Below the pieces are notes generated by a model. That model was not told the DNA's origin, searched no databases, and worked only from the letters and a program-made list of their open reading frames with translations. Below, in pieces: positions 1 to 42,191 of a DNA stretch of 42,191 nt (positions within the stretch are counted from its first letter, which is position 1; each line of letters starts with the position of its first letter). Both the position numbers and the translations under genes were made by a program. The DNA is from a virus, in IMG/VR virus record IMGVR_UViG_3300010151_000030, positions 1-42,191 of that record; one strand, written 5' to 3'.

Positions 1-3000
1 CACAACTACAAGTTCCTCTGGTAGGATCTAACTTAGAATCAATATCATCCCCCTCTTCAACCCAACAACATGTACCAAGATCATCAACCAAACAGTCGAA
101 AATAGGTAAATCACATTCAACAGAACCATCACTGCAACATGTAGCATCATTTTCTGATATCATATTTCCACTACAAGCGCTCGAAGGAGATGGCGTTTGG
201 TTAACAGGATCACAAGTATCACAGCCCCCACCCGAATTGGCATATGTGTATTCCTCACAGGAACCATCGGAACAACAATACGTTCCTTTGTGGCAGGGGC
301 TATCATCACATGATAAACCAGCATGCCATATTGCATTATTTGGGTCATTGTTATATACTAAACATGTCGTTTCGTCATATGGAAAGCACGAAATATCACA
401 AACAGAATCACAATTTCCTCTGGTATGAACACAACAACATCCATCGGAAGAAATATCACCACATTCTAAATTGCTTATAATATCTAAAGGAACTTCATTT
501 ATAGAAGTAAACCTTGGAGAAAGTGGCACACCATATTTTCCACTATAAAGATAATCATATGAGACACAATCATACCAATTATCGGTTTCAATAATTCCAT
601 GCGTTGATGTACAACAAACAATTTTATCAAGGTCAGGAGCGGTTGGTGGGTTAAAAATACCCATCATAAATTCACAAGCACCTCTTGTGTAGGTATTCGA
701 TTCGGGTGTTGTGTTTCTTGTGTTCCAATTAACGTCATTTTCAATACCATCAAAGAAAATCAATGGTGATTGTTTATTTATTGTTGATGCCCAGCGTGCA
801 TTTGGAGGAAGATAACACTCACCAAATTCAGCACAAGATGTACATTCATAGTTAACAGAATATTGAGGGTAATTTTCTGGATGACAGTCCATACAATGGA
901 ATATATTATCAGGTTCATTTTGATTTAAGCATATCGATCCCTCTTGATTTGAAGAATCCGCATACAACAATTGAGGCCATCCATCATATTGTAAAAATGA
1001 AGTGTCATATGTTTCGTTGGTTGCTCTGTTGTCCAATAAAATACTGAATGTTTCTGTTATTGGGTTTTCGGGAACTCCAGTTTCCTCTATTTGAACAGCA
1101 CTATATGTGCAATCATTATCACCGAAAGGACAAGAACAGGGCGTTCCTCCGCCCTTCCAAGTTTTATATTCTCCTACACATTCTTCTTCTTCTGTTTCCT
1201 CACATGTTCCATAATATTCATCACAGCATGCACCTAACGCAAATAGTACTTCACAATCAACATCAAAGCATGACCTATTAACATTAAAAATTCCGCCCTG
1301 TTCAGAGCAATATGTTCCGCTTGATTCTATGCAATTAAATTCATTCAAACAACAAGCACCAAATTCCTCACATCCGCACAACAAATCATTATCACAATCG
1401 GAACCGTGTCCCATGAATATACCAGCACATTCGTATTGGGTTGAAATTATACATTCGTATTGTTGTATATTCCCCCATAATGTACAACAAGCACCCTCTA
1501 GGGGAACATGATCACAACAATCAACAACACCACAAGTGGCACCAGGAATCCACGTTCCATCCAAGAGTTGACATTGTAGTTCACTAATACATCCATGGGG
1601 CGTTCCATCTTGTAGTGTTGGCTGAACGCAAACATACTCGTCTTCAAGAGAATCTTCTGTTTCTATATTTACACAACAAGCACCCTGTTCATCACATGGG
1701 TCACAACAGAAATCCTCTCCTACTATATCGCAGTCAATACAATTGCTTGTCTCGTCGCCGGGAATTGGAGCAAACGACCTACAGTCGCAGGGTTCACCAC
1801 AGGGGCAATCCGCATCAGGTTGGCAGTACCCGCAGCGGCAGCCACAAACATCGCCCGGCTCGCACCCCCCCGAAGTACACGGGTTCTTATAATCATTGGG
1901 ATCGTCACAGGCTCCACAGGGTACGTAGGCCGAATTCGAGATATTATCACACGAATATTCAGGATTGTGCTCGTAACATGTTATGAAGTACCGGTCCATC
2001 GAGCCTCCGGTGCACCCTTCCGTCTCATCCGTTACTGCTTTATATTCATACCACTGCATGACTTGGTCACAATCACAAATCCCGACACCATCTTGACACA
2101 CATAGGAATATTTACAACAAAAACCACAACCTAACGATGTATTGCATTCATCGTAGGATAAACTACTACACTCTCTGGTGCTATAAAACGAATTACCACC
2201 GCCGTCACATATAAATCCCGTTTCTTCGGAGCATGTGTGTTCACAGTCTGTATTTGTTTTGTCGCAACACGCCCCCACAGAACATTTTTCAAATTCAGAA
2301 CAGGAAACATTATTTTTAAATGTTCCTCCTAAACTTAAACATTCTCCTCGGGTCATCAAATTATCAGAATCATCAGTATCTTTACATGTTATATCACTAG
2401 TGGAATTAATATCTAAGCAACAAGAACCAATAGCATTTAAATCACATATGTCTCCGCCGCATTGTTCCCCAGAATAAAACACACCACCAAGAATATCACA
2501 ATGGTGTTCATTTGGAACTTCTATACATTCTTGATCTACACAACATATTCCGGGATTTGTTACATCACACCAACTACAATTTGGACCCCATTCATAATCA
2601 AACCAAACACCGGGTCTACTGTCACAATAAAAAGAAGTTACGTCTCCAATACACACACCATCGTTTGCGCAGCACAAACCCTTTGTAGGACAAGGGATTT
2701 CGGGCCAAAATGTTCCACCAAATTGATAACATTTTGTGTTCAATATGTCATCAAAACAATCTCCACCAAGACAACAAATTCCATTTAATATTTCACCATC
2801 ATCACCAAAACAACTCAAAGAGCAAGGACTTAATAAATTAAATGTTGGATTTAACAATTCAGAAATACAATAATCATATGTCACATAATCAACACAAGCA
2901 TCAAAATATTGCTGTGATTGTTCATCATATTCGGTGTAGCAACAAGAACCAATAGAGGCTTCTATGATTTCACAACTCTCTTTTTCGTGATTTTTAGAAA

Positions 3001-3922
3001 CTAGAACAATTTCCCAATCTTCGTTGGGTTTTCTGGTAAAATGAAGAACATTTAAACCACAACCTAACGATGTATTTTCTTCAATTTTAAAATCAGAAGG
3101 AGTGTCCCAAATTTCGTTTCCATCTATTAGTGCAGTAAATGATAGATATTCATCACTTCTAAAATCTCCAGTAACTCCTTGGATACCAATTGGTGTTTGG
3201 ATTTTTATAATTGAGGTGTTGGTAATGTCTAGGAAAATTCCTTCGCCTCGAACACAAGGACCACCTAAACAATCTCCCCCGGTTATACCAGCCCATTGTG
3301 TTTTTTCAATTGAATTGATTAATAGTGTATTTAGTGCATACGGGTTTAATGTATTATTAAATTCAAAATCCATGACTCCACTAGAAGAATCATAATCAAG
3401 AAGAGAAGTCATTGCTTCGTCTTGATTGGACGAACCATCAGTCGAAGAAGTTATTATAACCTTTTCGTTTTCTAGTGTACCATATGCTGAATTTTGAGCA
3501 TCATTGTTACCCACAATAATAATAGCATCGTCTTCTTGTAATACTTCAATAGAACCACTTCCGGTAATGCTCTTAAAATAAAATGTGGTTCCAGAACTTC
3601 CAATCAGTGCTTCTTTAAAAATATCAGCACCAGTATTACCCGAAGGGATTTCAAATGTTATACCATACGCATCATATATGGAAATGTTTTCTGCTGTCAA
3701 TCCGGACAGTCCAAAGGTAACACCATTTGACAGTTCTAAAATTAATAAGTTTTCTGTAGTTTCACCGCCGATAACATAAAAACCAGTAGGCCCAGTGGGT
3801 CCAGTGTCCCCAGAAGGACCAAGATAAGGTCCAGTCGGTCCTATAGGTCCAATTGGACCAGTGGGTCCGGTTGGACCATCAACTGACCTCGCATTGATGC
3901 GGCTACTTCCAATATAAACCAT
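1..3922 (-). CDS. Collagen-like, cysteine-rich tail fibre protein (partial, C-terminus outside window)
   Basis: The frame stays open from an ATG at 3922 to the window edge, about 1307 codons without a stop, so the C-terminus is missing. The order is a short GSS-containing leader, a collagen-like run of Gly-Pro-Thr/Ile triplets (about residues 16-47), a beta-rich spacer, then from about residue 310 roughly a dozen cysteine modules of the form G-x-C-C...C...C...GG-x-[FW]...C. Around residues 630-730 cysteines become extremely dense (CGCRCGYC, CPCGEPCDC) and the DNA turns GC-rich. It is the third of three tandem paralogues and starts 20 bp after the preceding stop, with a weak GGAAT ribosome site. 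By family logic it is an adhesive distal fibre; the receptor is unknown. Similar Cys modules occur in secreted bacterial proteins, from memory only. Confidence 0.85.
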   Translation of the reverse strand, partial: MVYIGSSRINARSVDGPTGPTGPIGPIGPTGPYLGPSGDTGPTGPTGFYVIGGETTENLLILELSNGVTFGLSGLTAENISIYDAYGITFEIPSGNTGADIFKEALIGSSGTTFYFKSITGSGSIEVLQEDDAIIIVGNNDAQNSAYGTLENEKVIITSSTDGSSNQDEAMTSLLDYDSSSGVMDFEFNNTLNPYALNTLLINSIEKTQWAGITGGDCLGGPCVRGEGIFLDITNTSIIKIQTPIGIQGVTGDFRSDEYLSFTALIDGNEIWDTPSDFKIEENTSLGCGLNVLHFTRKPNEDWEIVLVSKNHEKESCEIIEASIGSCCYTEYDEQSQQYFDACVDYVTYDYCISELLNPTFNLLSPCSLSCFGDDGEILNGICCLGGDCFDDILNTKCYQFGGTFWPEIPCPTKGLCCANDGVCIGDVTSFYCDSRPGVWFDYEWGPNCSWCDVTNPGICCVDQECIEVPNEHHCDILGGVFYSGEQCGGDICDLNAIGSCCLDINSTSDITCKDTDDSDNLMTRGECLSLGGTFKNNVSCSEFEKCSVGACCDKTNTDCEHTCSEETGFICDGGGNSFYSTRECSSLSYDECNTSLGCGFCCKYSYVCQDGVGICDCDQVMQWYEYKAVTDETEGCTGGSMDRYFITCYEHNPEYSCDNISNSAYVPCGACDDPNDYKNPCTSGGCEPGDVCGCRCGYCQPDADCPCGEPCDCRSFAPIPGDETSNCIDCDIVGEDFCCDPCDEQGACCVNIETEDSLEDEYVCVQPTLQDGTPHGCISELQCQLLDGTWIPGATCGVVDCCDHVPLEGACCTLWGNIQQYECIISTQYECAGIFMGHGSDCDNDLLCGCEEFGACCLNEFNCIESSGTYCSEQGGIFNVNRSCFDVDCEVLFALGACCDEYYGTCEETEEEECVGEYKTWKGGGTPCSCPFGDNDCTYSAVQIEETGVPENPITETFSILLDNRATNETYDTSFLQYDGWPQLLYADSSNQEGSICLNQNEPDNIFHCMDCHPENYPQYSVNYECTSCAEFGECYLPPNARWASTINKQSPLIFFDGIENDVNWNTRNTTPESNTYTRGACEFMMGIFNPPTAPDLDKIVCCTSTHGIIETDNWYDCVSYDYLYSGKYGVPLSPRFTSINEVPLDIISNLECGDISSDGCCCVHTRGNCDSVCDISCFPYDETTCLVYNNDPNNAIWHAGLSCDDSPCHKGTYCCSDGSCEEYTYANSGGGCDTCDPVNQTPSPSSACSGNMISENDATCCSDGSVECDLPIFDCLVDDLGTCCWVEEGDDIDSKLDPTRGTCSC

Positions 3923-3942
3923 AAATAGAATTCCAAATGTTA

Positions 3943-6900
3943 TTAATTATTTAGACAGCCTCTCATACCATCATCTATCGAATTGTCGTTTTTCCATGAA
4001 TTTTCTTTATTATATTGTTTTCTGGAAATACTAATATCTCCCGGATCATAATCGTTTATCCATGTATCTGTGTCTGCTGAATATACTAAAACTCTTCTAA
4101 CTAATCTTAGTGCAGCAACTTCCTCATCACGAAGTGGGGTAATTGTCATACCTTCACATAGGCTTTGGGAATCATATCCACAATGATGATGGTTTAGTCC
4201 GGGATGGGGATATCCATTAAATATTTGACATGACATCCTGTGGGCATTCCCAGCCTTTCTTCTTATTTCATCTTTATCTATATTTGAATCGTCGGAGGGC
4301 AGCGAATTCCAAATGGAATCAAAATCATTAATGTGATGATAACTTGGACCCATATTTCCGTCATGTCCCTCAAACGAATCCCAATCCCAATTAAATTTCA
4401 TATGTGTTGGTCGAACATGACTTCCATTAAACGGATTGACGTACCATCGGTCAGCACTTGTAGAAGACCAATATGTATCTTCTACTAGAGGTTTATGACC
4501 ATTACCAATCAGTTGATTATTTAAGTTGGTGTTTTTCGTAGCCCAATAAACATAATTTAGTTCTGTGAGACTTGGGATATACCAATCCGAATAATTAGTT
4601 TGATAATCAAACCGTTCTCCGTCGTTCATTACTCCCGTGTTGTTAATGTTTGAGACATTCCACAAACAGGAATTGTTTTGGTTAATCGTTTCCCAATATT
4701 CCTGATACGATTCTTTAAATTGTTCTGAAGAATTATTAATATCTGTTGAAGAAACGGAGTCAGGCCAAAATGAAGCATTCCATCTTTCATAATCTTTACC
4801 ATCTCCAAAGAACCATAAATTTTCTTTATATGATGTGTCATCAAACATTCTTGTATTTAATAAACCATCATATTCCGTTGTTTCAATTATATCACCAACA
4901 AACGAACCATCTTCATTTATATTAGCATTCTGCATTGTCCCCCAGTTTAACATATAATTGATATCAGAATCAATTTTATTGGGGTTTACGATATCAACGG
5001 GAGATAACACTAGAGCCCAGCGGCGATGTAGTTTATCCTTTCCGTAAATTTTATTTGCAAAGTGCGTATAATGAGGATTATGTGGATGGATCGGGTTGTT
5101 TCTTGTTCCTTCAGTCCAACCATATAGAGACATTAAAGAAGGATATATCTGTTCACCCTTTGAATTTATATCCCATTTGTTATGTGTATTACAATATGAA
5201 CTGTATGGAGTTTCAACATAGAAATCTTGATAATAACCTTCACCGGGCGATACGTTATATCCATATGGACAACCATAAAGATATGGATAGTAAACATTAT
5301 ACAAGAATTGATTATCGCCCGAAGGAGTAGCACAACGGGAATCAAAATCTGGTTTAAAAGAACAAATATCATAATCTTCAGAATAAAGATTTGAAACATG
5401 ATCAGAATTAGTTAGTGTGTATGAATATACTACATCAGGGGCAATGTGATTTTCATACGGATTCCAACCATAATTAATATCTTTATTTTGTTCTTCTGGG
5501 GTCTTGCTGTAAAGGTCGGAGTAGTTTTTATAATTTTTACCATTAGACAATTTTGGACCGGGGTTATCAGAATTGATGTCTAAAGATTCCCACTCCATTC
5601 CGGGGAGATATTTGATGGTATCTCTAGAATGTTTTTCGATTTGTTTTTTAATTTGACCTTTAGCAAGAGGATATCGATGGTCACCCAACACATCTCCATA
5701 ATCACAAGTATCGTCATGACCAACATAACCGATAAAATAACCACCCAATTCTTCGTAGTATTTGCCCGGCACATACTGAACAGTTTTCTCTTGTCTTTCG
5801 TTTGTTAAACAAGGATTGCAATTTGGAGTTTCTGAGGAGAATGGATTCGATGACCTACTACCACCACTTCCGCCTGAATATTGTGAGCAGGGAGAACCAA
5901 TACAAGTTGGTAATTGAGAATTAAAAATACCACCTTGCACAAAACATTCATTCTCCGTTACATGAACACAGGTATAATTTTCTCCTTCTGAATCAGGAAC
6001 ACAGCATGCTCTTTTTTGGGTATCTCCTGGGAAGGAGCAGCATTCAACACATCCCGCATCCATATAGTCTGGTGTGCAGCATAAAGTATTGAAACCATAA
6101 AATGCCCCACCCGTCTCTGAGCACATCGGCGGAGACATTTGCATGCATCTTTTTATTCCTTCTGGTGTTGTGGGGCAATTTCCTTCATCATCACAAGGAG
6201 GAACTTCGTTGTGACAACAAGCACCTGTTTGAAGTCCACCAAAACAGCAAAGGGCATCATTGCAAATCATATCATACCACACACCACCAACACCAATACA
6301 AATTTCTTGTGTAAAGTTAAAGCAACTTCCTTCGATACAACAAGCATTATTTTCTGTACTACATGGATCAGGACATTCGAATGTACCACACGGAACTGAT
6401 GCAAATGATCCCTTCAGAGTGTCACAGTTATTTTTTGTTGTTGGGTAACAACGTCCCCACAAACAACAACTACCACTCGAAACACAATCCGGTCCTTCTG
6501 GTCTATTATAACAAGAATTTAAATCAAAAACACCACCAACAGAATCACAATATGCATCAGTTACATAATCAAGACAGAGATGGTCTATAGTTTCTTCGTT
6601 ATCATCATCAGTACATAAACAACAAGAACCAAAATTATAAGAATATGGTGTTAGAAATGGATCTGTTATTTTTTCAGTCTTCTTGAAGTAATATACTTCT
6701 TCACTTCCACCAGAAACTCCTAAATTAATACCATATGTGTTACCGTTGTCTCCATAATGTGAAAATGGTATAGATCTAAATTTTTCGGTGTCTGTAAAGT
6801 CATTTGTGATTTCATGAGAATTTGTTGGTGGTACTGCGGGATCAGAAATGATATTTCCGCTTGAACTGTCTTCTCTAAATTCTCCTGCTAAATGATATAA

Positions 6901-7422
6901 ATTTCCGTATGTGAAACCAGAACCCAAATGATCAAATTTAGTATATTCGTCTGTTCCCTGAGCACTGTTCCCACTGTTCATATACAAGAAATTGTTTGCA
7001 GTATTACCAATTATACCATATGTGTATTCATTACCATGAATAACAATAGTGTCTGTGGACGAATCGATTGTTAAATCACCAGAAGAATATATTCCCCGAA
7101 AATATGCAGTTGAACCAGATGTTCCTTGAATTACAATTCCATATGTGCTTCCTTCTTTAGTACTTAAAACTTCGATAAGGGCATCATTTGGATCTCCGGT
7201 TAATCCCCGAAATCCAGTAGTTCCAATGGTTGTTCCATCTGTCAATTCAAAGATAACTTTATCGTTACCTTCACTAGTAGCACCAATAATACCAATACCC
7301 CTTGGTCCCACTGAACCCGTTGTACCAGTATAACCTGTGGCTCCGACAAGACCAGCAGGACCAGTGTTTCCGGTTGGTCCCATTGCTCCTATGGTTGGTA
7401 TTGTACTACTTCCGTTTATCAT
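3943..7422 (-). CDS. Collagen-like, cysteine-rich tail fibre with C-terminal DUF1566/Lcl-like domain
   Basis: 1159 aa. The N-terminus MINGSS leads into collagen-like triplets (about residues 14-58), then a beta-rich region. Five cysteine modules follow (about 265-515; for example SGSCCLWGRC, NNACCIEGSC, TGACC, KRACC), then a Gly/Ser hinge and an aromatic-rich C-terminal half. Near residue 940 the motif DWYIPSLTELNYVYW followed by YWSSTS is the signature of the DUF1566/Lcl C-type-lectin-like fold, which in other proteins presents a binding surface. The start ATG overlaps the upstream stop (TAATG), indicating translational coupling. The architecture is the same as both neighbours, so this is a tandem paralogue set. 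Role as a receptor-binding or capsular fibre is inferred. Confidence 0.88.
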   Translation of the reverse strand: MINGSSTIPTIGAMGPTGNTGPAGLVGATGYTGTTGSVGPRGIGIIGATSEGNDKVIFELTDGTTIGTTGFRGLTGDPNDALIEVLSTKEGSTYGIVIQGTSGSTAYFRGIYSSGDLTIDSSTDTIVIHGNEYTYGIIGNTANNFLYMNSGNSAQGTDEYTKFDHLGSGFTYGNLYHLAGEFREDSSSGNIISDPAVPPTNSHEITNDFTDTEKFRSIPFSHYGDNGNTYGINLGVSGGSEEVYYFKKTEKITDPFLTPYSYNFGSCCLCTDDDNEETIDHLCLDYVTDAYCDSVGGVFDLNSCYNRPEGPDCVSSGSCCLWGRCYPTTKNNCDTLKGSFASVPCGTFECPDPCSTENNACCIEGSCFNFTQEICIGVGGVWYDMICNDALCCFGGLQTGACCHNEVPPCDDEGNCPTTPEGIKRCMQMSPPMCSETGGAFYGFNTLCCTPDYMDAGCVECCSFPGDTQKRACCVPDSEGENYTCVHVTENECFVQGGIFNSQLPTCIGSPCSQYSGGSGGSRSSNPFSSETPNCNPCLTNERQEKTVQYVPGKYYEELGGYFIGYVGHDDTCDYGDVLGDHRYPLAKGQIKKQIEKHSRDTIKYLPGMEWESLDINSDNPGPKLSNGKNYKNYSDLYSKTPEEQNKDINYGWNPYENHIAPDVVYSYTLTNSDHVSNLYSEDYDICSFKPDFDSRCATPSGDNQFLYNVYYPYLYGCPYGYNVSPGEGYYQDFYVETPYSSYCNTHNKWDINSKGEQIYPSLMSLYGWTEGTRNNPIHPHNPHYTHFANKIYGKDKLHRRWALVLSPVDIVNPNKIDSDINYMLNWGTMQNANINEDGSFVGDIIETTEYDGLLNTRMFDDTSYKENLWFFGDGKDYERWNASFWPDSVSSTDINNSSEQFKESYQEYWETINQNNSCLWNVSNINNTGVMNDGERFDYQTNYSDWYIPSLTELNYVYWATKNTNLNNQLIGNGHKPLVEDTYWSSTSADRWYVNPFNGSHVRPTHMKFNWDWDSFEGHDGNMGPSYHHINDFDSIWNSLPSDDSNIDKDEIRRKAGNAHRMSCQIFNGYPHPGLNHHHCGYDSQSLCEGMTITPLRDEEVAALRLVRRVLVYSADTDTWINDYDPGDISISRKQYNKENSWKNDNSIDDGMRGCLNN

Positions 7423-10394
7423 TATTGATTAATCTCTTTGTTTTTGTCCTTCAATAGAGGAGGAATATTCCATAAAGTATTCCCATCGCCAGTTGCTCCA
7501 TAATATCTAGTATCACAACGAATCAAACGAATGGGTCTAACCTTACAGGTTTCTTCTGTTCTTTTCTTTTTCTTGGTTATGAAATTGTTTGAAATTCCGT
7601 TTAGATCAAAATTCATACTCCAAGCAACGCTTCCGGCGACCATATCGTTTTCATTTGTGAACAAACCCTCATGGGGAAGTGTTGGGAACACATTTGTTAA
7701 TATGTTTATATTATTTTCATCAAAAGAACCGGTCGATGACCAATGATAACCCCCCAAAGGAATACCATCATTTTTCATTAGTTCTATATTTAAGTTAAAT
7801 CCGTGTGGATTATCATCATCCAATAAGCAATGTGCTGCTAAGAATGAAAGTTCATCATAACTGGGGATATACCACCCTGAAACATTTTCTGGGTTTCCTG
7901 TTATTCCTTGTGAGTCAGATGTTAAACCATCATCTAATAGACGAGTGGCCCGAATTGCAGAGATATAATCTGAAGTTAATCCAGGACCAAAATCGGATGA
8001 GGAATATGAATACTCTCCTGTATATCCTTCATGGAGAATATTATCTGCTGAAACCATTCGAATTGAATTATAAAGACCCCAGTTTCTGTGCCACATACCA
8101 TTTGCATTTTGGAGAGGTCGAGTTAGTAATTTTTCATATGGGTATTCACCGTTAGCGTGTGCTTTTTTCTTACTCGTAAAGGTATTAGAAACCACATCTT
8201 CCAACGAGAGGTGTCCTTGTTTATAATTGTACCAAAATCCCTCTTTATAATTTAAGAATCTTTTATGATAATCAAGCGAAATATCATCATATTCACCATA
8301 TTGGTTATATAATGGTCCCCAAGAACTTCCGTTGTTGTTCCAATAGAATTCTGTAGTAGCACCCGAAGATTCTGGGTATGTCACAACTTCACGGTCTCCC
8401 GTTATTGCAATAGGTTCCATCGAAACAATCATTAGATATGAATCTGGATTTGTTATGGTTTCCTGAGAGTATTCTGATTGGTCCAACGAGAATCCATAAC
8501 CGTGATAATCGTGTTTATTAACATACAAACCACCACTGACCCCATTGCTCCCATTAAGGAGTGATCTATAATCGGTGTTTCTTCCACCAAACGCAGTGGC
8601 ACCAAAACACATACTTTGACCGGGTTTAAACATTCCAACCACCATACCACCAGCATACAGATCGCCAGTCTGTAATGGTATTCCATCAACCAAAAACGAA
8701 CATTCTTCTCGGCTTAAATTACCTTTGACGGAGGGACAACTAATATAATCACACGAAGATCCAGCACCCGCAAACAAACCACCACCTTTCATGCAGTCTG
8801 TATATGAATAATTATCATAACAAATTTTATCTATACAACAACCTCCTGTTCCAGAAGAACAGGGGGTTTCCTTGTTGCTCGTGTCCCACTTATAAAGGCC
8901 ATAATCGTTGCTTTGACAAGGAGTGCCGGTTTCTCCAAAAAAGAATCCATGATCCATGCAAGTTTCTAATATTCCATTGACACAGTGTCCCAGACCATCA
9001 CAACAATATCCCATTTTAATCTCGGTGAATTTACAATCCGTGTCTGTGCATTTAACCCCATCGCCGTTATACACAGCAACATATTCATCCAACAAATCAA
9101 AATTTATACATTCGTTTGCTGTAATATTATCATAGCAAATGAATTTTTCTTGAGAACCAACTTTTCGTATACAACAGGCTCCTCGACCATAGCAAATGTT
9201 TCCAGTATTTCCACTATTTCCTGTATATCCACATGTAGTTCCGGAACCATAAAAATACCCATCGCATAATGATTGTTCGATATGAATACAATCATCAATT
9301 CCTTGGCAGCATGCTCCAGTACTACCTAAATTACTAGCATTTGCCGAGACTGGTTTACAAGAGAATAAAGAATCTTCGTCGAATTCCCCGTTTCTATAAA
9401 CGGGTATCCCATACCAAATGTTATTTTTTGAAAAGAAGTTTGTAATATCAATCCCACCACTAAAACAAGGTTCCTTTTCAAACGGGAATATAACATTTTG
9501 ACTAAATCCAACTTGAGACGATCCACTAACACCATCAGTAACCAACATAAATGTATTGGTTTGGGTCCGGAGATGTTCAGGAGGCGATTGTATATCAAAG
9601 AAACACGCTGCATACTTATCAGAAGCAGAAATGCCCCAACTCACAGAATTATCTAAGCCACGAATATCAAAATATACATTATGATGATTTTTAATTTCTG
9701 ATGGAAACAATTCTACATTTAATGCAGTCAACCCATCTATTGAATTTTCTCTGTCTTCAACATAATAACCTTCTTCGTTTGTTGGATTCTTAGTTGTTCT
9801 TTCTTTATGGGAAAAATATTCTGCAAAATTTTTATTAACAAGAGTTAATGGTGTTCTTGTGTTTTCTTCTGATGGATTATATCTTGTTCGAGGAATTCCC
9901 GTAATTATTCCAGAAGAATTAACACCAATTATATTTCCAGTTTCTCCGCCCCCCGTTACATTAACATAACCAAAGGTTCCCCTATCGAAAATAATTTCAA
10001 TCCCTTCTTCGTTTGTGTGGAGAGAGACATCACCCGATGAACCAAGTACCCTTAGTGTTAACGAATTTGTATCGACACTCTCTTTAAATAATGTAGCCCC
10101 GGCAACACCAGAAACATTTTCCCCAGCAACAAACAATTTAACTTCATTGTTGGGAGGACCAACAATTTCATTATTGGTGGTCACACCAAAAGTAGTACCA
10201 TCAGCATTTATGAATGTTGTTAATACTCTTTGGTTAGAATCTAAAGTTATTCCAACAATTGAAGGACCGGTGGAACCAGTGGATCCAATATCAAATCCCA
10301 TTATCCCTCCAGGACCAGTTGGTCCTGTTGGCCCTGTTGGTCCTGTTCGGCCTTTTTCTATGTGGTAATAACTACTTCCATGGAATATAGGCAT
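7422..10394 (-). CDS. Collagen-like, cysteine-rich tail fibre with C-terminal DUF1566/Lcl-like domain
   Basis: About 990 aa. A longer reading opens at a TTG codon (10406), but I chose the ATG at 10394. That start has a GGA box 8 nt upstream and gives MPIFHGSS, matching the M...GSS beginnings of the two downstream paralogues. The order is collagen-like triplets (GPTGPTGPTGPGG, residues about 16-45), a beta-rich spacer, four cysteine modules (about 365-560: TGACC, RGACC, MGYCC, TGGCC, each with later Cys pairs), and a C-terminal domain with GWYIPSYDELSFL and YHWSSTGS (about residue 835 onward), the DUF1566/Lcl signature. The N-terminus overlaps or abuts the preceding gene. Probable receptor-binding fibre. 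Whether the three paralogues form one heteromeric fibre or separate fibres cannot be told. Confidence 0.87.
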   Translation of the reverse strand: MPIFHGSSYYHIEKGRTGPTGPTGPTGPGGIMGFDIGSTGSTGPSIVGITLDSNQRVLTTFINADGTTFGVTTNNEIVGPPNNEVKLFVAGENVSGVAGATLFKESVDTNSLTLRVLGSSGDVSLHTNEEGIEIIFDRGTFGYVNVTGGGETGNIIGVNSSGIITGIPRTRYNPSEENTRTPLTLVNKNFAEYFSHKERTTKNPTNEEGYYVEDRENSIDGLTALNVELFPSEIKNHHNVYFDIRGLDNSVSWGISASDKYAACFFDIQSPPEHLRTQTNTFMLVTDGVSGSSQVGFSQNVIFPFEKEPCFSGGIDITNFFSKNNIWYGIPVYRNGEFDEDSLFSCKPVSANASNLGSTGACCQGIDDCIHIEQSLCDGYFYGSGTTCGYTGNSGNTGNICYGRGACCIRKVGSQEKFICYDNITANECINFDLLDEYVAVYNGDGVKCTDTDCKFTEIKMGYCCDGLGHCVNGILETCMDHGFFFGETGTPCQSNDYGLYKWDTSNKETPCSSGTGGCCIDKICYDNYSYTDCMKGGGLFAGAGSSCDYISCPSVKGNLSREECSFLVDGIPLQTGDLYAGGMVVGMFKPGQSMCFGATAFGGRNTDYRSLLNGSNGVSGGLYVNKHDYHGYGFSLDQSEYSQETITNPDSYLMIVSMEPIAITGDREVVTYPESSGATTEFYWNNNGSSWGPLYNQYGEYDDISLDYHKRFLNYKEGFWYNYKQGHLSLEDVVSNTFTSKKKAHANGEYPYEKLLTRPLQNANGMWHRNWGLYNSIRMVSADNILHEGYTGEYSYSSSDFGPGLTSDYISAIRATRLLDDGLTSDSQGITGNPENVSGWYIPSYDELSFLAAHCLLDDDNPHGFNLNIELMKNDGIPLGGYHWSSTGSFDENNINILTNVFPTLPHEGLFTNENDMVAGSVAWSMNFDLNGISNNFITKKKKRTEETCKVRPIRLIRCDTRYYGATGDGNTLWNIPPLLKDKNKEINQ

Positions 10395-10398
10395 AACA

Positions 10399-11634
10399 TT
10401 ATCCAATCACTCTTGAATTTAAAAGAGCAACGTCATCTTTCAAGTTACTAATTTCAAGAGCAATATCGTCGATTGTTGGTGTTGTAGCAGAGGTATTTGT
10501 TGTTGATGCTGTTAAGATGTCTCTAACTTCTAATTCTTCTACAGAAACTTTACTAGGTACATAGACTGCTTGTGTTGTCTTGATTCGTAGGAGGGGAACC
10601 ATCTGAATGGATGTTGGAGAACCAAAAACATCAATTATACTATCGCTTGTTGATTTATATTGGGGTGTGAAAAATTTGGTCATTCCGTTTGATTTTGCTT
10701 TAGATGTTGATTTATGAATTGTAATAAAAGAATTTGAACTGCTGAAATTGTCCTCAGTTGATTTCTTTTTAATTTCATATTTGTTATTAACCAAATCAAC
10801 ATTTTCAATTGTTCCTTGTGTTTTAGAAGTTCCTGTTCCTTGTGATATGTTTTTACTTTTGTGTGACAAATTAGCATTATATTCCGAAGTAAGTTCGACT
10901 TCTTCAATATAACCATATTTTGGTTTACCCGAAGAGTCTTTATATACAGAATATAACGATTGATAAGTTGTAGTAGAAAGTTCATGAGAACTTCTTGCAT
11001 CCACCCATGTGTCATTTTTAGAAGTAATTTCTTCAACCAGATCCGTTGGGACATAAATTAAACTTCCCACTGGAGGACTAGATAAGTCTTCTCCTGCTAC
11101 CGCTCCGCCAACTTCATAACCGATATAATTTAAAACTACACCGTTATAGTCATCAATACTAGTCCTGGAAAGGAGAGGCTTTGTAATCCATGTTTGGGTT
11201 GTTGGTGCAAGATTTTCTAGTTCGCCAGCAGTTATACCACTAAGGAAAAATACATCATTCCCGCCACCAAGCCCCCCAGTATTACCGTCCGCATCAGGCA
11301 CATAATTAAATTGTTCTGAAGGATACACAATAAGTCCCGAAATAACCACGTTGGCATAATTTATGTCGTCATCGACAGTTTCGATTATTCCAAAAACTTC
11401 AGAAGTCGCAGGAGAATCGGCTCTAGCCTTGGCAAATTTGTTTTCACTGACACTTCCGCTACGAACATCATAAAAGATAACATCACCACCCGTTACTCCG
11501 CCCAATGAAGAATCAAAACCACCAGAAAATCCACTCTCATTAATGGTAACAAACAACCGAGATCCCGAATTGATTTGTAAATCACGAACTAAGAGATTGG
11601 GGGTTATATTTGATGTGTTTGAACAACTATTCAT
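10399..11634 (-). CDS. Virion structural protein, probably fibre or baseplate-associated
   Basis: 411 aa, no family recognised with certainty. It begins MNSCSNTSNITPNLLVRDLQ, is rich in Gly, Ser, Thr and short beta strands, and ends in a short alpha-helical segment (ALEISNLKDDVALLNSRVIG) that could form a trimeric coiled coil. A GAGGAAAA ribosome site precedes the ATG. It sits in the late structural operon between a 749-aa fibre protein and the first collagen-like fibre, so a connector or fibre-support role is plausible. Nothing enzymatic is visible. Function is inferred from context and composition only. Confidence 0.7.
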   Translation of the reverse strand: MNSCSNTSNITPNLLVRDLQINSGSRLFVTINESGFSGGFDSSLGGVTGGDVIFYDVRSGSVSENKFAKARADSPATSEVFGIIETVDDDINYANVVISGLIVYPSEQFNYVPDADGNTGGLGGGNDVFFLSGITAGELENLAPTTQTWITKPLLSRTSIDDYNGVVLNYIGYEVGGAVAGEDLSSPPVGSLIYVPTDLVEEITSKNDTWVDARSSHELSTTTYQSLYSVYKDSSGKPKYGYIEEVELTSEYNANLSHKSKNISQGTGTSKTQGTIENVDLVNNKYEIKKKSTEDNFSSSNSFITIHKSTSKAKSNGMTKFFTPQYKSTSDSIIDVFGSPTSIQMVPLLRIKTTQAVYVPSKVSVEELEVRDILTASTTNTSATTPTIDDIALEISNLKDDVALLNSRVIG

Positions 11635-11644
11635 TTAATTTTCC

Positions 11645-13894
11645 TCATAGGTTATCATTAAGATCAGCATCTGCAACGTAGTGGATTGAAATGTTATCTA
11701 AAAGAACGGCTCCGTTAACAACTGCAATTCTAGCACCCTTCTTGTTAACAGTATTTTCAATACTATTAAGACCAACGGGGCTGACTCTAATTCTTTCATT
11801 AAATCCCTTAGAACCAGAAGTTAATCTAACGTCTTGACATGCGGTTCTATTAAAACCATCTCCTGTCTGACCACTCTTTGGAGAGAACACAAGGAACGTT
11901 GGATCTTCTCTCATTTCTATAGGGAATCTGTGATAATAATCACCTGATTGTGTTATGGGGAAATCTATTACAGTATAGTCAGGCAGACACTCTGTTACCA
12001 TAGTTTCCGACATATTCTGTTGATCTAATGAATAGGTTCTTTGATAATACCTACTACATTTTTGCAGTTCATCGTGGAGATTTGTTGGCTCGAACGGAGT
12101 GGCAGAATAACCATATTCTATTTTTACCTGTGCTAAATCAATAACATTTTCATTGTTCGAAATATCAAACCCCAAAGCAACATAATGTGAATCACCACTT
12201 GGTGCTTTTGCAATTTCGGGTGCTTGGAACACTAAAGTATGCTTTGACCAGTTATTTGATAATATAACACTGTCGTCTAAGGTATTTACTGTATAGTCGC
12301 TATTACCATCGTAATTTTGAGTCCATACAATTCCCAGCGTCGAACCAGAAACATCTGCTTTACCATAGAAAGATAATGTTAAATCATCATTCCTAATGGA
12401 AGTGACATCTTCTATTCTGTTTTCAATATAAACTTTATCGGAAGCAGTAGATCCTTCGATTATATGTTGTGTTTGGACATAATAAGTCGGGTTTCCTTCG
12501 ACTTCTGTTTGATTTGAAGCAAAGGACATTCTTTGGATACTAGCAGTTATTCCGGCTCCGCTGGTGACACCATCATTACGAACCCAACGGTCAGCAAAAT
12601 ATGTGCTTTCGGTTCCGGCATATTGAGATATTCCTATTCCTCTTTGCCAAACATCAAACCCGCCGTTTATTAGGAGATTGTGGCCCCCACCGCCTCCACC
12701 ACTAACGCCATTTGGGGATAGACTTTTAAATAGTGTTGACATTTCTCCGGGACGAGGAGCACCATCAGCCACCTGATTTAATATAACACCTACCTTTTCG
12801 CCGCCATTGTCCCAGACGTTAGCAAACGGTTTTGCTAGGTCTCCGGGTCGGTCGGATACTAGTTCGCCATCCGACCCCAAGAACAAAAGACCTGTTTTAG
12901 TTGACGGGAAGGGATTTATATATCCGGTAACTGCTACTTCAATTATTTGACTTGTTAATTGGCTTATAACAACACCAACTGCATCATGAGCAGTTTCAAC
13001 CACACCGCCATCATCACTCGAACACCAGAACCAGTCATTATATGCACTTCTTCCATGTGTGTCGCCAGTAAAATCAATGCCTGGTTTATAGCCAACAATC
13101 TTACCGTTTGAAAATCCATGTCCACCGACCCCCAAATCAACCGGTGTACTGAGGTAATTATATGCTGATGCAGAAGATCCACTAGATCCTGAGAGATATA
13201 CACCCCTATATTGAACCACAAATCCGGCATCTGCACTCAAACCAACCATCATAGGTTTGGAAACATATCCCTCGATTGCGGGTTCTTCGGGAGTCATCAT
13301 TCCCGCATCATTTCCGTCCACAAAGAAAATACAACCGGCACTAATTCCGCCCGTGGTGACTATTGAGGAAAGATCATCGCCCTGTACTCGTCCGAACGGA
13401 GTTATTTGTAGATAATCGGTTGTTATTTCCGAAACAAGACCAATGGCTTCCGCATTGGTTTTTGTGTTTGCTCGGGATTTAAAAACGTATAAATTATCAT
13501 AGCCAGAAGAAGATCCCATCCCGATAGGATTACCAAAAGAAAATCCAGCATGGGTCCAGCCGCTTGGTCCGGGAAAACTTCCGGATGCAGTAGAGCCATA
13601 AATTCGATAATTCATCGAAGATGTTTGACTATTTCCCATATCATAATCAAGAATGCCATCAATCTTGACATTATCTAAAAATGTTATTCCGTTGGGCACT
13701 TCGTTGTTTAGCGAAAATGTGGCATCTCCAGAGGCATCAATAGACACATTAATACCATCCCCGGAAAGACCATCATAGACTCGAAGACGATTTAATTTTT
13801 CAATTATTTCATCGTTTTCTTTGGTTATCCAATCATAAAATGTATCCGCAGCAGCCAATGGATTTATTTGGTAATCGTTATTTTCTACGCCCAT
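11645..13894 (-). CDS. Tail fibre / adhesin with carbohydrate-binding-like domain
   Basis: 749 aa. The N-terminus (DTFYDWITKENDEIIEKLNRL) resembles the attachment segment common in marine T4-like fibres. A Gly-rich hinge (GGGGGG) precedes NLLINGGFDVWQRG near residue 403, followed by a jelly-roll-like stretch containing FADRWVRND and, near residue 620, LQKCSRYYQRTYS. This combination (N-G-x-F-x-x-WQRG...DRW...KCxRYY) is a well-known phage fibre and structural-protein pattern with a carbohydrate-binding-module-like fold. Unlike its downstream neighbours it is cysteine-poor. An exact TATAAATA late promoter lies just upstream, and the ribosome site AAGAGGAA fits the ATG. Probable receptor-binding or fibre protein. 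Confidence 0.82.
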   Translation of the reverse strand: MGVENNDYQINPLAAADTFYDWITKENDEIIEKLNRLRVYDGLSGDGINVSIDASGDATFSLNNEVPNGITFLDNVKIDGILDYDMGNSQTSSMNYRIYGSTASGSFPGPSGWTHAGFSFGNPIGMGSSSGYDNLYVFKSRANTKTNAEAIGLVSEITTDYLQITPFGRVQGDDLSSIVTTGGISAGCIFFVDGNDAGMMTPEEPAIEGYVSKPMMVGLSADAGFVVQYRGVYLSGSSGSSASAYNYLSTPVDLGVGGHGFSNGKIVGYKPGIDFTGDTHGRSAYNDWFWCSSDDGGVVETAHDAVGVVISQLTSQIIEVAVTGYINPFPSTKTGLLFLGSDGELVSDRPGDLAKPFANVWDNGGEKVGVILNQVADGAPRPGEMSTLFKSLSPNGVSGGGGGGHNLLINGGFDVWQRGIGISQYAGTESTYFADRWVRNDGVTSGAGITASIQRMSFASNQTEVEGNPTYYVQTQHIIEGSTASDKVYIENRIEDVTSIRNDDLTLSFYGKADVSGSTLGIVWTQNYDGNSDYTVNTLDDSVILSNNWSKHTLVFQAPEIAKAPSGDSHYVALGFDISNNENVIDLAQVKIEYGYSATPFEPTNLHDELQKCSRYYQRTYSLDQQNMSETMVTECLPDYTVIDFPITQSGDYYHRFPIEMREDPTFLVFSPKSGQTGDGFNRTACQDVRLTSGSKGFNERIRVSPVGLNSIENTVNKKGARIAVVNGAVLLDNISIHYVADADLNDNL

Positions 13895-13917
13895 TTAGAT
13901 TCCTCTTAATACTGTTA

Positions 13918-13925
13918 TATTTATA
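13918..13925 (-). promoter_or_regulatory. T4-type late promoter (TATAAATA)
   Basis: The plus strand reads TATTTATA, which is TATAAATA on the minus strand, the exact T4 late -10 element. Using T4 spacing, transcription would begin near 13912, giving an 18-nt leader containing AAGAGGAA before the ATG at 13894. It lies in the 37-bp gap behind the 267-aa gene and would allow the fibre cluster to be transcribed independently of the upstream baseplate genes. Confidence 0.75.
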
Positions 13926-13931
13926 ATACCA

Positions 13932-14735
13932 TCACCACTTGTTTATTAATAAATTATTCATATATCGAATTTCAGACCTATAACCAGAAAGAACTTTTAT
14001 TATTGGACTAACTGTAGTGCCGCCCACCGCTCCATTATCTAAACTAGTTATACTTATTTTAATTCTATCGGCGGTGGCTGATGTTATACTGCTACCTTGT
14101 TCGGTTTGGTCTTCTAGTGTTTCGTCAATAGACGAATTTACATGAGAAACATTAACCGCAAATCCGACATAATATTCCCCACCAGTTTTTGGTAATCCGC
14201 CTTTAGTTATATCGTCATTTAAATGCATCCAAACTTTCAAACCTTTAAACCGGCCAAGTGGCGATTCTACCAAATACCAACCCTTTCTGCAAGTAACACT
14301 TATGCTGTTGGTTCCAATAACAACACTAACTAAATTAGTATTTGCATTTGAAGTTAGAGATGGGTTATTAAATGGATAGAGAGGAGTAGTACCAGACCAC
14401 CCAGGACCATGAACAACTAAACCGGTTCCATCATCTTGACCAATTCCAATTGTATCCTCGTGTATTAGACCATCAGATCCCCCATTATAATCACTATCCC
14501 ACAACAGACCAGGACCACCCAACCAGTTATGTTGCATTTGGGTTGTTAGGGATGACATTCGATAAAAATGATCTTGAATTTCATTTACTTCAGCAGCCTG
14601 TAGTGGTTGTCCCGGCTTAAACGCAACCATCACATAATTATTAGCATTGCCAGTATTTTCATGTAAATTAACACGACTAAAATACGGTGATTGATCTAAG
14701 TAAAATGTATCAGGTCCAAATGGTTCGAATGACAT
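13932..14735 (-). CDS. Virion structural protein (baseplate/fibre-attachment type)
   Basis: 267 aa. Near residues 39-53 it carries KPGQPLQAAEVNEIQ, closely resembling the PG-x-x-LQAxExNxIQ motif of T4-like and other myovirus fibre-attachment or baseplate proteins (DUF4815-like). The rest is beta-rich and ends with GYRSEIRYMNNLLINKW. An AGGAG ribosome site precedes the start. It lies immediately downstream of the gp8-like gene, where T4-like phages carry gp9/gp10-type fibre-connector proteins, so it may link fibres to the wedge. That role is inferred; no equivalence to a specific T4 protein is claimed. Confidence 0.72.
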   Translation of the reverse strand: MSFEPFGPDTFYLDQSPYFSRVNLHENTGNANNYVMVAFKPGQPLQAAEVNEIQDHFYRMSSLTTQMQHNWLGGPGLLWDSDYNGGSDGLIHEDTIGIGQDDGTGLVVHGPGWSGTTPLYPFNNPSLTSNANTNLVSVVIGTNSISVTCRKGWYLVESPLGRFKGLKVWMHLNDDITKGGLPKTGGEYYVGFAVNVSHVNSSIDETLEDQTEQGSSITSATADRIKISITSLDNGAVGGTTVSPIIKVLSGYRSEIRYMNNLLINKW

Positions 14736-14746
14736 AGTCTAAACTC

Positions 14747-16543
14747 CTAGCAGTACGATTTAACAATTCTAAAGGTTAATAGTTGAGTGGGTTCTCCCAC
14801 AGAAGGTAAAGATATGGAAGTGCTTGTTTTTGTATAAACCACACTTCCGCTTCCGGGAACAACATCACTGAGATCACGACTAACTATACTATAATAAGTA
14901 CCAGTATCAGATGAATTCACAAGACTTGACGCAGATGTTCTGTCGGATTCGGCTGTTGAAGGATTGATAAAAACTTCCAACTCTTTATTTGTGGGTGTAG
15001 TGTCATCCAGAGAAACAGATTGCATTTGACCTGCGGATACATTTTCATTATCCACAAAACGAGCAAATTCTGCTTCTTCAAAACTGCTCATGTCTGTTGT
15101 TAATATTCTATATTTGTCTGTTGCTCTGTAGAATGTTGTTGCTTCTTTTTCTTGTTTATCAGATCCTAATATTTTAGTATTATCAGATGATTTGAGTTCA
15201 ATGTTTCTGGCTATTCCATAAAATTTAAAAGATTGTTGAGTTGTGCCAACATTATCGGATATTTCAGAAGATCTAATTTGAATATTGTACATAATATTAC
15301 AAGCACTTAATAGTTCTATAGGATTGACTGCTATTCCATCAACTTTATCAATATTAATTTCAATTCTGCTTTCAAAGCCCTGCGCACTAATAATTTGAAT
15401 ATCTTTATATCCTGATCCAGATGAAACGACTTCGATTCCATGAATTATGTTGGTTTTATAAATGTCTTTATATGTTTTAAATCTTAAAACCGCCCCAGAG
15501 CCAGTGGAACTATCTATTTCTATTTCTGGGTTTGAATCATCAACAGTAAGATCCGAAATGCTAAGATTCGCAGCATCAAAAAACACAGAGATAATTCGTC
15601 CATCGTTACCAGAAGATTCTGTTTCTGTTGCTGATTGAAATTTTTCATTGTTCTGTGAAGGGATGGTGGAAGAATTGATTTTTTCTACTTGGGTTTTAGT
15701 TTCTTTTGAACATGAGCATGGAGTATCCACACAAGACAAGCAACTATTAGTTCCCTCGGTGCTTTCAGTAAATAATGCTTCCATCCCCAAACGTCTTGAA
15801 ATTTCGAGGCACTCATAGCATTTTATATTTGTTATTGTTTTATAAAGTTGACCGGGTTCATAATATGCGTCTCCGACCGAATCATAAAAATAATTTTCAT
15901 GGTAAAGACAACACGAACCACATGTAGTGCTGTTAGAGCCACACATTTCAGTTGCACTTGAGGAAAATGTTCCGGCCTTTGTTATTTCTGTAAATTCATC
16001 CAATGAAGGAACTGGTAACCATTTTCCGGTCAAAAATGATTGTAGTTTCCAGTCGATTTTATATAAAGGAAGCCACGAATACCCATCTGAGTATTTTTGA
16101 ATACCTGTCGTGTGGGTTGGTTCGACACTAGACCCGCTTGTGTGTCTTAAATCGTAACGATTGTGTTCGTTATCAGAAACACACATATAAACTATTCTGT
16201 TATTTTTATTATATGCATAAAAAGATTCAGCACCAGATTCTTGTCCAGCCGATCTGTAGGGATGATATGATGTTTCCCGAGACCAATCAATTCTAGGGAT
16301 AACAAGTGCAATATCTTTCTTGTTTAATGTCTTATGAAAACAAATTGAATTTAAAACATTAGCATCCTCGAAAAAGTTATTACCACCTATACTAGAATTT
16401 TTTCCAACGTTAATTGGATTTTGAACGCCACCCATAAAGAAAGTATAGAAATTAGGAATGCCGTTCACATTGGTGCCAAAATTATTGTAAATCATTTTGG
16501 CATTCTGAACCCCAATTTGTCTGGAAAAATTATTTGAAGTCAT
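14747..16543 (-). CDS. 8: gp8-like baseplate wedge protein with cysteine-rich insertion
   Basis: 598 aa, against 334 aa in T4 gp8. The N-terminal third has the gp8 family pattern: an early FYTFFMGG, an IPRIDW segment, RIVYMCVSDN and DGYSWLPLYKID. Residues about 201-278 are a Cys-rich insertion with ten cysteines (TCGSCC, KCYEC, SCLSC, PCSCS), resembling one of the modules in the fibre paralogues. The C-terminal half is beta-rich and ends STSISLPSVGEPTQLLTFRIVK-like. The start lies 1 bp after the stop of the upstream wedge gene and is coupled to it (AGGATGCTAAAATG). In T4, gp8 dimers sit in the wedge beside gp6, gp7 and gp10. The insertion is the unusual part. Confidence 0.82.
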   Translation of the reverse strand: MTSNNFSRQIGVQNAKMIYNNFGTNVNGIPNFYTFFMGGVQNPINVGKNSSIGGNNFFEDANVLNSICFHKTLNKKDIALVIPRIDWSRETSYHPYRSAGQESGAESFYAYNKNNRIVYMCVSDNEHNRYDLRHTSGSSVEPTHTTGIQKYSDGYSWLPLYKIDWKLQSFLTGKWLPVPSLDEFTEITKAGTFSSSATEMCGSNSTTCGSCCLYHENYFYDSVGDAYYEPGQLYKTITNIKCYECLEISRRLGMEALFTESTEGTNSCLSCVDTPCSCSKETKTQVEKINSSTIPSQNNEKFQSATETESSGNDGRIISVFFDAANLSISDLTVDDSNPEIEIDSSTGSGAVLRFKTYKDIYKTNIIHGIEVVSSGSGYKDIQIISAQGFESRIEINIDKVDGIAVNPIELLSACNIMYNIQIRSSEISDNVGTTQQSFKFYGIARNIELKSSDNTKILGSDKQEKEATTFYRATDKYRILTTDMSSFEEAEFARFVDNENVSAGQMQSVSLDDTTPTNKELEVFINPSTAESDRTSASSLVNSSDTGTYYSIVSRDLSDVVPGSGSVVYTKTSTSISLPSVGEPTQLLTFRIVKSYC

Positions 16544-16544
16544 T

Positions 16545-17633
16545 TTAGCATCCTAGTTCCGTGCAAGAAGTTAAACCAATATTCGGACTTACCGATAAAT
16601 TACACATTTCATACAAGTCTCCTATATTTATATCACCAAAATTGCCACCCCCGCCAATAGGTTCGTCCCAATCGGGAAGAACATGTGTTGGGTATGCTAC
16701 ATCATTTAATGGGTCGCTATCAGCGTTGGAGTTATAATAAGGCAGAGTACACCCGGTACAAGAATTGATGGTTTCATCTGTATTTAGAGTATATGGTAAA
16801 TAATTTCCTAATATTGGGAATTCACAAAATATTTCAATATCATCAGGTCCGGTTGGACCTTCCCAATCTTCAAGAGAAGTTTCAAATAATATTTTTGTTC
16901 CGACAGGATGCAATACAGATTTGATTGCATCCTTATATACCGGCACACCATCTCCGTTTGGGAATATATCATCAAAAAATGGATCATCTGGATCAATAAC
17001 AGCATTTATGATGTATGTGAATGGCTGAAACCAGTCTCCGTCCGTTAGTGGGTTTTCGTTTAAATGGCTTCCGTATTTAGGATAAATGTCGTCGTCTGTT
17101 TTCCCCCGATTTAAATGAAAAACCAGCCTTCCTGGATAATCAAAATCGGCTGTAATACCGAATAGATTTCTTAAAAAATATTGATAGGATTCTTCGGATC
17201 CTTTTTTGTGATATAGAGAAGTTTTTACATTTTTTATAAAACTTCTTAATTTTTCAATAGGAACACCGAATAAAGAATCACCACCAATTAAATGTTCTGG
17301 AAATGAAGGCAAGAATGTTTTCGAATATTTTTTTAGTAGAATTTCTGGGGTCGTATCGAGGTCGAGATAATTTAAAAATCCACCCAATTCTAAATTATAA
17401 CCAGATCCTTTGGACGAATATAACCAATCATAATATGCTTGGAAAAAATTTATGAAAATGGATTCGTTTGAACCAAATTCGTTGTGTATCCATTTTGGTA
17501 TTTGGTCTCTAACATCTCGAAAGGAGGAATCGACCATAGCAGAAGATTTCCCAAACAAAGAATTTATTGTTTCTTGTCGTTTTCTGTGCTTATATTCTTC
17601 ATTTTTTTTAGATTTGTTATAATACGGAAACAT
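16545..17633 (-). CDS. Baseplate wedge-associated structural protein
   Basis: 362 aa. Residues about 40-75 (PKWIHNEF, FINFFQAYYDWL), about 85-105 (NYLDLDTTPEILLKKY) and about 135-165 (KTSLYHKKGSEESYQYFLRN) match a family found in T4-like cyanophages and other marine myoviruses next to gp6 and gp8. That family is annotated as virion structural protein and possibly takes the place of gp7. A small Cys cluster (NSCTGC) lies near residue 291. It is packed between gp6 and gp8 with 1-bp spacings, and a GAGG box precedes the ATG. I am confident it is a virion protein and less sure of its exact wedge position. Confidence 0.75.
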   Translation of the reverse strand: MFPYYNKSKKNEEYKHRKRQETINSLFGKSSAMVDSSFRDVRDQIPKWIHNEFGSNESIFINFFQAYYDWLYSSKGSGYNLELGGFLNYLDLDTTPEILLKKYSKTFLPSFPEHLIGGDSLFGVPIEKLRSFIKNVKTSLYHKKGSEESYQYFLRNLFGITADFDYPGRLVFHLNRGKTDDDIYPKYGSHLNENPLTDGDWFQPFTYIINAVIDPDDPFFDDIFPNGDGVPVYKDAIKSVLHPVGTKILFETSLEDWEGPTGPDDIEIFCEFPILGNYLPYTLNTDETINSCTGCTLPYYNSNADSDPLNDVAYPTHVLPDWDEPIGGGGNFGDINIGDLYEMCNLSVSPNIGLTSCTELGC

Positions 17634-17634
17634 T

Positions 17635-19398
17635 TTAACCTCGGGGTTCTATAGATGCAGTGGTAATCACATTAATTTTTATATTTTCCTTTGCAGTAAA
17701 CACTAATTCTTCTTGTGGAAGAATTGTCGTTATTGAAAAGGAATTAACTGAAACACCAGCATTAATTTCCACCAGACCCGTGATATAATCAACAGTTCCG
17801 GCTGTTTCTGAAATGATATTTTTAACCCCATTGATATAATTAAATGCAATTATATTGTTGGTGCTTGGATTGTCTTGTAACCAAAAAGGTTCATTCGACA
17901 ACGTTGATGTTGTTATTTGTGAAGATGAAATTGTATCACCGGCAAATGAACCTCTAACAAGTGTAGTTAAGAATTTAATTTTTCTTTTATCGGTAGAAGT
18001 TGGTTGTGTGTTTTTCATTTTTAATGATATACCAGAATCAGAAATTGTTAATGCTTTATCTTTCTTTTTTAGTTCCTCGTTGATTTGAGTTTTATCAAAC
18101 ACAGTGTTAAATTCTTCAGTTTCATAAAGAGAATTGACTGCGGATTCTACTATAGCATTCAGTTCGTCTTGGGATCTGGGAGTGTCGTTTGGATTATAAA
18201 AACCATTTACGTTTACTATAAGTGAAAATGATTCTGAGGGAATACATTCAGAAAATATAGTAACGGGTAGTTTAGTGTCAAGAAAAGAAGAAGCATCTAC
18301 ACATTCTCCGTCATTATCAAAAGACATTAAAACTTTTCCATACTGTGGCGGAGATGCTTCGTCTCCGCCCCAGAGAGAAAAATTATTATATGATTTTTCT
18401 TGCAATAGACTAATACAGTCATCTTTTGTTACTGCCCTATCTTGGGCTGCAAACCAGCGAGGAGCATAAAAACGTATACTGTCTAAATTTGGTCCATTAC
18501 TTCCACCAGAAGAAGATGATAATGTTGTTATTTCATTATTCCCAGAAAGAGCATCAGCATCAGAACCTTTTATGACATCATCTGTTTCGAAAGAAAACAC
18601 TTCATTGCCATCAGTGCCACTGCTTAAAACAAAAGACAACTGAACTTTATCGTTTGTTTCTATTTTTCTACCAACAGATATATTTTTTAATTCTTCTTCC
18701 AGTCCACCGAATATAATTTTAAATCCTTTTGAATCTCTTTCTAGCCAATATAATTTTTGATCTTCGCCCACATTAAGTGCTATGTTCGAACTAAGAACAT
18801 ATTCGTCCCATGTTGATCCCCCATCATCACTTACTTCAACAATTAATGAAGAAATATCAATGTTTGGATAAGCATCTAATGATATACTTTGTGATTCTAT
18901 TTCAACGACAAACACCTGATCAAAAATTATATTTTTGGCTTCATATAATTCTATAGACGGATGTTTCCCCTGACTGTCTAGTGTATAGTCTTGATATGCA
19001 ACAAACACAAAAGATTCGTCGCTACCGGTTCCTTTAAATTTATGTTCTAATTTTTTTATCACATTACCCTCTCCCCCCTTGGTCATAGAAACAGTAGCAA
19101 CGGCACTGTTATATCCCGGAACTGCATACCCAAGAGGTTTTGTTAGTGATATTAGAGATTCTTCTTTTTGAGCACTATCTAAAAACATTTCGTTAGCAAT
19201 CATGTTCGTATAAAAAGCATAATATAAGGTATTATAGGATAAGAGATCAATCAAGGTAGACATAGCAGAACCGTCATACGTATAGTCGTTTAAATATGAA
19301 GCAGCACCCACCTTTTCGGTTTGAAGAAAATTAATAATACTATTTCGTATATCTTCAAATCCTAAATTTCCTATGTTTATTCTGTTTCCTGCTACCAT
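17635..19398 (-). CDS. 6: gp6-like baseplate wedge subunit
   Basis: 587 aa, near the 660 aa of T4 gp6. The N-terminal half contains the gp6/gpJ-type pattern: IRNSIINFLQ, STLIDLLSYNTLYYAFYTNM with ANEMFLDSA following, LTKPLGYAVPGYNSAVA, and later IRFYAPRWFAAQDRAVTKDDC. This last motif is the strongest identifier of the gp6 family. gp6 forms the continuous ring that clamps the wedges together in the T4 baseplate. The gene directly abuts gp25 (stop TAA immediately followed by ATG), the conserved 25-6 order of T4-like phages. It has few cysteines, so the Cys enrichment is not uniform across the baseplate. Confidence 0.88.
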   Translation of the reverse strand: MVAGNRINIGNLGFEDIRNSIINFLQTEKVGAASYLNDYTYDGSAMSTLIDLLSYNTLYYAFYTNMIANEMFLDSAQKEESLISLTKPLGYAVPGYNSAVATVSMTKGGEGNVIKKLEHKFKGTGSDESFVFVAYQDYTLDSQGKHPSIELYEAKNIIFDQVFVVEIESQSISLDAYPNIDISSLIVEVSDDGGSTWDEYVLSSNIALNVGEDQKLYWLERDSKGFKIIFGGLEEELKNISVGRKIETNDKVQLSFVLSSGTDGNEVFSFETDDVIKGSDADALSGNNEITTLSSSSGGSNGPNLDSIRFYAPRWFAAQDRAVTKDDCISLLQEKSYNNFSLWGGDEASPPQYGKVLMSFDNDGECVDASSFLDTKLPVTIFSECIPSESFSLIVNVNGFYNPNDTPRSQDELNAIVESAVNSLYETEEFNTVFDKTQINEELKKKDKALTISDSGISLKMKNTQPTSTDKRKIKFLTTLVRGSFAGDTISSSQITTSTLSNEPFWLQDNPSTNNIIAFNYINGVKNIISETAGTVDYITGLVEINAGVSVNSFSITTILPQEELVFTAKENIKINVITTASIEPRG

Positions 19399-19803
19399 TT
19401 ATCTTACTCTCTCTATTGAAAGGACTAATGAATCTTGAACTGGTTCTTTTGGGTTGCCTATAATATACTTAAAAATAATTTCAAAACTTAAAATGTGTTG
19501 GTCGATAAGTGAATCGTCAATACGAACTTTTTGTAACAATACTCTAGGTTCAAATATCTCTAATTGGTCCCTAATTTCACTATTTAAAGAATAGTGAGAT
19601 CCTTGATCATATAATTCGAATAATATATCAGCGAGGTTGGACCCCATTCGAGATTTAAATGGTCGTTCTTGCTTATGGGTTAATATGATATTCTTAATAG
19701 ATTGTTTTATCGAATTTTCATTTGTTTTAATGTTAACATCATCACTAAAACTATTTTTAGAGAACGAAAAATCAACATCGGAATATTTTATTTTTTCAGG
19801 CAT
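19399..19803 (-). CDS. 25: gp25-like baseplate wedge subunit
   Basis: 134 aa, versus 132 aa in T4 gp25. It has the gp25-family core QERPFKSRMGSNLADILFEL and the conserved EPR triplet (residues 85-87) followed by a beta-hairpin. gp25 in T4 and its relatives in contractile injection systems help nucleate sheath assembly in the wedge core with gp6 and gp53. A perfect late promoter TATAAATA lies at 19822-19829 with an AAGG box in the short leader. Length, motif and position before gp6 all agree. Confidence 0.92.
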   Translation of the reverse strand: MPEKIKYSDVDFSFSKNSFSDDVNIKTNENSIKQSIKNIILTHKQERPFKSRMGSNLADILFELYDQGSHYSLNSEIRDQLEIFEPRVLLQKVRIDDSLIDQHILSFEIIFKYIIGNPKEPVQDSLVLSIERVR

Positions 19804-19821
19804 GTAAAAACCTTTTTAGAA

Positions 19822-19829
19822 TATTTATA
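19822..19829 (-). promoter_or_regulatory. T4-type late promoter (TATAAATA) for gp25-gp6-gp8 segment
   Basis: The plus strand reads TATTTATA, giving an exact TATAAATA on the minus strand in the 29-bp gap between the 281-aa gene and gp25. With T4 spacing the transcript starts near 19816, leaving a 13-nt leader with an AAGG ribosome site before the gp25 ATG. Confidence 0.75.
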
Positions 19830-19832
19830 AGA

Positions 19833-20678
19833 TTAATTTTCAATTTCTACATCTATTTCTTTAAAGTGGGAGTCTAAGGAATCAAATCGATTTGTGTCCC
19901 GAAGGAGAGAAATGTTCATAGTATGATTTGTGGTGCCAATGATAATATGTTCTATTGTTGAAATTAACCATTTTCCGTTGTGTTTTCTTTCAGGAAGAGA
20001 AGATTTAAATTTGAAATTATCTTCAATTTTAATAACATTTCCAGGTCGTAGTGAGAAATCTCCATTCGCCGTTAATATAGATTTTTTGGACATAATGGTG
20101 CTCATCAACATATTTCGATATAACGGGGTATGTTTGGGGGTATTCCAATACATCGCATATGTTCTATTATATTCTAAATAATCTTTAAATTTTGAATTAA
20201 TACATGGACACGAACAATTTAACTCTGATTCCGGATTATTCCAATCACATCCCAACCACTCGGACCCCAGATTGCTTTCAATTAAAGAACATTCGTCTAT
20301 CGATTCCCTTAATTCTTTTAATTCTTCGTCTGTGGGTCTGGGATCCATTTCCCCATTACTTTTTATCCAATCATGAGCATCATTTGGATTGTTAAATGAT
20401 TTAACTTCATCTCCGCCTTCACTTAAAACTTTATACCGATTTCCGTCTGTTATATTATCAGATTCATCAAAAAACACAGTTTCTTTTCTGGGTATTAGAT
20501 CTTGACACGGACAATTGCAGTATGGTTCATCTTCTGAGCATTCACTGTTGTCTACAAAATCCTCTGGATTTGAACATCTAGCAGTTTCATCATAACCGTA
20601 GGTAGAATGGCCAATTCTCATTGATGGCCATGTATTGTTGGCAAAAGATGAAAGTTGTATAAAAAAGTCTGGAACCAT
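19833..20678 (-). CDS. Baseplate hub-like protein with two CxCxC clusters
   Basis: 281 aa. The C-terminal third (FSLRPGNVIKIED, then GKWLISTIEHIII, then MNISLLRDTN) looks like the last domain of gp27/gpD-type hub proteins, where a beta-barrel carries the tail spike contact. Two Cys clusters interrupt the N-terminal two thirds: C35, C47, C54, C56, C58 (CNCPC) and C130, C144, C155, C157, C159 (CSCPC). The repeated CxCPC triad suggests two copies of one metal-binding or disulfide module. It lies between the giant Cys-rich gene and gp25. The hub assignment is tentative; virion location is strongly suggested by context. Confidence 0.65.
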   Translation of the reverse strand: MVPDFFIQLSSFANNTWPSMRIGHSTYGYDETARCSNPEDFVDNSECSEDEPYCNCPCQDLIPRKETVFFDESDNITDGNRYKVLSEGGDEVKSFNNPNDAHDWIKSNGEMDPRPTDEELKELRESIDECSLIESNLGSEWLGCDWNNPESELNCSCPCINSKFKDYLEYNRTYAMYWNTPKHTPLYRNMLMSTIMSKKSILTANGDFSLRPGNVIKIEDNFKFKSSLPERKHNGKWLISTIEHIIIGTTNHTMNISLLRDTNRFDSLDSHFKEIDVEIEN

Positions 20679-20699
20679 TGTAAATCCTTTATTCTATAT

Positions 20700-23486
20700 T
20701 TAGAAATAACTACAATTTTCTGAAAGATCTGTGTTTTCATGAGTCGAAGAGCAGCAACCACACTCATCAAAAACGAGAGTTCCTTTATCCTCATATGTGT
20801 CAGCACCACTTATCCACCAACAATCTAGATCTGAACAATTTTCATTTGGAACATTTGTGTCATCCAATGGGACGGGGGGTTGGCCTGCGTTGGTCCATCG
20901 GCCACATTGGTCAAATGACATAAAATCATGTGGTGTGAGTGGATAATTTCCAGAAGATAAATCCATTCCGGGTTCCCACCAATATTCAGGGAATGCATCA
21001 GTTGCTGATATATCTTCTCCAAAACGGTCTATACAATGGTGTGCTGAACTAATATATTCAAGATAATGATCATTATAATATTGAGTACTACCAAGGGAGA
21101 AAAAGTAACCCCACAGAATGGATTGTGTTGCAAGAAACGGGGATCTACAACTATCCATCAATTCAGAAAAGAATTCAGAATCCCAGTGCCAATTATCTGG
21201 TTCGTTGCAACAAAAATCATCATCAAAATCATCGTCTGTACATGCGGGGTCTATACAATAGCAACGACCAGTGTGGGTGTATATGTTTCTGTAGCGAGTT
21301 GGTAATTTATACTCTGGAAATCCTGTTTGGTCGCAAACTAAAGGAAAGGTAACAAAGTGATCATTAACGTTTATACCAGCAGATACCTTACCTCTAATAT
21401 CATCGGTGTTTCCAGTAGAATATGCTGTGTAATCTGGCCTAAAATCATCTCCAAGTTCATTTGCAGGTATTGGACCGCCTGCCATCCCACTACAATAATC
21501 CATCACATTATAGCCATAATACAATGGGTCACATTCCCAATTCGGAGGAATATTAAAATCGTTTGGTCCTGTGCCTCCAATAAATAAATTTATATTTAGT
21601 TCTTCGCACGACACAGCACAATGTGGATATGTTGCAGGACTAATTTTTTCTATAAAAAAGGAATTTGCCTGATATAATTTTTCTTCATCACATGGACATA
21701 TATTTACGTCTTCGTCTTCTATTATATTTGTGTGATAGCAGGGACTACGGTGTTTTGTTTTGAAAATTTCTGTGAAATTTTTCATATATTTTGTTGTTTC
21801 ATTTACATCTACTAATAGGATATTATCCCTGTCTGCCGTACCACGAACAAGAGTATCATTTTCTCTGTAATTTCCCGGAGCAGGTTCCAATTCCCATGTG
21901 TGTGGATTTACCCACGGAATTGGAACGCGACATGGATCACGTTGTATTCCATCAGAAGGTGAGTATTGCGCCGACCAAGCATAACCACCAAAAGTTGAGT
22001 CATTCCACGGAAATCCGCGAGCACAAGTTCTAAAATTCAAAAATTCACCACCAAGAAGATCATCGCCACATTCAACCAGACTACAATAATAATCTTCCCA
22101 CGGGTCTCCGGGGTGTTCTGCGGGTTTGTCGGCATCAAAATGAGGCCAATGGTTATATTGATTAAAGAATTTATCTACACTGACATTTTGTGGAACTGGA
22201 TCATCAGGAGATGATATTGTTGTATAGCATCCAGTTTTTCCCCCATACGATTCTAAACACGAATGACCAAAGCAATTTTCCTCATTTACACCTATAGGAC
22301 AGGCATTAAATTTGTAATTTGCAACTTCTTCTCCCCACTCTTCTATAAATTTGTTTTTTAATTTATAGTAAAATATATGTTCACCCAATAAAGCCGAAAC
22401 TTGTTCGGGGAATGGGTTTAGACCCCTTGGATCATTATTAAAATCAGAGTGGTCTTCATATCCAGGGAAGGCATGATAAGGAGTAGTACTGTCTAACATG
22501 GGAATTACATTATGTAATTCCCATTCATTTCCATAACAATCTTTGGGTCCAGTATAACCGGGATCATTCCAAGAATCCCATCTCCACAATTTGTGATATC
22601 TCGAAGTGTCTTCAACACCAGAAATGAAAATAATATTCTGGGGATATGGATTCATTTCTCCATCTTCTAAAATTTGAGGGCCAAATCGTTCTATGAGAGA
22701 ACCATAAACATTATTTACAGTTTCTGTTAATGAATCTATATTTTTTCCGGGTTTACTTAAGTTTGGTAATCCTTCACAAATGTCGTGGTTGGTCGTATCA
22801 AACTTTAAAAACGGTAAGTCGTAACAATCCGGAGGATTGTATACACACCCACCATTAAATTCTGGGAAAAAACTAGAACATGTACTTTCACAATCTGATG
22901 CCCATTGGTAATTTAAACAAACATTTCCTGGCTCTGTAAAATCACAATCTTCAGTATCATATAGCGCATCTGGATTAAGGGGGCTAACGCAACCTCGAAC
23001 ACAATTAGATTGTTGTGCTCCTCTTTCTGGATGAGCACCGCAATAAGAATTCAAATCATAACGTTGGATTTCATCTTTATTTTCGCATGCAACGTCAATA
23101 TCATATAAATTCCATTGAAAATCAACAACACATTCAAATCCAATTCTAACTAATCCTGTTTCCGAATCAACATATTGATTATCTATTTGATATGTTTCTG
23201 CTTTTACTTTTGGGTGTATTATGTCTTCGTCTAATAAACACCAGGGAGTGTGCTCTGACATCCAAAAGAGATATTCTTTATATTGTGGGACGTATATGTC
23301 CTCATAAGTAGGGCAATCATTACACGTTGTGTTGCTGGGATGGTGAAAATGGTACTCATTTAAAAGATGAAGTCCGGGACCATATTCATAAATTGACGGG
23401 TTTGACATCTTTGTCGGCACATTAAAGGTAATATAAGCCGAGGGTTCTTTGTAGCAATCACAGCAACAACCATTATATGAAGTCAT
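20700..23486 (-). CDS. Giant cysteine-rich baseplate/hub protein of unknown fold
   Basis: 928 aa with about 50 cysteines, starting MTSYNGCCCDC and ending with GCCSSTHENTDLSENC. It is rich in Trp, Tyr, Pro, Asp and Asn and looks secreted-protein-like, yet it has no signal peptide. Cysteines are spread over the whole length, often in pairs such as CNDC, CPCD, CYC and FCC. The start overlaps the stop of the 650-aa hub-like gene (TAATG), so the two are translationally coupled. T4-like phages carry gp5/gp27 (lysozyme spike and hub) in this region, but I see no lysozyme motif. I do not recognise the family. It could be a central spike or hub shell; this is inference from position. Confidence 0.7.
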   Translation of the reverse strand: MTSYNGCCCDCYKEPSAYITFNVPTKMSNPSIYEYGPGLHLLNEYHFHHPSNTTCNDCPTYEDIYVPQYKEYLFWMSEHTPWCLLDEDIIHPKVKAETYQIDNQYVDSETGLVRIGFECVVDFQWNLYDIDVACENKDEIQRYDLNSYCGAHPERGAQQSNCVRGCVSPLNPDALYDTEDCDFTEPGNVCLNYQWASDCESTCSSFFPEFNGGCVYNPPDCYDLPFLKFDTTNHDICEGLPNLSKPGKNIDSLTETVNNVYGSLIERFGPQILEDGEMNPYPQNIIFISGVEDTSRYHKLWRWDSWNDPGYTGPKDCYGNEWELHNVIPMLDSTTPYHAFPGYEDHSDFNNDPRGLNPFPEQVSALLGEHIFYYKLKNKFIEEWGEEVANYKFNACPIGVNEENCFGHSCLESYGGKTGCYTTISSPDDPVPQNVSVDKFFNQYNHWPHFDADKPAEHPGDPWEDYYCSLVECGDDLLGGEFLNFRTCARGFPWNDSTFGGYAWSAQYSPSDGIQRDPCRVPIPWVNPHTWELEPAPGNYRENDTLVRGTADRDNILLVDVNETTKYMKNFTEIFKTKHRSPCYHTNIIEDEDVNICPCDEEKLYQANSFFIEKISPATYPHCAVSCEELNINLFIGGTGPNDFNIPPNWECDPLYYGYNVMDYCSGMAGGPIPANELGDDFRPDYTAYSTGNTDDIRGKVSAGINVNDHFVTFPLVCDQTGFPEYKLPTRYRNIYTHTGRCYCIDPACTDDDFDDDFCCNEPDNWHWDSEFFSELMDSCRSPFLATQSILWGYFFSLGSTQYYNDHYLEYISSAHHCIDRFGEDISATDAFPEYWWEPGMDLSSGNYPLTPHDFMSFDQCGRWTNAGQPPVPLDDTNVPNENCSDLDCWWISGADTYEDKGTLVFDECGCCSSTHENTDLSENCSYF

Positions 23487-25438
23487 TATTTACACCTGCA
23501 TAATCCATCATGAGCGTTCACCACATCAAAGAAATATATATCCTTTGGAATTAACGGATCAGGAGAGTCTTCGTCTTCTTTTTGCGGATGGATGGAATTT
23601 AAAATATAACTTGGCATTCTATACATCTGTACGACATGCCCATGAAAATTAACTTCTATGTTTTCGTGATCTATATCACATGGATTGTCTTCGACTTTAA
23701 AATAACCACCAACAGGCATCATTTGATGTCCTTTGGGATATTGGTTTAGTTTCTCACTCGCAACATTAACCCCAGGTCCAACAAATATATCATCAGCAGT
23801 TGCTCCCTCTGGTCTGGTGTTCATTAATTCGTTAATGTTATAGGCAGGTCTTGACCATTCTATGTCCCCCTCTTCCTGATACGATCCGGACAGTCCCTCG
23901 GGAACACTAACAACCACCAATGGCGAATTATCAGAACTGAAAGTTTCGATATCATCCTCATATCCCTCAACAAAACTTTTAGGCCAAATTTCAACTTCTC
24001 TCCACTTATATTCATAAATTCCCCCGCGAGTTTCGTTTAATTCTTCGACAGGAATAAATTTCGATTCCTCGATAACGGCCAAGAAGTGATCTTTTATTAT
24101 GGGTTTTTTCGCACAGCAGATTCGGTTTTCATAAATGTCCCATTTTGTTTTTAGATTTATTTTTTTTCTATATTCTTCTTTTAATTCTTCAACCGGACCT
24201 TTAATATCATTTCTTATTGTTTTTAATTTTTCATAGTCTAAGTCGGTTTGGTCAAATATACATTGCCATTGTTTTTCTTCTGCCTCGCCAGATTTATCTT
24301 CGTAACGGTCGGTTGGCACTGGGTACAATCTGTTAAATTTGGGAGAGAAATAACCATAGATGTTATCCCCCAGTTTAATTTTCTTGTTGTAAGTTTTAGT
24401 ATATTCGTCTTGTACCAGGGGATTTTCTTCTACTGTTTTCCACTTTCCAAATTCATCCGAATAGTTAAATTCTATTCTTTCTTGAAGGATAGAATCTTGA
24501 ACATCAATATAATCAAGATAAGGATTTGCGTAATTCGGTTTTATATAATCATAATGTGAATTAAAAGCACCAATGTCAAACAATTTTAATGTGTTATTAT
24601 CTTCCTCGGCAACAAACGATATTATCTTGGTTGTATATTCTAATATACCCTCCTTCGACCCGATTGTGTTGTATGTTTTAACGGTATCTTCCCCCAACAA
24701 ACTCTCAATAGATCTAAATCTCCATTGTTTCAAGTCCCTCCAAAATAAATAATTAGGAGCATATGAATTGTCTTCGGGAACAGAATTTTCAGAAAGATTA
24801 ATTAAAGTTTGAATAACTGTTTGATCATACTCTTCTGGTTTGCCCCAAGGATATGATTTTGTATTTTTCTTAAACCAAACAGCATTTTCAGTATTTTCTG
24901 CATCAAATTCTTCGTCGGAAAAATATTTTCTTTGAATGGTTTGTACTAATCCCGATTCTTTATCGGAAGATATTTTCCCTATAAATTCTACATCAGTTAG
25001 TTCAATCTCCGAATTGCTTAATATATTATATTCACAAGAAACAAATTCGATTAATATAAAAATTCCAGTAGTGGTTGTTGGAAATTTAATTTTCTCATGA
25101 ATAGAATTTATATCTCCTATTGTTTGGGCAGAATATGCGCACAACACAAGTTCAATGGTAGAATTCTCCACAGATGGAGTTTCTACTTTAATAGAAATAA
25201 CTTCTTCACCGGTAAAATTGAATTCATCAAAAATTAATCCAGTTTCTTTTATTATTAAAGAACCACGAACAAAAGGAGAAAAAAGACTTTCTTCTAAAAC
25301 CAATGCTGCTAATATATTTTGAGTTTCGGATGGGACTATCGATAATGAGTTTTTAATGGATTTGGAATCATAGTCATATTTTGAAATAATAATTTCATTT
25401 ATTGTAATATCGCCATCTCTTGTATATTCATTTGCCAT
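23486..25438 (-). CDS. gp27-like baseplate hub protein (probable)
   Basis: 650 aa. The N-terminus has the hub pattern: LAALVLEESLFSPFVRGSLI, followed by a GLIFDEFNFTGEEVISIKVETP-type beta stretch. This corresponds to the first barrel domain of gp27-like hubs, which adapts the sixfold tube to the threefold spike. The middle region holds a long charged segment (EELKEEYRKKINLKTKWDIY) and the C-terminus ends with GLCRCK. It lies between gp53 and the Cys-rich giant gene. It is longer than T4 gp27 (391 aa). The ribosome site is weak (AGGA 12 nt upstream). The hub assignment rests on the N-terminal motif and gene order. Confidence 0.68.
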   Translation of the reverse strand: MANEYTRDGDITINEIIISKYDYDSKSIKNSLSIVPSETQNILAALVLEESLFSPFVRGSLIIKETGLIFDEFNFTGEEVISIKVETPSVENSTIELVLCAYSAQTIGDINSIHEKIKFPTTTTGIFILIEFVSCEYNILSNSEIELTDVEFIGKISSDKESGLVQTIQRKYFSDEEFDAENTENAVWFKKNTKSYPWGKPEEYDQTVIQTLINLSENSVPEDNSYAPNYLFWRDLKQWRFRSIESLLGEDTVKTYNTIGSKEGILEYTTKIISFVAEEDNNTLKLFDIGAFNSHYDYIKPNYANPYLDYIDVQDSILQERIEFNYSDEFGKWKTVEENPLVQDEYTKTYNKKIKLGDNIYGYFSPKFNRLYPVPTDRYEDKSGEAEEKQWQCIFDQTDLDYEKLKTIRNDIKGPVEELKEEYRKKINLKTKWDIYENRICCAKKPIIKDHFLAVIEESKFIPVEELNETRGGIYEYKWREVEIWPKSFVEGYEDDIETFSSDNSPLVVVSVPEGLSGSYQEEGDIEWSRPAYNINELMNTRPEGATADDIFVGPGVNVASEKLNQYPKGHQMMPVGGYFKVEDNPCDIDHENIEVNFHGHVVQMYRMPSYILNSIHPQKEDEDSPDPLIPKDIYFFDVVNAHDGLCRCK

Positions 25439-25445
25439 AATAAAA

Positions 25446-26402
25446 TTATCCTATTTCAACAAAAACAGTTTTTCCTCTCTGACCAGGTGTTTGTATTAAA
25501 TTTTTTATTTCTTTGAATATTTTTTCTTTAAAGTGGGGATGAATTAATTTTATTTGCCTTTTCGAGTCGTTTTCTGCTAACAATTTATTTTCAATTGTTT
25601 CAGAATCCACTGGAGAATAATCCAATCCATTTATATAATGATATAAAACAGAATCAGAAGAATCGCACAATCCTCCAGTGTCTCCATTTGGGTAATTGAT
25701 ATCATTTATGTTCCCTGTGCTTCCATATGGATTTACGATAAATCCATCTTGATAAAAGGCCGATATAGATTCTTTTGTATCAATTGATTTTTTTATTTGG
25801 GATTGAAATATGTTACTTGTACATGCAGTACTACCAGAAATCATATCTATTTTTCCCGAATCATTTTCTCGGAATATTGTAATATAATCGTCTTCGTTTA
25901 AAGAGCCAACGATTCTGGAAGAATCTATTCTAAAAAAATTAGAATCCCAGTCATCAACTATTGCATAGTTTTCCATGCTTGATGTTACTCCGTCTGGGCA
26001 TCCTGGTTCGCCCATTGTACATCCCTCAGATTGGGCGATAACATCATTTACTTTAAAATCTTTAATGTCATTTATAAAATATGATTTCCCTCCAAAATAA
26101 AGAACACTATTTAGTTGTCTTTGAAGTTGGGAAGAACTTTTTGGCCATTCTTCTAGTGGGTCAATAATGTCATTAGACATTAAAACTAACCAGAACCATC
26201 GAGAACTTCCATAAAAATCTATAGCCACATCCTCGGGAGATTCTCCGTCTTTTATTGTATAATCGATATATATTCTGTGATTTGAGAGGGTCGTTTTCGA
26301 GAAACGAACTCGTTGAAACACATTACCAAGATCTACCAACATACCACCCGTGGTTCCGGTTAAATCATAATTGAAAATTTTTGGAAACAATTCTAAAAAC
26401 AT
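25446..26402 (-). CDS. 53: gp53-like baseplate wedge subunit
   Basis: 318 aa, longer than T4 gp53 (196 aa). Residues about 1-90 carry the gp53 signature: MFLELFPKIFNYD, then YTIKDGESPEDVAIDFYG, then SSRWFWLVLMSNDIIDP and EEWP. This LysM-like fold binds wedges to the hub ring in T4. The C-terminal part (about 150-318) is extra, with a Cys-containing loop (GCTMGEPGCPDG). It lies downstream of gp48 as in many T4-like marine phages, and an AGGAATT ribosome site precedes the start. Confidence 0.87.
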   Translation of the reverse strand: MFLELFPKIFNYDLTGTTGGMLVDLGNVFQRVRFSKTTLSNHRIYIDYTIKDGESPEDVAIDFYGSSRWFWLVLMSNDIIDPLEEWPKSSSQLQRQLNSVLYFGGKSYFINDIKDFKVNDVIAQSEGCTMGEPGCPDGVTSSMENYAIVDDWDSNFFRIDSSRIVGSLNEDDYITIFRENDSGKIDMISGSTACTSNIFQSQIKKSIDTKESISAFYQDGFIVNPYGSTGNINDINYPNGDTGGLCDSSDSVLYHYINGLDYSPVDSETIENKLLAENDSKRQIKLIHPHFKEKIFKEIKNLIQTPGQRGKTVFVEIG

Positions 26403-26421
26403 TTTAATTCCTATTCATGGG

Positions 26422-26439
26422 GGTGGATGGCCATCCACC
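26422..26439. repeat. 18-bp perfect palindrome between gp48 and gp53
   Basis: GGTGGATGG is followed directly by CCATCCACC with no spacer. It lies just after the gp48 stop and about 20 bp before the gp53 start, partly overlapping the adjacent 19-bp tandem repeat. No T-tract follows, so it is not an obvious terminator. In mRNA it could fold on itself or dimerise. It may only be a relic of the sequence that encoded the ancestral gp48 C-terminus. Confidence 0.6.
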
Positions 26440-26472
26440 TTTGCTGCTTTATCCCACCTTTGCTGCTTTATC
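26435..26472. repeat. 19-bp tandem duplication at the gp48 3' end
   Basis: Two perfect head-to-tail 19-bp copies (26435-26453 and 26454-26472; plus strand CCACCTTTGCTGCTTTATC). On the coding strand the second copy shifts the frame so that the gp48 stop falls inside it. With a single copy the gene would read on for six residues (D-G-H-P-P-P) before a stop. The duplication therefore appears to have changed the protein's C-terminus recently. Confidence 0.8.
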
Positions 26473-27246
26473 AAATAATTGTGCAAACACACCCAATTTT
26501 GATCTTGCTACAGCCTCTTTAGTGTCCTCGTCGAAGTAATTGGGCTCTAATTCAAAAAATACTAATGTTAATTTTGTAGCAGACGGACTGAATTTAGAAG
26601 CATCTTGATTACTTATTGCCCGTGGTCCTTCCGGCATTTTATCAATAATACATTCAGCCAAAACGGCAAGTTGAAAATTTAAATCCCATTCGGGATCTTT
26701 TTCTCCGCCGGGACTTTTTACAATTTCAATATCCCATAGACTGGGATGAATGGCACCAAAAAGGTCGGAACCAACTGTACCAGTTGGATACACCTGTTTT
26801 CGAAGTGAATGACACATTTTACTTATAGATTCGGCTTCTTTAATAGTTTTAGGGACCATATCAAAATTAAAATGAAATTTTCTAATATCAGCGCCCTGAA
26901 AAACACTATCCCCGGCCTGCACATCCACCCAACCAACCGCAGCACTCGCCGATCTTTTTAATATCGTTACAAGGCCGTCAAGCCAATCACTCGATTCGAC
27001 TATATTCCCCATAAGATTCCGTAACGGATTCATTAACTGGGTATACCCATATTGATATTGCGATCTATCGTTAAAGGTAAATTCTTTGGGGAGATTTATG
27101 TTTATCTCCAACTCTTCATTAACCGGACCAATGCCATCGTCCTTTCCCCGCAGTGTTGCGACTCCTGCATATGCACGGTTTTTAAGATTCACCCACCTTG
27201 GGACTTCATCTTTAGTATAAGATATTGGGTACTGATATTTGGTCAT
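26449..27246 (-). CDS. 48: gp48-like tail tube cap / baseplate-tube junction protein
   Basis: 265 aa, against 364 aa for T4 gp48. It has the pattern of the gp48 family in T4-like cyanophages and other marine myoviruses: an early YPxxY and RAYAG segment, EFTFNDRSQYQYG, a Gly/Ala segment, then FHFNFDMVPKTIKEAESISKM, LRKQVYPTG and LWDIEIV. The last part resembles tube-fold proteins, consistent with gp48 capping the hub and starting tube polymerisation. GGGAG lies 8 nt before the ATG. It is the first gene of the leftward late block and is divergent from gp4. The extreme C-terminus was altered by a 19-bp duplication. No separate gp54 is visible, so this protein may do both jobs. Confidence 0.8.
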   Translation of the reverse strand: MTKYQYPISYTKDEVPRWVNLKNRAYAGVATLRGKDDGIGPVNEELEININLPKEFTFNDRSQYQYGYTQLMNPLRNLMGNIVESSDWLDGLVTILKRSASAAVGWVDVQAGDSVFQGADIRKFHFNFDMVPKTIKEAESISKMCHSLRKQVYPTGTVGSDLFGAIHPSLWDIEIVKSPGGEKDPEWDLNFQLAVLAECIIDKMPEGPRAISNQDASKFSPSATKLTLVFFELEPNYFDEDTKEAVARSKLGVFAQLFDKAAKVG

Positions 27247-27276
27247 ATATTAAATCTCCCATATATATATTTCTAT
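27247..27276. promoter_or_regulatory. Divergent intergenic region between gp48 and gp4
   Basis: Only 30 bp separate the two divergent starts. It is almost pure A/T with an inverted repeat (CCATATA at 27259-27265 and TATATGG at 27274-27280). It must supply both leftward and rightward late initiation, but no exact TATAAATA is present, so any late promoter here is degenerate. gp48 has a GGGAG ribosome site; gp4 has none that I can see. Confidence 0.4.
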
Positions 27277-27711
27277 ATGGCATATAAAACAAAATTTAAT
27301 CCCACAAATAAGTCCAAATATATAGGAAATCCTTCCAATATAATTTGTCGTTCTTTGTGGGAAAGAAGAGTATGTAAGTATTTAGACGAAAATTCTAATA
27401 TTATTAGGTGGGGGTCGGAAGAATTTTCAATTCCATATGTGTCCCCGAAGGATAATAAAATTCATCGTTATTATCCAGATTTTATAGTAGAAAAACAATC
27501 GAGCAATGGCGAAACAGAAACAATAGTAATTGAAGTCAAACCAAAAAAACAGACTAAACCACCAAAAAAGAAAAGTAAGATTACTAAAAATTATTTAAAC
27601 GAATCTATAATTTATGCAGTTAATGAAGCAAAGTGGAATTCTGCTAATGTTTTTTGTGAAAAAAAGGGCTGGAAATTCATCATTTTAACAGAAGATAATA
27701 TTCTTCCATAA
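27277..27711 (+). CDS. 4: gp4-like head completion nuclease
   Basis: 144 aa, against 150 aa for T4 gp4. An upstream-extended reading exists but would cover the gp48 start, so I chose the ATG at 27277 giving MAYKTKFNPTNKSKYIG, the usual N-terminus of this family. It has a PD-(D/E)xK-type core: RSLWERR near residues 26-31, YYPDF with P67-D68, and IVIEVKPK with E86 and K88. The protein finishes DNA-filled heads before tail joining; the nuclease activity is a family inference. No clear Shine-Dalgarno is present. It is the first gene of the rightward block followed by gp19 and gp26. Confidence 0.88.
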   Translation: MAYKTKFNPTNKSKYIGNPSNIICRSLWERRVCKYLDENSNIIRWGSEEFSIPYVSPKDNKIHRYYPDFIVEKQSSNGETETIVIEVKPKKQTKPPKKKSKITKNYLNESIIYAVNEAKWNSANVFCEKKGWKFIILTEDNILP

Positions 27712-27721
27712 AGGAAATACA

Positions 27722-28264
27722 ATGGCCTCCTCCAACGTTAACGATTTTAGAGAAAATTTTCTCAAAAAGCAGAAATTTCAGATGGCAAGTCGCTATAGTG
27801 TTGGTTTCTTTCCTTCCTCAGATATAGGATTAGACCATCAACCAGATACACATGTAGAATCAATCGTCATTCCTGGATGGAATTTAGAATTTGCAGTAGA
27901 TGAAATATGGGGACCAGTTCGTAAAATCCCAGTAGGAAGAGAATATAAATACGAGGCTGCTTTCACCATACCAATAACAAACCAATGGGACCAATATACA
28001 TATTTTTCATCTTGGATGAAAAAATTAGTTCCACTCGCAAACGACAAGTTTTATGCAAGAACAGAGTATGAAGGGCCTATATCCGATTCGTCTGTGCTTA
28101 TAAAACCTATGAGTACTAGTAATTTCGATAACATAAACAAAACAATTAAATTAAATGAAGCATATCCGATTACTCTATTGCCTGTTGAAATGGCCCACAA
28201 TTTACAAAACATATACACAAATATGATGGTTCTGTTTGCTTTCAGGACACTTGAAGAAATATAA
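27722..28264 (+). CDS. 19: gp19-like tail tube protein
   Basis: 180 aa, versus 163 aa in T4 gp19. The pattern fits: N-terminal DFRENFLKKQKFQMASRYSVGF, THVESIVIPGWNLEF, GPVRKIPVGREYKYEAAFTI, WDQYTYFSSWMKKLV and C-terminal LNEAYPITLLPVEMAHNLQN followed by a beta strand. The tube hexamers form the inner tail channel. AAGGAAAT precedes the ATG, 10 bp after gp4. The tail sheath gene is not in the window. Confidence 0.85.
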   Translation: MASSNVNDFRENFLKKQKFQMASRYSVGFFPSSDIGLDHQPDTHVESIVIPGWNLEFAVDEIWGPVRKIPVGREYKYEAAFTIPITNQWDQYTYFSSWMKKLVPLANDKFYARTEYEGPISDSSVLIKPMSTSNFDNINKTIKLNEAYPITLLPVEMAHNLQNIYTNMMVLFAFRTLEEI

Positions 28265-28278
28265 GGAGCATTTAAATT

Positions 28279-28983
28279 ATGTCATTATCATCGTTGTTGA
28301 CTAGAACAACACCAAAATATGAATTGAATATACCGTCAACTAAGGAAAATAAAATTTTCCGGCCATTTCTGGTGAAAGAAGAAAAGGTTTTACTGGCAGC
28401 ACAAGAAAGTCAAAGCATCAAAGAAATATATTTGGCTATTCAAGATGTTATTGAATCGTGTGTTGAAAACATTGAAAACGTCAACGAAATGCCTTTATTC
28501 GATGTTGAATATATTTTTACTCAAATTCGAGCGAAATCAATCGGGGAAATAATAACACCAGTTATTGTCTGTCCGGAAACTAATGAACAAGTACATTTTA
28601 GTATTAATTTAACTGAAATTAAAGTTCAGTTTAATAAAAAACATAAAAATATTGTAAATTTAGCAGATAATCTAAATGTTGTTATGAATTATCCGTCTAT
28701 TAAATCGTTATTAAAACGAAATGATGACACAAAAAACGATTTATATGAAATGGTTGTTGATTGTATTGAAGCAATCCAGAATGATACGGAAGAATTTAAT
28801 TGTGAAGATTATTCAAGAAAAGAAATCGAAGATTTCGTCAATCACTTAACAAAACAACAATTTTCCTTGCTTCTTGATTTTCTAATAACATCTCCTCGTT
28901 TGGAGCATACCGTAGATTACACAACATCAGATGGCGAGGAGAGGAGGCTACAACTTTCTGGACTATCTGATTTTTTTCTATAG
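28279..28983 (+). CDS. 26: gp26-like baseplate hub / tail assembly protein, with probable -1 frameshift extension
   Basis: 234 aa in the zero frame. It has the gp26-family pattern: TPKYELNIPSTKENKIFRPF, LVKEEKVLLAAQES, MPLFDVEYIFTQIRAKSIGE, a PVIVCPETNE segment, and a C-terminus LEHTVDY...LQLSGLSDFF. GGAG lies 11 nt before the start. The final codons GAT TTT TTT CTA TAG contain an in-frame T TTT TTT heptamer at 28971-28977. A -1 slip there leads into the next ORF without a stop, giving a predicted 295-aa product. This places gp26 in the position of a tail assembly chaperone, directly before the probable tape measure gene. Confidence 0.87.
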   Translation: MSLSSLLTRTTPKYELNIPSTKENKIFRPFLVKEEKVLLAAQESQSIKEIYLAIQDVIESCVENIENVNEMPLFDVEYIFTQIRAKSIGEIITPVIVCPETNEQVHFSINLTEIKVQFNKKHKNIVNLADNLNVVMNYPSIKSLLKRNDDTKNDLYEMVVDCIEAIQNDTEEFNCEDYSRKEIEDFVNHLTKQQFSLLLDFLITSPRLEHTVDYTTSDGEERRLQLSGLSDFFL

Positions 28984-29022
28984 CCCTCTGTCACATAACA
29001 TTAATTGATTATTTTCAATTAA
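28971..29022 (+). promoter_or_regulatory. Probable -1 ribosomal frameshift site and downstream stem-loop
   Basis: 28971-28977 is T TTT TTT in the gp26 frame, a canonical X XXY YYZ heptamer. The zero-frame stop follows two codons later. A perfect 8-bp stem (TTAATTGA at 29001-29008, TCAATTAA at 29015-29022, 6-nt loop) begins 23 nt downstream. That is farther than the usual 5-9 nt and AU-rich, so its stimulating role is uncertain. The -1 frame is open from the heptamer to 29165. Confidence 0.65.
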
Positions 29023-29033
29023 ATTTTCAGTTA

Positions 29034-29165
29034 ATGCAACACCATAACTACAGTTTATTCGAAATTGAAAATATGGTTCCGTGGGAAAGAGATATTTATG
29101 TGGCTTTATTGAGGGAATACATAGAAGAGGAAAATAAAAAGATATTAGAAAAGAGTATGGGATAA
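29034..29165 (+). CDS. Small tail assembly chaperone segment (43 aa from ATG; 62 aa in frameshift product)
   Basis: From the ATG at 29034 the reading is MQHHNYSLFEIENMVPWERD, then IYVALLREYIEEENKKILEKSMG. The pattern (Q-H-H-x-Y-S-L...E-x-M-x-P-W-E-R-D-I-Y-V...L-L...E-E-E) matches small proteins that follow gp26 in T4-like marine phages. No Shine-Dalgarno precedes this ATG, while the same frame continues upstream without a stop to the gp26 heptamer, and the extra residues (DYFQLNFQL) fit the family. Expression as a gp26 fusion by frameshift is therefore more likely than independent initiation. The stop abuts the next ATG at 29166. Confidence 0.7.
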   Translation: MQHHNYSLFEIENMVPWERDIYVALLREYIEEENKKILEKSMG

Positions 29166-30404
29166 ATGAAAATATTAAAAAACACATACGATAAACAACA
29201 AGAAGAAAACAAAGAATTTTCTGGTGTGTTATCTTCGTTATTAAAAGAAAAAAAACCTTCCAGACAGACCACCAAGCGTCATAATAAGGGTGATATTCAG
29301 TCCTTTTTAAAAAATTATTCTCCCGATAAATTTTCTCCTTCTAATGTTAAGTCCGAAGAATATAGCATCCCAGAATTAGAAAAAGAAAAGACACAGCAAG
29401 ACGACAATCAAATAAAATTAAATCGGAAGGCCCACAAACCTCAACTAGTAGAAATGGATGAAAAACTCTCTAGGATTTTAACTTTAATTTCTCCAGAAAA
29501 TAATTATTACTCATCCGCCAATAATACACAAAATAATAGCCCGACAACAAATAATCTTATCGAAAATTATTATCTTTCAGATTCTCCTAAAAGTTTAACA
29601 AAATCTGATCATTTGGACACCAAAGAAAGAAGAATTATTGAAAAGAACAATGTTTCTAATTCTCTGGTGGAGAAGAATGTTGAAAAGAACAATGTTTCTA
29701 ATTCTCTGGTGGAGAAGAATGTTGGCATTCTACAAAAAGCAAATCCTGCATCCCTTGTTAACACAAAATTAATAAGAAACAGCATCACAAATCATGCGAA
29801 CGATTCTACATTACAGTTAAATTTTCACCATCGAGAAAACAATCTATATGAAGAGAATGTTTTCAATAATTCAAAAAATCAAAACGTCAAATTTGTCCCA
29901 CGAATTGACAAAAATGATATTACTAAAATCCACAAAGACATTAACATTGCTAAAGTATTAAACAATACAGAAAATTCTTATGAGTATTTACCGGCCCTGA
30001 AGGATGGTGGTGTAGTAACAGAAGCAACTAAAGTAGTTGTGGGAGAAGGGGGACCAGAAGCCATAGTTCCTCTTGATCAAATGAATAAAATAATGAATCA
30101 AAAATTTCAAACCGTCCAAAATCACAATAAAACCATTACCACATCAGCCAATGAAAGTATGACCAAAAATATTTTTCTGAAAATGAATGAAGAATTGGTC
30201 AGAGAAAATGTAGAAAAACAAAGAAGCGGAGGTCTAAATGTTTCCTCTGGTTCACCAAACTTTAGTATGGGCGGAGGAGGAGGAGGAGGAGGTCAGCAAG
30301 GAGGATCACCTTCCGGAGGAGGAGGAAGGCAATCTATAGACGCATTAACTTTGAGTCTTCTTCGAAAGACATCACTCCCCCCATGGAGAAGTTCATTTGG
30401 ATAA
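29166..30404 (+). CDS. Probable short tape measure / tail core protein
   Basis: 412 aa. Near residues 275-310 is LKDGGVVTEATKVVVGEGG followed by PEAIVPL, the C-terminal signature of many tape measure proteins. It also lies directly after the chaperone pair, the standard tape-measure position. The rest is Asn/Ser/Lys-rich and low complexity, not the long coiled coil usually seen. Residues about 159-186 are a perfect 14-aa duplication (EKNNVSNSLVEKNV twice). A poly-Gly run sits near residues 368-376. If it is the ruler, about 1.5 angstrom per residue gives a tail near 60 nm, shorter than T4 (gp29, 590 aa). It could instead be a different tail-core protein. Confidence 0.6.
   Translation: MKILKNTYDKQQEENKEFSGVLSSLLKEKKPSRQTTKRHNKGDIQSFLKNYSPDKFSPSNVKSEEYSIPELEKEKTQQDDNQIKLNRKAHKPQLVEMDEKLSRILTLISPENNYYSSANNTQNNSPTTNNLIENYYLSDSPKSLTKSDHLDTKERRIIEKNNVSNSLVEKNVEKNNVSNSLVEKNVGILQKANPASLVNTKLIRNSITNHANDSTLQLNFHHRENNLYEENVFNNSKNQNVKFVPRIDKNDITKIHKDINIAKVLNNTENSYEYLPALKDGGVVTEATKVVVGEGGPEAIVPLDQMNKIMNQKFQTVQNHNKTITTSANESMTKNIFLKMNEELVRENVEKQRSGGLNVSSGSPNFSMGGGGGGGGQQGGSPSGGGGRQSIDALTLSLLRKTSLPPWRSSFG
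29640..29723 (+). repeat. 42-bp perfect tandem repeat inside the tape-measure-like gene
   Basis: Two identical 42-bp units (29640-29681 and 29682-29723) encode EKNNVSNSLVEKNV twice in frame. There is no sequence divergence between the copies, so the duplication is recent or kept by recombination. It is exactly two units of a 14-residue period. Confidence 0.9.
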
Positions 30405-30405
30405 T

Positions 30406-30437
30406 AAAAAAAGGGACTCTTTCGAGTCCCTTTTTTT
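30406..30437. terminator. Bidirectional rho-independent terminator
   Basis: Seven A, then GGGACTC, a TTTC loop, GAGTCCC, then seven T: a perfect 14-bp stem counting the A/T arms. It starts 2 bp after the stop of the rightward tape-measure-like gene and lies 17 bp from the end of leftward gp32. The A- and T-tracts make it work on both strands, insulating two converging units. Confidence 0.92.
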
Positions 30438-30453
30438 GTGATGATATTAAAAC

Positions 30454-31317
30454 TCACTCATTAGCCAACTTTTCAAAGTAAGACAACGCATCCATACCAT
30501 CACCGGATCCAGTCTCTGAAGATTCGGTATCTGAATTGTCGGAACTCTCTACGGTCTTCGACTCATATTCAGTAGTACGAATATCGTCACCCAACACACG
30601 ACCCAACTTCGTTTTGAGTTCATCATACGACTTATATGACGAAGAATCAACAAACGGAAGTAGCGGGTACTGCTTCTTCCAAATGGCTTCAAGAGCACCA
30701 TCATCACCATCCAAAAGAGCCGATGGTTCTGAGAATTCGCTCTTGTCATAATTGACGAACCCGGCAACCTTGCGAACCTTCATCTTGAAGTTTGCGCCTT
30801 GCCAGAAGTCAAACGGATTGATTGGATCTTCGTCCTCAAATTCAGGTTGCATCGCTTCCTGAATCTTATCAAATATCTTCTTACCGTACTTCAAAAGGAA
30901 AATCTTTCCTTCGTTTTCTGGGTTTGCTGGGTCACTCACGACGAAAATATTCGACACATAATGCAAACGACGCTTTCGGTTCCGAGCAATGTCCTTGTCA
31001 GACTCGGTTCCACTGTTCCAAAGTTCGCTGTTAGATTCGCAAACAGGACACTTTCCACCAAGACTGGTTGGACAATTCTCAATAAACCATCCACCCTTTC
31101 CTTGGAAACCATGAGAATAATACTTTGCCCATGGAATGTCCTCGTTTTCTACGCTAGGAAGGAAACGAATAACAGCATATCCATTTCCTACTTTGTCTAA
31201 TTCGGGTCGCCAAAACCGCTCATCCTTAAAGGACTCCTTGGAATTAGTTTCCTCTAACTTTTTGCTTAATTCATCAATACTGTTGAGAGAACGCTTCTTA
31301 AAATCTGAAAAACTCAT
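30454..31317 (-). CDS. 32: gp32-like single-stranded DNA-binding protein
   Basis: 287 aa, against 301 aa for T4 gp32. It coats replication and recombination intermediates and organises the replisome. The N-terminal basic segment (FKKRSLNSIDELSKKLEE) corresponds to the cooperativity B-domain. The zinc site is complete: H69, C82, C90 and C93 (SHGFQGKGGWFIENC, GGKCPVC). The core has YAVIRFLPS and YGKKIFDKI, and the C-terminus is acidic and Ser-rich, ending MDALSYFEKLANE, the usual partner-binding tail. AGGAG lies 7 nt before the ATG. The leader contains two hairpins that could form a gp32-type translational operator. It follows gp33 on the same strand. Confidence 0.93.
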   Translation of the reverse strand: MSFSDFKKRSLNSIDELSKKLEETNSKESFKDERFWRPELDKVGNGYAVIRFLPSVENEDIPWAKYYSHGFQGKGGWFIENCPTSLGGKCPVCESNSELWNSGTESDKDIARNRKRRLHYVSNIFVVSDPANPENEGKIFLLKYGKKIFDKIQEAMQPEFEDEDPINPFDFWQGANFKMKVRKVAGFVNYDKSEFSEPSALLDGDDGALEAIWKKQYPLLPFVDSSSYKSYDELKTKLGRVLGDDIRTTEYESKTVESSDNSDTESSETGSGDGMDALSYFEKLANE

Positions 31318-31329
31318 GTTTTTTCTCCT

Positions 31330-31377
31330 AGTTGGTGGGAACTACCCATATTAAAATTTCAGCAGGAACTCCCTGCT
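31330..31377 (-). promoter_or_regulatory. Candidate translational operator in the gp32 leader
   Basis: On the minus strand the leader has hairpin AGCAGG-GAGTT-CCTGCT (31377-31361), an A/T-rich spacer, hairpin TGGG-TAGTT-CCCA (31348-31336), then AACT overlapping the TAGGAG ribosome site (31333-31325). Both loops contain AGTT, complementary to that AACT, so a pseudoknot covering the ribosome site is possible. T4 gp32 represses its own mRNA through an upstream pseudoknot about 40-67 nt before the AUG; the first hairpin here lies 44-60 nt before it. Confidence 0.5.
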
Positions 31378-31418
31378 ACTTGTTTGTTATTATATTATAT
31401 TATCCACACAAATCAACC

Positions 31419-31646
31419 TCAAAATGGAAGTTTTGTGGTATTTGACGACATTAAGTTGATTTCTTTTGCTTCCTTTTCGATTTTCTCGATTATAGGCTTT
31501 GTTAGGTGTTTTGCAGCAACTTTTATATCAATTTCATATTGCTCTGCTAAATCAATCACAGATTCAATATATTCTAAATTATTTTTTAAAACATTATCTA
31601 TAACCCGTTTAGAAAATTCATTTTTAAAAGAACTGTCAAAAATCAT
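31419..31646 (-). CDS. 33: gp33-like late transcription co-activator
   Basis: 75 aa from the ATG at 31646, which has GGAG 8 nt upstream; a longer reading from 31709 lacks a ribosome site. The sequence has the gp33 pattern of T4-like phages: FSKRVIDNVLKNNLEYIESV, an IDLAEQYEIDIKVAAKHL helix, KPIIEKIEKEAKEINLM and the C-terminal NTTKLPF. gp33 bridges RNA polymerase and the sliding clamp to activate TATAAATA late promoters, several of which are in this window. T4-like phages often keep gp33 near gp32, as here. A plausible promoter lies at 31672-31700. Confidence 0.75.
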   Translation of the reverse strand: MIFDSSFKNEFSKRVIDNVLKNNLEYIESVIDLAEQYEIDIKVAAKHLTKPIIEKIEKEAKEINLMSSNTTKLPF

Positions 31647-31671
31647 TCTATATCTCCATTGCCTTATATAT

Positions 31672-31700
31672 ATTATGATACATAATACAGTATTTATCAA
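31672..31700 (-). promoter_or_regulatory. Sigma70-like promoter upstream of gp33-gp32
   Basis: TTGATA (31700-31695), a 17-bp spacer and CATAAT (31677-31672) on the minus strand, each hexamer one base from consensus. The start would be near 31665, leaving about 19 nt of leader with GGAG before gp33. It lies in the 84-bp divergent gap shared with the plus-strand structural gene at 31731. Confidence 0.5.
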
Positions 31701-31730
31701 TTTTTTCAAGCATGAAATTGGAGAAAATTA

Positions 31731-33038
31731 ATGGCTGACACTGATCCCAACATAATCATTGACGTTAGCGGCAATACCGCAGAAATGGCTACTGATTACA
31801 ATACATCTGGTTCTGGTCTAACGGGTGTTCACATTCCTCTCTCTAAAGTAGTTTGGGGAGATAGTTTAAACACCTATAGAGCAACTCAAACAGAACCCCT
31901 TCCTATTGCCATTTACGGTGCTTCGGGACCAGTTGAAGTTGATGGTTACATCAACGGAACTGGTGGATTTTATGTCCTTAATTATAATTTGGGCAGCACA
32001 TTAGATTTTCAATATATTGCAGTGGCTGGATCCACCAATGGGGTAACTCCTGTTGGTATTTCTGGGTGGATTCAGGGAATTAGTGGGGGCCGACCAGTAG
32101 AAGTTACTGGAGGAATTTCAATAAGTCAAGTTGTTAATATTCAGGGATATACAGGACCAACTGCTGGCGGAGATAGTAGCGAAGATCTTGGGATTCCTGT
32201 TGTAGTTACTGGTGGTCGAAGATTATCAAATCTTGAAGACTCTGTCGAAGTTACAGGATCAGTTAATATTAGTGGTGGACGATATTTATCAGCCGGAACC
32301 GATTCCATTAAATCATATGGTTGGGACGGAGACAAATATGTCTATAGTAAATTATTCACAGGCGACGGAACAACCGTAGGTTCTTCCGGAGATGCAATCA
32401 ACGTGAACGTCGTAGGAGCAGGAATTTCTGCTGATGTAACAATTTCTAGCACGATTGGTGTGACTAATGGCTCTGAATCTCCACTAAAGATTCAAGGGTT
32501 TACTGCGGGTTCAGGATATAATCCAGTTATTATTCGTGGGGAAAACTCTGGAGCAGTTGAGATTACTGCAACATCAGCACTGAACACTTCCGTGTCAAAT
32601 GAAGTGAGCATCGACGACACTGATATTCTCACAGCACTAGAAAGTTCCAGTAAACCTATCGTCAGCAATCTTGCTGATATTAAAACAGCAGCGGAAAACA
32701 TTACCGGCATTAGAAATGATTTAATTTCTGGAAAAGTTCGGACTAAAATCACAGAAATTGAACAACCTGGTAATGTGTATGCCGGTAAGAAATCAATCGA
32801 TAGTATGGCACAAGCAATTTCAACGTCTACAAAACTTAAGAGTGGTGTTCACATTAAAGCCCATCCGGACAATAGTTCATATATTATGGTCGGAAGTAGC
32901 AAACTCATTAGTAATCCGGATAATGGATATCTTCTTGAGTCCGGAGAATCGATTTTCATCGAATGTAGCAACCTAAATAAGATTTATGCCAAGTCGGATG
33001 ATCCCACAACGCAAACAATTTGCTTCATAGGATCATGA
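31731..33038 (+). CDS. Virion structural protein, beta-rich (fibre or head/tail decoration type)
   Basis: 435 aa, no Cys enrichment apart from the C-terminus. It contains repeated short beta units rich in Gly, Val and Thr (VEVTGG, VVVTGGRRL, VEVTGSVNISGGRYL). The last 90 residues have SGVHIKAHPDNSSYIMVGSS, then GYLLESGESIFIECSNLNKI, a C-terminal beta-sandwich module common in phage structural proteins. GGAG precedes the ATG. It forms a two-gene rightward unit with the 359-aa gene 7 bp downstream. Virion role is inferred; position could be tail fibre, neck or capsid. Confidence 0.68.
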   Translation: MADTDPNIIIDVSGNTAEMATDYNTSGSGLTGVHIPLSKVVWGDSLNTYRATQTEPLPIAIYGASGPVEVDGYINGTGGFYVLNYNLGSTLDFQYIAVAGSTNGVTPVGISGWIQGISGGRPVEVTGGISISQVVNIQGYTGPTAGGDSSEDLGIPVVVTGGRRLSNLEDSVEVTGSVNISGGRYLSAGTDSIKSYGWDGDKYVYSKLFTGDGTTVGSSGDAINVNVVGAGISADVTISSTIGVTNGSESPLKIQGFTAGSGYNPVIIRGENSGAVEITATSALNTSVSNEVSIDDTDILTALESSSKPIVSNLADIKTAAENITGIRNDLISGKVRTKITEIEQPGNVYAGKKSIDSMAQAISTSTKLKSGVHIKAHPDNSSYIMVGSSKLISNPDNGYLLESGESIFIECSNLNKIYAKSDDPTTQTICFIGS

Positions 33039-33045
33039 GAATTTT

Positions 33046-34125
33046 ATGGGACGGTCTAATAAAAGTTATAGAAGATTAAAGAATAAAAAAGAAAAAGGAG
33101 GTTCATCCGAACAATATGAATTGGTTGGTTCGGATCTCTTTTTGAAATCTTCTATACAATTTATGGACTCGGTTGATGATTTTGAAACACAAAAGGTAAT
33201 CATTAAAACGACTCCCACAATATCAGTTTTAGATAATGGAAATAAAGTTTTAATTGATTATAGCCATTCAAAAAACAACACAGATATCCGAAACATTGAA
33301 CAAATGTTTAGTGGGTTAAATGTAAATGATGAGTTTGATATTGATGATTCGTTTTGGCAAATCGACGAGTCTGATTCTTTACAGGCAAATTTCAATGGAA
33401 CGTATTATTTCGATTCATTAGAAAACAATAAAATGATTGTTGCTCGACCAAAGACCACCATTACGATTCCCGATGGAATTTCAAGATTCTCTCCAAGAAG
33501 ATTTGAGGAAATTCCACAAATTCAGGTGACCTCCGGAAATTCAACAAAAACAATTTCTATCGTCAGAAATATATTAGGATTTCAAAGTGAAAAATCTTTC
33601 AAGAACTTATCAATAGGCATAAACGTGAAGGATTTTTATGAAATTGAATTTGCTGGATCATCTTCAAACAGCGGTAAATTGAAGATTCATGAATATCGAT
33701 TAGGACCGGACGGTTCTGAAGAACTTGTTTTGTCGGAACAAATTCAAGAAGAAATTCAAACTTCTGATGGATATTACTTAATTCAACTTTACATTAAAAT
33801 GAAGAATAAAGAAAAAATTCAACAGGCACCCGGCATACAGTTTACTGGTTGTTGTGAAAATTCTTTATTTTATCCGGACCCATTTCAAACCACCGAAAAT
33901 TTTTGTATCAATTCTGATGGACTATGGCATTCGGAAAAACGATGTAGCGAGGTAGGAAAAGAAAGCGAAGTAATAACAGAAAGTTCAATTGAAAACAGAT
34001 TTTTAGAAATGCAAAGCCAACTGAACCAACTGTCTACATCAATCAATGAAATTTTCACAAGAAGCAATTCGCTCCTGCCTGATTCGAACTTCAACAGAAG
34101 ATCAATCAGAAGAAATCAGTCTTGA
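33046..34125 (+). CDS. Structural protein with one cysteine module of the fibre type
   Basis: 359 aa. The N-terminus is basic (MGRSNKSYRRLKNKKEKGG), the centre is beta-rich (about 40-255), and the C-terminus is a short helical segment (NRFLEMQSQLNQLSTSINEI). Residues about 270-302 hold TGCCENSLF...TTENFC...SDGLWHSEKRC, one copy of the GxCC...C...G-x-W...C module that is repeated in the collagen-like fibres 26 kb away. This suggests the module is shared among virion proteins, and it supports a surface location. It overlaps the next, opposite gene by 10 bp. Confidence 0.62.
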   Translation: MGRSNKSYRRLKNKKEKGGSSEQYELVGSDLFLKSSIQFMDSVDDFETQKVIIKTTPTISVLDNGNKVLIDYSHSKNNTDIRNIEQMFSGLNVNDEFDIDDSFWQIDESDSLQANFNGTYYFDSLENNKMIVARPKTTITIPDGISRFSPRRFEEIPQIQVTSGNSTKTISIVRNILGFQSEKSFKNLSIGINVKDFYEIEFAGSSSNSGKLKIHEYRLGPDGSEELVLSEQIQEEIQTSDGYYLIQLYIKMKNKEKIQQAPGIQFTGCCENSLFYPDPFQTTENFCINSDGLWHSEKRCSEVGKESEVITESSIENRFLEMQSQLNQLSTSINEIFTRSNSLLPDSNFNRRSIRRNQS

Positions 34126-34313
34126 ATGAATGATTTATTTTGAAAATCATTGTCATCAATGAGAAGATTGGTGACTTTATTTTCTTCAACCCACTCTGAT
34201 AAACCATCATTGTATTGTATTTTGATCTTATCTTCTTGAAGATCAACATCAACTACATTTGCCATCTTTAAGTTTTTTGAATTGACTACCTTATCTCCGA
34301 TTGTGTGGTCCAT
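34116..34313 (-). CDS. Small hypothetical protein, SH3/Tudor-like composition
   Basis: 65 aa from the ATG at 34313, chosen because TAGGAG lies 7-8 nt upstream. A longer reading from 34337 would put that ribosome site inside the gene. The sequence HTIGDKVVNSKNLKMANVVD followed by KIKIQYNDGLSEWVEENKV resembles small SH3- or Tudor-like barrels common among phage proteins. Function unknown. Its 3' end overlaps the convergent structural gene by 10 bp. Confidence 0.6.
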   Translation of the reverse strand: MDHTIGDKVVNSKNLKMANVVDVDLQEDKIKIQYNDGLSEWVEENKVTNLLIDDNDFQNKSFIQD

Positions 34314-34344
34314 ATATAAACTCCTATAGTTATCCATTTAATAT

Positions 34345-34725
34345 TTATGGATTTGGTTTAATTTCTTCTTTTACTTTATTCCAGTACTTTTTTGTGCTTC
34401 CTTTGAGGTATCCATTAGGCCCACCGTTCCATATTCGTGCTTTGTCTTGGGCCGTTGGTGTGCGTCCCAGACGCTCCTCCGTCGCGTATCGCAGCATATA
34501 ACGTCGAAAAATCTCAAGAGAGTAGTCTAGACCTTCGCAATCGGAATAAACCTCTCCCTCAACCATAACGTCACTCCATGCGCACTCCCATATTTGCAGT
34601 GGCCCTGCGGCATTTCCATTATCACCTGTTGGACAATCATATTCACATTGATTAGTTTCCACTTGCCAAATAGCAGATTCTAATGGGCTTATGGAAACCG
34701 AAATTGATAAAATTAATGAAAGCAT
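34345..34725 (-). CDS. Secreted i-type (destabilase)-like lysozyme
   Basis: 126 aa. A hydrophobic N-terminus (MLSLILSISVSISPLESA) looks like a signal or signal-anchor sequence. The catalytic region AIWQVETNQC (E23), TGDNGNAAGPLQI (D35, GPLQI 41-45), RIWNGGPNG (98-105) and KKYWNKVKEEI (113-122) follows the pattern of i-type lysozymes and destabilase (V-E-S...D-x-G...GPxQI...HNGGPxG...YWxKV), best known from invertebrates. It would cut peptidoglycan at lysis, reaching the periplasm by its own signal. The start lies 2 bp from the 3' end of tRNA-Glu, so its ribosome site would be inside the tRNA. Family match is by motif only. Confidence 0.68.
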   Translation of the reverse strand: MLSLILSISVSISPLESAIWQVETNQCEYDCPTGDNGNAAGPLQIWECAWSDVMVEGEVYSDCEGLDYSLEIFRRYMLRYATEERLGRTPTAQDKARIWNGGPNGYLKGSTKKYWNKVKEEIKPNP

Positions 34726-34727
34726 AA

Positions 34728-34799
34728 TGGCCCCAAGGAGAATCGAACTCCTGTTTTGAGGATGAAAACCTCATGTCCTAGCCGCTAGACGATGGGGTC
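34728..34799 (-). tRNA. tRNA-Glu (anticodon TTC)
   Basis: 72 nt with cloverleaf features: acceptor GACCCCA/TGGGGCC (one A-C mismatch at position 2), anticodon loop TTTTCAT between TGAGG and CCTCA, and T-arm AGGAG-TTCGATT-CTCCT. CCA is not encoded. It reads GAA. It sits between the 45-aa gene and the lysozyme gene on the same strand. Confidence 0.92.
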
Positions 34800-34810
34800 T
34801 ACTGAAAGGA

Positions 34811-34948
34811 CTAACGAATTCGTTTGCCGTTTCCCTTACGGGATGTCCGTGCGGGAGTATTTCCCTTTTTTCTTTTAGAAATTCGGGGACTGCCTACCTT
34901 GGAAATACGATGTACATGGGTCGAATGTTGTGCTGTTTGCTTTGCCAC
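34811..34948 (-). CDS. Small very basic protein, GTG start
   Basis: 45 aa, begins GTG. GGGGAG lies 7 nt upstream, an excellent ribosome site that overlaps the end of the preceding gene, and the start is 3 nt after that gene's stop. The product (VAKQTAQHSTHVHRISKVGS, then SKRKKGNTPARTSRKGNGKR) has many Lys and Arg residues and no acidic residues, so it probably binds nucleic acid. No family recognised. Without the GTG start this gene is easily missed. Confidence 0.65.
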   Translation of the reverse strand: MAKQTAQHSTHVHRISKVGSPRISKRKKGNTPARTSRKGNGKRIR

Positions 34949-34951
34949 TTA

Positions 34952-35275
34952 TCAACTCCCCACGATCTTAAGGTTGGGGGATGTAATGTCGTTTCCTGGC
35001 GTGATGATCTTACTGGTTGCTCTTTTGTATTCGGCCTTCAGTTCTTTTGCAGCGTCAACCTCAAAAGCAACAAAAGAAGCCTTCACATAAACCTCATCAT
35101 CTTTCATGGCAGAATACGGCATCCACGACATCAGACCAATTTGACCATCGCCCGTTGGGATAATCAGAAGAGGCTTCTTAAGAATATGACATTCGTTTGG
35201 GCTTGTGGATTCAGGGGGGGTCCAGTCACATAGAACCTCTTCGCCAGAGTTAAGTCGAACAATTTTAATATTCAT
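34952..35275 (-). CDS. LSm/Hfq-like small phage protein (tentative)
   Basis: 107 aa. The sequence MNIKIVRLNSGEEVLCDW, then KKPLLIIPTGDGQIGLMSWM and PYSAMKDDEVYV is a conserved small protein of T4-like cyanophages and other marine phages. The pattern of a short N-terminal strand with SGEE and a later WMPYS resembles LSm-type barrels, so RNA binding is possible but unproven. AAAGGAAAA precedes the ATG. It is coupled to the small basic GTG gene 3 nt downstream, which may form a functional pair. Confidence 0.6.
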   Translation of the reverse strand: MNIKIVRLNSGEEVLCDWTPPESTSPNECHILKKPLLIIPTGDGQIGLMSWMPYSAMKDDEVYVKASFVAFEVDAAKELKAEYKRATSKIITPGNDITSPNLKIVGS

Positions 35276-35287
35276 TGTGTTTTCCTT

Positions 35288-35473
35288 TCAATCACAACTA
35301 GTTTCAGAACCGGGCAAATTAGATACCCATTCGTCGGCCATTCGTACATCTTCTAACATTTGATCACACGCACATTTATCTACTGGTGTGCAATTACAGT
35401 CTTCTGTGAAGTACATAAGTTTTGCTTTTAGGCCACGAATGACCTGTTCAGAAGGGATTAAATTATCTGACAT
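35288..35473 (-). CDS. Small hypothetical protein with CxC...CxC motif
   Basis: 61 aa, with a strong AAGGAG site before the ATG. It contains TEDCNCTPVDKCACDQML: two CxC pairs eight residues apart, which could bind a metal ion or iron-sulfur cluster. The rest is helical and acidic. It lies between a terminator and the LSm-like gene. No family recognised. Confidence 0.55.
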   Translation of the reverse strand: MSDNLIPSEQVIRGLKAKLMYFTEDCNCTPVDKCACDQMLEDVRMADEWVSNLPGSETSCD

Positions 35474-35513
35474 GGGTTTCTCCTTTTCATAGACAGATTA
35501 ATTTGAGACAAAA

Positions 35514-35543
35514 GAATCCCCACCACGCAAATGATGAGGATTC
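35514..35543 (-). terminator. Rho-independent terminator after the HTH gene
   Basis: On the minus strand, GAATCCTCATCA pairs with TGGTGGGGATTC around a 6-nt loop (12 bp, two G-U pairs), followed by TTTTGT. It lies 22 bp after the stop of the 83-aa HTH gene and closes the transcript from the two upstream sigma70 promoters. Confidence 0.65.
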
Positions 35544-35565
35544 GGAGGGAGAGAAACCAAAATGA

Positions 35566-35817
35566 TCAGACAATACCAGCGTCAATAGCAAACTGATTGC
35601 TACCTTCACCAAGAAAATCCATACCATAACGGCTGGTGCTTGTCTTGCTCGGTTCCCTATAGACCTCCCAGTTACCATAACGCTCAACCTGCTCCTTAAT
35701 ATCAGAGATGGTTGCACGGAAGTTCTGGACCCCGAACCGCGACCGTGCCTGTGGGGCAGTGAGGGTTCGTCCAGTTGCCAGATACTCCATAATACGCTGC
35801 TTCTTCGATTTGTTCAT
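35566..35817 (-). CDS. Small helix-turn-helix (winged-helix-like) DNA-binding protein
   Basis: 83 aa. Residues 1-55 (KSKKQRIMEYLATGRTLTAP, QARSRFGVQNFRATISDIKE) read as a winged helix: a helix, the TAPQARSRFGV turn and a recognition helix, then a charged strand (EVYRE). Similar small proteins are common in marine myoviruses. AGGAG precedes the ATG. It lies downstream of two sigma70 promoters and a structured leader and is closed by a terminator, so it is expressed early as a single-gene unit. It is probably a transcriptional regulator. Confidence 0.72.
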   Translation of the reverse strand: MNKSKKQRIMEYLATGRTLTAPQARSRFGVQNFRATISDIKEQVERYGNWEVYREPSKTSTSRYGMDFLGEGSNQFAIDAGIV

Positions 35818-35874
35818 AATGAACTCCTATGATCATTGGTGCTTTTCATGTTTGATCAAATCGTTAGAGGCACC

Positions 35875-36009
35875 TTACTCTGTTGATTTGCTGGTGTTGG
35901 GGGAGGATTTAAATCGTGGTGTATGTAGAACTTCCTGAAACTCATCACACCGACTCAAGTTTAAGTCATGAGAGGACTTTATATTAATATTATATAAATT
36001 TAAAATCAT
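35875..36009 (-). CDS. Possible 44-aa leaderless ORF
   Basis: An ATG lies 7 nt after the -10 box of the perfect sigma70 promoter P2, so the transcript would start at or beside the start codon. The frame runs 44 codons (MILNLYNINIKSSHDLNLSR, then CDEFQEVLHTPRFKSSPNTSK). No Shine-Dalgarno is possible. No family is recognised and composition is unremarkable. It is listed because the promoter geometry repeats at better-supported genes in this window; it may equally be non-coding leader of the HTH gene. Confidence 0.3.
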   Translation of the reverse strand: MILNLYNINIKSSHDLNLSRCDEFQEVLHTPRFKSSPNTSKSTE

Positions 36010-36016
36010 TTAGTGC

Positions 36017-36045
36017 ATTATAACAAACCTCTCCTGATATGTCAA
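36017..36045 (-). promoter_or_regulatory. Perfect sigma70 promoter P2
   Basis: TTGACA (36045-36040), 17-bp spacer, TATAAT (36022-36017) on the minus strand, with an extended -10 (TGT before TATAAT). Both hexamers are exact consensus. Start near 36010; it drives the HTH gene and possibly the 44-aa ORF. Confidence 0.85.
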
Positions 36046-36054
36046 TATTTATTT

Positions 36055-36346
36055 CAGAAAAGAAGATACTCGGGCGGGCAGCAACAAACTACCCTTTAAA
36101 CCCGAGCACTTCCGAGTATTTCCGGCCTGGGGAGGATTTCATTATACCTCCAACTTTCGGGGTCAACTAATGTAATAGTTACCCTACTTGTACTAGTACT
36201 GTTTGAGTTACCAAACTAGAATCAGACACTTGTCCGTCATCTACCCCACCACGGGGAGTCCTATACTTTAGTCCGCATGACGAAAACTTTTTCAGTCACC
36301 AGGCAAGTGTGAGAGATCATCCTCACACATAGTTATTTACTTCTGA
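36055..36346 (-). ncRNA. Candidate structured non-coding RNA between promoters P1 and P2
   Basis: The 35818-36376 stretch holds no convincing gene apart from the possible 44-aa ORF. Transcripts from P1 would cross about 290 nt with stable hairpins: GTGTGAG/CTCACAC (36307-36328, 8-nt loop), a CCCC/GGGG hairpin (36244-36256), and a large element at 36067-36120. In that element ATACTCGG (36067-36074) can pair with CCGAGTAT (36113-36120), while CTCGGG (36070-36075) can pair with CCCGAG (36102-36107), and GGGCAG/CTACCC pair inside. On the minus strand the last arm is followed by TATCTTCTTTTC, a weak termination signal. It may be a stand-alone phage RNA or a regulatory leader. Confidence 0.45.
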
Positions 36347-36352
36347 GCGTGT

Positions 36353-36380
36353 ATTATACACATTTTTCATATCTTGTCAA
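36353..36380 (-). promoter_or_regulatory. Consensus sigma70 promoter P1
   Basis: TTGACA (36380-36375), 16-bp spacer, TATAAT (36358-36353) on the minus strand. The -35 box overlaps the last codons of the thioredoxin-like gene. Predicted start near 36346, reading into the structured region 36346-36045 rather than a nearby gene. Confidence 0.82.
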
Positions 36381-36925
36381 CCCCTATTATGAATAAAGTT
36401 CATGATTTTTCCTGCCTCGTCACGAATATTATCCATGCTTGGAGTTACAGGCATTTCAGAAACTGGACAATCGCCTTCAAGGTTATTAAATGTCCAATCT
36501 CGCCACACATTCATCTCATGGTAGAATTTATCCATGAGGGTCTGTCGTGCCTCTTGCCAAATTTCCAATTGGAATTTACGCATGTTCAAGATGGCATCCA
36601 TCTGTGGGGGTTGCTGTGGTTGCTGTGGGGGAGATGGACGCGGAGGCGGTGGGGGAATTTTTTCTCCATCTGCCCATTTGTCCAGAACGTCCTGACGAAA
36701 ACCACAAACGGCGTTTCCAGATTCTGCATCAATAAACAGAGGAGTGCCGCATTGTACGTTATATTTAGATTTTACTTCTTCGATCCTTTTGAGATCATCT
36801 GAATCATTAACATCCAATGTGGTGATTTTGTGGCCCTTTGCTCGCATTTCTTCAACCACAGGATCGGATTTCTTGCACCACCCACAGTTCGGATTCATAA
36901 TATACAACAGGTCTGGTTTGCTCAT
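36377..36925 (-). CDS. Thioredoxin/glutaredoxin-fold protein with Pro-rich linker and helical tail
   Basis: 182 aa from the ATG at 36925, chosen because AAAGGAA lies upstream; a longer frame from 37018 would run through tRNA-Lys. Residues 1-85 are a glutaredoxin-like domain: LLYIMNPNCGWCKKSDPVVE with a CGWC active site, HKITTLDVND, GTPLFID with the cis-proline, and CGFRQDVLDKWADG. Then comes a Pro-rich linker (PPPPPRPSPPQQPQQPPQ) and a helical tail of about 70 residues (LNMRKFQLEIWQEARQTLMD). A late promoter precedes it, so it is made together with the virion. It may reduce disulfides for ribonucleotide reductase as T4 NrdC does, or act on the Cys-rich virion proteins (inference). Confidence 0.75.
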   Translation of the reverse strand: MSKPDLLYIMNPNCGWCKKSDPVVEEMRAKGHKITTLDVNDSDDLKRIEEVKSKYNVQCGTPLFIDAESGNAVCGFRQDVLDKWADGEKIPPPPPRPSPPQQPQQPPQMDAILNMRKFQLEIWQEARQTLMDKFYHEMNVWRDWTFNNLEGDCPVSEMPVTPSMDNIRDEAGKIMNFIHNRG

Positions 36926-36951
36926 TTTATATTCCTTTTGTTGAGACTTTA

Positions 36952-36959
36952 TATTTATA
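36952..36959 (-). promoter_or_regulatory. T4-type late promoter (TATAAATA) before the thioredoxin-like gene
   Basis: The plus strand reads TATTTATA, exact TATAAATA on the minus strand, in the gap between tRNA-Lys and the gene. With T4 spacing the start is near 36946, leaving a 21-nt leader with AAAGGAA. Confidence 0.75.
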
Positions 36960-36960
36960 A

Positions 36961-37033
36961 TGGGTCGGGGGAGATTCGAACTCCCGACGTTCGCGTTAAA
37001 AGCACGACACTCTACCAACTGAGTTACCGACCC
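36961..37033 (-). tRNA. tRNA-Lys (anticodon TTT)
   Basis: 73 nt: acceptor GGGTCGG/CCGACCC, D-arm with AGTTGGTAGA, anticodon loop CTTTTAA, T-arm GGGAG-TTCGAAT-CTCCC, discriminator A. CCA not encoded. It reads AAA. It lies 5 bp after the DUF4406 gene. Confidence 0.95.
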
Positions 37034-37038
37034 GAAGG

Positions 37039-37422
37039 TCAGTGTTTTTGTTTTTCTGGAAGCGGAGACTCATAATAAATTTCCAGTCCCAGTGCCTTTG
37101 CTAAATGCCATTCTGCCTTTGCACCACGACTAGTTTCCCAATCGCTCATCATATATATTGCTGTGCATTCATCGCATATTGCAACCATATCACGTTTCAA
37201 TGCACTTCGCATGAATTCGTGGTCCTCATAATTATTCACTGGATCAAATTGGTGTGGTCCGTTGATTGGTTTCTCATCATCCCTGTCCATCTCTGCTGGA
37301 TTGATGACGGTCCATCCCTGTCGTCGAAGCACTATTGCTTGTCGGTCAAATGCAGGGTAGTTATAATCGTCATAACCACGCATCGGACCTGCAATATAAA
37401 TGGTAGATAATCTTATTTTCAT
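37039..37422 (-). CDS. DUF4406 nucleoside 2-deoxyribosyltransferase-like protein
   Basis: 127 aa from the ATG at 37422. A longer frame from 37470 would run back through the promoter and lacks a ribosome site. The N-terminus TIYIAGPMRGYDDYNYPAFD is the hallmark of DUF4406, which has the nucleoside deoxyribosyltransferase fold. Later motifs NPAEMDRD, ALKRDMVAICDECTAIYMM and SRGAKAEWHLAKALG complete it. Such proteins are common in phages and may salvage or modify nucleotides; the reaction is unproven. The predicted start of its sigma70 promoter is the A of the ATG, so its mRNA would be leaderless. It follows GMP reductase, so both concern purine or nucleotide supply. Confidence 0.82.
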   Translation of the reverse strand: MKIRLSTIYIAGPMRGYDDYNYPAFDRQAIVLRRQGWTVINPAEMDRDDEKPINGPHQFDPVNNYEDHEFMRSALKRDMVAICDECTAIYMMSDWETSRGAKAEWHLAKALGLEIYYESPLPEKQKH

Positions 37423-37428
37423 AATAAA

Positions 37429-37457
37429 AGTATACACCAAAATGGGGGTGATGTCAA
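37429..37457 (-). promoter_or_regulatory. Sigma70 promoter for the DUF4406 gene (leaderless arrangement)
   Basis: TTGACA (37457-37452), 17-bp spacer, TATACT (37434-37429) on the minus strand. Six bases then separate the -10 box from the ATG at 37422, so transcription should start at the start codon. The -35 box overlaps the GMP reductase stop. Confidence 0.78.
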
Positions 37458-38494
37458 CCTTCATTCCCAAAAATAGTATTCAATTGTCTATTAACCCTAA
37501 CAAAAGTAGTACATTTCGGAAGTTGTTTTAGATTCCTTGCACCAGTATATGTACAAGCACTTCGGACACCACCGAGAATTTGTTGAATAGTTTCATGGAC
37601 AGATCCTCGATATGGAACCCTCACACTTTTTCCTTCTGATGCCTTATATGTTGCCACACCCCCGTTGTGTTTATTCATAGCAGTAGAACTCGACATTCCG
37701 TAAAACACCATATGTTCTTCTCCAGTATTTACACAATGTTCTATATCACCAGCACATTCATCGTGTCCTGCAAGCATTCCACCGAGCATCACAAAGTCTG
37801 CTCCTGCACCGAATGCCTTTGCGACATCACCCGGAGATTGGCACCCACCATCCGCCATGCACATTCCTCCAATCCCGTGTGCGGCATCTGCGCACTCCAT
37901 CACTGCGGACAGTTGAGGATACCCAACGCCTGTAATCTTCCTCGTTGTACACACACTCCCCGGACCAATTCCCACCTTTATGATGTCTGCTCCGGCGAGA
38001 ATCAACGCTTCGGTCATTTCTGCTGTTACCACATTCCCCGCAATGATGATTTTGTCTTTCCATCGCTTACGAACCTTTCTTACGAATTCTACAAACCTCT
38101 CTGAATACCCATTTGCAACATCTAAGCAGAAAAAATCATATCCTGCACTAAACTCTAGCGCAAAAGGATCATTCAAAAGAATGTCTTCGTCTTGCAGACC
38201 AAAAGACATTCCAAGATTCTTCCTCTCATTATATTCTAAATAATGATTTTCAATTCCCGAGTTATGTTTGCTTAAACAAGTAAGCATATCATATTCAGAA
38301 AAGGCTTCTCCCATCTCAAGGGTTCCTATGGTGTCCATGTTAGCAGCAACAATTGGAACGCCCGTCCAATGTTTTCCACACCTAAACTTGAATGTTCTGT
38401 GTAAATTAACCTCCTTGCGAGATTCTAGTGTAGAACGCTTTGGACGAATAAGCACATCCAAATAGTCAAGTTTAAAATCGTCTTCAATTCTCAT
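37454..38494 (-). CDS. guaC: GMP reductase
   Basis: 346 aa, the length of bacterial GuaC (347 in E. coli). It converts GMP to IMP and ammonia using NADPH, returning guanine nucleotides to the IMP pool. The N-terminus [33 protein letters not shown], the active-site loop [12 protein letters not shown] with Cys182, [20 protein letters not shown], and [11 protein letters not shown] identify GMP reductase. There is no CBS domain, the usual mark of IMP dehydrogenase. The start overlaps the stop of a small membrane-protein gene (ATGA). It is a metabolic gene rarely expected in a phage, next to DUF4406, and may rebalance purines toward the AT-rich genome. Distinguishing it from IMPDH relies on length and motifs. 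Confidence 0.88.
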
Positions 38495-38631
38495 ATTTTA
38501 TCAATCCATATTAATCCAAATATTCCAAGAGCCATAACAACAGAAATTACAACCCATCCAACTATATGTGTAAACCTTTCTTTTTGCTTTTTGGTTCTTT
38601 CACGATCTATTTGATATTCACTTTTAGACAT
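38491..38631 (-). CDS. Small single-pass membrane protein
   Basis: 46 aa, with GGAG 7 nt before the ATG. A basic cytoplasmic N-terminus ([19 protein letters not shown]) precedes one hydrophobic helix ([20 protein letters not shown]), a typical one-pass protein. It overlaps GMP reductase by 4 nt (ATGA), so the two are co-translated. No family recognised. It is too short for routine gene finding. Confidence 0.68.
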
Positions 38632-38645
38632 TTTATTCTCCAAAG

Positions 38646-38718
38646 TAGGCTGAGTGAGACTCGAACTCACGAAAACAGAGGTATAAACTCTGCTGCTGAT
38701 GCCATCCGCTTCCAGCCC
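38646..38718 (-). tRNA. tRNA-Ile (anticodon TAT), probable
   Basis: 73 nt: acceptor GGGCTGG/TCAGCCT (two wobble pairs), anticodon loop TTTATAC between CAGAG and CTCTG, T-arm GTGAG-TTCGAGT-CTCAC. The D-arm is irregular (one mismatch). It reads ATA, rare in many hosts. Anticodon TAT is read directly from the loop; amino-acid identity follows the standard code. Confidence 0.82.
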
Positions 38719-38725
38719 ATATGTG

Positions 38726-38977
38726 TCAACTTAAAGAAACTCTCGTTTTCTTATTGCTCACATGGTCGTTTTCGTTCTTGTCTAGGTAGTTGGAATTCTG
38801 ACGATCTTCGTCATACCCTAGCCTATAATTCAATTGTTCAATGTCGTATTTCTCATTCAGGAAGTTTAATTCGCCTCGGTGTGAACTTAGAAATTCTTGA
38901 ATGAGAAGTTTGCTCATAACAATTGCTTTTTCTTCGTCTGGTCCTAGTGGAATATCAATATGAAGCCTGTATTGCAT
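38726..38977 (-). CDS. Conserved hypothetical phage protein
   Basis: 83 aa, with AAGGA 8 nt before the ATG. The sequence MQYRLHIDIPLGPDEEKAIV, then VNYRLGY-type LNYRLGYDEDRQNSNYLDKN belongs to a small protein family I recall from T4-like cyanophages and other marine phages (YRLHxDIPLG...YRLGxDEDRxxSNY). Function unknown. It ends 8 bp before tRNA-Ile. Confidence 0.72.
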   Translation of the reverse strand: MQYRLHIDIPLGPDEEKAIVMSKLLIQEFLSSHRGELNFLNEKYDIEQLNYRLGYDEDRQNSNYLDKNENDHVSNKKTRVSLS

Positions 38978-38979
38978 AA

Positions 38980-39165
38980 TCAGTCCTTATATTTGGCATC
39001 AAACCCCTCCGGGAGTGTTTCTCGTAGGATTGTTATTATAGCAGCCAATTCTTTATAGTCAATTTTATTCATTAAATATTTTTCATATCCAATTACAACC
39101 GAAGTGGCAGCGTCGATAATTTTTTCACAATCTGTTTTGGTGGTGTCCATATTTGTACTATCCAT
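38980..39165 (-). CDS. Small hypothetical protein
   Basis: About 61 aa from the ATG at 39165. A longer frame from 39336 lies inside the 394-aa gene, and the next in-frame ATG is at 39150. It overlaps the end of the upstream gene by 8 bp. The sequence TKTDCEKIIDAATSVVIGYE, KYLMNKIDYKELAAIITILR, ETLPEGFD reads as two helices. Function unknown; start uncertain. Confidence 0.5.
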   Translation of the reverse strand: MDSTNMDTTKTDCEKIIDAATSVVIGYEKYLMNKIDYKELAAIITILRETLPEGFDAKYKD

Positions 39166-40342
39166 CCATTGACCAAGAGCCCTGTCCTCTCCAAACAAAA
39201 GCATCGAAGGATGAAATTCCAGTAGTGGAGGTACTAGCATAGGTGTTAATATAATTCTCAACAAAGTTAGAATTTTTTTGATTGGATCCATATTTGGTTG
39301 AACTGGACTTAGATTTTCGACCCACAACTCCCACATAATCAGGTTCGTGGAGGGTTAATGTTCCGTTTCCCGGAACAGCACTTCTCATACTATTAACGGT
39401 TGTGGGTTCACCGTCCCAACTCTTAGACGGATGTGATCCATATCCTCCATAATCCCTATAACCCGAACCCGAAGTAAAATCTAATGTGTTACTTAATTGA
39501 AATAATTTACTAATGTTATCGCCAAAATGGTTACGACTATATGAATATGTGGAAGTACCACCCTCTACCATAAATTCCGATAAACCAGTAAATCTATTAA
39601 GATATTGATTTACAGGATCAACCCATATTGTAATTTGGTAGTCGGGCTCGTCTGTGTTGCTCAAATGCGCTCCGCCGTATGGTGTTTTTGATGTCAATGT
39701 TAGAGCATCTTGCATTATTTTAGAAGCAGATTGGGGATTACTAATAGGTCGAAATGGATTATAAAAACCGATATCTCCCAAATAATGATGATCATCATAC
39801 CACAGGGGCGATTGCCCGTGTATTGCAAAATTGTCACAATTTACAGTTTCTAAGTTTTCGACTGCTAATGTTTTTTTAAACGGACAATAAGGACATTCCC
39901 TTTGGTAGCCAAGCGGTAAAATTTTTTGGAATCTAAAAACATTTGGTTGCTCTGGATTATCTTTATTGTGCCATCCTCGTTTTAGCACTAAACCCGAAAC
40001 AATAAAAGGATAGCCAGAGAAAATCTCTTTTTCGTTTATTGCTGTTCTGTGCAGACTTAACAGCGTATCTAATGAAAAATAATTTAACCTTTGGCGTAAA
40101 ACAGGCGTTTTAGAAGGGGGTGATATACCACGCACAGTTCTTGTTGAAAATTTATGTATTCTTATATCAGCACAGATGGGGTGGGTTGTTTTACATTCAG
40201 TTGGGGATAAGTGCACCGGATAATAAATTTGATCTTTAAATGGTGTACATTCCACCCCTCCATCCACCTGGGGATGGGTAGCCATTTCATAATTTTCACA
40301 ACCTATGTTCTGATCATTTTCGTTAGATCGTGTGTGTGTCAT
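39158..40342 (-). CDS. Hypothetical protein, possibly structural, with CPYC motif
   Basis: 394 aa, no family recognised. An N-terminal region with several cysteines (NIGCENYE, ECKTTHPICADIRI) is followed by RQRLNYFSLDTLLSLHR, RECPYCPFKK (a CxxC pair) and an aromatic, Ser/Gly-rich C-terminus (SGSGYRDYGGYGSHPSKSW, VWRGQGSWSMDG). The composition resembles virion proteins more than enzymes. It is coupled to the 145-aa SH3-like gene (TAATG), which has a late promoter, so this gene is probably late too. It could be a head or internal protein; this is inference. Confidence 0.55.
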   Translation of the reverse strand: MTHTRSNENDQNIGCENYEMATHPQVDGGVECTPFKDQIYYPVHLSPTECKTTHPICADIRIHKFSTRTVRGISPPSKTPVLRQRLNYFSLDTLLSLHRTAINEKEIFSGYPFIVSGLVLKRGWHNKDNPEQPNVFRFQKILPLGYQRECPYCPFKKTLAVENLETVNCDNFAIHGQSPLWYDDHHYLGDIGFYNPFRPISNPQSASKIMQDALTLTSKTPYGGAHLSNTDEPDYQITIWVDPVNQYLNRFTGLSEFMVEGGTSTYSYSRNHFGDNISKLFQLSNTLDFTSGSGYRDYGGYGSHPSKSWDGEPTTVNSMRSAVPGNGTLTLHEPDYVGVVGRKSKSSSTKYGSNQKNSNFVENYINTYASTSTTGISSFDAFVWRGQGSWSMDG

Positions 40343-40779
40343 TATTTCATCCTTCCCGGATTGGGTAAACTGAACGCTTTATAGTTTCCGCTGACATGAT
40401 ATCCTTTTAATTTTTCGTATGATGGACCATCTTCGCCTGTTTTTAATGCATATCGAGATTTGATCTTTCCATCATATTGTTTAATCATGCTCATCGGAAC
40501 ATTAATATCTATGTCCAACACCGTATCGGAGTAAAAACTTCTCCAGTCATGATGAATAAAATCCCAAACAATCATCCAATTTGTTAAATGTGATCCAAAC
40601 ATTGAAATCATCCATTGCGTATAGGGTTCAACATATTCCAACCTTCCGTGTTGAAATGAAGGAACAAACACAGGATTTCGCGTTGCGTACATCACTCTAA
40701 AATGGTTGTTAGTGACTTTTTTGAAAACTACTTGACAAACGTTTTCGTGTAACATACTTTTAATTGTTTCTTTATCCAT
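40342..40779 (-). CDS. SH3-like / WYL_2 (DUF2693-type) domain protein
   Basis: 145 aa. The first half has the known phage pattern: METIKSMLHENVCQVVFKKV-type start (MDKETIKSMLHENVCQVVFK), VMYATRNPVFVP and, near residue 70-85, WDFIHHDWRSFYSDTVL, matching the SH3 beta-barrel WYL_2 family of T4-like phages (VxDxExxxWRSFR). The C-terminal half (MIKQYDGKIKSRYALKTG) is additional. Its late promoter TATAAATA ends 5 nt before the ATG, so the mRNA should be leaderless. Function unknown. Confidence 0.65.
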   Translation of the reverse strand: MDKETIKSMLHENVCQVVFKKVTNNHFRVMYATRNPVFVPSFQHGRLEYVEPYTQWMISMFGSHLTNWMIVWDFIHHDWRSFYSDTVLDIDINVPMSMIKQYDGKIKSRYALKTGEDGPSYEKLKGYHVSGNYKAFSLPNPGRMK

Positions 40780-40784
40780 CCATA

Positions 40785-40792
40785 TATTTATA
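40785..40792 (-). promoter_or_regulatory. T4-type late promoter with leaderless geometry
   Basis: Exact TATAAATA on the minus strand (plus strand TATTTATA). With T4 numbering (-13 to -6), +1 is 40779, the A of the ATG. It begins directly next to the stem-loop that ends the preceding operon. Confidence 0.75.
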
Positions 40793-40822
40793 CAGCAGAA
40801 GGGTTTGAAAACCCTTCTGCTG
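40793..40822. other. Strong stem-loop at the operon boundary
   Basis: CAGCAGAAGGGTT pairs with AACCCTTCTGCTG over a TGAA loop, 13 perfect bp. No T-tract follows on either strand, so it is not a classical intrinsic terminator. It may cap or protect the 3' end of the upstream leaderless operon, or act as a processing site. The late promoter for the next gene starts at its base. Confidence 0.7.
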
Positions 40823-40850
40823 CAAGATAAACGCCTTCTTAGATGGGGGA

Positions 40851-41051
40851 TTAAGAAGACGCAGGAGTGAGATAAATTCCACCCTTCCGACCACGAATAT
40901 ATGTGATTCGGCTGCCGTAGATGTTGTTCAGCATATCACGAATAATTGTTGGTGATACGCCGTGCTTCTCGGCAAGACTCTTCACGGTCACGCGACCGCC
41001 ACTTTCAAGAGTATTTTCAATAGAACCAGTATCAAGTGTCACGTTGTTCAT
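40851..41051 (-). CDS. Small helix-turn-helix DNA-binding protein
   Basis: 66 aa, AAAGGAG before the ATG. Residues about 18-45 (GGRVTVKSLAEKHGVSPTII, RDMLNNIYG) read as a helix-turn-helix with the typical AxxxGVSxxxI turn, followed by a beta wing (RITYIRGRKGGIYL). It is the last gene of the small leaderless-led operon and is followed by a 13-bp stem-loop. Probable regulator. Confidence 0.68.
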   Translation of the reverse strand: MNNVTLDTGSIENTLESGGRVTVKSLAEKHGVSPTIIRDMLNNIYGSRITYIRGRKGGIYLTPASS

Positions 41052-41066
41052 TACAGAACTCCTTTA

Positions 41067-41303
41067 TCATAAAGTTAGTGGGTTGATTCCTTCATCAACC
41101 ATCATTGACTTGAACTCTCGTATTTTAACATCTTTTCCGTTGGATGCAAGTAAAATTGTTGCATTTTTTGCATCCCGAAAATCATTAAAAACAGTCAAGA
41201 GTTTCTCATAGACGAAGGTATCTTCTTGAATCACATCATACAATCCATAATATGATTCAGTTTCCTGAATATAAATTTCAGAACATTGCTGCAATTGTTT
41301 CAC
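41067..41303 (-). CDS. Small hypothetical protein with non-ATG start
   Basis: About 75-78 aa. No ATG is available until near the end, so it must start at GTG (41303) or at TTG (41294), the latter with AAAGG 8 nt upstream. Its 5' end overlaps the upstream gene by 26 nt. The sequence IYIQETESYYGLYDVIQEDT, FVYEKLLTVFNDFRDAKNAT is mixed alpha/beta. Function unknown. Confidence 0.5.
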   Translation of the reverse strand: MKQLQQCSEIYIQETESYYGLYDVIQEDTFVYEKLLTVFNDFRDAKNATILLASNGKDVKIREFKSMMVDEGINPLTL

Positions 41304-41481
41304 CTTTCGTTTGTTCGATGTGTTTCATTATGCCTTCTCGGAGGCTCCATAAATCATCTAAAGAATCTGTGGAAAAATTATCTGAAAAGTGTCCTCGTTT
41401 ATCTCGGTCGAGGACGTTAAAGAAATGTCTGATGAATTCATTCATCGTATAAATCTGACTATCCGACATTGTCATTGTCAT
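41278..41481 (-). CDS. Small hypothetical protein
   Basis: 67 aa. It begins MTMTMSDSQIYTMNEFIRHF; AAAGGA lies 7 nt before the first ATG, which decides among three clustered ATGs. Highly charged and helical (FNVLDRDKRGHFSDNF, WSLREGIMKHIEQTKGET). It overlaps both neighbours, so it is translationally linked to them. Function unknown. Confidence 0.6.
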   Translation of the reverse strand: MTMTMSDSQIYTMNEFIRHFFNVLDRDKRGHFSDNFSTDSLDDLWSLREGIMKHIEQTKGETIAAMF

Positions 41482-41635
41482 TATAATCCTTTCTGGGTAT
41501 AAATTCGTTTCTCAACTTTGCTCGGACTTTTTTACGGTCATTCGTGGCCTTACGCTCGCTCCAAGTGTTGGCGCGATTGATTGGTCTTCCAAACATATCT
41601 CGATTTGAGTTTTTATTTTGGGAGGTGTATTTCAT
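41459..41635 (-). CDS. Small basic protein, leaderless first gene of operon
   Basis: 58 aa, MKYTSQNKNSNRDMFGRPIN then RANTWSERKATNDRKKVRAK: strongly basic, probably nucleic-acid-binding. The ATG is 6 nt after the TATAAT of a perfect sigma70 promoter, so the mRNA should begin at the ATG. No ribosome site exists upstream. It overlaps the 67-aa gene by 23 nt. No family recognised. Confidence 0.65.
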   Translation of the reverse strand: MKYTSQNKNSNRDMFGRPINRANTWSERKATNDRKKVRAKLRNEFIPRKDYNDNDNVG

Positions 41636-41641
41636 GCGAGT

Positions 41642-41670
41642 ATTATACCTTAAATAATAGAGTCTGTCAA
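41642..41670 (-). promoter_or_regulatory. Perfect sigma70 promoter (leaderless arrangement)
   Basis: TTGACA (41670-41665), 17-bp spacer, TATAAT (41647-41642) on the minus strand; both hexamers exact. Six bases separate the -10 box from the ATG at 41635, so +1 is the start codon. It drives four small genes ending at the 40793-40822 stem-loop. Confidence 0.87.
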
Positions 41671-41723
41671 TATGTAGGTCGGGAAATCTTTAAAGTTTTC
41701 GTTCTAAACATATCAGTGTTTGT

Positions 41724-41882
41724 TTAGTTTTCATCATTTAGATAATTGGCGTATTCTTCGAGTCCTACTCTGCAATCTTCTTCGGTGTCGTAGGGACCGC
41801 CACCCCAATCCCTCCACGTTTCGTTGTAGAACCACCATTTATTGTCACAAAGACGAACGGGGTCAGGATTCCACATATTCAT
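41724..41882 (-). CDS. Small hypothetical protein
   Basis: 52 aa from the ATG at 41882, chosen because AGAGGT lies 7 nt upstream; a longer frame from 42044 would run through both tRNAs. MNMWNPDPVRLCDNKWWFYN, ETWRDWGGGPYDTEEDCRVG: many Trp residues. The pattern of a short strand, W-rich turn and an acidic helix resembles small phage and plant-like WGPxxT-type proteins. Function unknown. Confidence 0.6.
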   Translation of the reverse strand: MNMWNPDPVRLCDNKWWFYNETWRDWGGGPYDTEEDCRVGLEEYANYLNDEN

Positions 41883-41903
41883 AAGTACACCTCTTTTATT
41901 AAA

Positions 41904-41978
41904 CACACCCGGCAGGACTCGAACCTGCGACATTCGGCTTAGAAGGCCGACACTCTGATCCAACTGAGTTACGGGTGC
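41904..41978 (-). tRNA. tRNA-Arg (anticodon TCT)
   Basis: 75 nt: acceptor GCACCCG/CGGGTGT, D-arm with AGTTGGATCAGA, anticodon loop CTTCTAA, T-arm GCAGG-TTCGAGT-CCTGC. CCA not encoded. It reads AGA. It is separated from tRNA-Leu by 7 bp. Confidence 0.95.
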
Positions 41979-41985
41979 TTTGAAG

Positions 41986-42058
41986 TGGGGCGAGTGGGAC
42001 TCGAACCCACACTTGCGGCATTTTAAGTGCCGTGCCTCTGCCATTGGGCTACCGCCCC
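41986..42058 (-). tRNA. tRNA with anticodon TAA (Leu by code), short variable loop
   Basis: 73 nt: acceptor GGGGCGG/TCGCCCC, D-arm GCCC-AATGGCA-GAGGC, anticodon loop CTTAAAA between CGGCA and TGCCG, 5-nt variable loop, T-arm GTGGG-TTCGAGT-CCCAC, discriminator A. Leu tRNAs normally have a long variable arm; this one does not. It reads TTA. Confidence 0.9.
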
Positions 42059-42064
42059 ATAGTA

Positions 42065-42191
42065 TCAGACCTCTTCCATTCTTACCCGTCTGACATAAGA
42101 GTCATCAGATTCGTGCAGGTGACCGATGATACCAGTAGAGTGAACCTCAGTGTGCCATGTCTCGCTGTCAACCTTTCTCCATACACCACCC
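42065..42191 (-). CDS. Hypothetical protein, C-terminal fragment at window edge
   Basis: The last 42 codons of a gene entering from the right edge end in TGA at 42065. The frame reads VWRKVDSETWHTEVHSTGII then GHLHESDDSYVRRVRMEEV with no stop in between. It ends 6 bp before tRNA-Leu. The fragment is too short to name. Confidence 0.5.
   Translation of the reverse strand, partial: GGVWRKVDSETWHTEVHSTGIIGHLHESDDSYVRRVRMEEV

Follow-up and report, generated by a model that had tools for sequence, protein, structure and literature searches.

A predicted programmed −1 ribosomal frameshift joining gp26 to gp51 in the genome of an uncultured marine T4-like phage

The G-T frameshift of lambda-type tail assembly chaperones has been called widely conserved "except T4" (PMC5009743). 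In some T4-like phages the short and long chaperones are described as separate genes (PMC10885494, citing Vladimirov, Gautam and Davidson 2022, Virology 566:9), and poly-T frameshift signals have been reported in T4-like short-chaperone genes (PMC12846349, citing Vladimirov 2022). The gp51 protein of cyanophages has been noted to seem without its first 200 residues, with no cause given (PMC3037559). As represented by these citing papers, frameshifting in T4-like tail assembly chaperones is already reported (Vladimirov 2022) and the genome described here is a new example, so that it stands as a further case and not as a new phenomenon. The literature that we searched on gp26, gp51 and frameshifting, in which the 2022 paper was represented by the papers citing it, yielded no direct description of the combination.

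The present locus lies in a 42-kb T4-like phage record, which was analysed over its whole length of 42,191 nucleotides and is referred to here as the window. It shares with the T4-like gp26/gp51 chaperones both protein families and the division into short and long forms, as well as a poly-T −1 signal of the kind that PMC12846349 attributes to T4-like short-chaperone genes. T4 itself, in contrast, has two separate paralogous genes, whereas the window has one gene and a predicted frameshift. The arrangement also resembles lambda gpG/gpGT (PMC5009743) in having a predicted −1 slip at the end of the short chaperone ORF and a C-terminal extension in the −1 frame, but the protein family and the heptamer differ, and no fold match between gp26 of the window and a solved chaperone was detected. 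Neither a sequence comparison of gp26 with solved structures, which returned no solved tail chaperone, nor a confident structure model (pLDDT 94), which matched nothing in the PDB at E ≤ 0.001, recovered such a relationship. Between families this diverged, a miss of this kind would still be compatible with common descent.

The gp26-gp51 junction in the window

The genes surrounding the junction include those for baseplate wedge proteins, tail tube, head closure and gp32. The gp26 gene (28279-28983, + strand, as are all features below) encodes a 234-aa short form of the T4 baseplate family, identified by PF12322 (E 3e-54) and by PHROG 150, baseplate hub gp26 (E 9e-59). Its closest isolate relative is that of pelagiphage HTVC008M at 41% identity, and identity to the closest relatives outside its own species is 41-45%, the window lineage being uncultured. 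None of the bacterial genome contigs checked for a host link encoded a relative. Five IMG/VR contigs are identical over 500 nt around the site; these near relatives thus offer no variation to analyse.

The 3' end of gp26 reads GAT TTT TTT CTA TAG. As the sequence-only reading had proposed, a T_TTT_TTT heptamer occurs in the gp26 frame near the stop (28971-28977), with a single sense codon (CTA) between it and the TAG at 28981-28983, a spacing found in 146 of 160 non-redundant loci. From the heptamer the −1 frame stays open for 64 codons (28971-29162) and runs into the small ORF that follows, so that the predicted product of a slip is a gp26-gp51 fusion of 233 + 62 = 295 aa, the length previously suggested. 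The window's 25 genes contain 80 in-frame X_XXY_YYZ heptamers, among which this site has the longest open −1 frame (the next reaches 32 codons), and no other T_TTT_TTN at a gene end is followed by a long open −1 frame. The length of the open frame at this site is not due to chance.

The peptide encoded in the −1 frame (28977-29165, 62 codons plus the TAA at 29163-29165), which would form the C-terminal part of the fusion, is gp51 by its match to PHROG 634 (E 7e-25). It additionally aligns with the final 50 positions of the PHROG 150 profile, and PHROG 150 members therefore seem to include natural fusions. The gp51 C-terminal segment thus lies directly 3' of gp26 in the window, and tblastn gave matches to 657 phage records. 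The earlier proposal that gp26 is joined to a tail-chaperone segment is supported, with the correction that the short chaperone is gp26 itself, gp51 being the −1 segment.

We consider it very probable that a programmed −1 ribosomal frameshift joins gp26 to gp51 in the window, where we infer both the frameshifting and its rate. Most ribosomes would translate gp26 to the TAG ending at 28983 and release the 234-aa short chaperone, while a minority would slip one base back on U_UUU_UUU (28971-28977) and continue in the −1 frame as far as 29165. The 295-aa fusion would then make up a small share of the total. By analogy with lambda gpG/gpGT and the T4 gp26/gp51 pair, coating of the tape measure would fall to the short form, while the C-terminal segment of the long form would help nucleate tube or hub assembly. 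Homology and the literature suggest such chaperone roles for gp26 and gp51 of the window.

The ORF after gp51 (29166-30404, 412 aa), which had been taken for the probable tape measure, carries a short motif (GGVV..VVGEGGPEAIVPL; PHROG 15478, E 0.012) followed by a glycine-rich C-terminus. The motif is indeed common to tape measure proteins, but it also occurs in a peptidase of cyanophage S-CREM1, and the product could not be aligned with the tape measure of HTVC008M, which lies one gene further on from the gene pair. Beyond the short motif, no direct tape-measure homology of this ORF was found. A perfect 42-nt tandem duplication (EKNNVSNSLVEKNV) is present within it at 29640-29723.

Conservation of the heptamer and the −1 frame

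IMG/VR was searched with gp26 alone in order to avoid selecting on gp51. T_TTT_TTN and gp51 in the −1 frame were present together in 80/80 loci picked in this way, and the same combination occurs in isolates, including cyanophages, pelagiphages and Methylophilales, Vibrio, Sinorhizobium, Rhizobium and Pseudomonas T4-like phages. For statistics we used + strand heptamer loci, leaving out S-SCSM1 and reducing the remainder to 160 non-redundant loci; these are related to one another, so that counts overstate their independence. The base preceding TTT TTN is T in 160/160 of them against 99.6 expected from codon usage, although the heptamer is present in this set by construction and the unbiased figure is the 80/80. 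Since the unbiased set agrees with the excess of T, the constraint is on the nucleotides, beyond Phe-Phe alone. No stop occurs within 46 codons of the −1 frame in 159/159 non-redundant loci, and the length from the heptamer to the body of gp51 is fixed in 152 loci. The comparison across T4-like phages that the sequence-only reading had proposed therefore found both the heptamer and the open −1 frame conserved.

Three phages depart from this pattern. In Synechococcus phage S-SCSM1 (L014:1980-2020) the heptamer is kept, while some 11 additional bases past the gp26 stop close the −1 frame and shift gp51 into the +1 frame, either through true loss of the fusion or through an assembly error. Vibrio phage K361 (L028:2630-2870) has a gp51-like −1 ORF with a TAATG stop-start overlap and no slippery heptamer. 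In Serratia phage KNP4 of the Ackermannviridae (L026:1960-2140), a gp51-like −1 segment follows CAG GTT TTC ATC TGA, a site that contains no canonical heptamer and resembles the GTTTTT motif reported for other families (PMC12846349).

The alternative that survives best, which we nevertheless regard as improbable, is that gp51 is an independent small protein, initiated at ATG 29034 or produced by ribosomes that reinitiate past the gp26 stop, and that no fusion is made. Many relatives do have an ATG that overlaps the gp26 stop or follows it closely, where annotators start gp51. Overlaps of the TAATG or TGATG type occur in Vibrio, Rhizobium and Stenotrophomonas phages, and an ATG lies immediately past the stop in 80 of 157 relatives, where reinitiation could add free gp51. 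In the window, however, the only start available to gp51 is the ATG at 29034-29036, the likely choice of gene callers, which lies 51 nt past the gp26 stop and is preceded by no Shine-Dalgarno (SD) sequence, as had been noted for the small ORF. Nor is there support for an independent start at this position, since an SD core was found at only 1 of 117 homologous ATGs. Coding in the −1 frame 5' of this ATG is conserved and under selection: from the heptamer to the residue at ATG 29034, the −1 frame has a dN/dS of ~0.11, whereas the two other frames give ~1.35 and ~1.5. Restricting the comparison to the 34 loci with no start codon in this stretch, a feature shared by the window, gives pN/pS values of 0.41 for the −1 frame against 1.08 and 1.53. 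Because the selection extends to these start-less loci, the most likely reading is that ribosomes coming from gp26 translate the stretch in the −1 frame, and we judge that ATG 29034 is not the main start. Independent initiation would also leave unexplained the invariant heptamer and the architecture of T4-type gp51.

Transcriptional slippage on the T run, in place of a ribosomal slip, would also yield a fusion, in this case from a slipped mRNA, and the seven T's of the window, as in HTVC008M, lend themselves to such an event. However, 135 of 160 relatives have only TTTTTTC, and yet keep the exact reading phase; a run of six T's is short for polymerase slippage. The SD-like element and hairpin found in relatives at ribosomal spacings fit translation, and we consider slippage by the polymerase very unlikely. 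That a sequencing or assembly error on this homopolymer, a type of sequence that is error-prone, or gene decay has split a gp26 and gp51 that are truly in one frame is scarcely credible, being already contradicted by the five contigs identical over 500 nt and by the two-frame layout of nearly all distant relatives, isolates included.

Candidate stimulatory elements

The E. coli dnaX-type frameshift is a stimulated −1 frameshift. Many cyanophage relatives resemble it, with an SD-like element about 10 nt 5' of the heptamer and, about 5 nt 3' of it, a hairpin; in the window both stimulators are absent at these distances. At about 10 nt 5' of its heptamer the window has CTTTCTGGA instead of an SD-like element, and AGGAGAGGAGG occurs further 5', ending about 24 nt before the heptamer. 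There is likewise no hairpin 5-6 nt past the heptamer, the predicted one starting 21 nt past it.

This predicted hairpin (28999-29036, 10+4 bp, −11.5 kcal/mol) holds ATG 29034 inside its 3' arm. It is predicted to outcompete the perfect 8-bp stem (29001-29022, −5.7 kcal/mol), a weaker fold that uses the same bases. The 8-bp stem had been pointed out previously, 23 nt past the heptamer; it does exist, but it is not conserved, and we rejected it as a conserved stimulatory element. The larger hairpin is more stable than dinucleotide shuffles (z −4.2), but its margin over synonymously recoded sequences is small (z −1.7).

Most relatives have an SD-like core, formed by a Glu-Gly codon pair, 12-15 nt 5' of the heptamer (GAGGG, e.g. 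L007:2486-2490). The Glu of this pair is coded GAG in 103 of 128 cases versus 30% for the rest of gp26; GAGG or AGGG, both SD-like, occurs at 117/128 of these sites versus 11/44 Glu-Gly pairs elsewhere (p 9e-17, ignoring relatedness). Judged from this codon choice, the SD-like GAGGG is kept at the nucleotide level in the relatives.

On the 3' side, roughly one third of loci (about 55 of 157 relatives; e.g. L007:2519-2549) have a predicted 11-bp hairpin 5 nt past the heptamer. Ten of the eleven pairs were reached in 51 loci; the number expected under synonymous recoding is 2.5 if codon usage is taken overall and 19 if it is taken column by column. One pair alternates between U-A, A-U and G-C, coupling an Ala wobble base to a gp51 residue that is Glu, Val or Ala; on the gp26 tree its states imply no fewer than 10 changes. 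The alignment-based covariation count exceeds all shuffles and slid controls. RNAalifold over all 74 aligned loci gave no single consensus hairpin because lineages use different pairings, and other lineages appear to use different hairpins at the same place.

A more elaborate reading, which we put forward tentatively as possible but unlikely, is that the cyanophage frameshift is tuned by the SD-like GAGGG, U_UUU_UUC and the hairpin 5 nt 3', with pairing kept by the changes in gp51 Glu/Val/Ala and the Ala wobble base. The window lineage would have lost two of these elements and would rely on the distal hairpin, which would bury ATG 29034 and suppress free gp51. No published description of an SD-like element with a covarying hairpin was found in the literature searched, in which Vladimirov 2022 was represented by papers citing it.

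Recoding and gene duplication as routes to two chaperone forms

The T4-type layout provides a natural contrast to the window. The 2022 study reportedly describes frameshifting as conserved in several T4-like groups, with T4 itself using genes 26 and 51. T2 carries gp26 and gp51 as two genes, one on each strand, and the 3' end of gp26 is without the heptamer. T2 gp51 joins, in one frame, a PF12322 domain (residues 1-201) to a C-terminal segment that is a homologue of the −1 peptide. Aeromonas phage avDM3 and Pseudomonas phage PspYZU05 have the same two-gene layout as T2, their gp51 likewise carrying the PF12322 domain and the segment in a single frame. As read from these genomes, the short and long forms of T4-type phages are encoded in two genes, and a tree sets the single-gene proteins apart from both T4-type paralogs (98/98).

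The two chaperone forms would thus be obtained by recoding in one group of phages and by gene duplication in the other. The covarying hairpin makes the stimulators of the relatives directly testable. The predicted frameshift would also explain why cyanophage gp51 seems to be missing its first 200 residues (PMC3037559). Finally, gp51 would need reannotation in hundreds of marine T4-like phages, where it would usually be the tail end of a frameshift product and not a free protein.
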